A stretch of DNA of 64,000 bases from the NCBI GenBank assembly GCA_016281315.1, contig JAEEIJ010000056.1:182661-246660 (forward strand), given 5' to 3'. Below the pieces are notes generated by a model that did no database searches, had not been told where the DNA came from, and saw nothing but the letters and a program-made list of their open reading frames with translations. The translations under genes were made by a program, and so were the position numbers. The DNA comes from Bacteroidales bacterium (lineage in GTDB: Bacteria > Bacteroidota > Bacteroidia > Bacteroidales > UBA932). Positions 1 through 64,000 of the stretch are shown in pieces. Position 1 is the stretch's first letter. The number at the start of each line of letters is the position of its first letter.

Positions 1-818
1 TTCACCAGGTACTTGACGAATTCTTCTGCCAGGACCATGTTGTCCTTGAGGTCGTAGAAGGCCATTTCCGGTTCGATCATCCAGAACTCCGCCAGGTGGC
101 GCGGCGTATTGGAATTCTCTGCGCGGAACGTGGGGCCGAAGGTGTAGATCTCGCCCACGGCCGTTGCGCCCAGTTCGCCTTCCAGCTGCCCGGAAACGGT
201 GAGGGAGGTCTTCTTGCCGAAGAAATCCTTGCCGAAGTCCACGTTTCCCTTCTTGTCCAGCGGGATGTTCTTCAGGTCCAGGGTGGTTACCTGGAACATA
301 TCCCCGGCGCCTTCCGCGTCGCTTTCCGTGATGAGCGGGGTGTGGAGATATACGAAGCCCTTGTCATTGAAGAACTTGTGGATGGCAAAAGCCATCGCGT
401 GGCGGATCCTCAGAACTGCCCCGAAGGTGTTTGTGCGGAGGCGCATATGCGCGACGCTGCGCAGGTATTCCAGGGTGGTGTCCTTTTTCTGCAGGGGGAA
501 GCGCATAGGGTCGCAGTCGCCCAGCACCTCGATTTCCCGGGCCTGGATCTCCACGGCCTGGCCGCTGCCCACGGACTCCACCAGCTGGCCCTTCACCGCA
601 AGGGAAGCGCCGGTGGTGACCCGCTTCAGGAGTTCTTCATCGAAGAGCTCCGTATTGGCGACGATCTGGATATTATTGATGGTGGAACCGTCGTTGAGGG
701 CGATGAATTTCACCTGTTTGTTGCCTCTCTTGGTGCGCACCCAGCCTTTGGCCAGCACCTCTGCTCCCGGCTTTGCGGCGAGCAGTTCCTTGATTTTGCT
801 TCTTTTTACGCTTTCCAT
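1..818 (-). CDS. asnS: Asparagine--tRNA ligase (partial, C-terminus beyond window)
   Basis: Minus-strand reading [45 protein letters not shown]...[29 protein letters not shown], class II AsnRS motifs. Confidence 0.95.
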
Positions 819-876
819 TGCAGAAGATATGCTTCAACCTACAAATATAGCAAATCTTCCCGAATTGGGCAATTGT

Positions 877-1272
877 TTATCGGCTCAGCATTTCCAGGTA
901 TTCCTCTTTCCGGGGACAGGCCCGGCAGTTCAGCAGACCCCTCATATAGTTTTTCATCGAGGAGACCGCCCCTTTGCTGGAGATATCGGCCCGCTTGCAG
1001 ATCTCTTCCACGGAAAGATGTGCGGCCGTGTAGCAGAACACCAGAAGGTTCTTTCGGGTGAGCCGGGGATAATAGGTCCGCAGGTCCTCCAGGATGTCGC
1101 TCATATCCTCTTGGAGATGCCCGTCCTCTTCCAGTGAGCCATAATACTCTACGAACAGGTGATCCAGCCGTTTTTCCATCTCTTCCCGGCAGTTGAAATG
1201 TCGGTTCCGTATCCTTTCCTGGTCCGCAATATAACGGCTCAGATAATAGTAGGCATCTGGCGTTTTCCTCAT
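877..1272 (-). CDS. Small protein with possible C-terminal HTH (VEEICKRADISSKGAVSSMKNYMRGLL)
   Basis: ORF track; HTH-like C-terminus. Confidence 0.5.
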   Translation of the reverse strand: MRKTPDAYYYLSRYIADQERIRNRHFNCREEMEKRLDHLFVEYYGSLEEDGHLQEDMSDILEDLRTYYPRLTRKNLLVFCYTAAHLSVEEICKRADISSKGAVSSMKNYMRGLLNCRACPRKEEYLEMLSR

Positions 1273-1389
1273 TCCGTAAAATTAGATTCCGGACGTGGGA
1301 TAAGGAAATTTTTGGGGTGGAAAAAGTTTAGACGGGAAATGGCTGAAAGTCAGACAGTTGTGCGTGTGGCGTGCACGGGTAGGAAAGAA

Positions 1390-1421
1390 AATCGGCCTCC
1401 CACGTGCGTAGAAGGCCGATT
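1390..1421 (-). terminator. Intrinsic terminator-like hairpin downstream of the exbD operon
   Basis: AATCGGCCT (1390-1398) / AGGCCGATT (1413-1421) perfect 9-bp stem, followed on the minus strand by TTTCTTTCC. Confidence 0.7.
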
Positions 1422-1445
1422 CTCATCTAAGAAAAAAGATTAGGC

Positions 1446-1916
1446 TTACTTCGCGGGTTTCCGCGCAGCATACATAATCCTAAGGGCGGAGCAGCGGCGC
1501 AGCTCCTGCTTTACGTCGGAGACGATACCCATACGGACATCCTGGTCCACGCGCAGGTTCACGGTCATCAGGGATTGCTCGGCCTCTGACATAGCGTCGC
1601 GCTCGGATGCGATGAAGTCACGGATGTCGGCCACCGTCTTGAAAGCGTCGTTGAGCTGAATGCGGGCATCGGTGCCGTACAGAGCCTGATACTGCAGGGT
1701 GGGGCTGCCGATGTTGATGACGGCACTCAGGTCCTTTCTCTCGAGCTTGGCCACTTCGGACGCTTCGGGCATCACCACTTTCACCTTGTTCTCGGTTTCA
1801 CGCATCTGCGTGGTAACCATAAAGAAGAACAGGAGCATGAACACGATATCGGAAAGGGAGTTGGACGATGCCTGCGGGACTTCCTTCTTATTGCTGGAAC
1901 TTCCAAATTTTGACAT
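1446..1916 (-). CDS. ExbD/TolR family biopolymer transport protein
   Basis: N-terminal single TM (LSDIVFMLLFFFMVTTQMRETE) typical of ExbD; operon with ExbB-like gene. Confidence 0.85.
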   Translation of the reverse strand: MSKFGSSSNKKEVPQASSNSLSDIVFMLLFFFMVTTQMRETENKVKVVMPEASEVAKLERKDLSAVINIGSPTLQYQALYGTDARIQLNDAFKTVADIRDFIASERDAMSEAEQSLMTVNLRVDQDVRMGIVSDVKQELRRCSALRIMYAARKPAK

Positions 1917-1932
1917 AATCTAGGTCCTCCTA

Positions 1933-2499
1933 TTATCTTTTACCGGTGTCCTTAGGCTCTGCCTCGGAGATGTTCTGGGGCACGGCCTTTTTCACAATAT
2001 CCTGTTCCTCCTCGGTGAGGCGGGAGAATTTCTTGCCGAAGTTGGCACGGGAGAAATCGTCGCGGAGTTCGTTCACGGCTTTCACCAGTTCGTTCTGCAC
2101 TGCAATATAGGCCTGGTAACTGGTACCACGGTCGTTCTGCAGGGAGATAACGCCCTTGGAGACCATATAGGTCTTGCCTTCGATTTCCTTGGCTTCCTTT
2201 TCGGGAAGGTTGGGGTCGTTGGTGGGATTGGTGAGGAACTCTTTGATCTTGTCTTTCAAGTAGGCAATGTCCATGGCTTCGCTACCGGCAAACAACCTAT
2301 CGGCAGAATTGATTCTGACGATGATGATGTTGCGGCGGTTGACCTTCTGGTCCTGGGCGGTTTTCTCGTCCGGGATGGGGGGAAGGCGGCGCTGCAGACC
2401 CGACTGGTCTCCCATGGTGGTGGTCATCAGGAAGTAGCACAGGAGCAGGAACGCGATGTCAGCCGTCGAACCGATTGCTTCAAATTTTCTTCTTGCCAT
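1933..2499 (-). CDS. ExbD/TolR family biopolymer transport protein (second copy)
   Basis: TADIAFLLLCYFLMTTTMGDQSGLQRRLPP, ExbD-like. Confidence 0.85.
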   Translation of the reverse strand: MARRKFEAIGSTADIAFLLLCYFLMTTTMGDQSGLQRRLPPIPDEKTAQDQKVNRRNIIIVRINSADRLFAGSEAMDIAYLKDKIKEFLTNPTNDPNLPEKEAKEIEGKTYMVSKGVISLQNDRGTSYQAYIAVQNELVKAVNELRDDFSRANFGKKFSRLTEEEQDIVKKAVPQNISEAEPKDTGKR

Positions 2500-2507
2500 G
2501 GTTCAAT

Positions 2508-2960
2508 CTACTTTTTGTTGCGGACAGTCATCAGGACTTCGCCTGCAATGATGGAGATGATAGCGGCTCCACCCACGATGTAGGCGACGTTGAGGATGGT
2601 ATCGGTGAGTTTGAGCTCTCCAGGGGTGGTGGGCTTGGAGCAGTTGATGGCCGGGGCGCCGGATGCCAGAAGATAGGCAATGCCGAACAGGACGGCGGCA
2701 CCCAGGACTGCAATGCCGATCTTGACAAGGCTCTTGGGATCGGTGGTGGCACGGATGTAGATGCCGATGCCGATCACCGCCGCCAGGGCGATGCCAATCA
2801 CGATGTAGGCCCAATAGATGAGCGGAGCAACGGTCCCGTTGTCCGGTGCGCCGGACTCGGGATAGCCCTTAATCATACCCCAAAGCAGAACCGCAACGCT
2901 CACAATTATCAGAACCACAAGGAGGATCTTGAATATTTTAGCGTATTTCTGGTTTTCCAT
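2508..2960 (-). CDS. Hypothetical multi-TM membrane protein between exbB and exbD
   Basis: Several hydrophobic segments; conserved-looking operon position. Confidence 0.65.
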   Translation of the reverse strand: MENQKYAKIFKILLVVLIIVSVAVLLWGMIKGYPESGAPDNGTVAPLIYWAYIVIGIALAAVIGIGIYIRATTDPKSLVKIGIAVLGAAVLFGIAYLLASGAPAINCSKPTTPGELKLTDTILNVAYIVGGAAIISIIAGEVLMTVRNKK

Positions 2961-2984
2961 TGTATCTGGAATTAAAGGGGTTGA

Positions 2985-3788
2985 TTACTTTTTGTTGTTC
3001 TTTACCATCAGGTCCACAAAGCGGATGGAAGAATCTTCCATATCGATGCTCAGGGAGTCAATCTTAGCGATAATGTAGTTGTAGAAGATCTGGAGAATCA
3101 TAGCCACGATGAGACCGCCCACGGTGGTGATGAGGGCGACCTTCATACCGCCGGCCACAACGTTCGGGGAAATATCGCCGGCAGCCTGGATGGCGTCGAA
3201 GGCCTGGATCATACCGATAACGGTACCAAGGAATCCCAGGGACGGGGCGATGGAAATGAACAGGCCGATCCAGCTGAGGCCGTTCTCCATGAGGCTCATC
3301 TGAACGCCGCCGTAGGAGACGATGGTCTTTTCAACGACATCCACACCCTGATCTGCACGGAGCAGGCCCTGGTAGAAGATGCTGGCAACGGGGCCGCGGG
3401 TTTCACGGCATACCTTCTTGGCTTCTTCGATACCGCCCTTGGCAAGAGCCTCTTCCACAGCGTCGAGGAGCTTGGTGGTGTTGGTCTTGGAGAAGGCCAG
3501 GTAAAGGATACGCTCGATGGCGAGGGCCATACCGATGATCAGGCAGATGATGATCAGGGACATAAAGCCTGCGCCACCTTCGATGAACTTGGTCTTGAGG
3601 GCCTGGTGGAGGGGAACGTCCTCACCGGAACCGGCGAACAGATCCACGGGGGCTTCTTCTTCATCGGCGGCGGGAGCGGCTACCTGCTCTTCAGCAGCGG
3701 GAGCGGCTTCCTCATCCTGAGCGGAAGCGATGTTTGCAGTGAAGGTCACGAGACCGGCGACTGCCAAAAACATGAAAAGCTTTTTCAT
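2985..3788 (-). CDS. MotA/TolQ/ExbB proton channel family protein
   Basis: GLFISIAPSLGFLGTVIGMIQAFDAI and VALITTVGGLIVAMILQIFYNYI motifs; signal peptide. Confidence 0.9.
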   Translation of the reverse strand: MKKLFMFLAVAGLVTFTANIASAQDEEAAPAAEEQVAAPAADEEEAPVDLFAGSGEDVPLHQALKTKFIEGGAGFMSLIIICLIIGMALAIERILYLAFSKTNTTKLLDAVEEALAKGGIEEAKKVCRETRGPVASIFYQGLLRADQGVDVVEKTIVSYGGVQMSLMENGLSWIGLFISIAPSLGFLGTVIGMIQAFDAIQAAGDISPNVVAGGMKVALITTVGGLIVAMILQIFYNYIIAKIDSLSIDMEDSSIRFVDLMVKNNKK

Positions 3789-3879
3789 AGTCTTTTTTTG
3801 AGTTGTTGGTTATAAAATTAGTTGACTAAATATTCTTTTGGTCGTGCAATTTAGCAATAAAAATCCGAAATCCCAAAGA

Positions 3880-4911
3880 TTATTTGCTTATCTCGCCGCA
3901 GAGGTCCTTCTCCAGCATCGTTTTCACCCACTTGTTGTCCTCGCTCCGGCCCAGCAGGCAGAAGAGTTTCCCGAGGGCGGCTTCCGTGGTGATATCGGCC
4001 CCGGAAAGGACGCCGGCGTGCTTGAGGGACGCTCCCGTGGCGTAGAGGTCCATATTCACCGTGCCCGACTTGCACTGGGTGACGTTCAGCAGGATCTTCC
4101 CTTTCCCGTCGGCCTCCCGGAGGATGTCCAGGAACCACGGTTTGGAAAGAGCGTTTCCGCTGCCGTAGGTCTCCAGGATGACGGCGCGGGTGAGCGGGTC
4201 GCAGACTACCGAGCGCATCACCTGCTCGGTCATCCCGGGATGCACCTTGAGGATGGCCACCCGCGTGTCCAGATGGGTCTGCACCCTCAGCTGGGCGTCC
4301 CAGTAGATGGGTTTCCGGATGAGCTCCGTGTCATACGCGATGCTGATGCCGGCCCGGGCGAGGGGCGGGCAGTTGGGGGAGGAGAAAGCGTTGAAGGCCT
4401 CCGCGCTGTACTTGGTGGAGCGGTTGCCCCGCAGCAGTTTGGAGTCGAAGTAAATGGCCACTTCGGGCACTCTGGCGTGGCCTTTTTCGTCTTTGGCGGC
4501 GGCAATTTCCACGGCCGATATGAAGTTCTCCTTCCCGTCCGTGCGGGGGACGCCGATGGGCAGCTGGCTTCCCGTGAAGATGACCGGCTTGGTGAGCCCC
4601 TCCAGCATAAAACTCAGCGTGGAGGCGCTGTAGGCCATTGTGTCCGTCCCGTGGAGGATGACGAAACCGTCGTAGTCGTCGTAGCGGTCGCGGATCACCT
4701 CGGCCAGGTTCACCCACATCCCGGGCTCCACGTCCGAGGAGTCGATGAGCGGGTCGAAGGTGAGGGCGTCCAGCTTTACGCCGAACTTGTTCAGCTCCGG
4801 CACTTCCGCCAGGATCTGGTTGAAGTCGAAGGGCTTGAGGGTGCCGTCGGAGGGGTCTTCCTTCATTCCGATGGTCCCGCCGGTGTAGATGATGAGGATG
4901 GATGCGTTCAT
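3880..4911 (-). CDS. ansA: Type I L-asparaginase
   Basis: IIYTGGTIGM and VILHGTDTMAYSASTLSFM; ORF track merges it with upstream frame, true start MNASIL at 4911. Confidence 0.9.
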   Translation of the reverse strand: MNASILIIYTGGTIGMKEDPSDGTLKPFDFNQILAEVPELNKFGVKLDALTFDPLIDSSDVEPGMWVNLAEVIRDRYDDYDGFVILHGTDTMAYSASTLSFMLEGLTKPVIFTGSQLPIGVPRTDGKENFISAVEIAAAKDEKGHARVPEVAIYFDSKLLRGNRSTKYSAEAFNAFSSPNCPPLARAGISIAYDTELIRKPIYWDAQLRVQTHLDTRVAILKVHPGMTEQVMRSVVCDPLTRAVILETYGSGNALSKPWFLDILREADGKGKILLNVTQCKSGTVNMDLYATGASLKHAGVLSGADITTEAALGKLFCLLGRSEDNKWVKTMLEKDLCGEISK

Positions 4912-5693
4912 ATTGCGAACAGCCGTTCGGCGTTTTGGGTTGTTATGGTTTCGATTTCTTCGAGGCGCACGCCTTTCACTTCGGCCACTTTCGCGGCGAT
5001 CAGCGGCAGGAAGGAGCTCTCGTTTCGCTCCCCGCGGTGCGGGGTGGGGGCCAGGTAGGGGGCGTCGGTCTCCAGCAGGATTCTTTCGAGCGGAATGCGC
5101 TGCAGCACCTGGACCAGTTTGTTGTTCTTGAAGGTGATCACGCCGCCGATTCCCACCGACCACTCGCCGCTGCGGTTCGCCCGTTCGTAGGTCTCGTAGC
5201 TTCCGCTGAAGCAGTGGAGATTCCCCCTCAGATGCAGGTGCGCGCAGTCTTCCAGCACTTCGAAAAAGTCCTCCCAGGCATCCCTGAGGTGGATGTTCAC
5301 CGGCAGGTTTTTGGCCGATGCCAGCTCCAGTTGTATCCGCAGCGCTTCCTTCTGAATCGCGGCGTATTCCTTCCCCTCGTGATAATCCAGCCCCACTTCG
5401 CCGATGGCGATGAACTCGCCGAAGGGAGCGGATACCCCTGAGGCGAGGGAGAACACCTGGTCCAGTTCGTCCTGCCAGTTTTCGGCGGTGAGGGAGCCGG
5501 GATAGACCCCCAGCATCTGGAAGAGCACGCCGGGATATTTTCGGCCTATCTCCCACATAAACGGACGTTCGCGGGAGTCGATATCGGCCTGCAGCATCTT
5601 GCCCACGCCCGCATCCAGCGCCCGCTGCACGGCCGCTTCCGCGTCCGGCCGCAGCCACTCGTCGTAAAAATGCGTATGCGTGTCGACAAACAT
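4908..5693 (-). CDS. TatD family hydrolase
   Basis: MFVDTHTHFYDEW...IAIGEVGLDYHEGKEY...LLETDAPYLAP; 4-bp overlap with ansA. Confidence 0.93.
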   Translation of the reverse strand: MFVDTHTHFYDEWLRPDAEAAVQRALDAGVGKMLQADIDSRERPFMWEIGRKYPGVLFQMLGVYPGSLTAENWQDELDQVFSLASGVSAPFGEFIAIGEVGLDYHEGKEYAAIQKEALRIQLELASAKNLPVNIHLRDAWEDFFEVLEDCAHLHLRGNLHCFSGSYETYERANRSGEWSVGIGGVITFKNNKLVQVLQRIPLERILLETDAPYLAPTPHRGERNESSFLPLIAAKVAEVKGVRLEEIETITTQNAERLFAI

Positions 5694-5698
5694 CCCGG

Positions 5699-6202
5699 CT
5701 AGAAAGCAAACGCCAGACCGAAGCCGTTCTCCGTATTCCCCCAGCGGAGTTCCGGTTGATAGGTGAGTGACGTGTTGTAATGCTTAACGGCCCGGTTCAT
5801 TTTGACGGATCCGGGAATCCCGACAGCCAGACCAGCGACCATCACTCCTAAACCAACCCATAAGCAGGTCTTTGCTGTCTGATAGCTCGGATGGTCGGTG
5901 GGGCCTCCTCCTGCGCGCCACCCCAGGACATACCCCAATCCATACCCAAACGGAATGGCGCCAACGGTGGCAACGATGCCGCCCACGTCGTTCATAATTT
6001 TTCCGCTCTTGAAATCGGCCAGGTCTTCGGGAGAGAAATACCGGTCCCAGAGTTCTTTCTCAATGGTAACGCCGCCTACACTAAGTTTGCCGGTCCAGGG
6101 GCTGATGGACATAGGACCTTGAGGGAATGAACTGGTCTGCTGAGCGTGGCAGGGAATCATCATTCCCAGCAAGCATACAAATAGAAATAAGGTCTTCTTC
6201 AT
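5699..6202 (-). CDS. Hypothetical exported/membrane protein
   Basis: Signal peptide MKKTLFLFVCLLGMMIPCHA; hydrophobic segments. Confidence 0.5.
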   Translation of the reverse strand: MKKTLFLFVCLLGMMIPCHAQQTSSFPQGPMSISPWTGKLSVGGVTIEKELWDRYFSPEDLADFKSGKIMNDVGGIVATVGAIPFGYGLGYVLGWRAGGGPTDHPSYQTAKTCLWVGLGVMVAGLAVGIPGSVKMNRAVKHYNTSLTYQPELRWGNTENGFGLAFAF

Positions 6203-6217
6203 AGTTAGCTCTTTTAT

Positions 6218-7177
6218 TCACACAAATTTCGTCCATCCCGATGAATTTTCCAAATCTTTCTGCTTTTTAAGGCCAAGGGCGCGGCAGACCTCTTCCCGTG
6301 ACAGGGAGAAAACCCTTGCAAGTTGATGTACGGTTGTTTTTCTGGTTCGATGGATGTAGGTAAGAAGCCGGTATTTCCTTTCTTTTGTCAGGTCGGCCAT
6401 CCCCTGGGAAAACCAGCGGAGAGCCGTTTCGGAAACCACTTTATAGAGTTCGCTGTCGGGTAGTATCTTCCTTGGCGCTTCCACCAGTTTTTCCTCCATT
6501 TCCGCCGGGTTCAGCGCACCGATGGTTTTCAGCCAGAATGCCTGGTCGTGGTTGAAAGCCTGTTCCAGGTAGTCGGAGTCACAAAAGGTTTCGGGCATCA
6601 GATCTCCGTCTGTATCTATGAGCCAGGAGACGTCTTTAAGCGAATCACGGGTGTGCATAATCCGGTCCTGTTCACGCCGGGTAAACTTGCACACGGGAAG
6701 CCCGGACAGTTTTTTTGCTTTATCGGAAAACATAGCCCGGTAGCCGCTCCACTTGTAAGTGTCTACGGCAAATCCATTGTCAATAGCATTGCGCGGAATG
6801 TATGCGAGGGCGTTTCTGACGTACCATTCCGAATCCAGCAGAAGTGCTTGCACGTCTGTATCCTTGAGGATATGCTTCTCAAAATATTTGATTTGGAACC
6901 ATTGGGCATAGGTCCGCTTCAGTTCGTCGGCGTAATCACAGGCCTCCTGATAAGTGGCGGACAGCACGGCGACGTGGCAATGATTGGAGTTGACTTCATA
7001 AATAATGACGATTACGTTCTTGCGCTTGGCACAGATGGCAATGTATTTGACAAGGACGCCGTAATCTTCATTGTCCCTACAGAGAAGGGCCGCCGAGAGA
7101 CCCTTCATACAAACGTGGTAGGGGTGAACGCTTTTCGTTTTCCCCGAAGGGAGTTTTCTTGTTACGGATAGGAGCAT
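6218..7177 (-). CDS. REP-associated tyrosine transposase-like (Y1/IS200-type HUH) protein with C-terminal HTH
   Basis: NHCHVAV (H-x-H) and YVRNALAYIPRNAIDNGFAVDTYKWSGY, matching the RAYT Y..NP.RAG....Y.WSSY pattern; adjacent palindromic repeats. Confidence 0.8.
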   Translation of the reverse strand: MLLSVTRKLPSGKTKSVHPYHVCMKGLSAALLCRDNEDYGVLVKYIAICAKRKNVIVIIYEVNSNHCHVAVLSATYQEACDYADELKRTYAQWFQIKYFEKHILKDTDVQALLLDSEWYVRNALAYIPRNAIDNGFAVDTYKWSGYRAMFSDKAKKLSGLPVCKFTRREQDRIMHTRDSLKDVSWLIDTDGDLMPETFCDSDYLEQAFNHDQAFWLKTIGALNPAEMEEKLVEAPRKILPDSELYKVVSETALRWFSQGMADLTKERKYRLLTYIHRTRKTTVHQLARVFSLSREEVCRALGLKKQKDLENSSGWTKFV

Positions 7178-7206
7178 ATTGTTTTTGTTTATGGGTTGTC
7201 TTGTTT

Positions 7207-7384
7207 TGGACCTGGTCCAGAGCGATAATGGACGAGGTGTGGTTAATAATTGGACGAGGTTCGTTTAAATGTGCTGGACCAGGTCCAGCGGGTGTGGCTC
7301 TCAGATGGCTGGAAGGCCGATGTGGTGGACCAGGTCCAGGGGGTGGAATCGAACCTCGTCCAAAAAGTGCCTGGACCTGGTCCA
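7207..7384. repeat. REP-like cluster: four TGGACC[T/A]GGTCCA palindromes plus TGGACGAGGT motifs
   Basis: Copies at 7207-7219, 7275-7287, 7326-7338, 7372-7384; TTGGACGAGGTTCG (7250-7263) is the exact inverse of CGAACCTCGTCCAA (7350-7363); further TGGACGAGGT at 7229-7238. Confidence 0.85.
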
Positions 7385-7505
7385 AGGCGAAGGAAGGCCC
7401 AAGGCGGGTGCCGTTCAGGATGGGGGAATGGCGGGTGTTGACCACGGAGGGCACCAGGGTGGGGCTATTTCGGGGCCAAGTCTTTGCCCGGGCCGATGAC
7501 TGAGC

Positions 7506-8729
7506 CTACGCATACGCCTGAGAGAGGGCGCAGCGGCGCAGGAGGTCGGTGGTGATGATGCCGTGGACTTCCAGCAGGCCGATGCCCTCGAGCACGGCGG
7601 CGATGGGAAGGCCGGTGAGGGCGGCGAGGTCGTCGGCCGTGGCACCTCGATGGTCGCGGACGGCCAGCCCCACCTTGTAGGGGGCCGATTCCGGGCCGAA
7701 CTCCTTCTCCAGCACCCGTTCCAGCGAGCGGGCGCCCTTGCCCCAGGAGCCTCCGGCCCCGCGCACCGCCGCTCCCAGGCCCAACTGGCCCACCAGCTCC
7801 TCCGGCGATGTAATGAGCTGCGCCATATTGTGGGCGATGAGCGAGTTGCAGCCGGCGCTGCGGAGGTCATCGGCCCGCCCTGGGAGGGCATACACGTCGC
7901 GGGAATACTCCACCGCATAGCGCGCGGTCATCAGAGAACCGCCCTTGGACTTGGATTCCACCACGATGACGCCCCTAACCAGCCCGGCGATGATGCGGTT
8001 GCGGCGCAGGAAGTTCAGCGCCACGGGAGCCGTCCCCATCGGATAGTCGGTGACGAGGCCGCAGCCCGGCGTGCGGACGATGTCCATCGCCAGGTCCGTA
8101 TGGCGCCAGGGATAGATGCTGTCGATGCCGGTAGCCATCACTCCCACCGTGGTGAGGCCGCAGTCCAGAGCCGTGCGATGTGCGATGCCGTCGGCCCCGA
8201 AGGCGAGGCCGCTCACGATGCAGGGCTGTACCGCGGCCGCGGCGAGCGCCTCCACGATTTTCCGGCACCATTCCCGCCCGTACGGGCTGATGTCCCGCGT
8301 GCCGACGATGCCCACCATCGGCCTCAGACCAAAGATTTCCGTGGGAGAACTGCTCCCGTTCAGGTACAGCCCCAGCGGCGGGTCCTCGCATTCGCGCAGC
8401 GCCTCCGGGTAGTCCTCGTCGTTCAGCCCGATGAAGCGGAATCCTTTTTCCTCCACTTTCGCCAGCTCCTTCCGGGCCCAAATGAGGGTCGCGGGGACCA
8501 GCTGGGCGAAAGGCGATGTTCCCGGGCTAGTATGTCCTTGTGCCAAGGACACGCCCTCCGCCGGCGCGCTGCAGCGCGCTTTTGTCGGAATATCATACGA
8601 GGCCAAAGATCCATCAAATAAATCGATGGGATTCCCGAATTCCTCAATTAAGGAAAGGGCCAGTTTGGGTTGATACCCGAGGATGTTGTTCAGGGCGCAG
8701 AGCGCCACTTGTTCGTCCGTGTAACTCAT
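7506..8729 (-). CDS. dprA: DNA-processing protein DprA
   Basis: GTRDISPYGREWCRKIVEAL, VSGLAFGADGIAHRTAL, PLG/NRIIAGL, SKSGSL-like SKGGSLMTA. Confidence 0.93.
   Translation of the reverse strand: MSYTDEQVALCALNNILGYQPKLALSLIEEFGNPIDLFDGSLASYDIPTKARCSAPAEGVSLAQGHTSPGTSPFAQLVPATLIWARKELAKVEEKGFRFIGLNDEDYPEALRECEDPPLGLYLNGSSSPTEIFGLRPMVGIVGTRDISPYGREWCRKIVEALAAAAVQPCIVSGLAFGADGIAHRTALDCGLTTVGVMATGIDSIYPWRHTDLAMDIVRTPGCGLVTDYPMGTAPVALNFLRRNRIIAGLVRGVIVVESKSKGGSLMTARYAVEYSRDVYALPGRADDLRSAGCNSLIAHNMAQLITSPEELVGQLGLGAAVRGAGGSWGKGARSLERVLEKEFGPESAPYKVGLAVRDHRGATADDLAALTGLPIAAVLEGIGLLEVHGIITTDLLRRCALSQAYA
8533..8579. repeat. Palindrome-rich in-frame insertion in dprA
   Basis: Hairpin TGTCCTTG-TGC-CAAGGACA (8533-8551) and 16-bp palindrome GCGCGCTGCAGCGCGC (8564-8579); encodes atypical RCSAPAEGVSLAQGHTSPGTSPFAQ. 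Confidence 0.5.
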
Positions 8730-8756
8730 AGCGCCAAAGATAGGGAGGGGAAATGA

Positions 8757-8792
8757 AAAACCGCACAGGTTGTTGATAACTTGTGCGGTTTT
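8757..8792 (-). terminator. Intrinsic terminator-like hairpin between queA and dprA
   Basis: AAAACCGCACA / TGTGCGGTTTT 11-bp stem with U-run on the minus strand. Confidence 0.6.
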
Positions 8793-8823
8793 AGCCGATT
8801 GGAATGTTGTTTTAGCCGTTGTA

Positions 8824-9873
8824 TCAGAGAATCAGGAGGGCGTCTCCGTACGGGCCGAAGCGGTAGCCTTCCTTGAGGGCTTCGTCGTAGGCGGCCATCA
8901 CGTTCTTGTAGCCGCCGAAGGCCGCGACGCTCATCAGCATCGTGCTCTGCGGCAGGTGGAAATTGGATACGATGGCATCCGGCACGGAATACTGATAGGG
9001 CGGGAAGATGAACTTGTTGGTCCATCCGTCGAAGGGATTCACCTCGTGCGTGGTGGTGACGTACGTCTCCAGACCGCGCATCACGGTGGCGCCGATCGCG
9101 ACCACTTTCCCGTGGGCCCGTTTGACCTTGTTGATGGCGGCCGATGCCTCCTCGGAGATGATGAGCCGCTCGGAGTCCATCCGGTGCTTGGAGAGGTCCT
9201 CCACATCCACGGTGCGGAAGTGGCCGATGCCCATATGTACGGTGATGAAAGTCTTCTCGATATCCTTGAGAATCATCCGGTTGAAGAGCTCGCGGCTGAA
9301 GTGCAGGCCGGCCGCCGGAGCGCTCACGGCGCCCTCGTGCCTGGCGAAGATGGTCTGGTAATTCTCCGTGTCTTCCGGCGTCACCTTGTCCTTCACCCAA
9401 TCGGGCACGAAGGGCTCTCCCAGGGCGAAAAGGGCTTCCTTGAAGTCCTCATACGGGCCATCGAAGAGGAAGCGCAGGGTGCGGCCGCGCGAAGTGGTGT
9501 TGTCAATCACCTCGGCCACCAGGGACTCGTCCTCCCCGAAGTAAAGCTTGTTGCCGATGCGGATTTTCCGCGCCGGATCCACGATCACGTCCCAGAGGCG
9601 CTGCTCGCGGTTGAGCTCGCGAAGGAGCAGGACCATAATGTCGGCCCCGGTCTTTTCCTTCTTGCCGTACAGGCGGGCGGGAAAGACCTTGGTGTCGTTG
9701 AGGACAAAAATGTCTCCCTTGCCGAAATAGTTGATGATATCCTTGAAGAGGCAGTGCTCGATTTCGCCGCTGTCCTTGTGCAGGACCATCAGACGGGCTT
9801 CATCCCGCCAGCGGGCAGGCTCCCGGGCGATACGGTCCGCGGGAAGCTCAAAGTTGAATTGAGAAAGTTTCAT
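8824..9873 (-). CDS. queA: S-adenosylmethionine:tRNA ribosyltransferase-isomerase
   Basis: MKLSQFNFELPADRIAREPARWRDEARLMVL...HVGIGTFRPV-like HMGIGHFRTV...NFHLPQSTMLMSVAAFGG. Confidence 0.95.
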   Translation of the reverse strand: MKLSQFNFELPADRIAREPARWRDEARLMVLHKDSGEIEHCLFKDIINYFGKGDIFVLNDTKVFPARLYGKKEKTGADIMVLLLRELNREQRLWDVIVDPARKIRIGNKLYFGEDESLVAEVIDNTTSRGRTLRFLFDGPYEDFKEALFALGEPFVPDWVKDKVTPEDTENYQTIFARHEGAVSAPAAGLHFSRELFNRMILKDIEKTFITVHMGIGHFRTVDVEDLSKHRMDSERLIISEEASAAINKVKRAHGKVVAIGATVMRGLETYVTTTHEVNPFDGWTNKFIFPPYQYSVPDAIVSNFHLPQSTMLMSVAAFGGYKNVMAAYDEALKEGYRFGPYGDALLIL

Positions 9874-9929
9874 TACTCGCTGAAGTGTCGATACTCTTTA
9901 TATACGACTGCCGAAGGAAAAAAGTTTCA

Positions 9930-10541
9930 CTATATCCTCGCTTCGCGGAAGACTTCCTGGATGGAAGGATAGGTATTCTTCAGGAAAGGCGGCAGGGAAC
10001 TCTTCGCCACCCAGGCGGCTTTGGTGATATCTTCTTCCCGCTGGGGCGTGAGGTTGGTGGGGTCCGTATAGAGCATATCGTACCACCAGGTGTGCTTGAG
10101 GTGCCAGCGGTTATCGCGGAAATACACGTGGTCCGTAATGCAAATGAGCCTGCGCAGTTCCAGTTGGTCCACGCCCGTCTCTTCCTGCACTTCCCGCATC
10201 GCGCACACTTCGATGTCTTCGCCGGCTTCCTGATGGCCCTTCGGGAGGTCCCAGAGGCCGTTTCTGGAAATGAGAAGGAAATCTCCCCGCCGGTTGGACA
10301 CCAGCCCGCCGGCGGCGTTCACCTCCTTGAACTCGGAACATACGCGCCGATAGGTTTTCTCGATGTCGTCGGTGGGAATATAAATCCGGGAAAGGGTGTC
10401 CTGCACCTCGAACATCCGCACCAGAGCGTGGATGTCCAGCACTTCGCCCACGTGGAATTCCACGGAATTGGGGTCCGACAGGGCCTCTTCCGTAGGGGCG
10501 CAGATGATGATACACCGTTTCTCGAAATAGATTTTGTGCAT
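9930..10541 (-). CDS. NUDIX hydrolase
   Basis: Nudix box GHQEAGEDIEVCAMREVQEETGV. Confidence 0.85.
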   Translation of the reverse strand: MHKIYFEKRCIIICAPTEEALSDPNSVEFHVGEVLDIHALVRMFEVQDTLSRIYIPTDDIEKTYRRVCSEFKEVNAAGGLVSNRRGDFLLISRNGLWDLPKGHQEAGEDIEVCAMREVQEETGVDQLELRRLICITDHVYFRDNRWHLKHTWWYDMLYTDPTNLTPQREEDITKAAWVAKSSLPPFLKNTYPSIQEVFREARI

Positions 10542-10560
10542 TTTTTATTACCTTTGCGTA

Positions 10561-10638
10561 TGGCGGGAAGGGGGGCGCTCCCTCGGTCGCGAAAAAGAAG
10601 GCCGATGCTCCCTGCGGGAGCGCCCAGCCCTTCCGCCA
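10561..10638. repeat. Palindromic element, short type (intergenic)
   Basis: Arms TGGCGGGAAGGGGGGCGCTCCC (10561-10582) / GGGAGCGCCCAGCCCTTCCGCCA (10616-10638); core CCCTCGGTCGCGAAAAAGAAGGCCGATGCTCCCT nearly identical to the core in polA. Confidence 0.75.
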
Positions 10639-10655
10639 CACAAATATAAGAATTT

Positions 10656-11102
10656 ATGACCAATATCGAAAGCAAACACGGGATCGTTTCGCGCCAGCCG
10701 CACGAACTGTATATGGCCTTCACGGACCTGCAGAACTTCCGGAATATGCTCCCGGAAGACAAGAAGGAGATGGTCACCGCCACCTTCGACACCCTCACCG
10801 CCACGGTGCAGGGCTTTAACATCGGCGTAAAAATGCACGAGCGGGTGCCCTATTCCCGCATCGAACTGGTGGACTTCGGCGCCCCCTTCGCCTTCCACAT
10901 CGTGATGCATTTCGACCCGTCGGCCCAGGACCCGTACAAGACGGATTTCTGGATTCAGGTGGAGGCCGACCTTAACCTGATGATGAAGATGATGCTCTCC
11001 GGCAAGCTGAAAGAAGCGCTGGACAAAGTGGTGGACGGTCTGGTAGACGCCTCCAACGGCAAGATGCCGGAAGGCTTCGACCTCTCTCAGTGGGAGAAAT
11101 AA
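10656..11102 (+). CDS. SRPBCC-like protein (putative)
   Basis: ORF with plausible fold pattern; MTNIESKHGIVSRQPHELYMAFTDLQNFRNMLP. Confidence 0.6.
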   Translation: MTNIESKHGIVSRQPHELYMAFTDLQNFRNMLPEDKKEMVTATFDTLTATVQGFNIGVKMHERVPYSRIELVDFGAPFAFHIVMHFDPSAQDPYKTDFWIQVEADLNLMMKMMLSGKLKEALDKVVDGLVDASNGKMPEGFDLSQWEK

Positions 11103-12247
11103 TGAACTTCCCGGACGGATTTCTGGACCTGCTGCAGGCCTCGACGGGCCGGGCTTCAGCCGTGGCAAAAGCCCTCGGCGAGTCGCCTTCGGTTTCCATC
11201 CGTCTGAATCCCTCCAAAACCCGAACCTGCCCCTTCGACGACGCGGCTCCCGTTCCCTGGAGTCCGTATGGCTATTTGTTTAAGAATCGGCCCGTATTCA
11301 CGCTGGACCCGCTTTTTCACGCGGGATGCTATTATGTGCAGGATTCCTCGGCGATGTTCGTGGGGCACGTGTTCCGCCAGGTGACGGGCGCCCTGCAGCC
11401 AGGCTGCCGCGTGCTGGATCTGTGCGCCGCTCCCGGCGGCAAGACTACCGACCTCGCCGCTTCGCTGCGGGAGCGCTTCGGCGACCGATTCACCCTGCTC
11501 GCGAACGAAGTGATGCGCGGGCGGTACAGCGTCCTCCGGAGTAACCTCGAGACCTGGGGCGACGCCCGCGTGGGCTGCGTGTCGCGGGATCCGTCGGCCT
11601 TCGGAAAGGACCCTCTCTTCGACGTCATCCTGGCCGATGTCCCCTGTTCCGGCGAAGGGATGTTCCGCAAGGACGCCCAGGCCGTGGCGGAATGGTCGCT
11701 TTCCACCGTCGATTTCTGCGCCGCGCGCTCCCGGAGAATCCTGGCCGATATCTGGCCCACCCTGAAGCCCGGCGGCCTTCTCATCTATTCCACCTGCACC
11801 TTCAATCATCTGGAAAATGATGATACGGTGGCTTGGATCGCCGATGAGCTAGGGGCCGATATCCTCCCGCTGCAGGATTTCCCGCCCGTCGTGAAGACCC
11901 GTCACGGCCAACTGCTCCTCCCCGGCCTCGTGCCCGGCGAGGGTCAGTTTGTGGCAGCGCTGCAGAAAACAGGGGACGCTCCGGTCCTCTCCGCGGATCC
12001 CTTCCTTGTTTTCAAGGCCGAACGCCCGGCCGCAAGCGATGCTCCCAGCGACCCGCTCGTGAACGTAGACCGCGTGACGGCCCTCCGTTACCTGCACGGC
12101 GATGCGCTGGTGCTCCCGGAAGATGCCCCCACCGGCTTTGTGACCATCTGCTTTGAAGGCCATCCCCTGGGCCCCGCGAAAAACCTGGGCACGCGCTGCA
12201 ACAACCTTTATCCTAAGACAAAACGCATCCGGATGGATGTGCGGTAA
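11102..12247 (+). CDS. rRNA cytosine-C5 methyltransferase (RsmB/RsmF/NOP2 family)
   Basis: VLDLCAAPGGKTTDLA, DVPCSGEGMFRKD, YSTCTFNHLEND. Confidence 0.9.
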   Translation: MNFPDGFLDLLQASTGRASAVAKALGESPSVSIRLNPSKTRTCPFDDAAPVPWSPYGYLFKNRPVFTLDPLFHAGCYYVQDSSAMFVGHVFRQVTGALQPGCRVLDLCAAPGGKTTDLAASLRERFGDRFTLLANEVMRGRYSVLRSNLETWGDARVGCVSRDPSAFGKDPLFDVILADVPCSGEGMFRKDAQAVAEWSLSTVDFCAARSRRILADIWPTLKPGGLLIYSTCTFNHLENDDTVAWIADELGADILPLQDFPPVVKTRHGQLLLPGLVPGEGQFVAALQKTGDAPVLSADPFLVFKAERPAASDAPSDPLVNVDRVTALRYLHGDALVLPEDAPTGFVTICFEGHPLGPAKNLGTRCNNLYPKTKRIRMDVR

Positions 12248-12256
12248 GGGACGCCC

Positions 12257-12904
12257 TTACCGCGGATAGAGCCGTGAATAGTAGGCGTAGGTGTTCAGCA
12301 CGTTATTGACGTAAGAGACAGTGTGATGCCCCTTCGGGAGGAGGGTGGCGACGGCGTCCCAGCAGGTGGCGTCCAGGCTGTCGGCGGCGGCCTGAGCGAC
12401 AAGGGATTCCACGCGACCGTCCCCCAGGTTAAAGGAGGCCAGGGCGAACTTGATGGCTTCGTCGGGTCCGGCGGCGTCCAGATAGCGGTTTTCCAGTTTC
12501 CGCAGATAGCTTGTGCCGATGGAAAGGTTCCGGGCGGGGTTCAGCAGTTCTTCTTCCGTATAGCGCTTGCTGCGGATCTGCATCAGGCCGCGGGCCCCCT
12601 TCGAAGAAGCGGCCTCGTTGTGGAAGCGCGATTCGTGATAAATCACGGCCGCCAGCAGCCGCCAGTCCCAGCCGATGCTGTCCGCCGCCTGCCGGATAAG
12701 GGCGTCGTACTGGCTGATGGCGGAAAGGTTCACCGACTTGCTCCTCAGAAAACGCTTCTGCATCCAGAAATGCGCATCACCACGTTCCAGCAGGGTGCGT
12801 TGGAGCGCCGCATCTTCCAGGGAAGGAACGGGCTCTCTCGTGACAGGAATCAGGAGCAGGACAAGCGTGATGGCGACGCCGATCAGAAGGGATTTGCGTG
12901 CCAT
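12257..12904 (-). CDS. Lytic transglycosylase (SLT domain)
   Basis: AAVIYHESRFHNEAASSKGARGLMQI. Confidence 0.85.
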   Translation of the reverse strand: MARKSLLIGVAITLVLLLIPVTREPVPSLEDAALQRTLLERGDAHFWMQKRFLRSKSVNLSAISQYDALIRQAADSIGWDWRLLAAVIYHESRFHNEAASSKGARGLMQIRSKRYTEEELLNPARNLSIGTSYLRKLENRYLDAAGPDEAIKFALASFNLGDGRVESLVAQAAADSLDATCWDAVATLLPKGHHTVSYVNNVLNTYAYYSRLYPR

Positions 12905-12906
12905 CG

Positions 12907-15582
12907 CTATAAACCGGACTGGAATCCGCCCAGGCCGCCGCCGCCTCCCAGCCCGCCGAATCCACCGAATCCGGAGCCGCCGCCGGAGCCGGAAGAACTG
13001 CCGCCGAACCCGCTTCCGGCGCGTTCAGACAGCGTCTTGGCCTTGTTGAGCGGCGGGTAGAACGGCCAGGAAATGCCGAACTTGATGGTGGGCTCGGTCT
13101 GGATGTAGTGATGGGCCGTGAAGAAGTCGTGCACCTTGGAAGGCCAGCCGCGGCCGGCGTTCTCGTACTTGAAGAAGACGCAGCAATTCTTCCACTGGGC
13201 GTTGATGAAAATGTCTGAAACCGGGGTGTTCCCGTATCGGACCTCGTCCTGGAGCATAAACACGCCGGCCACCGGATTGTAGGCCGGCGCGTACCACAAG
13301 GTGGTATAACGGGTATTGAGGCCGATCTGCAGCTTCAGCACTTCAGGGGAAACGACGTTGAACTGAAGATACCAGCGGGCGTTCACCGCCAGGGCGGGGA
13401 GGGGCAGCACCTCGGGGGCCGATGACCCCTGTGCCAGCAAAGTGTTCTCCAGATGGACCGGTCCCAGCGTAAGATGATGCGAAACGGACCCCATAATCAC
13501 GCTGAACGCGTTTCCGTGCTGCTGGGAGATGCCCTGCGTGTCGTAGTAATTGTATCCGCCCACCAGGGCATAACCGGCCTGTGCTTTCAAGTTCCAATAG
13601 GGAATGTCCACCGTAGCCGTGAGCCGGGTGAGGGAAGACTTCCCGAAGTCGTTCTCCCACTTGAAGTGGTTGGAATAGAAATGTTGCCGATAATACTCCG
13701 GCTCCGTGAGCGATGTCTCGAAACGGGCCCCCAGGGTGACGGGACTCTTCCGCGCCCGCCGGAACGGGTAGAAACTGAACTTGGCATTGGCCCGAACGAA
13801 GAAGTCTCCAGCCTCCGCGCCTGCAAAAGTGATCAGTCCCGTCGCATCCCAGTCGAAGTATTTCCCTACGCCGCCTTCTACCCCGGCATAGGCATAGAAG
13901 CTGTTCCAGCGCGGATTGTCGGCCTTGTATAGGGCATCGTAGGGCCCCTGCAGGTAGAAGTGCTGCAGCCGGTTGCCCACGCCGCCTTCGATCTTGGAGA
14001 CGATGGCGTCTTCCTTCCAGGGCTGCAGCCGCAGGAAAACGCGGTTCTCCAGCCGGGTGGTGCGCAGGGAATCGGCGCTCTTCGAGAGATTGATGTAGAA
14101 GAGGTCGTTGTAGAAGGAGGACAGCTTGGCCGATGTATTGTCCACGTACTTCTTCGTGTAGGAGCTGTATTCCGTGGAGGTGCCGATGTAGGCGGTGGTG
14201 ATGTCCTTGTTCAGGGTATCGGCCGGGGTCCAGGTGCTGTCTCCGCGATGCTTCAGCCGCTCCAGGAAGGTGAAGGGAATGCGGTAGCTCTGGTCGTAGA
14301 AGAAGGTCATCTTGCGGTAGCGGTTGCTGGCCGCAGCCAGGTTCACGTCGATTTCCCGCACGTCCACCGTGGTGTCCCGCACCCACGCGTTGTCCTGTAC
14401 GCCGCCGTTCTCCTCCTTGGTGCTCTTGTTCAGGATGAAGCCGCCGTGGGCCAGGTAACGCCTGCCCAGGTAATTGCCGGCCACCACGTAACTGCGGTTG
14501 TCGGTCTTGTCGTTCTGCAGGTTGCCGGCGCCGCCGTAACGGCGCATTTCCAGATTGATGTTCAGCGACGGCAGGATGTTCTGCGTGGTGAACACCCGGA
14601 AATTGTCGGCCGCCAGATTGCTGCTGCTGAAGAGATTTCCCGAATACTCCAGTTCCGTGTAGGGCGTCTTGGTGTTGAACTGGGGCAGGTTCTCCCGCGT
14701 CCAGGTCCAGCCTTCCAGCGGAGCATAGAAGCCCGGGGCTTCGGAATCCCGGTGGAAGAAGTTGTAGGACTGGTAGGCGCTGCCGGGCATACCCAGCCAG
14801 GAGGCGCCGGCCTCACCGTCCCGCATAAAGGGATAGTCGTAGAAATGATAGTTCGCGGTGGTGTCCCAGTCGAAGGTCTCCACGGTGTTGAACAGCGATC
14901 CGTGCCGCCAGCTCACCAGGCGCTTGTAGTACAGGGAATCCGCTAGGAAGCCCGTTTCCAGGATGCGCGGCGTGTTCTGACGGATGCTGTCCCGGATGGC
15001 CTGCAGGCTGTCTTTGACCTTGAAGATGGAGTCCTGCTTGCGCAGCTGCTTCGGGAGTTCCACGTTCTCGTAGTACCAGCGCTTGCGCTCGGCTTTGGTC
15101 ATTGCGGCGAGCTTGCGCTCCAGGGCCAGTTTGGCGGCGGCGGTGGAATCCGCCAGGAAAAGCGAATCGATGCGCGGCCAGATGAGCGAATCGCCGGCTT
15201 CCCGCAGGGAATCCACCACGATCTTGTGCGTGTAGCTGTCCTTGGTGGCGACGTACCACTCGTACAGGAAAGGATCGGTGGTACGGAGGCTGTCCGGCAC
15301 CTTCATCGTGTCGCGGGCGAAGACCTTGGGGAGGGTGTCCTCCTGCTCCTCTGCGAAGAAGTCGAAGTCCTCTTCGTCGGCGAGGGAATCCGGCGGTGCG
15401 GCCAGCGTGTCGGGCAGGCTCCGGATGGTGTCCGGCAGCACCGGCGGGACGGTATCCCTCAGGACAGACGGCTCCCACACGCCCAGGCGGGCGGCGCGGT
15501 GCACCTCCACTCCGGCGGTCTGGGCGACGAGGGCGCCCGCGACGGCCAGCGGCAGCAGAATATCTGTCCAGATCTTTGCCAT
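12907..15582 (-). CDS. Putative outer-membrane porin with Gly-rich C-terminal tail
   Basis: Large beta-rich protein with alternating aromatic strands; N-terminal signal; tail SGFGGSSSGSGGGSGFGGFGGLGGGGGLGGF. Confidence 0.7.
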   Translation of the reverse strand: MAKIWTDILLPLAVAGALVAQTAGVEVHRAARLGVWEPSVLRDTVPPVLPDTIRSLPDTLAAPPDSLADEEDFDFFAEEQEDTLPKVFARDTMKVPDSLRTTDPFLYEWYVATKDSYTHKIVVDSLREAGDSLIWPRIDSLFLADSTAAAKLALERKLAAMTKAERKRWYYENVELPKQLRKQDSIFKVKDSLQAIRDSIRQNTPRILETGFLADSLYYKRLVSWRHGSLFNTVETFDWDTTANYHFYDYPFMRDGEAGASWLGMPGSAYQSYNFFHRDSEAPGFYAPLEGWTWTRENLPQFNTKTPYTELEYSGNLFSSSNLAADNFRVFTTQNILPSLNINLEMRRYGGAGNLQNDKTDNRSYVVAGNYLGRRYLAHGGFILNKSTKEENGGVQDNAWVRDTTVDVREIDVNLAAASNRYRKMTFFYDQSYRIPFTFLERLKHRGDSTWTPADTLNKDITTAYIGTSTEYSSYTKKYVDNTSAKLSSFYNDLFYINLSKSADSLRTTRLENRVFLRLQPWKEDAIVSKIEGGVGNRLQHFYLQGPYDALYKADNPRWNSFYAYAGVEGGVGKYFDWDATGLITFAGAEAGDFFVRANAKFSFYPFRRARKSPVTLGARFETSLTEPEYYRQHFYSNHFKWENDFGKSSLTRLTATVDIPYWNLKAQAGYALVGGYNYYDTQGISQQHGNAFSVIMGSVSHHLTLGPVHLENTLLAQGSSAPEVLPLPALAVNARWYLQFNVVSPEVLKLQIGLNTRYTTLWYAPAYNPVAGVFMLQDEVRYGNTPVSDIFINAQWKNCCVFFKYENAGRGWPSKVHDFFTAHHYIQTEPTIKFGISWPFYPPLNKAKTLSERAGSGFGGSSSGSGGGSGFGGFGGLGGGGGLGGFQSGL

Positions 15583-15612
15583 ATTCCTGCAAAGATAAGA
15601 ATTATTTTCTTA

Positions 15613-16764
15613 TCAGTCGGCCTTGACGGTTTTGGCGGGATCCACGCCGACGACCAGCCGGGAGGGCAGCCAGATGAGCGCGAGGATGCCGGCGAAAGCG
15701 ACGGCATCGGCCCCCAGAATCCACAGGAGATTCACTTTTACGGGCACCCAGGAGACGAAGTAGTTCGCCGGATCCAGCGGAATGAGGTGGGTGGTTCCCT
15801 GCACCAGGCAGAAAAGGAGGGCGAGGGCGTTCCCCCAGAGCATTCCTTTCACGACGGCCCGGGCGCCGATGCGGAGGAACAGTTTCCCCACGGCCTGGTT
15901 GCTCATTCCGAGGGTTTTGAGCGTGCCGATGGTGGGAATCTTCCTCAGCAGCATAATCAGCAGGCCGCTCACCATATTGAATCCGGCCACCACCGTCATC
16001 AGGATGAGGATGACCAGTACGTTCATATCCAGCAGGCCCAGCCAGTCGAAAATCTGCGGATAGCGGTCCTCCGAGGAGGAAATGTAGAGTCCGGACTCGA
16101 CGGAATCGTCGCTGTTGAGGAGGATGTGGCCGATGAGTCCGGAAACCTCCTTCCTGGAAGCCCGGTCGCTCAAGGAAACGTCCAGGCAGGAAACCTCGTC
16201 CGCGCTCCAGCCGTTCAGGCGCTGGATATCCTCCAGACGGGCATAGACGAGGAGGTTGTCGTCCACTTCGATGAGGTCGCGGTGCACCTCGGTGATCTTG
16301 AATTTGCGCACGCGGACCTTCTCTCCCACGAAGTAGGTGACGAGGTCGTCGCCCACGCCCAGTCCGGTGATTTCGCTGAGCCGATGGGGGATGGAGACGC
16401 CGAGCGCCGTACTGTCCGGGCGGGCGGTGCCTTTCACCACCACGCCGTGCACGATGTCCCCGCTCTTGACGATGCCGGCGCGGAGGGCGACCGGATGGAT
16501 GTCCACCACCCCCGGAAGGGCCTTCACGGCGTCTTCCGAGGGTAGATGAGCAGGCATCGGGGTAGGATCGGCCCCCACCGAAGAGGCGTAGGGTTCGATG
16601 CGCACGTCCCCGCTCAGGGCCGCCACCCCTTCCCGGATGGCGCTGCGGAAACCGGCGCTCACCGCGACGGCGACGATGATAACGAAGAAACTGACGGCGA
16701 TGGCAGTCGCCGCCAGATTCCCCTGAAACTTCAGTTTACGGGCTATGAAGCTCTCCGCTACCAA
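15613..16764 (-). CDS. FtsX-family ABC transporter permease (LolC/E-like)
   Basis: FIARKLKFQGNLAATAIAVSFFVIIVAVAVSAGFR; C-terminal TMs. Confidence 0.8.
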   Translation of the reverse strand: MVAESFIARKLKFQGNLAATAIAVSFFVIIVAVAVSAGFRSAIREGVAALSGDVRIEPYASSVGADPTPMPAHLPSEDAVKALPGVVDIHPVALRAGIVKSGDIVHGVVVKGTARPDSTALGVSIPHRLSEITGLGVGDDLVTYFVGEKVRVRKFKITEVHRDLIEVDDNLLVYARLEDIQRLNGWSADEVSCLDVSLSDRASRKEVSGLIGHILLNSDDSVESGLYISSSEDRYPQIFDWLGLLDMNVLVILILMTVVAGFNMVSGLLIMLLRKIPTIGTLKTLGMSNQAVGKLFLRIGARAVVKGMLWGNALALLFCLVQGTTHLIPLDPANYFVSWVPVKVNLLWILGADAVAFAGILALIWLPSRLVVGVDPAKTVKAD

Positions 16765-18770
16765 ATGTGTACGCGTTCTTCTTCCGGGCGGAACATCGCG
16801 TCACCCTCGTGGATATCCCAGGCGTCGAAGAAGGTCTGGAAGTTGCGCACGCTCACGTTCACGCGGTTGACAGCCAGCGAGTGCGGATCCATATTGGTGA
16901 GGCGGGCCTTTTCCTGGTCCGTGATGTTCTGGGCCCAGATGGCGCCGTAGCTCAGGTAGAAGCGCTGGGCGCGGGTGAAACCGTCGATCATCGGATCTTC
17001 GCCCTCCACGGCCTTCTCCATAGCGGTGAAGGCGATGGACAGACCGCCGTGGTCGCCGATGTTCTCACCCAGGGTATAGCGTCCCTTGGCGTGTACGCCG
17101 GGAAGGACCTCCACCGCGTCGAACTGGGCTACGAGTTTGTCGCCCAGGGCGTCGAATTTGGCCTTGTCCTCTTCGGTCCACCAGTTTTCCATATTGCCGT
17201 GGGCGTCGAACATCGAACCCTGGTCGTCGAAGCCGTGGGACATTTCGTGGCCGATGACAACGCCGATGCCGCCGTAGTTCACGGGTTCATCGGCCTCGGG
17301 ATCGAAGAAGGGCTTCTGGAGGATGGCCGCCGGGAAGCAGATCTCGTTGGTGGTGGGGTTGTAGTAGGCGTTCACCGTCTGGGGGGTCATTCCCCATTCG
17401 GTCTTGTCCGTAGGTTTGCCCAGCTTTTGGAGGTTGTCCTGCACATACCAGGCGTGGGCTTTGCGCAGGTTCTCGTAGTAACCGTTTTCGGGATTGATTT
17501 CCAGCGTGCTGTAGTCCTTCCACTTGTCCGGATAGCCGATTTTGACGGTGAAGGCGGCCAGCTTTTCGCGGGCTTTCGCCTTGGTTTCGTCGCCCATCCA
17601 CTCCAGGGAGTCGATGTGCTCGCCCAGGGCGCTGCGCAGGTTCTCCACCAGCGTCACCATCTTCTGCTTGGAACTCTCGGGGAAGTAGCGGCTCACGTAC
17701 ATCTCGCCCACGGCTTCGCCCAGCAGGCCGTTCGGAACGGCCATCGCGCGCTTCCAGCGGGGCTGCTCTTCCTGGGCGCCGGCCATCTGGTGGGAGAAGA
17801 ACTCCCAGCTGGCGGTATAGAATTCATCCGAGAGGGACCCGCACTGTCCGGCCACGAACTGGCACAGGAGATAGGATTTGAGGGTCTCCAGCGGGGTTTT
17901 CAGCAGGAATTTGGAAAGGGCCGCGAAGTAGGAAGGCTGCTGCACGATGATCTTCTCCTGCGGGGCCACGCCGGCGGCCTCGCTGATGAGGTCGAAGCGG
18001 ATGCCGGGATAGGTCTTGCAGACCTGGGCCGATGACATCGGGTTGTAGATGGCCAGCATATTGCGGTTCTGCTCGCGGGTCCAGGAAGCTTGTGCGAGGG
18101 CGTCCTCCACCTCCATATCCTGCGCCGTCACTTTTTCGGCATCGGCTACGCCGGCAAGGGTCAGCACCTTGACGAGGAACGCCTTGTAGCCTTCTTTCAG
18201 GGCGGCGTTCTCTTCCTTCAGGTAGTAATCCCGGTCGCCCATTCCCAGGCCGCCCTGGCCCATGTAGAGCACCTGGGCGTCGCTGTCCTTCAGGTCGGCC
18301 TCCACATAATTGCCGAAGAAGCCGCCTTCGCCGTAAAGGTTCATCTTGCCGAGGAGAGAGGCGAGTTCCGCCTTGTCCTTCACGGCGAGAATATCCGCGA
18401 TGTAAGGCTGGATAGGCTCCGCGCCGGCGGCGTTGCGGGCGGTGGAGTCCATCGCCATCTTATAGAGGTCCGAGATCTTCTGCTCCACGCTTCCGGGGAC
18501 AGTTTCCAGTTCCGTCATACTCTGGAAGAGGGCGTTCAGGTTCTCCTGGGCCTGCTCGCGCAGGGCGTCGAAGCTGCCGTAGCGGGAGAATTCCGGCCGC
18601 AGGGGATTGTTCTTCTGCCAGCCGCCGGTGGAATACTGATAAAAGTCTTCCTTCGGGCTCACGGAAGGATCCAGATTCGCCATATCCAGGGCCGGGGCAC
18701 CTCCTTTGGGGCCGCAAGCCGCGAAGGCAAGCATAGACATCATAACGATAAAGGTCTTTTTCATTTCCAT
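16758..18770 (-). CDS. M13 family metallopeptidase (neprilysin/PepO-like)
   Basis: VIGHEMSHGFDDQGSMFDAHGNMENWWTEEDKAKF, ENIGDHGGLSIA, VNVSVRNFQTFFDAWDI. Confidence 0.93.
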   Translation of the reverse strand: MEMKKTFIVMMSMLAFAACGPKGGAPALDMANLDPSVSPKEDFYQYSTGGWQKNNPLRPEFSRYGSFDALREQAQENLNALFQSMTELETVPGSVEQKISDLYKMAMDSTARNAAGAEPIQPYIADILAVKDKAELASLLGKMNLYGEGGFFGNYVEADLKDSDAQVLYMGQGGLGMGDRDYYLKEENAALKEGYKAFLVKVLTLAGVADAEKVTAQDMEVEDALAQASWTREQNRNMLAIYNPMSSAQVCKTYPGIRFDLISEAAGVAPQEKIIVQQPSYFAALSKFLLKTPLETLKSYLLCQFVAGQCGSLSDEFYTASWEFFSHQMAGAQEEQPRWKRAMAVPNGLLGEAVGEMYVSRYFPESSKQKMVTLVENLRSALGEHIDSLEWMGDETKAKAREKLAAFTVKIGYPDKWKDYSTLEINPENGYYENLRKAHAWYVQDNLQKLGKPTDKTEWGMTPQTVNAYYNPTTNEICFPAAILQKPFFDPEADEPVNYGGIGVVIGHEMSHGFDDQGSMFDAHGNMENWWTEEDKAKFDALGDKLVAQFDAVEVLPGVHAKGRYTLGENIGDHGGLSIAFTAMEKAVEGEDPMIDGFTRAQRFYLSYGAIWAQNITDQEKARLTNMDPHSLAVNRVNVSVRNFQTFFDAWDIHEGDAMFRPEEERVHIW

Positions 18771-18833
18771 TGTTTTTGGTAGTTTGCAAAATTACACAAT
18801 AATACGGATATTTGTAATCCCTAAGCGACTTTT

Positions 18834-19514
18834 ATGCAGTTGAAAAACATAGCCATCCGATACGGCATCTCCACGCTGGGCCTCATTATCGTAGCCCTGG
18901 GTGTAGCCATTTCCATTAAATCCAACCTGGGCATCGCGCCGCCCTCCTGTCCGCCCACCATCCTGAATCTGCAGTGGACGGCCATCAGTATCGGCACCTT
19001 CACCTGGATGATGCACCTGGTTTTCATCACGCTGCAGGCGCTCATCCTCCGGAAGAAATTCAAGCTGGAGTACCTGATGCAGATCCCTGCGGCCTTCGTG
19101 TTCGGCTATATGTGCGACGCGTCCATCTGGCTCTTCGACGCTATCGGTAGTCCGGCCACGCAATACTGGGCGCAGATCCTGCTGTGCCTGGCGGGGGTCG
19201 TGCTCACGGCCATCGGCATCAAGCTGGAAGTGGTGGGCGACGGATGGATCCTGGCCGGCGACAAGACGGTGGCCGTTCTCGCCGATGTCTTCCGCAAGCC
19301 TTTCGGCGTGGTGAAAGTGTGGTTCGACGTGGCCCTGGTGGTGCTCACGGCCGCTTTCTCGTGGATCGCCTTCGGCCTGCTCACCGGAAACGGCAGCACC
19401 GTGGTCATCCGCGAAGGAACGCTGATCCTGGCCCTTTTCACCGGCCTTTGTATGCGCCTGACGGATCCGCTCATCGACAAGCTTTTCGGCCCCCTTGTCC
19501 CCAAGAATGAATAA
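18834..19514 (+). CDS. YitT/YczE-like integral membrane protein
   Basis: GISTLGLIIVALGVAISIKSNLGIAPPSCPP, multi-TM. Confidence 0.65.
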   Translation: MQLKNIAIRYGISTLGLIIVALGVAISIKSNLGIAPPSCPPTILNLQWTAISIGTFTWMMHLVFITLQALILRKKFKLEYLMQIPAAFVFGYMCDASIWLFDAIGSPATQYWAQILLCLAGVVLTAIGIKLEVVGDGWILAGDKTVAVLADVFRKPFGVVKVWFDVALVVLTAAFSWIAFGLLTGNGSTVVIREGTLILALFTGLCMRLTDPLIDKLFGPLVPKNE

Positions 19515-20445
19515 GGCCGCCCAACTGGTCCGCGACTGGATGCTGCCCGCCGCCCTGCTGCTGGGCGTGGGCCTTTACCTGGGTTATCATTCGCTCCCGG
19601 CCCTGCACTCGCAGGGATATTGGCTGCATCCCTTTGTGTCCGTGGGACAGCGGGTGGGCATCGCCCTGCTGCTGTTTTTCCAGTTCGTGAAAGTTTCTCC
19701 CCACGACCTGAGGCCCAGCAAGTGGCACGCCGGGGCGCTGGCGCTGCAAATGGGCTGTTTCCTCGCGCTGGCCCTCGTGATCCGGCATCTTTCGCCGGGC
19801 GTGGGCAGGATGCTCCTCGAATGTGCGATGATCTGTCTTATTTGCCCCACGGCATCGGCCGCCGGGGTGATTACGGACCGCCTGGGAGGCAACCTGGCCG
19901 CCACCGTTACCTACCTGGTGATGATCAATGTGGCGGGAACCTTCCTCATTCCGCTTGTTATTCCGTTGGTGAACCCTTCCGAAAGCCTGGGGTTCTGGAC
20001 CTATGTGGGGCATATCGCCATCCGGGTGTTCCCGGTACTTATCCTGCCGGGACTGGTGGCCTGGCTCATCCGTTACACCTGCCCGCGCCTCCAGCGCCGC
20101 CTGATGCGCTGGGCCGGCAATGCTTTCTACATCTGGGGCGTCTGCCTCACGATGGCGATGACCCTGGCCACCCGCGCGCTGGTGCTCAGCGGCCTGGGCC
20201 TGGCGGCCGTCGGGGGGATCGTGGCCGTCTCCCTGGCCTGCTGCGCCTTCCAGTTCGCCGCCGGCCGCCGCATCGGGGGACAGACCGCCGGCCAGGCCCT
20301 GGGCCAGAAGAACACGGGCTTTCTCATCTGGCTGGGCTACAGTTATTTAACCCCCGTCACTTCCGTGGCCGGGGGACTATATGCCATCTGGCAGAATCTA
20401 TTTAACTCCTGGGAACTCTACCGCAAGGAGCATCCGCGCGTCTGA
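19507..20445 (+). CDS. Bile acid:sodium symporter (SBF)-like transporter
   Basis: Multi-TM with ECAMICLICPTASAAGVITDRLGGNLAATVTYLVMINV. Confidence 0.65.
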   Translation: MNKAAQLVRDWMLPAALLLGVGLYLGYHSLPALHSQGYWLHPFVSVGQRVGIALLLFFQFVKVSPHDLRPSKWHAGALALQMGCFLALALVIRHLSPGVGRMLLECAMICLICPTASAAGVITDRLGGNLAATVTYLVMINVAGTFLIPLVIPLVNPSESLGFWTYVGHIAIRVFPVLILPGLVAWLIRYTCPRLQRRLMRWAGNAFYIWGVCLTMAMTLATRALVLSGLGLAAVGGIVAVSLACCAFQFAAGRRIGGQTAGQALGQKNTGFLIWLGYSYLTPVTSVAGGLYAIWQNLFNSWELYRKEHPRV

Positions 20446-20587
20446 CGCCAGGCGCAGGCACACAGCGCCGAATCGTCGCTTCGCGACCCCTCCCATCCAT
20501 CGGCGCAAAGCGCCTCCGTGGGCCCCTCCCTCTTACGTGGCCGAGGGTGGCCACGGATTCGGACGCTGTGCACCTGCCCCTGCCGTC
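20444..20587 (-). repeat. Palindromic element, long type (intergenic, starts at the stop codon of the SBF-like gene)
   Basis: Arms 20444-20474 / 20556-20587 (near-perfect inverted repeat); core contains GTCGCTTCGCGACCCCTCCC and GGGCCCCTCCCTCTTA, shared with the 42938-43050 element. Confidence 0.85.
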
Positions 20588-20694
20588 CCGCGCCGGAAGA
20601 ACGCTGCAGGTCGAAAGAAAATTTGCAGAAAAAGGGACAAATCGTTAATTTTGTGGGCTTTTTGACAGAAACGATTAACTAATAATACATTTTT

Positions 20695-21264
20695 ATGGCA
20701 ACTACTGCTGATCTGAAAAACGGAATGTACATTATGTTCAACGGCAAACCCTGCGTTGTAGTGTACTTCCAGCACGTGAAACCCGGCAAGGGCCCTGCCT
20801 TTGTCAAAACCAAATTGCGCAACCTGGAGAACGGCCGCATCCTGGAGAACACCTTTACTGCAGGCGTGAAGCTCGATACCATCAGCGTGGAGCGTCGTCC
20901 CTATCAGTACCTCTATGACGACGGCGAGGCCTTCAACTTTATGCACGAAGAGACCTACGAGCAGATTACCCTTTCCCACGACGTTGTGGAGAACGCAGAC
21001 CTGATGAAAGAAGGCCAGCGTGTGGAAATGATGTTCCTCACCGAACCCGAGGAGCGCTGCCTCACCTGCGAACTTCCCACCTACGTAACCCTGGAGGTTA
21101 CCTACAGCGAACCCGCTGTGAAGGGCAACACCGCCTCCACCTCGGCCCTCAAGGAAGTCACCCTCGAGACCGGCGCCAAGATTATGGTTCCCCTGTTCAT
21201 CGAAACCGGTGAAGTCATCACCGTGAACACCACGGACCGCAGCTACGGCCAGCGCGTGAAATAA
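20695..21264 (+). CDS. efp: Elongation factor P
   Basis: MATTADLKNGMYIMFNGKPCVVVYFQHVKPGKGPAFVKTKLRNLENGRILENTF. Confidence 0.95.
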   Translation: MATTADLKNGMYIMFNGKPCVVVYFQHVKPGKGPAFVKTKLRNLENGRILENTFTAGVKLDTISVERRPYQYLYDDGEAFNFMHEETYEQITLSHDVVENADLMKEGQRVEMMFLTEPEERCLTCELPTYVTLEVTYSEPAVKGNTASTSALKEVTLETGAKIMVPLFIETGEVITVNTTDRSYGQRVK

Positions 21265-21301
21265 GCGTTTCCGGCAACTCATTGACGGTAAACACTTTAC
21301 G

Positions 21302-21338
21302 AAAAGTCCTCCCTCTTTATCGGCAGGGAGGACTTTTT
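21302..21338 (+). terminator. Intrinsic terminator downstream of efp
   Basis: AAAAGTCCTCCCT...AGGGAGGACTTTTT perfect stem plus U-run. Confidence 0.85.
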
Positions 21339-21389
21339 GTATTCGATTGACTGTTAATAATATAGTGAAAACGGGGGCAAGACAAAACC

Positions 21390-24300
21390 CTACGCCTTCG
21401 GATATTTCACGGTGAAGCAGGCGCCGCCCAGGGTGAAGGAGCGGCTGTAGGCGATGGAGCCGCCACAGTGCTCCACGATGCGCCGGCAGATGGCAAGGCC
21501 CAGGCCGCTGCCGCTGGTCTTGGTGGTGAAGTCCGGGGTGAAGATGAGCTCCTGCTGGTCCTCGGCCACACCCGGGCCGTTGTCTTCCACCACGATGTCG
21601 TAGAAGCCGTCTTCCACGGCGTTCCTCACGGCTACTACCAACCGCTTGGCCTCTTTCTGGCCCTCCATAGCCTGGATGGCGTTGGTAATCAGGTTCACGA
21701 TCACGCGTGTGAGCTGCGGGCGGGGGGCCGATACCCAGGAATCCGGCAGGCCGAAGTAATCGATCCGGACGTCCTCGCGGGCGTCGAACAGATCCACTTC
21801 CTGCCGCACCAGGGCATCCAGGTCCAGCCGCTCGCTCTTCTGGTCGTAGAGCTTGGCGAAGGTGGAGAACTGGTCGGCGGAATCGGCCAGCAGATCCACG
21901 TGGTATAGGACGGTTCCGGCCACTTCGTCGAAGCGGTCCTGCCAGGCCGGATTGCCCGATGCCTTCATCCGCATCAGCATCTGCAGCTGGAGCTTGATGG
22001 GGGTGAGCGGGTTCTTCAGGTCGTGCGCCACGCGGCGGGCCATATCCGTCCAGGCTTTGTCCCGTTCGGCCTGCGCCAGGCGGCGGGAACTCTCGCCCAG
22101 GGACTGGACCATCCGGTTGTAGGCCTCCACAAGCGGGGTGATTTCATCGTCCTGGGTATATTGGAGCTGCTCCAGCGAGGACACGTCCGGGACGGTCATC
22201 TTGCGGCGCAGCTCCTGCAGGGGCTGGAACATCCGGCGCACCACCTCGAAGGTGACGAAGCGGGCGCTCAGGAGCAGCAGCAGGAAGATGACGATGATGA
22301 TGCTCACGTGCAGGGCGGCTTCCGTCTCCAGATCGGAGGTGAAGTCCGTGAACGGTGACGAGGCGATGGCCACCATCCGGCCGTCGCTGTTCATCACCGG
22401 GGCGTACAGCGCGTAGTAGCGGCGGCGTCCCACCCGTTCGGCGTGCATATAGAAGCGCTTGTGCGCGTAGATGATGCTGTTGAAGGCGTGGTCGTCCAGC
22501 CGATGACCCAGGATCATCCGGTCGTACACCTCCGGGGTGGTGCTCATCAGCACCCGGCCGGAAATGTCGAAGAGGGTGATGTCGCACCGGAGGTTGTTGC
22601 CCACCGTCTCCACCGAGCGAAGGACGTCGGCCGATGCTGCCTCGTCCGGTGTCTGGACCATACGCAGGTGCTCCTGCAACATAGACTGCAGGGTATTGAT
22701 GCGCGCGGTCATAATGCTCTGCATATCGGCGTTGTTGCGCTTGTAGACGAACCAGACGCTGAAAACGGCCATCGCCACCAGGGTGACGATCAGCGAGACG
22801 TAAACCACCAGGCCGATGCGCGCCTGGTAGTAACGCCGCCCACCGGCGCGTTTGCTCCGCCAGCAGAGGGCCGATACGGCCAGGAAGGCCAGGATGGCGA
22901 AGAGGAAGACTTCCACCACCAGGTACAGCGGCTCTGTGGCGGGACGGGAAAGGACCACCACCTCGTCCTCCGAGACGTGGTTGACGAAGTGGGTCCAGCC
23001 TTCTTCATCGGCGTGTCCCGGCTGCAGCAATACGCCTTCCAGCACCGTGGGATAGGCGAAAGCGCCCTTGTATTGGACCAGCCGTTTCTCCACATATTTG
23101 GCCCAGGAGTACACCGGCGGCAGGCTCACCCGGCCGGGATCGGCGATGCCCAGCAGGCGCAGGTAGCCGCGGTCCTCGCGGTTGTGCTTGGATTCCACCG
23201 TCACCAGGATGGTGCTGGCGCCGTAGTTCCGGTCGTAGTAGGTGAACAGGCCCGTGTAGGATACCCTTCCGCTGCCGATGGCATTGTAGAAGAAGTGTGA
23301 GCCTTCGCCCAGCGCCTTGCCGCCCCGGATGCGTTCCAGGAAGAGCGAGGTGGCGGAAGGATCGGCCCCCGCGCGTACCACGGCGATGTCGTAGTCCTGC
23401 GAGATGCGGCCCATATAGTTCCCCACCAGGCGGCTGCGGAGGAGTTCGTCGCTCTCGTCCAGCACCGACAGCGCGCCCATCACGGGATCCGAGGCAATGG
23501 CCCCTTCCGCAGCGCGGAGCTGGATTTCCAGGCCGATGTCCCGGTCCATCGCCAGGCGGTTGGACCAGACGTCCACGCGCTGCCGCTCCTTATAGAAGCC
23601 CAGGGTGGCCGAGGCCGTAACGAAGTAAATGCCCACGGCGAGGGCGTAAAGGATGCGGCCGAGGGGTGAAAATGCATTATAGCGAATGCCGAAGAGGTAT
23701 CTCACCAGCGGCGCGAGCATCTGGAAGAGCAGCGGCACCGTAAGGGTGAGCGGCAGATAACTCAGGTAGACAAGCGTGGTAAAGCGCGACAGCAGCACCA
23801 CCTTGTAAAGTTCCAGCGTGATGTTGGAGTTGTACGAGATGCTGCGGAAGGTGTAGTGGATGTGGAGGCAGATGGCCGCAATGGCCAGGCCGATGACCAC
23901 CGCCGCCAGCCCCTGCACCCATTTTTTCTGCCGAAGGAGCCCCTTCAACAGTGTTTTTCGTACGAGATAGAAATCCACCACCACCAGCGTGAGGGCGAGG
24001 TTCAGCAGGACCAGGGCGCCCAGGGAGTAGAGGATGTGACCGTCGGCATACAGCAGGGGAGAGAAGAACTGCGACACCGGGGAAAGTCTTCGCCCATACA
24101 GGTACAACCCGCCCAGAAGGGCCAGTTGCAGGACCAGGACAATCCCCAGCCAGAGCTGGTCCGGCCGCGAGTAGAGGATGACCAGCGAGGCGGCCAGAAG
24201 CAGCGCTACGGCCAGCCAGGTGAGGCCCGAGAAGGGCTGATAGGGCTCGCTCACGCTCTCGGCCGAGAGTTTCATCAGCGGGACGTCGTCAACGGCGACG

Positions 24301-24875
24301 GGAACGCCCACGCTGGCGCTCAGGGGCTGGAGGGAGTAGCGGCTGTCCAGGCGGAAATGCCGGTTGATTCCGTTGAGGGAACCGGCCTGCAGTTCGTCCA
24401 CCAGCTCCACTCCGGCGATGACTTTGCATCCCTCTCCCTGCACGGCTTTAACCAGGTACCACTTGGGCCCCAGGTTCATATAGCAGTAGTGGTCCGGGAC
24501 GTCGGAGAGCGGGGAAGTGAGGTTGTCGCGCGAATCCCCGAGCCGCTGGACCAGGGTCCGCGGACGGATGTCGTCGCTGCGGATGGGGAACTGGTTGGCC
24601 CAGCCCTGGAGGGTGTCGGCCGCATAGCGGTACACCACCAGGTCTTCCGGGAGTTTTTTCAGGTTCTTCCAGTTTTCCGGGCTGCTCTCCAGCGCTTCCC
24701 GGATATAGCCGTCCAAAAGGACCGTCCGCTTTTCAATCTTCCGCCCCAGTTCCTGCGCGGCGCCTTCCAGGTTGCTGCGGCTGCGGCCGACGATGAGAGA
24801 AATCCCCATCACCACCACCGCAGCGGCCGCCAGGGCCGTCGCAATCCATAGGCTGATGCGCTTGCTTTTATTCAT
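21390..24875 (-). CDS. Membrane sensor histidine kinase (NtrY-like)
   Basis: MARRVAHDLKNPLTPIKLQLQ (H box), VEDNGPGVAEDQQELIFTPDFTTKTSGSGLGLAICRRIVEHCGG; many TMs. Confidence 0.9.
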   Translation of the reverse strand: MNKSKRISLWIATALAAAAVVVMGISLIVGRSRSNLEGAAQELGRKIEKRTVLLDGYIREALESSPENWKNLKKLPEDLVVYRYAADTLQGWANQFPIRSDDIRPRTLVQRLGDSRDNLTSPLSDVPDHYCYMNLGPKWYLVKAVQGEGCKVIAGVELVDELQAGSLNGINRHFRLDSRYSLQPLSASVGVPVAVDDVPLMKLSAESVSEPYQPFSGLTWLAVALLLAASLVILYSRPDQLWLGIVLVLQLALLGGLYLYGRRLSPVSQFFSPLLYADGHILYSLGALVLLNLALTLVVVDFYLVRKTLLKGLLRQKKWVQGLAAVVIGLAIAAICLHIHYTFRSISYNSNITLELYKVVLLSRFTTLVYLSYLPLTLTVPLLFQMLAPLVRYLFGIRYNAFSPLGRILYALAVGIYFVTASATLGFYKERQRVDVWSNRLAMDRDIGLEIQLRAAEGAIASDPVMGALSVLDESDELLRSRLVGNYMGRISQDYDIAVVRAGADPSATSLFLERIRGGKALGEGSHFFYNAIGSGRVSYTGLFTYYDRNYGASTILVTVESKHNREDRGYLRLLGIADPGRVSLPPVYSWAKYVEKRLVQYKGAFAYPTVLEGVLLQPGHADEEGWTHFVNHVSEDEVVVLSRPATEPLYLVVEVFLFAILAFLAVSALCWRSKRAGGRRYYQARIGLVVYVSLIVTLVAMAVFSVWFVYKRNNADMQSIMTARINTLQSMLQEHLRMVQTPDEAASADVLRSVETVGNNLRCDITLFDISGRVLMSTTPEVYDRMILGHRLDDHAFNSIIYAHKRFYMHAERVGRRRYYALYAPVMNSDGRMVAIASSPFTDFTSDLETEAALHVSIIIVIFLLLLLSARFVTFEVVRRMFQPLQELRRKMTVPDVSSLEQLQYTQDDEITPLVEAYNRMVQSLGESSRRLAQAERDKAWTDMARRVAHDLKNPLTPIKLQLQMLMRMKASGNPAWQDRFDEVAGTVLYHVDLLADSADQFSTFAKLYDQKSERLDLDALVRQEVDLFDAREDVRIDYFGLPDSWVSAPRPQLTRVIVNLITNAIQAMEGQKEAKRLVVAVRNAVEDGFYDIVVEDNGPGVAEDQQELIFTPDFTTKTSGSGLGLAICRRIVEHCGGSIAYSRSFTLGGACFTVKYPKA

Positions 24876-25341
24876 GGTGATAGGGTTCTCCTTTCAGGAT
24901 GGTAAAGGCGCGGTAGAGCTGTTCTGCAAAAATAGTGCGAACCAGCTGATGCGAGAAGGTCATTTTCGAAAGAGAGACCTTTTCCCTGGCCCGTGCATAC
25001 ACGGCGTCGGAGAAGCCATAGGCCCCGCCGATGGCGAATACGAGGCTTTTCCCGCCGCCGGCGAGCTGTTTTTCCAGCCAGGCGGCGAAGTCCAGGGAGC
25101 GGTATTCGGCGCCTTTTTCGTCCAGGAGCACCAGCGTGTCCTGGGGGGTGATCTGTTTCAGGATGAGTTCTCCTTCCTTTTCCTTGATTTGCTCGCGGCT
25201 CAGGGCGGCCGCTTTTTTCAGTTCGGGAATCTCCGTGACGGAAAAGGATACGTAATGCTTCAGCCGGGACGCGTAAACGTCCAGGCCCTCCTTGACCCAT
25301 TTCACGTCGGTCTTTCCGACCGTCAGCAGCATCACGTTCAT
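24868..25341 (-). CDS. rlmH: 23S rRNA (pseudouridine1915-N3)-methyltransferase
   Basis: VFAIGGAYGFSDAVYARAREKVSLSKMTFSHQLVRTIFAEQLYRAFTILKGEPYHHE. Confidence 0.95.
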   Translation of the reverse strand: MNVMLLTVGKTDVKWVKEGLDVYASRLKHYVSFSVTEIPELKKAAALSREQIKEKEGELILKQITPQDTLVLLDEKGAEYRSLDFAAWLEKQLAGGGKSLVFAIGGAYGFSDAVYARAREKVSLSKMTFSHQLVRTIFAEQLYRAFTILKGEPYHHE

Positions 25342-25394
25342 TTCCTGGACAAAAGTAATGATTCGGCTCGGAATTTGCAAGTTAAAGGGCCGGA

Positions 25395-25850
25395 ATGAAA
25401 ACTCCGCTCCATACCCTGTTGGTGGCCGGCCTTCTGGTTCTCGGCCTTTCGGCATCGGCCCAGTCCAAACTGAACGTGAGCACGAATTCCTTCACCCAGG
25501 GCTCCGGAGGCGAGTTTTCCGTCTTCAATTCCATCACCAAGTACCTGGCCAAAGGGGACGCCGCTTCGCTCTCCAGCTGGTTCGCGGACACCCTGGACGT
25601 CACGGTCATCTCCTCCACGCGCAACTGCTCCCGCCGCCAGGCGCAGGAGATTCTGCGCACCTTCTTCGCGGCCAACACCCCGCGCTCCTTCCAGGTGACG
25701 CACAAGGCGTCGGAGGCCAACAAGAAATACCTCATCGGCCTTCTGAGCGCCGGCGGGGAACTCTTCCAGGTGACGATCTATGCCACCTCCACCGGCGGAG
25801 ACACCTATAAAATCCAGGAACTGAACATCTCCCGCCAGACGGCCTATTGA
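25395..25850 (+). CDS. DUF4783-like exported protein
   Basis: Signal peptide; ARNCSRRQAQEILRTFFAANTPRSFQVTHKASEANKKYLIGLL. Confidence 0.65.
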   Translation: MKTPLHTLLVAGLLVLGLSASAQSKLNVSTNSFTQGSGGEFSVFNSITKYLAKGDAASLSSWFADTLDVTVISSTRNCSRRQAQEILRTFFAANTPRSFQVTHKASEANKKYLIGLLSAGGELFQVTIYATSTGGDTYKIQELNISRQTAY

Positions 25851-28084
25851 GCCTCCAGCAGGAAGATGGCCGAAGAATACCGTGTCTTCAGCACAGGGTT
25901 GAAGCCCCCGCCCATCAGGAAATCACCTCCGAAGGCGCCGCCGTCACCCCACCAGCAACTCTTGTCCACGTTCTGCTCCGTCACCTTGTAGCGGCGGGAC
26001 GGATCCAGGCCCTGCAGGCGGATGGTCTTGCCGCCCACGGTACGGGCTTCATACTGGAGGGCGTAGGTGAACACCACGGCGCGGGAACGGTCCTCGGAAA
26101 CGTACATCAGCGCATAATAGTGGCCATCCAGCGGGGAGACCAGACGGTAGAGGTCGCCTTTGAAGATGAGGTCGCGGTACTTTTTATACGAGCCGATGCA
26201 GCGGTCGGCGAGCGCGCGCTCTTCCGGTGTGAGTTGCTTGGGTTGCAGTTCCATTCCCAGCCGTCCGGTGCAGGCCATATCGAAGCGGAACTTCAGGGGC
26301 GTCACGGCGCGCGTCTGGTGGTTGGGAACGGCCGAGACGTGGGCCGCCATGATGCACGCGGGATAAATGAAACTGGTAGCGTATTGGATGTTTACGCGGC
26401 TTACGGCGTCCGTGTTGTCGCTGGTCCACACCTCGTTGCAATAGCGGAGCGCCCCATAGTCCACGCGTCCGCCGCCTGAAGAGCAGCACTGGACGATCAC
26501 CTCCGGATATTTCTCCCGGATGCGGCGCATCACGTTGTAGAGGCCCTGGGTGTACTCCACGTAGAACCGGTCCTGCTGCGCGCCCAGATAAGGACTGCCG
26601 AAGCTTTGGACCACCCGGTTGCAGTCCCATTTGATATAATCGATGTTCGGGGCCAGCCGCATCGTGCGGTCGAAGATTCCGAAGACGAAGTCCTGCACGG
26701 CGGGATTCGTCAGGTCCAGCACCCACTGGTGCCGGCCCTGGTAGATTTCCCGGCCGGGGCTCTGGATCACCCATTCCGGATGGGCGTGGGCGAGGTCCGA
26801 GGCGGGATTCACCATTTCCGGCTCGATCCAGATGCCGAATTTGAGTCCTTTTCCGTGCGCGTACTGTGCCAGGTAGTCAATTCCTTCCGGGAGTTTCTTT
26901 ACGTTTACTTCCCAGTCGCCCAGGCCGGCGTCGTCGTTGTTGCGCGGATAGTTGTTCCCGAACCAGCCGTCGTCCAGCACGAACATCTCCAGGCCCATTC
27001 CGGCGGCATCGTCCATCATCCTGAGGAGGGTTTCGGTGGTGAAGTTGAAATAGGCGCCCTCCCAGCTGTTCAGCAGGGTGGGATTCACTTCTCCGCCGCC
27101 GTAGACGCCGCCTTTCCGGGCCCAGCGGTGGAGGTTCCGGGAAGCGCCGCCCGCGCCGTTATCGGCCCAGGTGAAAACCATCTCCGGCGTTTCGAAACGG
27201 GCGCCCGCCGCCAGGGGATAGGCGCTCGCGAAGGGGCTGATGCCTCCGATGATGTTGAGCCGGTGGGCGTCGTCCTGTTCGAAGGAGAGGCGGAAATTAC
27301 CGCTCCAGGCCAGCGCGCCGGCGATGACTTCTCCCTCGGTTTCGCTCAGTTCCTTCGTGTTCAGGCTCAGGAGGAACGAGGGATTGTTCCCCTGGGTGTT
27401 CTGCGTGCCGCGGCGGCTTTCGATGACTTTCAGGTCGTGGCCCAGCAGTTCGCTTTCCGGCTGCATTTCCGACGCCCAGGTCCCGTGGCAGTGCGTGAGC
27501 AGGTATTCATCGGCATCCACATAAAGGGACGCGGAGGCGTAGCTGAGCAGTTCCACAGGCTTCTTGCCGCCGTTGAGGATTTCCGTGTGCTGGGCGATGA
27601 CGTCTTCCTTCTGATAGGCGTCATACACCAGCTTCACCTGAAGGCCCGTCACGTAATCCTTGAGGTCGATGACCGTGGTGACGCATCCGTCCTTCTGCGA
27701 AACCGCGTGCCCCGTGTAATAGAGTTCCGTGTTGTGGCTCCCATCGGCGTACTTCACGTGCAGAGCGGGTTCTCCCACATATCGGCCCCCCGTGACGGGG
27801 AAGGTGTTCCCGCGCTGGCCGTTGTAGTCGTCGGTTTTCACCCTCCATTTCAGGAACTGCGCGGGCTGGGCGATCCGTGCGCCGTAGTGGGTGGTTTCCA
27901 GGCGGCCGTTTTCGTGGACCAGCAGCACCAAGGAGCTGTTTTCGGTCTCGACGGCAATCACCTGCTTCTCCACCTGCGGGATGGCGACGGTTTCGTGGGT
28001 GAACTTCTTGCCCTTTTTCCCCTGCGCCGTGGCCGGCAGAAGGGCGATGAGCGCTGCAGCAATCAGTAAAAGTGTTTTTTTCAT
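25844..28084 (-). CDS. Alpha-galactosidase (GH36 family)
   Basis: MFVLDDGWFGNNYPRNNDDAGLGDWEVN, YIKWDCNRVVQ, CSSGGGRVDYGALRYCNEVWTSDNTD. Confidence 0.93.
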   Translation of the reverse strand: MKKTLLLIAAALIALLPATAQGKKGKKFTHETVAIPQVEKQVIAVETENSSLVLLVHENGRLETTHYGARIAQPAQFLKWRVKTDDYNGQRGNTFPVTGGRYVGEPALHVKYADGSHNTELYYTGHAVSQKDGCVTTVIDLKDYVTGLQVKLVYDAYQKEDVIAQHTEILNGGKKPVELLSYASASLYVDADEYLLTHCHGTWASEMQPESELLGHDLKVIESRRGTQNTQGNNPSFLLSLNTKELSETEGEVIAGALAWSGNFRLSFEQDDAHRLNIIGGISPFASAYPLAAGARFETPEMVFTWADNGAGGASRNLHRWARKGGVYGGGEVNPTLLNSWEGAYFNFTTETLLRMMDDAAGMGLEMFVLDDGWFGNNYPRNNDDAGLGDWEVNVKKLPEGIDYLAQYAHGKGLKFGIWIEPEMVNPASDLAHAHPEWVIQSPGREIYQGRHQWVLDLTNPAVQDFVFGIFDRTMRLAPNIDYIKWDCNRVVQSFGSPYLGAQQDRFYVEYTQGLYNVMRRIREKYPEVIVQCCSSGGGRVDYGALRYCNEVWTSDNTDAVSRVNIQYATSFIYPACIMAAHVSAVPNHQTRAVTPLKFRFDMACTGRLGMELQPKQLTPEERALADRCIGSYKKYRDLIFKGDLYRLVSPLDGHYYALMYVSEDRSRAVVFTYALQYEARTVGGKTIRLQGLDPSRRYKVTEQNVDKSCWWGDGGAFGGDFLMGGGFNPVLKTRYSSAIFLLEAQ

Positions 28085-28098
28085 ATGTGTGTAATCAA

Positions 28099-28677
28099 TT
28101 ATTCCCATTTAACCAGTGAACGGTCCAGGAGGATGCACTTGGGCTGGCCGGGCAGTCCGCCGATCCGGTAGGGGAGCGGGTCGTCCAGCAACGCGTCCAC
28201 GGCCGCGTTCACCCGCGAGACGTTTACGCTGAAATCATTCTCGAAAAGATCTACGATGCGCCTGACGCACCGGGCGATGGCTTCCGGTTCCTGGAAGCGG
28301 CTCACCCTCCGGTAGAGGGCCGATATTTCCTCCTGATAGTCCGCAATCTCTTTGTGCGCGATGCCTTCCGGATGCTTCAGGAACAGCAGAAGGACGGTCT
28401 TGGCCATCGGCCGCAGTTTCAGCTCCTGCTCGCCGATGTAGATGCGCAGGGCCGGAGTAATCCGCACCGGCAGGTACGGGATGGGCGCCGTGACGGCCGG
28501 CGGGGGAGCCGTGCTCCGTTTCCTCAGTTCCTCCTGCGCCCGGCGGACAAAGGCCACCAGGTCCCGCGTCTGCTGCTCTTCCCAGTTCACGCCATAAAGG
28601 GCGCCCCGCTCTTCCAGCAGGTCCTCCGGATCCAGTAAGAACCGCAGCGCCAGTATGCCCGGGTCCACGTTTTCCAT
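28099..28677 (-). CDS. Conserved hypothetical protein with possible winged-helix-like segment
   Basis: LRIYIGEQELKLRPMAKTVLLLFLKHPEGIAHKEIADYQEEISALYRRV. Confidence 0.55.
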   Translation of the reverse strand: MENVDPGILALRFLLDPEDLLEERGALYGVNWEEQQTRDLVAFVRRAQEELRKRSTAPPPAVTAPIPYLPVRITPALRIYIGEQELKLRPMAKTVLLLFLKHPEGIAHKEIADYQEEISALYRRVSRFQEPEAIARCVRRIVDLFENDFSVNVSRVNAAVDALLDDPLPYRIGGLPGQPKCILLDRSLVKWE

Positions 28678-28714
28678 TTCTACAAAGATAAGCCTTCCGG
28701 GGGAATAAAACAAA

Positions 28715-28741
28715 AGCCGCAAACAAAAATCGTCTGCGGCT
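28715..28741 (-). terminator. Intrinsic terminator downstream of rpmH
   Basis: AGCCGCA (28715-28721) / TGCGGCT (28735-28741) with TTTTGTTTTATT on the minus strand. Confidence 0.65.
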
Positions 28742-28765
28742 AAGCTTTTGGAGCCCTGCGGGAAA

Positions 28766-28918
28766 CTACCAGCGGTCTTCGTCGGATACGCTGAGCTTCT
28801 TGCGGGCGTGACGACGGCGGGCGCTCAGGACGCGGCGGCCGTTGGCGGAAGCCATGCGGGCACGGAAACCGTGCTTGTTCACACGCTTGCGGCGGGAAGG
28901 TTGGAACGTTCTCTTCAT
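28766..28918 (-). CDS. rpmH: Ribosomal protein bL34
   Basis: [50 protein letters not shown]; too short for the ORF track. Confidence 0.95.
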
Positions 28919-28986
28919 AGTATCTCTTTTTTACTTTATTCGCGTAAGGGACTGCAAAGGTAGCAATTCTTCCCGAAACCGCAAAA

Positions 28987-29640
28987 TTATTTTTCAATAT
29001 GAATCACCAGCTTCCCGTCGTAGTAGGAATCGGCGAGCCAGGCGTCCACGCGCCAGGTGTGGAAATGCCCCGCCGGAATGCCGTAGCGGCCCATCAGCGC
29101 GGCCATTTCCGGGTTTACGTCCCCGCCTTTCAGGTAGAGGATGCCGCTGCGGAATTTCCCCTTCACCCAGGGATAAAAGTCCGGCAGGGAAGCCACGGCG
29201 CGGGAGACCACGAAGTCGAAAAGCAGCGGCAGGGACTCGGCGCGCTCGTTCACTACTTTCACGTTCGGGAGCTGCAGCGCCGAGGCTACGGCTCCCGCCA
29301 CAATGGTCTTTTTCCCTACGGAATCGCAGAGCGTGAAGCGGGCCTGCGGGAACAGGATGGCCAGGGGAATCCCCGGAAATCCGCCGCCGGTGCCCAGGTC
29401 CAGGACCTTGGCGGAAGAAAAGGCCTCATACAGGCCGGGAACCGTCTGGAGATAGCGCGCGACGGCGAGCGAATGCAGCACGTGGTGGTCGTACAGGGCG
29501 TCGATGTCCTTGCGGGAAATGACGTTGATCTTGGCGTTCCACTCCCGGTACAGTCCGTCCAGCGCCTCGAAAGCCCTAACCTGGCCCTCGGTTAAAGAAA
29601 AGTCCTTCTTCAGAAACTCTATGCAGGCGGCGGCATTCAT
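28987..29640 (-). CDS. rsmG: 16S rRNA (guanine527-N7)-methyltransferase
   Basis: HVLHSLAVARYL, VLDLGTGGGFPGIPLAILFPQARFTLCDSVGKK. Confidence 0.95.
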   Translation of the reverse strand: MNAAACIEFLKKDFSLTEGQVRAFEALDGLYREWNAKINVISRKDIDALYDHHVLHSLAVARYLQTVPGLYEAFSSAKVLDLGTGGGFPGIPLAILFPQARFTLCDSVGKKTIVAGAVASALQLPNVKVVNERAESLPLLFDFVVSRAVASLPDFYPWVKGKFRSGILYLKGGDVNPEMAALMGRYGIPAGHFHTWRVDAWLADSYYDGKLVIHIEK

Positions 29641-30206
29641 TCCACTTCCCCCCGTAACATCATCTCGGAAAGGTGCTGCTTGCCGCGGCGGATGCGGGTG
29701 CGCACCGTATTGAGTTCCAGATCGAGTTCCCTGGCGATTTCTTCGTACTCCAGTTCCTCGATCATATACTTGATCATCACGTCCTTATACAGGGAAGGAA
29801 GCTCGTCGATGTACCCCATCAGGCGGTCGTGCAGCTCGTCGTTGATGATTTCTTCCTCCGGGGTAGTGTCCGTCAGCTGGCCGCCTCCGTCGGGGCTCTC
29901 CGCTCCCGCCTTGTGGAGGATGCCCTCCTTCTTCTGGTCTTCCCGCTGAATGCCGGCCAGGTGGTCCAGCGCCGTACGGGTGGCGATGGTAAGAAGCCAC
30001 GGCCGGAACTCACGGGAGGTGTCGAAGGCCCCCAGGGCGGAGAACGCCTTCTGGAAGCTCTCCAGCACCACGTCGTCTACATCGGCCTTCCAGCGGAAAT
30101 AGCCGCTCACACGTCCGCGGACGGACTTTTCGTAAATCTGATAAAGCTGCCGATAGGCGACCTGGTCACCGGCGATGGCGCGTTGGATGATTTCTTTTTC
30201 TTCCAT
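29637..30206 (-). CDS. RNA polymerase sigma-70 family (ECF) sigma factor
   Basis: ADVDDVVLESFQKAFSALGAFDTSREFRPWLLTIATRTALDHL, YEEIARELDLELNTVRTRIRRGKQHL. Confidence 0.9.
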   Translation of the reverse strand: MEEKEIIQRAIAGDQVAYRQLYQIYEKSVRGRVSGYFRWKADVDDVVLESFQKAFSALGAFDTSREFRPWLLTIATRTALDHLAGIQREDQKKEGILHKAGAESPDGGGQLTDTTPEEEIINDELHDRLMGYIDELPSLYKDVMIKYMIEELEYEEIARELDLELNTVRTRIRRGKQHLSEMMLRGEVE

Positions 30207-30207
30207 A

Positions 30208-32877
30208 TCAGTGGGCTTCCAGCCAGTTGGCTCCGGCGCTGCAGTCCACCGTGAGGGGGACCGATAGCTTGATAACATTTTCCATCACTTCTTTCACCAG
30301 GCGGGAAAGGGCGGGCACTTCCTCCGGCAGGGCGTCGAAGAGCAGTTCGTCGTGGATCTGCAGGACCATCTTGCTGCGCAGGCCTTCTTCCTTCAGCCGG
30401 GCGGCGACGCCGATCATCGCGAGTTTGATGATATCGGCCGATGTCCCCTGGATGGGCGCATTCACCGCATTCCGTTCCGCCAGGGCGCGGACGGTGGCGT
30501 TCCGGGCCGATATGTCCGGGAGGTACCGGCGCCGGCCGAAGAGGGTCTCCACATAGCCGTTTTCCCGCGCGAAGGCGATGCTGTCGTCGATGAAGCTGCG
30601 GATGGCGGGGAAGGAGGCGAAGTAGCCTTCGATGAGTTCCTTGGCGGCGCTGCGGGAGAGATGCAGCCGTTGCGCGAGGCCGAAGGAGGAGATGCCATAC
30701 ATAATGCCGAAGTTGGCGGTCTTGGCCATCGTGCGTTGCTCACGCGTGACTGCCTCCACCGGAACGCGGAAGATCTTGGCAGCCGTGGCGGCGTGGACGT
30801 CCACCCCGTCGCGGAAAGCCTGCACCAGGTGCGCGTCGCAGCTCAGATGGGCCATAATGCGCAGTTCAATCTGGGAATAGTCGGCGCTCACGATCACACC
30901 CTCCGGCGTGCCGGGCACGAAAGCCTTGCGGATTTCCTTGCCGCGCTCGGTGCGTACGGGGATGTTCTGCAGGTTGGGGTTCGAACTGGAGAGCCTGCCG
31001 GTAGCTGTGAGCGCTTGGTTGAACGTGGTGTGCACGCGGCCGTCCCGCTCGGAAATGTAGCCGGGGAAAGGCTCGATATAGGTGGAGAGCAGTTTTTTCA
31101 CTGCCCGGAATTCCAGGATTTCATCCACGATGGGATGGCGGTCGGCGATGGCGAGGAGCGTGGCTTCGTCCGTGGAATACTGTCCTTTAGCCCCGCCCTT
31201 CTTGGCTTTCGGGTCCAGTTTCAGTTTGTCGAAGAGCAGGTCTCCTACCTGCTTGGGGGAGGAGATGTTCAGCTCCGGTTCCCCGGCGAGGCTGCGGATG
31301 CGGGCTTCGCGCTCGGAGAGTTCTCGGCGTAGCCCGTCGGCAAACACTTTCAGCTGTGAGAGGTCCACCTTCACGCCGTCGCGCTCCATCCGGGCGAGGA
31401 CCTTCGCCAGCGGTTCCTCCATCTGGTCGTAGAAGGCCGGAAGTTCTTCCCGCAGTTTGTCGCCCAAAGGAATCAGGATGGCGGCTTCCAGCAGGTTCGG
31501 GGTATCCTCTTCCTCGGGTGCTTCGTCAAAGAGCGAGCCCGTGGTGGCGGTTTCCGGGGCCGATGCTTCCAGATTGACGCCCAGATAGTACTGGGCAAGC
31601 GCCGGCAGCTCGTGGCTTCGCTCGGGATTCAGCACGTAGTGCATCAGCTGGATGTCCCACCAGTGGCCGTTCAGGGCGATGCTTTCCTCGGCGAGGCGGC
31701 CCCAGGCCCGTTTAAGGTCCGTACCGTATTTCGCCACGGCTTCGTCTTCCAGGATGGATTCGGCCTGGCTGAGCGGCATTTTGGCAACTTTGCCGTCCGA
31801 GGATAGCAAAATGGCGTTTCCGCTGAGAATCAATCCTACTTTTCCGCTCTTTTCAGCCGCCTCTATCACTTCTTCCGCCGGAGACAGTTTGTCCGGCGTG
31901 GGAATTGTTTCCGCTGCGGGGGTGCCGCGCCCTTCGGTCGCTGAAAAGAAGGCCGATGCTCCCTCAGGGGCGGCAGCCCCCGCAGCGGAAACCGGCGCCG
32001 CAGCCGCAAGATGGCCGTCCAGGTATTTGCGGAGCGAGGCGAATTCGTAAAAACTGAACAGTTCCGCCAATTTGGGCTGGAACTGCCCGGTATAACGCAT
32101 CTCTTCCAGACCGACCGGAAGATGCATATCCGTCCTGATGGTCACAAGGGCCTTGGAAAGGGCTATATGGGGCTGGGCTTCCCGGAACTGTTCCTGCTGG
32201 CGGGGAGAGAGTTCCTCCAGATGGGCGTAGATATTCTCCACGCTGCCGTATTTGGCGATGAGCTTGGCGGCGCCCACTTCTCCTACGCCTTTCACGCCGG
32301 GAACGTTGTCGGCGGTGTCGCCGCAGATAGCCAGCATATCAACGACCTGCGCAGGAGACGAGATGCCCCATTTTTCGCACAGGGAGGCGGCGGTGACGAG
32401 TTCGGCTTCGGCCCCGCTCTTGCCGGGTTTGAGCTGGAAGGCGTGCGGGCCGATGAGCTGCCCGTAATCCTTGTCCGGGGTCACCATATAGACGTCCAGT
32501 TTGTCGGAGGCGAACTGCGTGGCGGCCGATCCCAATACGTCATCGGCCTCGAAACCCATTACCATCAGCACCGGAATGTTCATCGCCTGCACCAGCTCCG
32601 TGAGCGGCTGCAGGGAATCGATGATGAGCTGCGGGGTAGGGGGACGCGTCCCTTTGTAGGCGGGGTACATCTCATTGCGGAACGTCCCGCCCGGCGGATC
32701 GAAGGCCACGGCGATGTGCGTGGGCTGCTCCCGCTCGATCATCTCCAGCAGGTACTTCGTGAACCCGTAGAGGATGGACATATCGGCCCCCTTGGCGTTG
32801 ATCATCGGCCTGCGCAGGAAGGCGTAGTACATCTTGAACACCAGAGCGTGCCCGTCTATGAGGAAGAGTTTATCCAT
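30208..32877 (-). CDS. polA: DNA polymerase I
   Basis: MDKLFLIDGHALVFKMYYAF, ATGRLSSSNPNLQNIPVRTERGKEIRKAFVP, DYSQIELRIMAHLS, QIHDELLFD. Confidence 0.96.
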   Translation of the reverse strand: MDKLFLIDGHALVFKMYYAFLRRPMINAKGADMSILYGFTKYLLEMIEREQPTHIAVAFDPPGGTFRNEMYPAYKGTRPPTPQLIIDSLQPLTELVQAMNIPVLMVMGFEADDVLGSAATQFASDKLDVYMVTPDKDYGQLIGPHAFQLKPGKSGAEAELVTAASLCEKWGISSPAQVVDMLAICGDTADNVPGVKGVGEVGAAKLIAKYGSVENIYAHLEELSPRQQEQFREAQPHIALSKALVTIRTDMHLPVGLEEMRYTGQFQPKLAELFSFYEFASLRKYLDGHLAAAAPVSAAGAAAPEGASAFFSATEGRGTPAAETIPTPDKLSPAEEVIEAAEKSGKVGLILSGNAILLSSDGKVAKMPLSQAESILEDEAVAKYGTDLKRAWGRLAEESIALNGHWWDIQLMHYVLNPERSHELPALAQYYLGVNLEASAPETATTGSLFDEAPEEEDTPNLLEAAILIPLGDKLREELPAFYDQMEEPLAKVLARMERDGVKVDLSQLKVFADGLRRELSEREARIRSLAGEPELNISSPKQVGDLLFDKLKLDPKAKKGGAKGQYSTDEATLLAIADRHPIVDEILEFRAVKKLLSTYIEPFPGYISERDGRVHTTFNQALTATGRLSSSNPNLQNIPVRTERGKEIRKAFVPGTPEGVIVSADYSQIELRIMAHLSCDAHLVQAFRDGVDVHAATAAKIFRVPVEAVTREQRTMAKTANFGIMYGISSFGLAQRLHLSRSAAKELIEGYFASFPAIRSFIDDSIAFARENGYVETLFGRRRYLPDISARNATVRALAERNAVNAPIQGTSADIIKLAMIGVAARLKEEGLRSKMVLQIHDELLFDALPEEVPALSRLVKEVMENVIKLSVPLTVDCSAGANWLEAH
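31907..31992. repeat. Palindromic element, short type, inside polA coding sequence
   Basis: Arms GTTTCCGCTGCGGGGGTGCCGC (31907-31928) / GCGGCAGCCCCCGCAGCGGAAAC (31970-31992); core CCCTTCGGTCGCTGAAAAGAAGGCCGATGCTCCCT as at 10580-10613. Confidence 0.8.
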
Positions 32878-32935
32878 AGGGCCCAAAGTTACGAAAAAAA
32901 ACCTATATTTGTATGGCATATAGGATAACCACAAA

Positions 32936-34942
32936 ATGAGAAAAAACGTTCTGTTAGCCATCACGGCTATCTTCCTGTCAGTTTCGGCCTGGGCCACCCA
33001 CCGTGCTCCCCTTCAGCAGAGAGGATATGAACAGCTTCCGCTAGGGTCTATCAAGGCCGATGGTTGGCTGCTGGAACAGCTGAACCGGCAGGCTACCGGG
33101 CTCACCGGTCATCTGGACGAGGTCTATCCGCAGGTGATGGGACCGTCCAACGCCTGGCTGGGCGGTGACGGGGATGCCTGGGAGCGGGGCCCCTATTGGA
33201 TTGACGGCCTGCTGCCGCTGGCCTATATTCTGGATGACAAGGCGCTCAAGGCCAAAGCGCAGAAATGGCTGGATGCGATGCTGGACTCCCAGCAGGAGGA
33301 CGGTTACTTCGGCCCGGCCGAGGATCATCCCTTCGTCTATGGCTTGCAGCGGGGAAATTCCCACGACTGGTGGCCCAAGATGGTGGCCCTGAAGATCCTG
33401 CAGCAGTATTATATGGCTACGCAGGATAAACGCGTCGTGGACTGCCTCAGCCGCTATTTCCGCTATCAGTACAACCATCTCCCGGAGAAACCGCTGAACC
33501 ACTGGTCCTACTGGGGGAAGGAAAGGGGAGCCGATAACCTGGAAATGGTCTATTGGCTCTACGATATCACCGGGGAAAAATGGCTTCTGGAGCTGGGCGA
33601 ATTGATTCATTCCCAGACCAAGGACTGGAGCGCCCTGTTCCGCGAGGGAAGCATCTTTTACACGCAGGGAAGTACCCACACCGTGAATCTGGCGCAGGGA
33701 TTCAAGGCGCCCGTGATCTGGTGGCAATATTCGGGCAGCGATCAGGATCTGTTGGCTCCACGCCGGGCCAAGGACCTCCTCAAGCTCACGGCCGGGTTCC
33801 CCACAGGGCTCTGGGCCGGTGACGAGATGCTCCAGTTCGGAGATCCCACCCGCGGCTGCGAACTGTGCGAGGTGGTAGAGATGATGTTTTCCCTGGAAGA
33901 GATGCTGCGCCTGAGTGGAGAAGCCTTTTATGCCGATTGGTTAGAGCGGGTCGCCTTCAACGCCCTGCCCACGCAGGTCACCGACGATTGTGGTTTCAAA
34001 CAGTATTACCAGCAGGTGAATCAGATTTCCATTGTCCGGGAAACCAAGCCTTTTTCCACTCCGCACTACGATACGGATCACCTCTTCGGTACCCTTTCCG
34101 GTTATCCCTGCTGCCTGAGCAATATGCACCAAGGTTGGCCCAAGTTTGTGCAGAACCTGTGGTATGGAACGCAGGATGGAGGCTTGGCCGCACTGGTCTA
34201 TGGCCCGTCCGCTGTTACGGCCACCGTCGGCGGTACGAAAGTGCGCATCCTCGAAAGCACCGATTATCCTTTCCGCGAGACCGTCACCTTCAAGTTTGAA
34301 TTCCCCGGCAAGGGAAAGAAGGCACAATTCCCACTGGAATTCCGCATTCCGGAATGGAGCAAGGGCTGCAGCGTGAGTATCAACGGCGCGAAGCAGGCTT
34401 TCTCGGCCCAGGCGGGCGTCTGCCGCATCAACCGGACCTGGAAAGAGGGCGATGAAGTGAGCATTGCCTTCGAGGCCGATGTGGAAGTGGAATCCTGGTA
34501 CGGCGGCTCCTGGACCTTCGTCCGCGGCCCGCTCGTGTATGCGCTCAAAATGGAGGAGGAGTGGAGTTGGAAAGCCTTTGAAGGACCGGATCTTCACTAT
34601 GGGCCCGGGGCCTGGGAGGTCCGTTCATCCACCCCGTGGAACTATGCCATTATGCGGGATGAATTCAAGAAGGCAAATTGTTCACTGAAGCAGACGGAAA
34701 GCGTAGCCGCTTATCCCTGGAATCTGGAGAATGCGCCGCTCACCCTCACGGTGCCTGCCCGCGTCCTGCTGTCCTGGAAACAGCCTGAGGTAGTGGCCTA
34801 TTGGACTGAGGCCGGTTACGAAACCGGGGATGCCGTTAACATAGAACTCATCCCTTACGGCTGTACCACGCTGCGCGTTACGGAGTTTCCTACCCGAAAG
34901 ATTCCCTGGAACCTGAAATACCGTCAGGTGACGCAGTATTAG
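32936..34942 (+). CDS. Beta-L-arabinofuranosidase-like glycoside hydrolase (GH127/DUF1680)
   Basis: GPYWIDGLLPLAYILDD, CELCEVVEMMFSLEEMLRLSGEAFYADWLERVAFNALP, CCLSNMHQGWPKF. Confidence 0.88.
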   Translation: MRKNVLLAITAIFLSVSAWATHRAPLQQRGYEQLPLGSIKADGWLLEQLNRQATGLTGHLDEVYPQVMGPSNAWLGGDGDAWERGPYWIDGLLPLAYILDDKALKAKAQKWLDAMLDSQQEDGYFGPAEDHPFVYGLQRGNSHDWWPKMVALKILQQYYMATQDKRVVDCLSRYFRYQYNHLPEKPLNHWSYWGKERGADNLEMVYWLYDITGEKWLLELGELIHSQTKDWSALFREGSIFYTQGSTHTVNLAQGFKAPVIWWQYSGSDQDLLAPRRAKDLLKLTAGFPTGLWAGDEMLQFGDPTRGCELCEVVEMMFSLEEMLRLSGEAFYADWLERVAFNALPTQVTDDCGFKQYYQQVNQISIVRETKPFSTPHYDTDHLFGTLSGYPCCLSNMHQGWPKFVQNLWYGTQDGGLAALVYGPSAVTATVGGTKVRILESTDYPFRETVTFKFEFPGKGKKAQFPLEFRIPEWSKGCSVSINGAKQAFSAQAGVCRINRTWKEGDEVSIAFEADVEVESWYGGSWTFVRGPLVYALKMEEEWSWKAFEGPDLHYGPGAWEVRSSTPWNYAIMRDEFKKANCSLKQTESVAAYPWNLENAPLTLTVPARVLLSWKQPEVVAYWTEAGYETGDAVNIELIPYGCTTLRVTEFPTRKIPWNLKYRQVTQY

Positions 34943-34945
34943 GGC

Positions 34946-36625
34946 TTATTCCATCAACTTCTTATACTTGAAGCGTTTGGGCGCGGCATCCGGGCCCAGG
35001 CGCAGCTTGCGGTTCTCCTCGTATTCCTGGTAGTTGCCCTCGAAGAAAACCACCTTCCCTTCGCCTTCATAGGCCAGGATGTGCGTGGCGATACGGTCCA
35101 GGAACCAGCGGTCGTGGGAGTTCACGACGGCGCAGCCGGCAAAGCCGTCCAGGCCTTCTTCCAGCGCCCGGATGGTATTCACGTCCACGTCGTTGGTGGG
35201 TTCGTCCAGCAGGAGCACGTTGCCCTCGTCTTTCAGCGTGAGGGCCAGATGCAGGCGGTTGCGTTCGCCGCCGGAGAGGACGCCGCATTTCTTTTCCTGA
35301 TCGGCCCCCGAGAAATTGAAGCGGGACACCCAGGCGCGGGCGTTCACGTCCCGACCGCCCATCCGCACCCATTCGGAATTCCCGGCGATGGTCTCGTAGA
35401 CGGTCTTTTCCGGGTCGATGGTGCGGTGCTGCTGGTCCACGTAGGAAATCTTCACGGTCTCGCCGATTTCAATGGTGCCGCTGTCCGGCTGTTCCAGACC
35501 CATAATGAGGCGGAAGAGGGTGGTCTTGCCGGCGCCGTTCGGGCCGATGACCCCCACAATGCCCGCCGGCGGCAGTTCGAAGCTCAGGTGCTCGAACAGC
35601 AGTTTGTCGCCATAGGCTTTGGAGACGTCGTTGAAGCGGATGACCTTGTTCCCGAGGTGCGGACCGTTGGGGATGTAGATTTCCAGGTTCGCCTCCTTCT
35701 GTTTGGCATCGGCCGATGCCAGCTTTTCATAGGCTCCCAGACGGGCCTTCTGCTTGGCCTGCCGGGCCCGGGGCGCCATCCGCACCCACTCCAGTTCCCG
35801 CTCCAGCGTCTTCCGGCGTTTGGATTCGGCCTTCTCTTCGGCCGCCAGACGCTTGGTCTTCTGCTCCAGCCAGGAGGAGTAATTGCCCTTCCAGGGAATG
35901 CCCTCTCCGCGGTCCAGTTCCAGGATCCAGCCGGCCACGTTGTCCAGGAAATAACGGTCGTGCGTGACGGCGATGACCGTGCCCTTATACTGCTGCAGGT
36001 GAGCTTCTAACCACTGGATGGATTCGGTGTCCAGGTGGTTGGTGGGCTCGTCCAGGAGCAGGACGTCCGGCTCCTGCAATAAGAGCCGGCACAGGGCCAC
36101 CCGACGGCGCTCCCCGCCGGAGAGTTCCTTGATCTTCTGCTCAGACGGCGGACATTGCAACGCATCCATCGCCCGTTCCAGCTTGGCATCAATCTCCCAG
36201 CCGTTCACGTGGTCGATCTTCTCGGTGAGTTCCCCCTGGCGCTCGATGAGGCGGTTCATCTCGTCGTCGTCCATCGGCTCCATAAACTTCAGGGAAATCT
36301 CGTTGTATTCCTGCAGGATGTCCATCACCTCCTGGACGCCCTCCTGCACCACCTCCAGCACGGTCTTCTCCGGGTCCATCTGCGGCTCCTGTTCCAGATA
36401 GCCCACGCTGTAGCCCGGCGCCCACACCACTTCGCCCTTGTAGGATTTCTCCACCCCGGCGATGATCTTGAGGAGGGTCGATTTACCCGCGCCGTTCAGG
36501 CCCAGGATGCCGATTTTGGCCCCGTAGAAGAAGCCCAGGTAGATATCCTTGAGGATGACTTTGTTGTTGTGAGGGAGCACCTTGCTCACCCCGTTCATCG
36601 AGAAGATAACTTTTTCGTCGGCCAT
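34946..36625 (-). CDS. ettA: Energy-dependent translational throttle protein EttA (ABC-F)
   Basis: Two ABC domains with LSGGERRRVALCRLL and LSGGERNRLHLALTL, EttA-like length and arm. Confidence 0.93.
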   Translation of the reverse strand: MADEKVIFSMNGVSKVLPHNNKVILKDIYLGFFYGAKIGILGLNGAGKSTLLKIIAGVEKSYKGEVVWAPGYSVGYLEQEPQMDPEKTVLEVVQEGVQEVMDILQEYNEISLKFMEPMDDDEMNRLIERQGELTEKIDHVNGWEIDAKLERAMDALQCPPSEQKIKELSGGERRRVALCRLLLQEPDVLLLDEPTNHLDTESIQWLEAHLQQYKGTVIAVTHDRYFLDNVAGWILELDRGEGIPWKGNYSSWLEQKTKRLAAEEKAESKRRKTLERELEWVRMAPRARQAKQKARLGAYEKLASADAKQKEANLEIYIPNGPHLGNKVIRFNDVSKAYGDKLLFEHLSFELPPAGIVGVIGPNGAGKTTLFRLIMGLEQPDSGTIEIGETVKISYVDQQHRTIDPEKTVYETIAGNSEWVRMGGRDVNARAWVSRFNFSGADQEKKCGVLSGGERNRLHLALTLKDEGNVLLLDEPTNDVDVNTIRALEEGLDGFAGCAVVNSHDRWFLDRIATHILAYEGEGKVVFFEGNYQEYEENRKLRLGPDAAPKRFKYKKLME

Positions 36626-36637
36626 ATCGGTTTCGTT

Positions 36638-37546
36638 TTAGAGGGACAAAGCCGCCAGAAGTTCCAGCCAGGCGGCGTCCACGTGGTCAAAAGTGGCGTA
36701 TTCGTCGCTGTCGATATCCAGGACGGCGGTAACGTTACCATCCTTGTCGAATACAGGGATTACTATCTCGGATTTGGAGGCGCTGCTACAGGCGATGTGT
36801 CCGGGAAACTCCTCCACATTGGGAACGATGACCGTCTTTTTCCCGGCCCAGGCCGTCCCGCAGACGCCTTTTCCATAGCCGATGCGGAAACAGGCTGGCG
36901 TGCCCTGGAAAGGGCCCAGGACCAGTTCCTTTCCGCAGACCCGGTAAAAGCCCGTCCAGAAGAAATGCATCTTCCCGGCGATGAGGGCCGTGAGATTGGC
37001 CATCCTGGCCAGCGGGTCTTTTTCATCCCCCAGAAAGAGTCTGGCGTCCTGGTACAGGCGAAGATAGGTGAAGGTCTTCAGCGGGAGGTGGCAGTATCCG
37101 TCCGGATGCTTGTCCAGATAGTCCTGATGGTACGCTTCGGCCGGATAGAAGTTTCTCAGCGGCTCGAGTTCCGTCACCAGCGGGACGCCCAGGCGCGCGG
37201 ACACTTCGGCAAAGACCGCTTCCAGCACAGGTCGGTCCTCCGCTGCCGTATAATAGATTCCGCTGCGGTAGCGGGTCCCTTCGTCGTGCCCCTGCCGGTT
37301 CAGCGTAAGGGGGTCGGTGACCGTAAAAAAGAGCCGGGTGAGGAAAGAAAGGTCCACCCGGGCGGGGTTGTACCGCACCCGCACGGTCTCCGCATAGCCC
37401 GTGGTATCCGTATATACCTGCTCATAGCCAGGTTCCGGCGTATTCCCATTAGCATAGCCGGGCGTGGCTTCCACCACCCCGTCCACTCCCTTGAAGAAGT
37501 GCTCTACGCCCCAGAAGCAGCCTCCGGCGAAATAAATCTCTTTCAT
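36638..37546 (-). CDS. MsrA fused to GAF-type free-methionine-R-sulfoxide reductase (fRMsr)
   Basis: MsrA GGCFWGVEHFFKGVDGVVEATPGYANG; C-terminal FFWTGFYRV...ACFRIGYGKGVCGTAW...GHIACSSASKSEIVIPV. Confidence 0.88.
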   Translation of the reverse strand: MKEIYFAGGCFWGVEHFFKGVDGVVEATPGYANGNTPEPGYEQVYTDTTGYAETVRVRYNPARVDLSFLTRLFFTVTDPLTLNRQGHDEGTRYRSGIYYTAAEDRPVLEAVFAEVSARLGVPLVTELEPLRNFYPAEAYHQDYLDKHPDGYCHLPLKTFTYLRLYQDARLFLGDEKDPLARMANLTALIAGKMHFFWTGFYRVCGKELVLGPFQGTPACFRIGYGKGVCGTAWAGKKTVIVPNVEEFPGHIACSSASKSEIVIPVFDKDGNVTAVLDIDSDEYATFDHVDAAWLELLAALSL

Positions 37547-37549
37547 ATC

Positions 37550-46988: not shown

Positions 46989-48594
46989 CGAAAGAGGGCT
47001 GTACATTGCCCACAGCGAAAACGGGCCGCTGTCCCTGATCGGGAAGATGGCCTGCCGGCATGGCCTCATCGCCGGTGCCACCGGAACCGGTAAAACCGTC
47101 ACCCTTCAGGTGCTTGCAGAGACTTTCTGCCAGGCCGGCGTGCCTTGCTTTATGGCCGATATGAAGGGAGACCTGAGCGGCATCTCCCAGGTGGGCAAGC
47201 TCTCGGGCTTTATCGAGAAGCGCCTGCCGGAGTTCGGCATCCAGGACCCTCAGTTCCAGAGTTGCCCGGTGCGCTTTTTCGACGTTTACGGCGAGCAGGG
47301 CCATCCGATGCGCTCCACTATCTCCCGGATGGGTCCGGATATGCTGGGCCGCCTGATGGAACTCAACGAGACGCAGACTGGCGTCCTGAACATCGTCTTC
47401 AAGATTGCCGATGAAAACGGCCTCCTTCTGATCGACCTGAAGGACCTCCGTGCGATGCTCAACTATGTGGGGCAGCACGCGGCCGAATATACCACCCGCT
47501 ACGGCAATGTGACATCGGCCTCCATCGGGGCCATCCAGCGCTCGCTGCTCCTTCTGGAGAACCAGGGCGCGGAGAAGTTCTTCGGCGAGCCGGACTTCGA
47601 CATCTACGACCTTTTGCAGTGCGAAGGCGGCAAGGGCATTATGAACGTACTGGCGGCCGATAAACTGATGCTCCAGCCCAAACTCTATTCCACCTTCCTG
47701 CTGTGGCTGCTCTCGGAGCTTTATTCCACCCTCCCGGAAGTGGGCGAGATGGATCTCCCGAAACTGGTCTTCTTCTTCGACGAAGCCCATATGCTCTTCG
47801 AGGGCACTTCCAAGGCCCTCGTGGACAAGATCGAGCAGGTAATCCGCCTCATCCGCTCCAAGGGCGTGGGCATCTGGTTCATCACCCAGAGTCCCTCGGA
47901 CATCCCCGGCAACATCCTGGGTCAGCTGGGCAACCGCGTCCAGCACGCCCTGCGCGCCTACACTCCGCTGGAGCAGAAAGCCGTGAAGGTGGCGGCCGAT
48001 ACTTTCCGCGCCAATCCTTCCTTCAAGACCTACGACACGCTGCTGGAGCTGGGAACCGGCGAGGCTCTCGTCTCCTTCCTGGATGAAAAGGGTACGCCGA
48101 ACATCGTGGAACGCGCGAAGATCCTCTTCCCCCTGAGCCAGATCGGCGCCATCTCCGAGGATCAGCGCTCCGATTTAATCAAGCGAAGCCGCCTCTATGG
48201 CCGCTATGACCATCCCATCGACCGCGAGAGCGCCTACGAGCGCATCGAGGCCGCCCTGGCCACAGCTGCCCGCGAAGAGGAAGAAGCCGCAGCCGCCGCC
48301 GAGGCCGAAAAGGCCGCCGCGGCCGCTGAGAAGGAGAAAGCAAAGGAAGAAAAAGAAGCCGCCAAGAAAAAGAAGGGCGGCATCCTCGGGAAGGTGGGCA
48401 AGTCCATCCTCGCGGCCCTCACCGGCGTCGCTGCCGCGGCCGTGGCGGATTCCGTCACCGAAAAAGTGACCGGCAAGAAGTCCAAGAACAAGAAGAGCAC
48501 CAAGGAGAAAGCTGTGCGAAGCGTCACCAAGAGCGCTACCAGCACCCTCACCAAGGAACTCACCCGCAGTGTCTTGGGGAATCTGATTAAATAG
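46978..48594 (+). CDS. HerA/DUF853-like ATPase with Ala/Glu/Lys-rich C-terminal extension
   Basis: MACRHGLIAGATGTGKTVTLQVLAE, LVFFFDEAHMLFEG; low-complexity tail. Confidence 0.88.
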   Translation: MLDNERGLYIAHSENGPLSLIGKMACRHGLIAGATGTGKTVTLQVLAETFCQAGVPCFMADMKGDLSGISQVGKLSGFIEKRLPEFGIQDPQFQSCPVRFFDVYGEQGHPMRSTISRMGPDMLGRLMELNETQTGVLNIVFKIADENGLLLIDLKDLRAMLNYVGQHAAEYTTRYGNVTSASIGAIQRSLLLLENQGAEKFFGEPDFDIYDLLQCEGGKGIMNVLAADKLMLQPKLYSTFLLWLLSELYSTLPEVGEMDLPKLVFFFDEAHMLFEGTSKALVDKIEQVIRLIRSKGVGIWFITQSPSDIPGNILGQLGNRVQHALRAYTPLEQKAVKVAADTFRANPSFKTYDTLLELGTGEALVSFLDEKGTPNIVERAKILFPLSQIGAISEDQRSDLIKRSRLYGRYDHPIDRESAYERIEAALATAAREEEEAAAAAEAEKAAAAAEKEKAKEEKEAAKKKKGGILGKVGKSILAALTGVAAAAVADSVTEKVTGKKSKNKKSTKEKAVRSVTKSATSTLTKELTRSVLGNLIK

Positions 48595-49864
48595 CTCTTC
48601 CGAACCGCTCAAACGCTGCGCGCTCCAGGGCCTCACGGTCTTCGGGGTGCGCAATGCTTATCAGCAGCAGGGCGCGTTCCTGGAGGGATTTTCCGTAGAG
48701 ATTCACGGCTCCGTATTCGGTGACTACCCACTGGACATCGGCCCGGGGGGTGACCACACCGGCGCCGGGGTGTAAGGTGGGCACGATCTTGGGCAGGCCT
48801 TTCGTGGTGCGGGAGGCGAGGGCGATGATGGCCTTGCCGCCTTCCGAGAGTTTCGCCCCGCGCACGAAGTCCAGCTGTCCGCCGGCCCCGGAATAGATGC
48901 GTTCGCCGATGGAATCCGCGCACACCTGTCCGGTAAGGTCGATCTCCAGCGCCGAATTGATGGAGACTACCCTCGGGTTCTTCGAGATCACACGGGGGTC
49001 GTTCGTATAGGCGATGTCCCGCATCTGAACGGCGGGATTCCGGTCGATGAACGAATACACTTCCTGCGAGCCCAGCAGGAAGGAGGCTACCACCTGGCCT
49101 TTGTCGATGGCCTTGCAGGAGCCGTCGATGACGCCTTTCCGAATTAGGGCCAGGGCACCGTCGGAGAACATTTCCGTATGCAGGCCCAGGTGTTTGTGTC
49201 CCTGCAGGGAGGCGCAAATGGCATTGGGAAGGGCGCCGATGCCCATCTGGAGGCAGGCTCCGTCCGGGACCAGTTCCGCACAGTGTTTGCCGATGACAAA
49301 ATCCGTCTCCGACGGCTCCACGTATTCCTTCGTGATGAGTGGACGCTTGTCGGAAACCAGCGCCGTAAAACGGTCGATGGGAATCCGGTCCCCAAAGGAG
49401 AACGGCACGTGGGGATTCACGACGCCGATGCGCTCGCGGGCCACTTCCAGGGCAGCCACCGAGCAGTCTACCGACGTGCCCAGCGACACCATTCCGTCCA
49501 CCGGATCCGATACCTGCACCATCGCGACGTCGCACGGGAGGGCGTGATGGCGGTACATCAGCTGCGTCTCGAAGAGGTTCGCCGGGAGATAATCGGCCAC
49601 GCCGGCCTGTACGCCGGGACGGAGATTGGGGCCGACGAAAAAGCCCTGGTCAAAGAAGGAATCCCGGAACTCGGGGCTGCCGTAGGGTGCGGGCCCTTCC
49701 GTGTGGAAGTGGTGGAAGTGCACGTCGGCGAGTTCCCCGGCGCGGCGGCACAAGGCCTCAATGAGGATGTGCGGCACGCTGGCGATGCTGGAAAGGTGGA
49801 TGTGGTCCCCGCTCCGCACGGCGCGTACGGCTTGATCGGCCGATATGAAAGGCAAACTCGTCAT
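48587..49864 (-). CDS. Acetyl-CoA hydrolase/transferase family protein
   Basis: LQMGIGALPNAICASLQGHKHLGLHTEMFSDGALALI, GAGGQLDFVRGAKLSEGGKAIIALAS. Confidence 0.9.
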   Translation of the reverse strand: MTSLPFISADQAVRAVRSGDHIHLSSIASVPHILIEALCRRAGELADVHFHHFHTEGPAPYGSPEFRDSFFDQGFFVGPNLRPGVQAGVADYLPANLFETQLMYRHHALPCDVAMVQVSDPVDGMVSLGTSVDCSVAALEVARERIGVVNPHVPFSFGDRIPIDRFTALVSDKRPLITKEYVEPSETDFVIGKHCAELVPDGACLQMGIGALPNAICASLQGHKHLGLHTEMFSDGALALIRKGVIDGSCKAIDKGQVVASFLLGSQEVYSFIDRNPAVQMRDIAYTNDPRVISKNPRVVSINSALEIDLTGQVCADSIGERIYSGAGGQLDFVRGAKLSEGGKAIIALASRTTKGLPKIVPTLHPGAGVVTPRADVQWVVTEYGAVNLYGKSLQERALLLISIAHPEDREALERAAFERFGRAI

Positions 49865-49908
49865 TCCGAAAGGCAAATATACGCATATTTTGTTGTATCT
49901 TTGCATCT

Positions 49909-50688
49909 ATGCATACTCGGGAAGAAAAACTGGCCGCCTTCGGGCGCCTGCTGGATATTATGGACGCGCTCAGGGAGAAATGCCCCTGGAACGCCGAACA
50001 AACCTTCGACAGCATCCGCCGCCTCACGGAGGAAGAGGTCTACGAACTGTCCGACGCCATCCTGGAGGGGGACCGCCAGGCTACGGCGAAGGAAATCGGC
50101 GACCTTTTGTATCATATGGTGTTCTACGCCCGCATCGGCCAGGAAGAAGGCGCCTTCGACATCGCCGACTGCATCGAAAAGATCTGCGACAAGATGGTCT
50201 TCCGGCACCCGCACGTCTTCGGCCCCGACGCCGGGAAGGCTACTTCGGCCAAGGAGATTGCCGATACCTGGGAACTCGTGAAAGCAAAGGAAAAAGGCGG
50301 CAACAAGCGCGTGATGGCGGGCATCCCCAAGGCGATGCCGTCCCTCCTGAAGGCCATCGCGATGCAGGAAAAGGCCCGCGGCTGCGGCTTCGACTGGGAG
50401 AAGAAGGAGGACGTGTGGGAAAAGGTGGCCGAAGAATACCGGGAAGTCTCCGAAGCCCCGGAGGAGAAGCGCGAGGAAGAATTCGGCGACCTGCTGTTCG
50501 CCGTCATCAACGCCGCCCGCCTCTACGGGGTGGACCCGGAGGCGGCGCTGAACCGTTCCAGTGAAAAGTTCCGCCGCCGCTTCACCTACCTGGAGGAGCA
50601 GACGCTGCGGAAAGGCTTGCAGTTCAAGGATATGACCCTCGCCCAGATGGACGCCCTCTGGGACGAAGCCAAGGCGAAAGGGTTATAG
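49909..50688 (+). CDS. mazG: Nucleoside triphosphate pyrophosphohydrolase MazG
   Basis: LREKCPWNAEQTFDSIRRLTEEEVYELSDAI...EEFGDLLFAVINAARLYGVDPEAALNRSSEKFRRRF. Confidence 0.93.
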   Translation: MHTREEKLAAFGRLLDIMDALREKCPWNAEQTFDSIRRLTEEEVYELSDAILEGDRQATAKEIGDLLYHMVFYARIGQEEGAFDIADCIEKICDKMVFRHPHVFGPDAGKATSAKEIADTWELVKAKEKGGNKRVMAGIPKAMPSLLKAIAMQEKARGCGFDWEKKEDVWEKVAEEYREVSEAPEEKREEEFGDLLFAVINAARLYGVDPEAALNRSSEKFRRRFTYLEEQTLRKGLQFKDMTLAQMDALWDEAKAKGL

Positions 50689-50692
50689 GGGA

Positions 50693-51148
50693 TTATTCGT
50701 GCATCGAGAGCCGGTCCCAGGCGAGTTCTTCCCATTTGGTGCCGGGACGGCCGTAATTGGCGTAAGGGTAGATGGAAATGCCGCCGCGGGGGGTGAACAG
50801 GCCGGTGACCTCGATGTACTTGGGATCCATCAGTTTCACCAGATCCTTCATGATGGTGTTCACGCAGTCCTCGTGGAAGTCTCCGTTGGAACGGAAACTG
50901 AACAGATACAGTTTAAGGCTCTTGGATTCCACCATCCGCTTGTCCGGAACGTAGGAGATTCGGATTTCCGCAAAATCCGGCTGGCCGGTAATGGGGCACA
51001 GCGTGGTGAATTCCGGGCAGTTGAAACGAACCCAGTAATCATTGTCCTGATGCTTGTTCTCGAAGGTTTCCAGCACCTCGGGAGCGTAGGTCTGGCTGTA
51101 CTCGGTGTGACGGCCGAGGGCCTGCAGTTCTGAACGGTCGCGTGCCAT
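50693..51148 (-). CDS. queF: NADPH-dependent 7-cyano-7-deazaguanine reductase
   Basis: [45 protein letters not shown]. Confidence 0.94.
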
Positions 51149-51149
51149 T

Positions 51150-52244
51150 TTATTCTTCTCCTGCTTCTTTGAGCCGTTCGGCGTTTTCCGCAATCTGCAG
51201 CTGGTCGATGCATTCCTGGATGTCACCGTCCATAAAGACGGGCAGGTTGTACATACTCCAGCCGATGCGGTGGTCCGTCACGCGGCCCTGGGGATAGTTG
51301 TAGGTGCGGATCTTGGCGCTGCGGTCGCCGGTGGAAACCATCGTCTTGCGCTTGGCCGCGATGCCGTCCAGATACTTCTGGTGCTCCATATTGTAGAGAC
51401 GGGTGCGGAGTTCTTCCATCGCCCGGTCCAGGTTCTTCAGCTGGGAACGCTCCTCCTGACACTGTACCACGATTCCGGAAGGGATGTGGGTAAGGCGGAC
51501 GGCCGAATAGGTGGTGTTCACCCCCTGGCCGCCGGGGCCCGATGCGCAGAAGAGGTCCTTGCGGATATCGGCCGGATTGAGCTCGATGTCGAACTCGCCG
51601 GCTTCCGGGAAGACGGCTACGGAGGCGGCCGATGTCTGGATGCGCCCCTGGGTTTCCGTCTGCGGCACGCGCTGGACGCGGTGCACGCCGGATTCGTACT
51701 TCATCACGCCGTAGACGCCGTCCTGGGCCGATGAAAGCTTGAAGACAATCTGTTTGAAGCCGCCGGAGGTGCCGGGCGCCTGGTCCGTCACTTCCAGCTT
51801 CCAGCCGCGGCGCTCCGCGAAGTGCTGGTACATCCGGAAAAGGTCTCCCGCGAAGATGGCGGCTTCGTCGCCGCCGGTGCCGCCGCGGATTTCCACCATC
51901 GCGTTCTTGCTGTCGTCGGGATCGGCCGGAATGAGAAGCAGCTTGATGTTCTGCTCCATCTCCGGGAGCTTGGGCTCGATTTCGGCGATTTCCTCGCGGG
52001 CCATATCCTTCAGGTCCTCATCCTTTTCGTTGATGAGGATGTCCTTGGCCTGCGCGAGCTCGTCCACCAGCTTCTTGTACTCGAGGCCGGCGGCGATGAT
52101 GGGCTGCAGTTCCTTGTAGTCCTTGTTCAGCTGGACGAACTTCTTCATATCGGCGATGACCGACGGATCCGAGAGCTGCTCTTCCAGCTTCTTGTATTTG
52201 TCCTGAAGGCTCAGGACCTTCTCCAACAGTGTGTTCTCTGCCAT
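51150..52244 (-). CDS. prfA: Peptide chain release factor 1
   Basis: [54 protein letters not shown]. Confidence 0.95.
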
Positions 52245-52245
52245 A

Positions 52246-53502
52246 TTATGCTTTGTAGGGGCGGAAGGCCACGCAGGCGTTGTGTCCGCCGAAGCCGAAG
52301 GAATTGGAAAGACCCAGGGTGAGGTCCGTCTTCACGGCCACGTTGGGCGTGTAGTCCAGGTCGCATTCCGGGTCCGGGGTGTCCAGGTTGATGGTGGGCG
52401 GGCAGATGCCGTTCCTCAGGGCCAGGATGGTGGCGATGGCTTCCGCCGCGCCGGCCGCGCCGAACATATGTCCGGTCATCGACTTCGTGGAGGAGATGTG
52501 CGCTTTGTAGGCGAAATCTCCGAGGGCGGCCTTGCAGGCAAGTGTTTCCGCCAGGTCGTTCAGATGCGTACCGGTGCCGTGGGCGTTGATGTAGAGGTTG
52601 TCCTTGGCGGGGTCGAAACCGGCCTCGGCCAGGGCGTCCTGGATGGAGCGGGCCTGGGTGCTGGCATCCGGACGGGGTGCCGTAGCGTGGTAGGCGTCGC
52701 AGGTGTTGCCGTAGCCGACGATTTCACCGTAGATGGTGGCGCCGCGCTCCAGGGCGTGTTCCAGGGATTCAAGGATAATTACCGCGGCGCCGTCGCCCAT
52801 CACGAAGCCCTGACGGTTCAGGTTGAACGGCAGGGAAGCGTACTTGGGATCCGTGGCGCGGGTAAGGGCCTTGGCGTTGTAGAAGCCCGCCACACCCAGG
52901 GGGATGGAAGCGTGCTCGCTGCCGCCGGCGATGATGGCGTCGGCATAACCGTGGCGGATGGCCCGGAAAGCTTCGCCGATGCAGTGCGAAGAGGTGGCGC
53001 AGGCGGTGACGATATCCAGGCAGGGGCCTTTCGCTTGATGCTTGATGGCGATGTGGCCCGCCGCGATATTGGAAATCATCGTGGCGATGAACAGCGGGGA
53101 AATCCATTTGCCGGTGGGGTCCTCGATCATCTTCTGGGTTTCCCGGTACTGGACGTCGAAGCCGCCGATGCCGGAGCCCACATACACGCCCAGGCGGAAG
53201 GGGTCGATGTTGGCGCTTTCGCCTTCGCTCACCAGCCCGCTCTGCTGCATGGCCTGCCAGGCGGCGGCCATCGCGAACAGGGTGAATTCATCCTGCTTGC
53301 GGATGAAGGGCTTGTCCATCCCGTATTGTTCCGGGTCGAAGTCCTTCACCTTACCGGCGAAGGTGACGGGCATATCCTTGAACTCTTCCACGTAGTCGAT
53401 GCCGCAGACGCCCTTGCACAGATTATCCCAGAAGGTCTTGATGTCCTGTCCTACGGAGGAGATGACGCCCATTCCGGTTATTACCACTCTCTTGGGTTCC
53501 AT
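52246..53502 (-). CDS. fabF: Beta-ketoacyl-ACP synthase II
   Basis: [77 protein letters not shown]. Confidence 0.95.
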
Positions 53503-53620
53503 ATAGTACATGTTTAAGGGTGCAAAGTTAGTGATTTTCACGCACAAAAACAAAGTTGGCTCCGAGGTTGGGAATTCCCGAGAATAATCACTAACTTCGT
53601 AGGACTGATTATTCGGCGCT

Positions 53621-54049
53621 ATGTGGCAGAGACAACAGACCCTTTATCTCCTTTTATCGGCCGGGCTCATCATAGCCCTTTGCTTCAGCATCGCCTATAG
53701 GGTTCCCGGTCCGGACGGGCTGGAGGGAATCAGCTATTGGCAGCTGCAGAAGCCCTATTTCGGCATCCTGCTGGGGATCCTTGCGGGGATGGTCCTGCTG
53801 GCGCTTTTCACCTTCCGTTCGCTCATCCTGCAGATGCGTCTGGCGAGTCTGGGCGGCATCGTGGCCCTGGGGATGCAGGGCTGGCTGGCCTGGATGTATT
53901 TTACCTGGGAGGGGCCGGTGTTCAGCTGGACGGTCATCTTCCCGCTGGGCATCGCCGTTTTCAACTTTCTGGCGGCCCGCGGCTGTTTTCAGGATCAGCT
54001 GATGGTGGAGAGCGCACAAAGACTCAGAAACAGAAGAAAACGCAAATAG
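53621..54049 (+). CDS. DUF4293-like membrane protein
   Basis: MWQRQQTLYLLLSAGLIIALCFSIA; 4 TM. Confidence 0.7.
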   Translation: MWQRQQTLYLLLSAGLIIALCFSIAYRVPGPDGLEGISYWQLQKPYFGILLGILAGMVLLALFTFRSLILQMRLASLGGIVALGMQGWLAWMYFTWEGPVFSWTVIFPLGIAVFNFLAARGCFQDQLMVESAQRLRNRRKRK

Positions 54050-54056
54050 AATCGTT

Positions 54057-54989
54057 ATGAAACCTACATTACTTGTTCTCGCTGCCGGAATGGGCAGTCG
54101 TTACGGCGGACTCAAACAGATGGACGGGCTGGGCCCCAATGGAGAAACCATCATCGACTATTCCATCCACGACGCCGTGGAGGCCGGTTTCGGCAAGGTG
54201 GTCTATATCGTCCGGGAGTCTTTCAAGGCCGATATGGAAGCCCACGTGAAGGAACGCTATGCCGGCGTGAAAACCATCGACGGATCCCCCCTCGAGTTCG
54301 TCTTCGTCACCCAGGAACTCAATAAGATTCCCGCCCCCTTCACCGTGCCGGAAGACCGTGTGAAGCCCTGGGGGACCAACCACGCCGTGCTAATGGCCAA
54401 GGATGTCATCCACGAGCCTTTCGCCGTCATCAACGGGGACGATTTCTACGGGAAGGAGTCCTTCAAGATCCTGGGCGACTGGTGCCGTGCCCACGAAAAG
54501 ACGGAGGGCCAGTACTGCATCGTAGGCTTTGAACTGGAAAACACCCTCAGTGAAAACGGCAGCGTCTCCCGCGGCATCTGCTCCTATGACAAGAAGGGAA
54601 TCCTCACGGATATCGCCGAGCATCTGGACATTGCCAAAGAAGGCGACGGAAAGGTCTATGGCAACAACTCAGTCACCGGGGAAAACCACGTGGAACTGGA
54701 CGCCAAGGCGCTCTGCTCGATGAATATGTGGGGCTTTACCCCGGACTATTTCGCCAAGAGCGAGGCCTCGTTCATCACCTTCCTCAAGGAGCACATCACC
54801 GAGCTCAAGAAGGAATACTACATCCCCTACGCGGTGGATGTCATCGTAAAGGCCGGCGAAGGTTCCTGCGAGGTGCTTTCCACCCCGTCCCACTGGTTCG
54901 GCGTCACCTATAAGGAAGACCGTCCCGGCGTGGTGGCGAAGTTCGCCCATCTGGTCAAGGAAGGCGTCTATCCCAGCCCCCTGTATTAG
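54057..54989 (+). CDS. Nucleotidyltransferase family protein (sugar-phosphate NTP transferase-like)
   Basis: LLVLAAGMGSRYGGLKQMDGLGPNGETIIDYSIHDA. Confidence 0.88.
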   Translation: MKPTLLVLAAGMGSRYGGLKQMDGLGPNGETIIDYSIHDAVEAGFGKVVYIVRESFKADMEAHVKERYAGVKTIDGSPLEFVFVTQELNKIPAPFTVPEDRVKPWGTNHAVLMAKDVIHEPFAVINGDDFYGKESFKILGDWCRAHEKTEGQYCIVGFELENTLSENGSVSRGICSYDKKGILTDIAEHLDIAKEGDGKVYGNNSVTGENHVELDAKALCSMNMWGFTPDYFAKSEASFITFLKEHITELKKEYYIPYAVDVIVKAGEGSCEVLSTPSHWFGVTYKEDRPGVVAKFAHLVKEGVYPSPLY

Positions 54990-54992
54990 CCT

Positions 54993-55922
54993 ATGAAACT
55001 CTTCGCCCGGAAAGTCAATAACTATGACCTCTATGCCTCCCACGCCTGGTATGTGCCGGGCGTGGGCGGGATGTTCGCTCTGCTGGGATGGTTCCTGCTG
55101 GGCAGTTTGCTGGGAACGCTCGTAACCAGTATCCTGGGCCTGTTCGTCCCCGAGAAAATCCTGCTGGACTACAGTATGCTGGTGGTATATCCGCTTTCCT
55201 TCCTGCCCGCGATGATTTATGCGGCGCACAAGAGCCAGCGGAACTGCCTCTTTGAGCCCGGGTATAAGCTTAACAGCAGCCACTTCGGCCCGTTCAAGGC
55301 CTGGCAGGCGGTTCTCATCACCGTCGTGCTCAGCTACGCCACGATGATTTCGGCCGATCTTCCCAACTACCTCAACTACAGGCTCACCCAGTCCAGTCCC
55401 TGGCTCAGCCGGCTGTATGACCTGGTGATGCAGCTGATGGAACAGATGACCGGCGGTCCGCTGTGGAGTTCCTTCCTGCTGGCGGCGATCTTCGCCCCCA
55501 TCTTTGAGGAATGGCTGTGCCGGGGGATGGTCCTCCGCGGGCTCCTGACCAAGATGAAACCCGGCTGGGCCATCTTCGTGAGCGCCCTCTTCTTCGCCCT
55601 CATCCATATGAATCCCTGGCAGGCGCTCAACGCCTTTATCATCGGCCTGGTGATGGGATACGTCTATTACAAGACCGGTTCGCTGTGGCTGACGATGCTC
55701 ATACATTTTGTGAACAACGGAACGTCCGTGATCCTCACGCAGATTCCTTCGATCGATGCCGATATGCAACTGATCGACCTGATGGGCCGCAATACCTATA
55801 TGGTGGTCTACGTGCTGGGCGTAGCGGCGCTCATCGCCTGCATCTGGGCCTTCCGTCGCATTCCGCTGGAGCAGTCCCGTGGGAACGTCGATGCCGTGGA
55901 ATTAAAAACTGAGGAGGCGTGA
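54993..55922 (+). CDS. CPBP family intramembrane metalloprotease
   Basis: FEEWLCRGMVLRGLL, ALFFALIHMNPWQALNAFIIGLVMGYVYYKTGSLWLTMLIHFVNN. Confidence 0.9.
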   Translation: MKLFARKVNNYDLYASHAWYVPGVGGMFALLGWFLLGSLLGTLVTSILGLFVPEKILLDYSMLVVYPLSFLPAMIYAAHKSQRNCLFEPGYKLNSSHFGPFKAWQAVLITVVLSYATMISADLPNYLNYRLTQSSPWLSRLYDLVMQLMEQMTGGPLWSSFLLAAIFAPIFEEWLCRGMVLRGLLTKMKPGWAIFVSALFFALIHMNPWQALNAFIIGLVMGYVYYKTGSLWLTMLIHFVNNGTSVILTQIPSIDADMQLIDLMGRNTYMVVYVLGVAALIACIWAFRRIPLEQSRGNVDAVELKTEEA

Positions 55923-56239
55923 TGGAAGAGGGGAAAAAGGACCGGTGGGCGTGGCTCAAACGGAAGGACCACAATTATCTGCTGCCGTTCGTGATCGTGG
56001 TCACGCTGGTGGTGGCGCTGTGGCTGCTTTTCTTCGCCCACAACAGCGTTCTGAGCTGGATCAAAGCTTCCGTGGAGGAAAAGGCCCAGAAGGCGGAAAT
56101 GGCCCGTCTTCAGGCCGAGATTGACGAGATGGAGCGGGAAACCCAGGCGCTCAGGAACAATCCGGATTCGCTGGAGACCTTCGCACGGGAGACCTATCAC
56201 TTTGCCGCGCCCGGCGACGAAGTGTACATCGTGGAATAG
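55922..56239 (+). CDS. FtsB/DivIC-type septum formation protein
   Basis: Single TM followed by coiled coil and ...ARETYHFAAPGDEVYIVE. Confidence 0.82.
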   Translation: MEEGKKDRWAWLKRKDHNYLLPFVIVVTLVVALWLLFFAHNSVLSWIKASVEEKAQKAEMARLQAEIDEMERETQALRNNPDSLETFARETYHFAAPGDEVYIVE

Positions 56240-57138
56240 AGGCGCGCGGTAGTCACGGCTTCTTTCACGTCGTGTACCCGGAGCCAGCGGGCTCCTTTCT
56301 CCATCGCCTGAAACTGAATGATCTGCGTAGCGGGCATCGCCTCTTCGGGGGTGATGCCCAGCGCTTTATAGACCATACTTTTGCGGGATACCCCCACCAG
56401 GACTTCCCGGTCCGGGAAAGCCCGTACCACTTCACCCAGCCGGTGAAGCAGTTCATAGTTCTGGTCCAGGGTTTTGGAAAAGCCGAATCCGGGATCCGGA
56501 AGCCAGGTTTCAATTCCGGCGTCCTCCGCTTTCCTGGCGAATTCGTTGAAATAATCGATGACAGAAGCCACCACGTCGTCGTAGTCCGTCAGGCTCTGCA
56601 TCGTTTCGGGCGTTCCCCGCATATGCATCGCAATGTACGGCAGCCCCAGCCGCCCCACCGTGGACAGCATATCCGGATCCAGCTGACCGCCGCTGATGTC
56701 GTTCACGATGAACGGGCCGATGAGATCGTACGCCCTCCGGACGATTTCCGACCGGTAAGTATCGATGGAGATGACGGGACACTCCCTCCCGGGGGCTTGT
56801 CCACCCCCGGACAAGTATAGGGGGAGGGGCCCACAGCCAGGGCCCGAAGGGCACGGCGCAATGGGAGGGGCCGAAGGAGCGTCAGCGACTGAGTCCCCCG
56901 GGAGGGAGTGTCCCGCCATCTCCTTCAGCACCGGCTCCAATCGGGCCCATTCTTCTTCCAGAGAGGGCTGGACGGATCCGGGGCGGGTGGAACAGGCTCC
57001 GAGGTCCACGGCATCGGCCCCGTCGGAGAGCATCTGACGGATGCGGGAAACGGCTTCATCGGCCTTTACCCGGCTCCCGGCATAGAAGGAGTCCGGCGTC
57101 AGGTTCACGATCCCCAGGATATGGATGTTTCCTACCAT
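56197..57138 (-). CDS. folP: Dihydropteroate synthase (with in-frame palindromic insertion)
   Basis: MVGNIHILGIVNLTPDSFYAGSRV, DLGACSTRPGS, SIDTYRSEIVRRAYDLIGPFIVNDISGG. Confidence 0.93.
   Translation of the reverse strand: MVGNIHILGIVNLTPDSFYAGSRVKADEAVSRIRQMLSDGADAVDLGACSTRPGSVQPSLEEEWARLEPVLKEMAGHSLPGDSVADAPSAPPIAPCPSGPGCGPLPLYLSGGGQAPGRECPVISIDTYRSEIVRRAYDLIGPFIVNDISGGQLDPDMLSTVGRLGLPYIAMHMRGTPETMQSLTDYDDVVASVIDYFNEFARKAEDAGIETWLPDPGFGFSKTLDQNYELLHRLGEVVRAFPDREVLVGVSRKSMVYKALGITPEEAMPATQIIQFQAMEKGARWLRVHDVKEAVTTARLYSTMYTSSPGAAK
56775..56915 (+). repeat. Palindromic element, long type, inside folP
   Basis: Perfect 21-bp inverted repeat CGGGACACTCCCTCCCGGGGG (56775-56795) / CCCCCGGGAGGGAGTGTCCCG (56895-56915); encodes GDSVADAPSAPPIAPCPSGPGCGPLPLYLSGGGQAPG. 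Confidence 0.92.
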
Positions 57139-57184
57139 CGGCGGCGTCAAAGATACAACATATTTTTGTATATTTGCATCTGTT

Positions 57185-64000: not shown

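Follow-up and report, generated by a model that had tools for sequence, protein, structure and literature searches.

The window analyzed here, a stretch of 64,000 nucleotides from a 2.1-Mb draft genome (G000, the own genome below), carries folP, the gene for dihydropteroate synthase (DHPS), which is interrupted by a palindromic insert without loss of the reading frame (Table 1). The perfect 21-bp inverted repeat described in an earlier note was recovered at 56775-56795 and 56895-56915 with 99 bp between its arms. With mismatches allowed the repeat is longer, reaching 29 nt with a single mismatch (56767-56923) and 94% at 32 nt (56764-56926), while the chance expectation for perfect 21-mers with spacers of up to 200 nt in the window is only about 6e-6. 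The element as a whole matched the covariance model (CM) of the family described below with 84.8 bits (E 4e-21). On the minus strand the FolP frame runs through the palindrome without a stop codon and contains the peptide that the same note had quoted.

Table 1. Features of the folP element and of the two related elements in the window.
Feature	Position	Strand	Basis
folP (dihydropteroate synthase), 313 aa, in-frame insert, start codon inferred	56200..57138	-	Pfam, PDB
Codons of FolP residues 78-118, predicted disordered loop	56785..56907	-	AlphaFold2 pLDDT
Whole folP element, core-sense strand opposite to folP	56764..56926	+	inverted repeat; CM match; BLAST
folP left arm, 29 nt, inner 21 nt perfect	56767..56795	+	
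P2 hairpin CTTGTCC-ACCCCC-GGACAAG	56796..56815	+	stem covaries in 49 copies
P2 loop CCCCC, 5' side of proposed pseudoknot	56804..56808	+	complementarity to downstream 5-mer
GGGGG, 3' side of proposed pseudoknot	56820..56824	+	complementarity to P2 loop
P3 stem, CCC..GGG base, upper part variable	56830..56865	+	covariation
AGGGGCC block and P4-like GA-rich hairpin region	56866..56894	+	conserved block in alignment A1
folP right arm, 29 nt, one mismatch vs left-arm complement	56895..56923	+	
Second element, in frame inside DHH/DHHA1 phosphoesterase gene (42409-43512, minus)	42936..43052	+	arms, CM
Third element, core only, intergenic, just past gene ending at 20445	20469..20561	-	CM 42.7 bits, E 1.9e-9

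The identity of the protein was supported by Pfam (Pterin_bind, 1.2e-58) and by a PDB match to DHPS. Residues 4-75 and 123-302 matched residues 14-86 and 93-270 of E. coli DHPS (PDB 1aj0), so that 47 residues stand where the E. coli enzyme has 6, an excess of about 41. The distance from the DxGACS motif to SIDTY was likewise 84 residues here compared to 41-44 in FolP orthologues of the genus without the insert. An AlphaFold2 model built on an 11-sequence alignment gave a mostly confident barrel, with pLDDT values below 50 only at residues 78-118 and 311-313, and the insert joined the helix at 60-76 to the strand at 122-126. Helix-to-strand loops of a TIM barrel face away from the active site, and on this general anatomy the modeled loop is inferred to lie on the non-catalytic face. 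A long loop next to the SIDTYR strand had been flagged as unusual for this enzyme; the insertion itself was confirmed, but the concern is weaker than it had seemed, as predicted disorder was confined to one helix-strand connection and the last three residues. Among folP orthologues we found either a homologous palindromic insert or none, and not the shared non-palindromic loop that would have refuted the idea of an insertion.

The folP element belongs to a repetitive, dispersed family. The own genome contains about 30 copies, with 22 BLAST matches to the folP element (two of which are its own arms matching one another) and 27 to 32 matches to the CM. Three copies lie within the window, namely the one in folP, one in a DHH/DHHA1 phosphoesterase gene and one in an intergenic region; the second of these has 29-nt arms that are 97% complementary, scored 34.9 bits with the CM and is bordered by the Pfam DHH and DHHA1 domains on either side. 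In a sample of the genus the CM detected the element in 47 of 61 genomes at 0 to 34 copies each, and several near-complete genomes had none. An order-wide CM search of 98 genomes comprised the own genome (the sole match), one further member of the genus and 96 genomes from other families of the order, in none of which a CM match was obtained. An exact pattern scan of GTDB genomes returned at least 115 loci, and the matches listed were all titled Bacteroidales, Bacteroidia or Bacteroidaceae, mostly metagenome-assembled genomes (MAGs) from rumen and gut. All genomes were drafts or MAGs, one per species. We regard the element as specific to a genus of gut and rumen Bacteroidales, perhaps Candidatus Cryptobacteroides, and the family as previously unreported, given that the open-access literature searched (which excludes most subscription journals) yielded no account of elements of this kind in Bacteroidales.

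Copies were found both between and within genes. At least 43 copies were in frame and stop-free, that is, 43 of the 126 unique copies with enough flanking sequence had an open frame and coding flanks on both sides. This count relies on a simple codon score, with thresholds chosen once the output of a stricter earlier version was known, and it includes several sites that are orthologous to one another in different species. The core was oriented with the host gene in 23 cases and against it in 20, and each direction made use of more than one reading frame. Based on Pfam, the host genes encode TruA, TruB, MurB, MurE, MnmA, an MtaB-type protein, TrmB, RsmA and TilS as well as a SpoU methylase, an NrnA-like DHH protein, an M20 peptidase, an aminotransferase, MatE and others. 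Each host protein apparently acquires a floppy loop; PLPLYLSGGGQAP and PPPDKYRGRGP are examples of the insert peptides predicted (for FolP, TruA or TruB). In the folP copy of genome G050 (L043) an extra insert of about 60 bp was present within the core and the frame was still open.

Most full copies measured 140-185 bp. The core accounts for about 95-135 bp and each of the inverted-repeat arms that border it for about 16-30 bp. The arms vary from site to site and have only a short inner block in common, yet within each copy they remain largely complementary. Over 2001 bp in 91 non-redundant arm pairs there were 37 mismatches, and 62 pairs were perfect; the resulting complementarity of about 98% is biased upward because copies were chosen for having matching arms. 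Partial or imperfect copies do exist, and the clearly imperfect arms in G016 indicate that matching is not always maintained. Comparison of orthologous sites revealed 137 compensatory changes in arm pairs versus 63 that were one-sided or broken (17 comparisons, which share sequences and are thus not independent). We also considered that arms might be inverted copies of the host target made at insertion, as had been suggested by own-genome copies whose cores are nearly identical but whose arms differ. As a general rule this was rejected, since in G049 seven copies with identical or near-identical cores, which are recent, occupied at least four distinct contexts and kept common arms (GGAAGGGATACCCTCCA or near variants), indicating that arms travel with the element. 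The intergenic regions holding the G049 copies L244-L250 were crowded with other short repeat families, and the element was nested inside some of these.

Orthologous sites were found filled, empty, flipped and exchanged. The folP site was occupied in the own genome, G049, G031, G050 and several species known from rumen MAGs, and empty in G040 and in distant species, as was the trmH site in L096; the empty sites were too diverged to define the ends of the element or a target-site duplication. Each of the sites in folP, truA, truB, trmH and murB was found with the core in either orientation. The truA loci L189 and L206 have flanks that are 95% and arms that are 96% identical, while their cores (133 and 97 bp) are only 69% identical and lie in opposite orientations; by alignment, the core has been exchanged here and the arms have been kept. 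The folP loci L148 and L169 exhibited a different pattern, in which flanks of 89-90% identity enclose a core that is 98% identical but flipped, and the arms are only 54-64% identical with changes on both sides. The folP arms of L130, L148 and L160 were identical (flank identity 89-98%), while about half of the arm sequence differed in L169. The cores that occupy six sites of the own genome (truA, murE, murB, truB and trmH account for five) were 84-99% identical to each other, compared to 69-96% identity between the own copy and the core at the same site in other species. Judging from these comparisons, cores tend to follow the genome and arms the site. In two contigs of G005 (C156 and C74) the folP fragments stop at the insertion site, which suggests that the repeat breaks the assembly.

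Taken as a whole, the folP palindrome is quite likely a copy of a genus-specific, MITE-like selfish mobile element that works in the manner of the Rickettsia palindromic elements (RPEs), is translated as a disordered loop and has its arms converted. The suggestion in the earlier note of a selfish insertion tolerated by the protein thus gained support from the repetitive and dispersed nature of the element, its presence or absence at orthologous sites and its in-frame residence in numerous conserved genes. The author of the note could not have seen that the element forms a family spread across the genus, that its core is structured and is found flipped and swapped, or that its arms evolve in concert. 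From the open frames and the conservation of the host genes, and without transcript or protein data, we infer that the host ribosome translates a copy as a disordered loop rich in Pro, Gly and Ser, which would allow the element to escape purifying selection. The arms could form a hairpin at which replication or repair switches template, a step inferred from the behavior of the arms and not observed; since such switching or conversion would copy changes from one arm to the other and sometimes invert the core, arm-to-arm conversion is probably what keeps the arms matched and flips the core. Gene conversion between copies or re-insertion would spread successful cores and may account for the core swaps, and new insertions would carry their arms along. 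Small plastid inversions, in which loops between short inverted repeats flip at hairpins, offer a parallel, although we know of no mobile conserved core in these and of none inside conserved reading frames. Template switching has also been proposed for the upkeep of the coding palindromes in nematomorph mitochondria (PMC6649704).

The alternative that remains most serious is that each species gained its own copy by independent insertion at hot spots, in which case neither inversion in place nor arm conversion would be needed. We consider this possible, though on present evidence unlikely. It stays in contention because arm change looks bursty, as in the folP arms that are shared by three loci and half replaced in L169; the empty folP site in G040 and trmH site in L096 fit it as well, and sites of the Rickettsia elements RPE-4/6/7 hold different groups in orthologues, for which hot spots were considered too (PMC3767692). 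A fresh insertion should, however, bring its own arms, as seen in G049, and the truA pair L189/L206 combines nearly identical arms and flanks with different, opposite cores. Arms at one site also remain partly alignable across species and display compensatory changes.

The core itself has the features of a structured nucleic acid. Its stems P1, P2 and P3 covary, with double changes in 13 of 22 pairs among 49 copies, and the P2 loop has its exact reverse complement in a downstream 5-mer, a G-run, in 103 of the 110 distinct sequences (variants CCCCC/GGGGG, CCCTC/GAGGG, CCCGC/GCGGG and TCCGC/GCGGA). We read this pairing as a putative pseudoknot. The core-sense RNA folded better than shuffled sequences (z -1.95 and -2.16) and the antisense core did not (z -0.33 and +0.48), and among mismatches between the arms, read on the core-sense strand, G.U was more frequent than A.C (19 vs 7, p = 0.03). 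Sense-only folding, the G.U bias and the covariation together indicate that the core strand probably functions in the form of RNA or of single-stranded DNA. Short solo hairpin forms were observed at L011, L021 and L101; at least the one at L021 can be explained by a deletion between two CCCCCGGAC repeats located in P2 and the right arm.

These properties would also be expected if the core were a functional structured RNA with a regulatory or processing role useful to the cell or the element, and the arms a stem under ordinary compensatory selection. The covarying stems and pseudoknot, the strand-specific folding and the G.U excess all speak for such a role, and the latter could mean that selection on RNA pairing rather than templated conversion keeps the arms matched. 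We nevertheless find a functional RNA rather improbable, given that within genes the core is antisense to the mRNA about half of the time, several near-complete genomes of the genus lack the element and the many host genes are scattered without evident common regulation. A cmscan of nine element loci against Rfam 15 produced no match to the element; all hits were tRNAs apart from two chance matches below threshold.

A more elaborate version of the mobile-element interpretation, which we put forward only as speculation that may well be wrong, views the element as a two-part selfish cassette. Site-bound arms would evolve jointly through conversion templated by the hairpin, and the core with its pseudoknot would flip and move from one arm pair to another, mobilized by a dedicated system that is guided by the core RNA or specific for the hairpin. 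Residence in essential genes would then follow from the cassette being readable in both directions.

Inverted repeats around a core that can face either way at a given site could also point to a DNA-inversion switch, with a site-specific recombinase flipping the core between the arms to produce two protein variants. This is very unlikely, as the arms vary by site and share no recombinase site beyond the short inner block, and cores were swapped as well as flipped. Removal of the insert from RNA by self-splicing, or its bypass by the ribosome as with the mitochondrial byp elements, would suit a structured, pseudoknotted core but is barely credible, because copies of both orientations persist in genes, open and in frame, which would be needless if they were removed.

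The mobile-element interpretation calls for a mobilizing enzyme encoded elsewhere, which was not identified. A reverse transcriptase was rejected, as five of six high-copy genomes lacked PF00078 and three of seven zero-copy genomes contained it. A Y1 transposase was found in all six high-copy and two of seven zero-copy genomes (p = 0.02, confounded by relatedness), and as a linked mobilizer this enzyme (RAYT) was rejected as well, since neither the four RAYT loci that were inspected nor the RAYT of the window had a core nearby. Among the loci compared, which do not cover whole genomes, there was no autonomous copy in which an ORF splits the core, and the exact core pattern, a strict test for carriage by phages, was absent from viral contigs.

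Of the known systems, RPEs (Ogata et al. 2000; reviewed in PMC2229807, see also PMC3767692) and the palindromic elements of Wolbachia come closest. They are palindromic repeats of about 100-150 bp with terminal inverted repeats, which reside in intergenic regions and also in frame within conserved genes, where orthologues share the insertion sites and the repeats encode solvent-exposed segments (PMC2229807, PMC3767692). The Bacteroidales element meets the corresponding criteria, being a palindromic repeat with terminal inverted repeats that has in-frame copies in conserved genes alongside intergenic ones. It differs in the phylum of its hosts, in the flipping and exchange of its core at fixed sites and in its covarying pseudoknot, and while the inverted repeats of RPEs reportedly lose identity with time (PMC6649704), its arms stay mostly matched as they diverge. 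All copies found were from Bacteroidales and a single genus (Rickettsiales were covered only by the exact pattern scan, which listed at least 115 loci). By analogy, the element appears to work like an RPE, but we do not file it as one since the host group differs, and no homology is claimed.

Prokaryotic MITEs (Correia/NEMIS, ERIC, RUP and YPAL) are likewise short, non-autonomous, repeated and bounded by terminal inverted repeats, and some have open frames fused to genes (PMC2229807). The terminal inverted repeats and the recent dispersal of near-identical copies in G049 satisfy this description, but neither a target-site duplication nor a parent transposase has been established for the Bacteroidales element, and its arms vary by copy. 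The mitochondrial coding palindromes of Nematomorpha are near-perfect inverted repeats kept inside coding genes, and PMC6649704 does not describe them as dispersed copies that share a conserved core. REP/BIME sequences associated with RAYT (Y1) transposases are also bacterial palindromic repeats (PMC3733652), and RAYT-like genes are present in high-copy genomes of the genus; the RAYTs considered here are, however, not adjacent to the element, and the RAYT-like gene in the window has palindromes of its own. The element has thus not been shown to belong to any named family.

Protein-coding palindromic repeats have been known mainly from Rickettsia and Wolbachia, and gut and rumen Bacteroidales now add another case, which is very active and apparently unrelated. 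With many species offering filled, flipped, swapped and empty sites, the movement of such repeats, their tolerance by proteins and the matching of their arms become testable. Insert loops in proteins predicted from MAGs, an enzyme that is a drug target among them, may represent selfish DNA and not adaptation, and assemblies can break at such repeats, as illustrated by folP in G005.

Two further repeats were observed in the window. A RAYT-like Y1_Tnp protein frame with a weak Pfam match (6218-7264, minus strand) is accompanied by TGGACC-GGTCCA palindromes (7207-7384), a repeat family separate from the folP element. In addition, a 39-nt direct repeat (CCCTCGGTCGCGAAAAAGAAGGCCGATGCTCCCTGCGGG) is present at 10580-10618 and 31931-31969, with 87% identity between its two copies.
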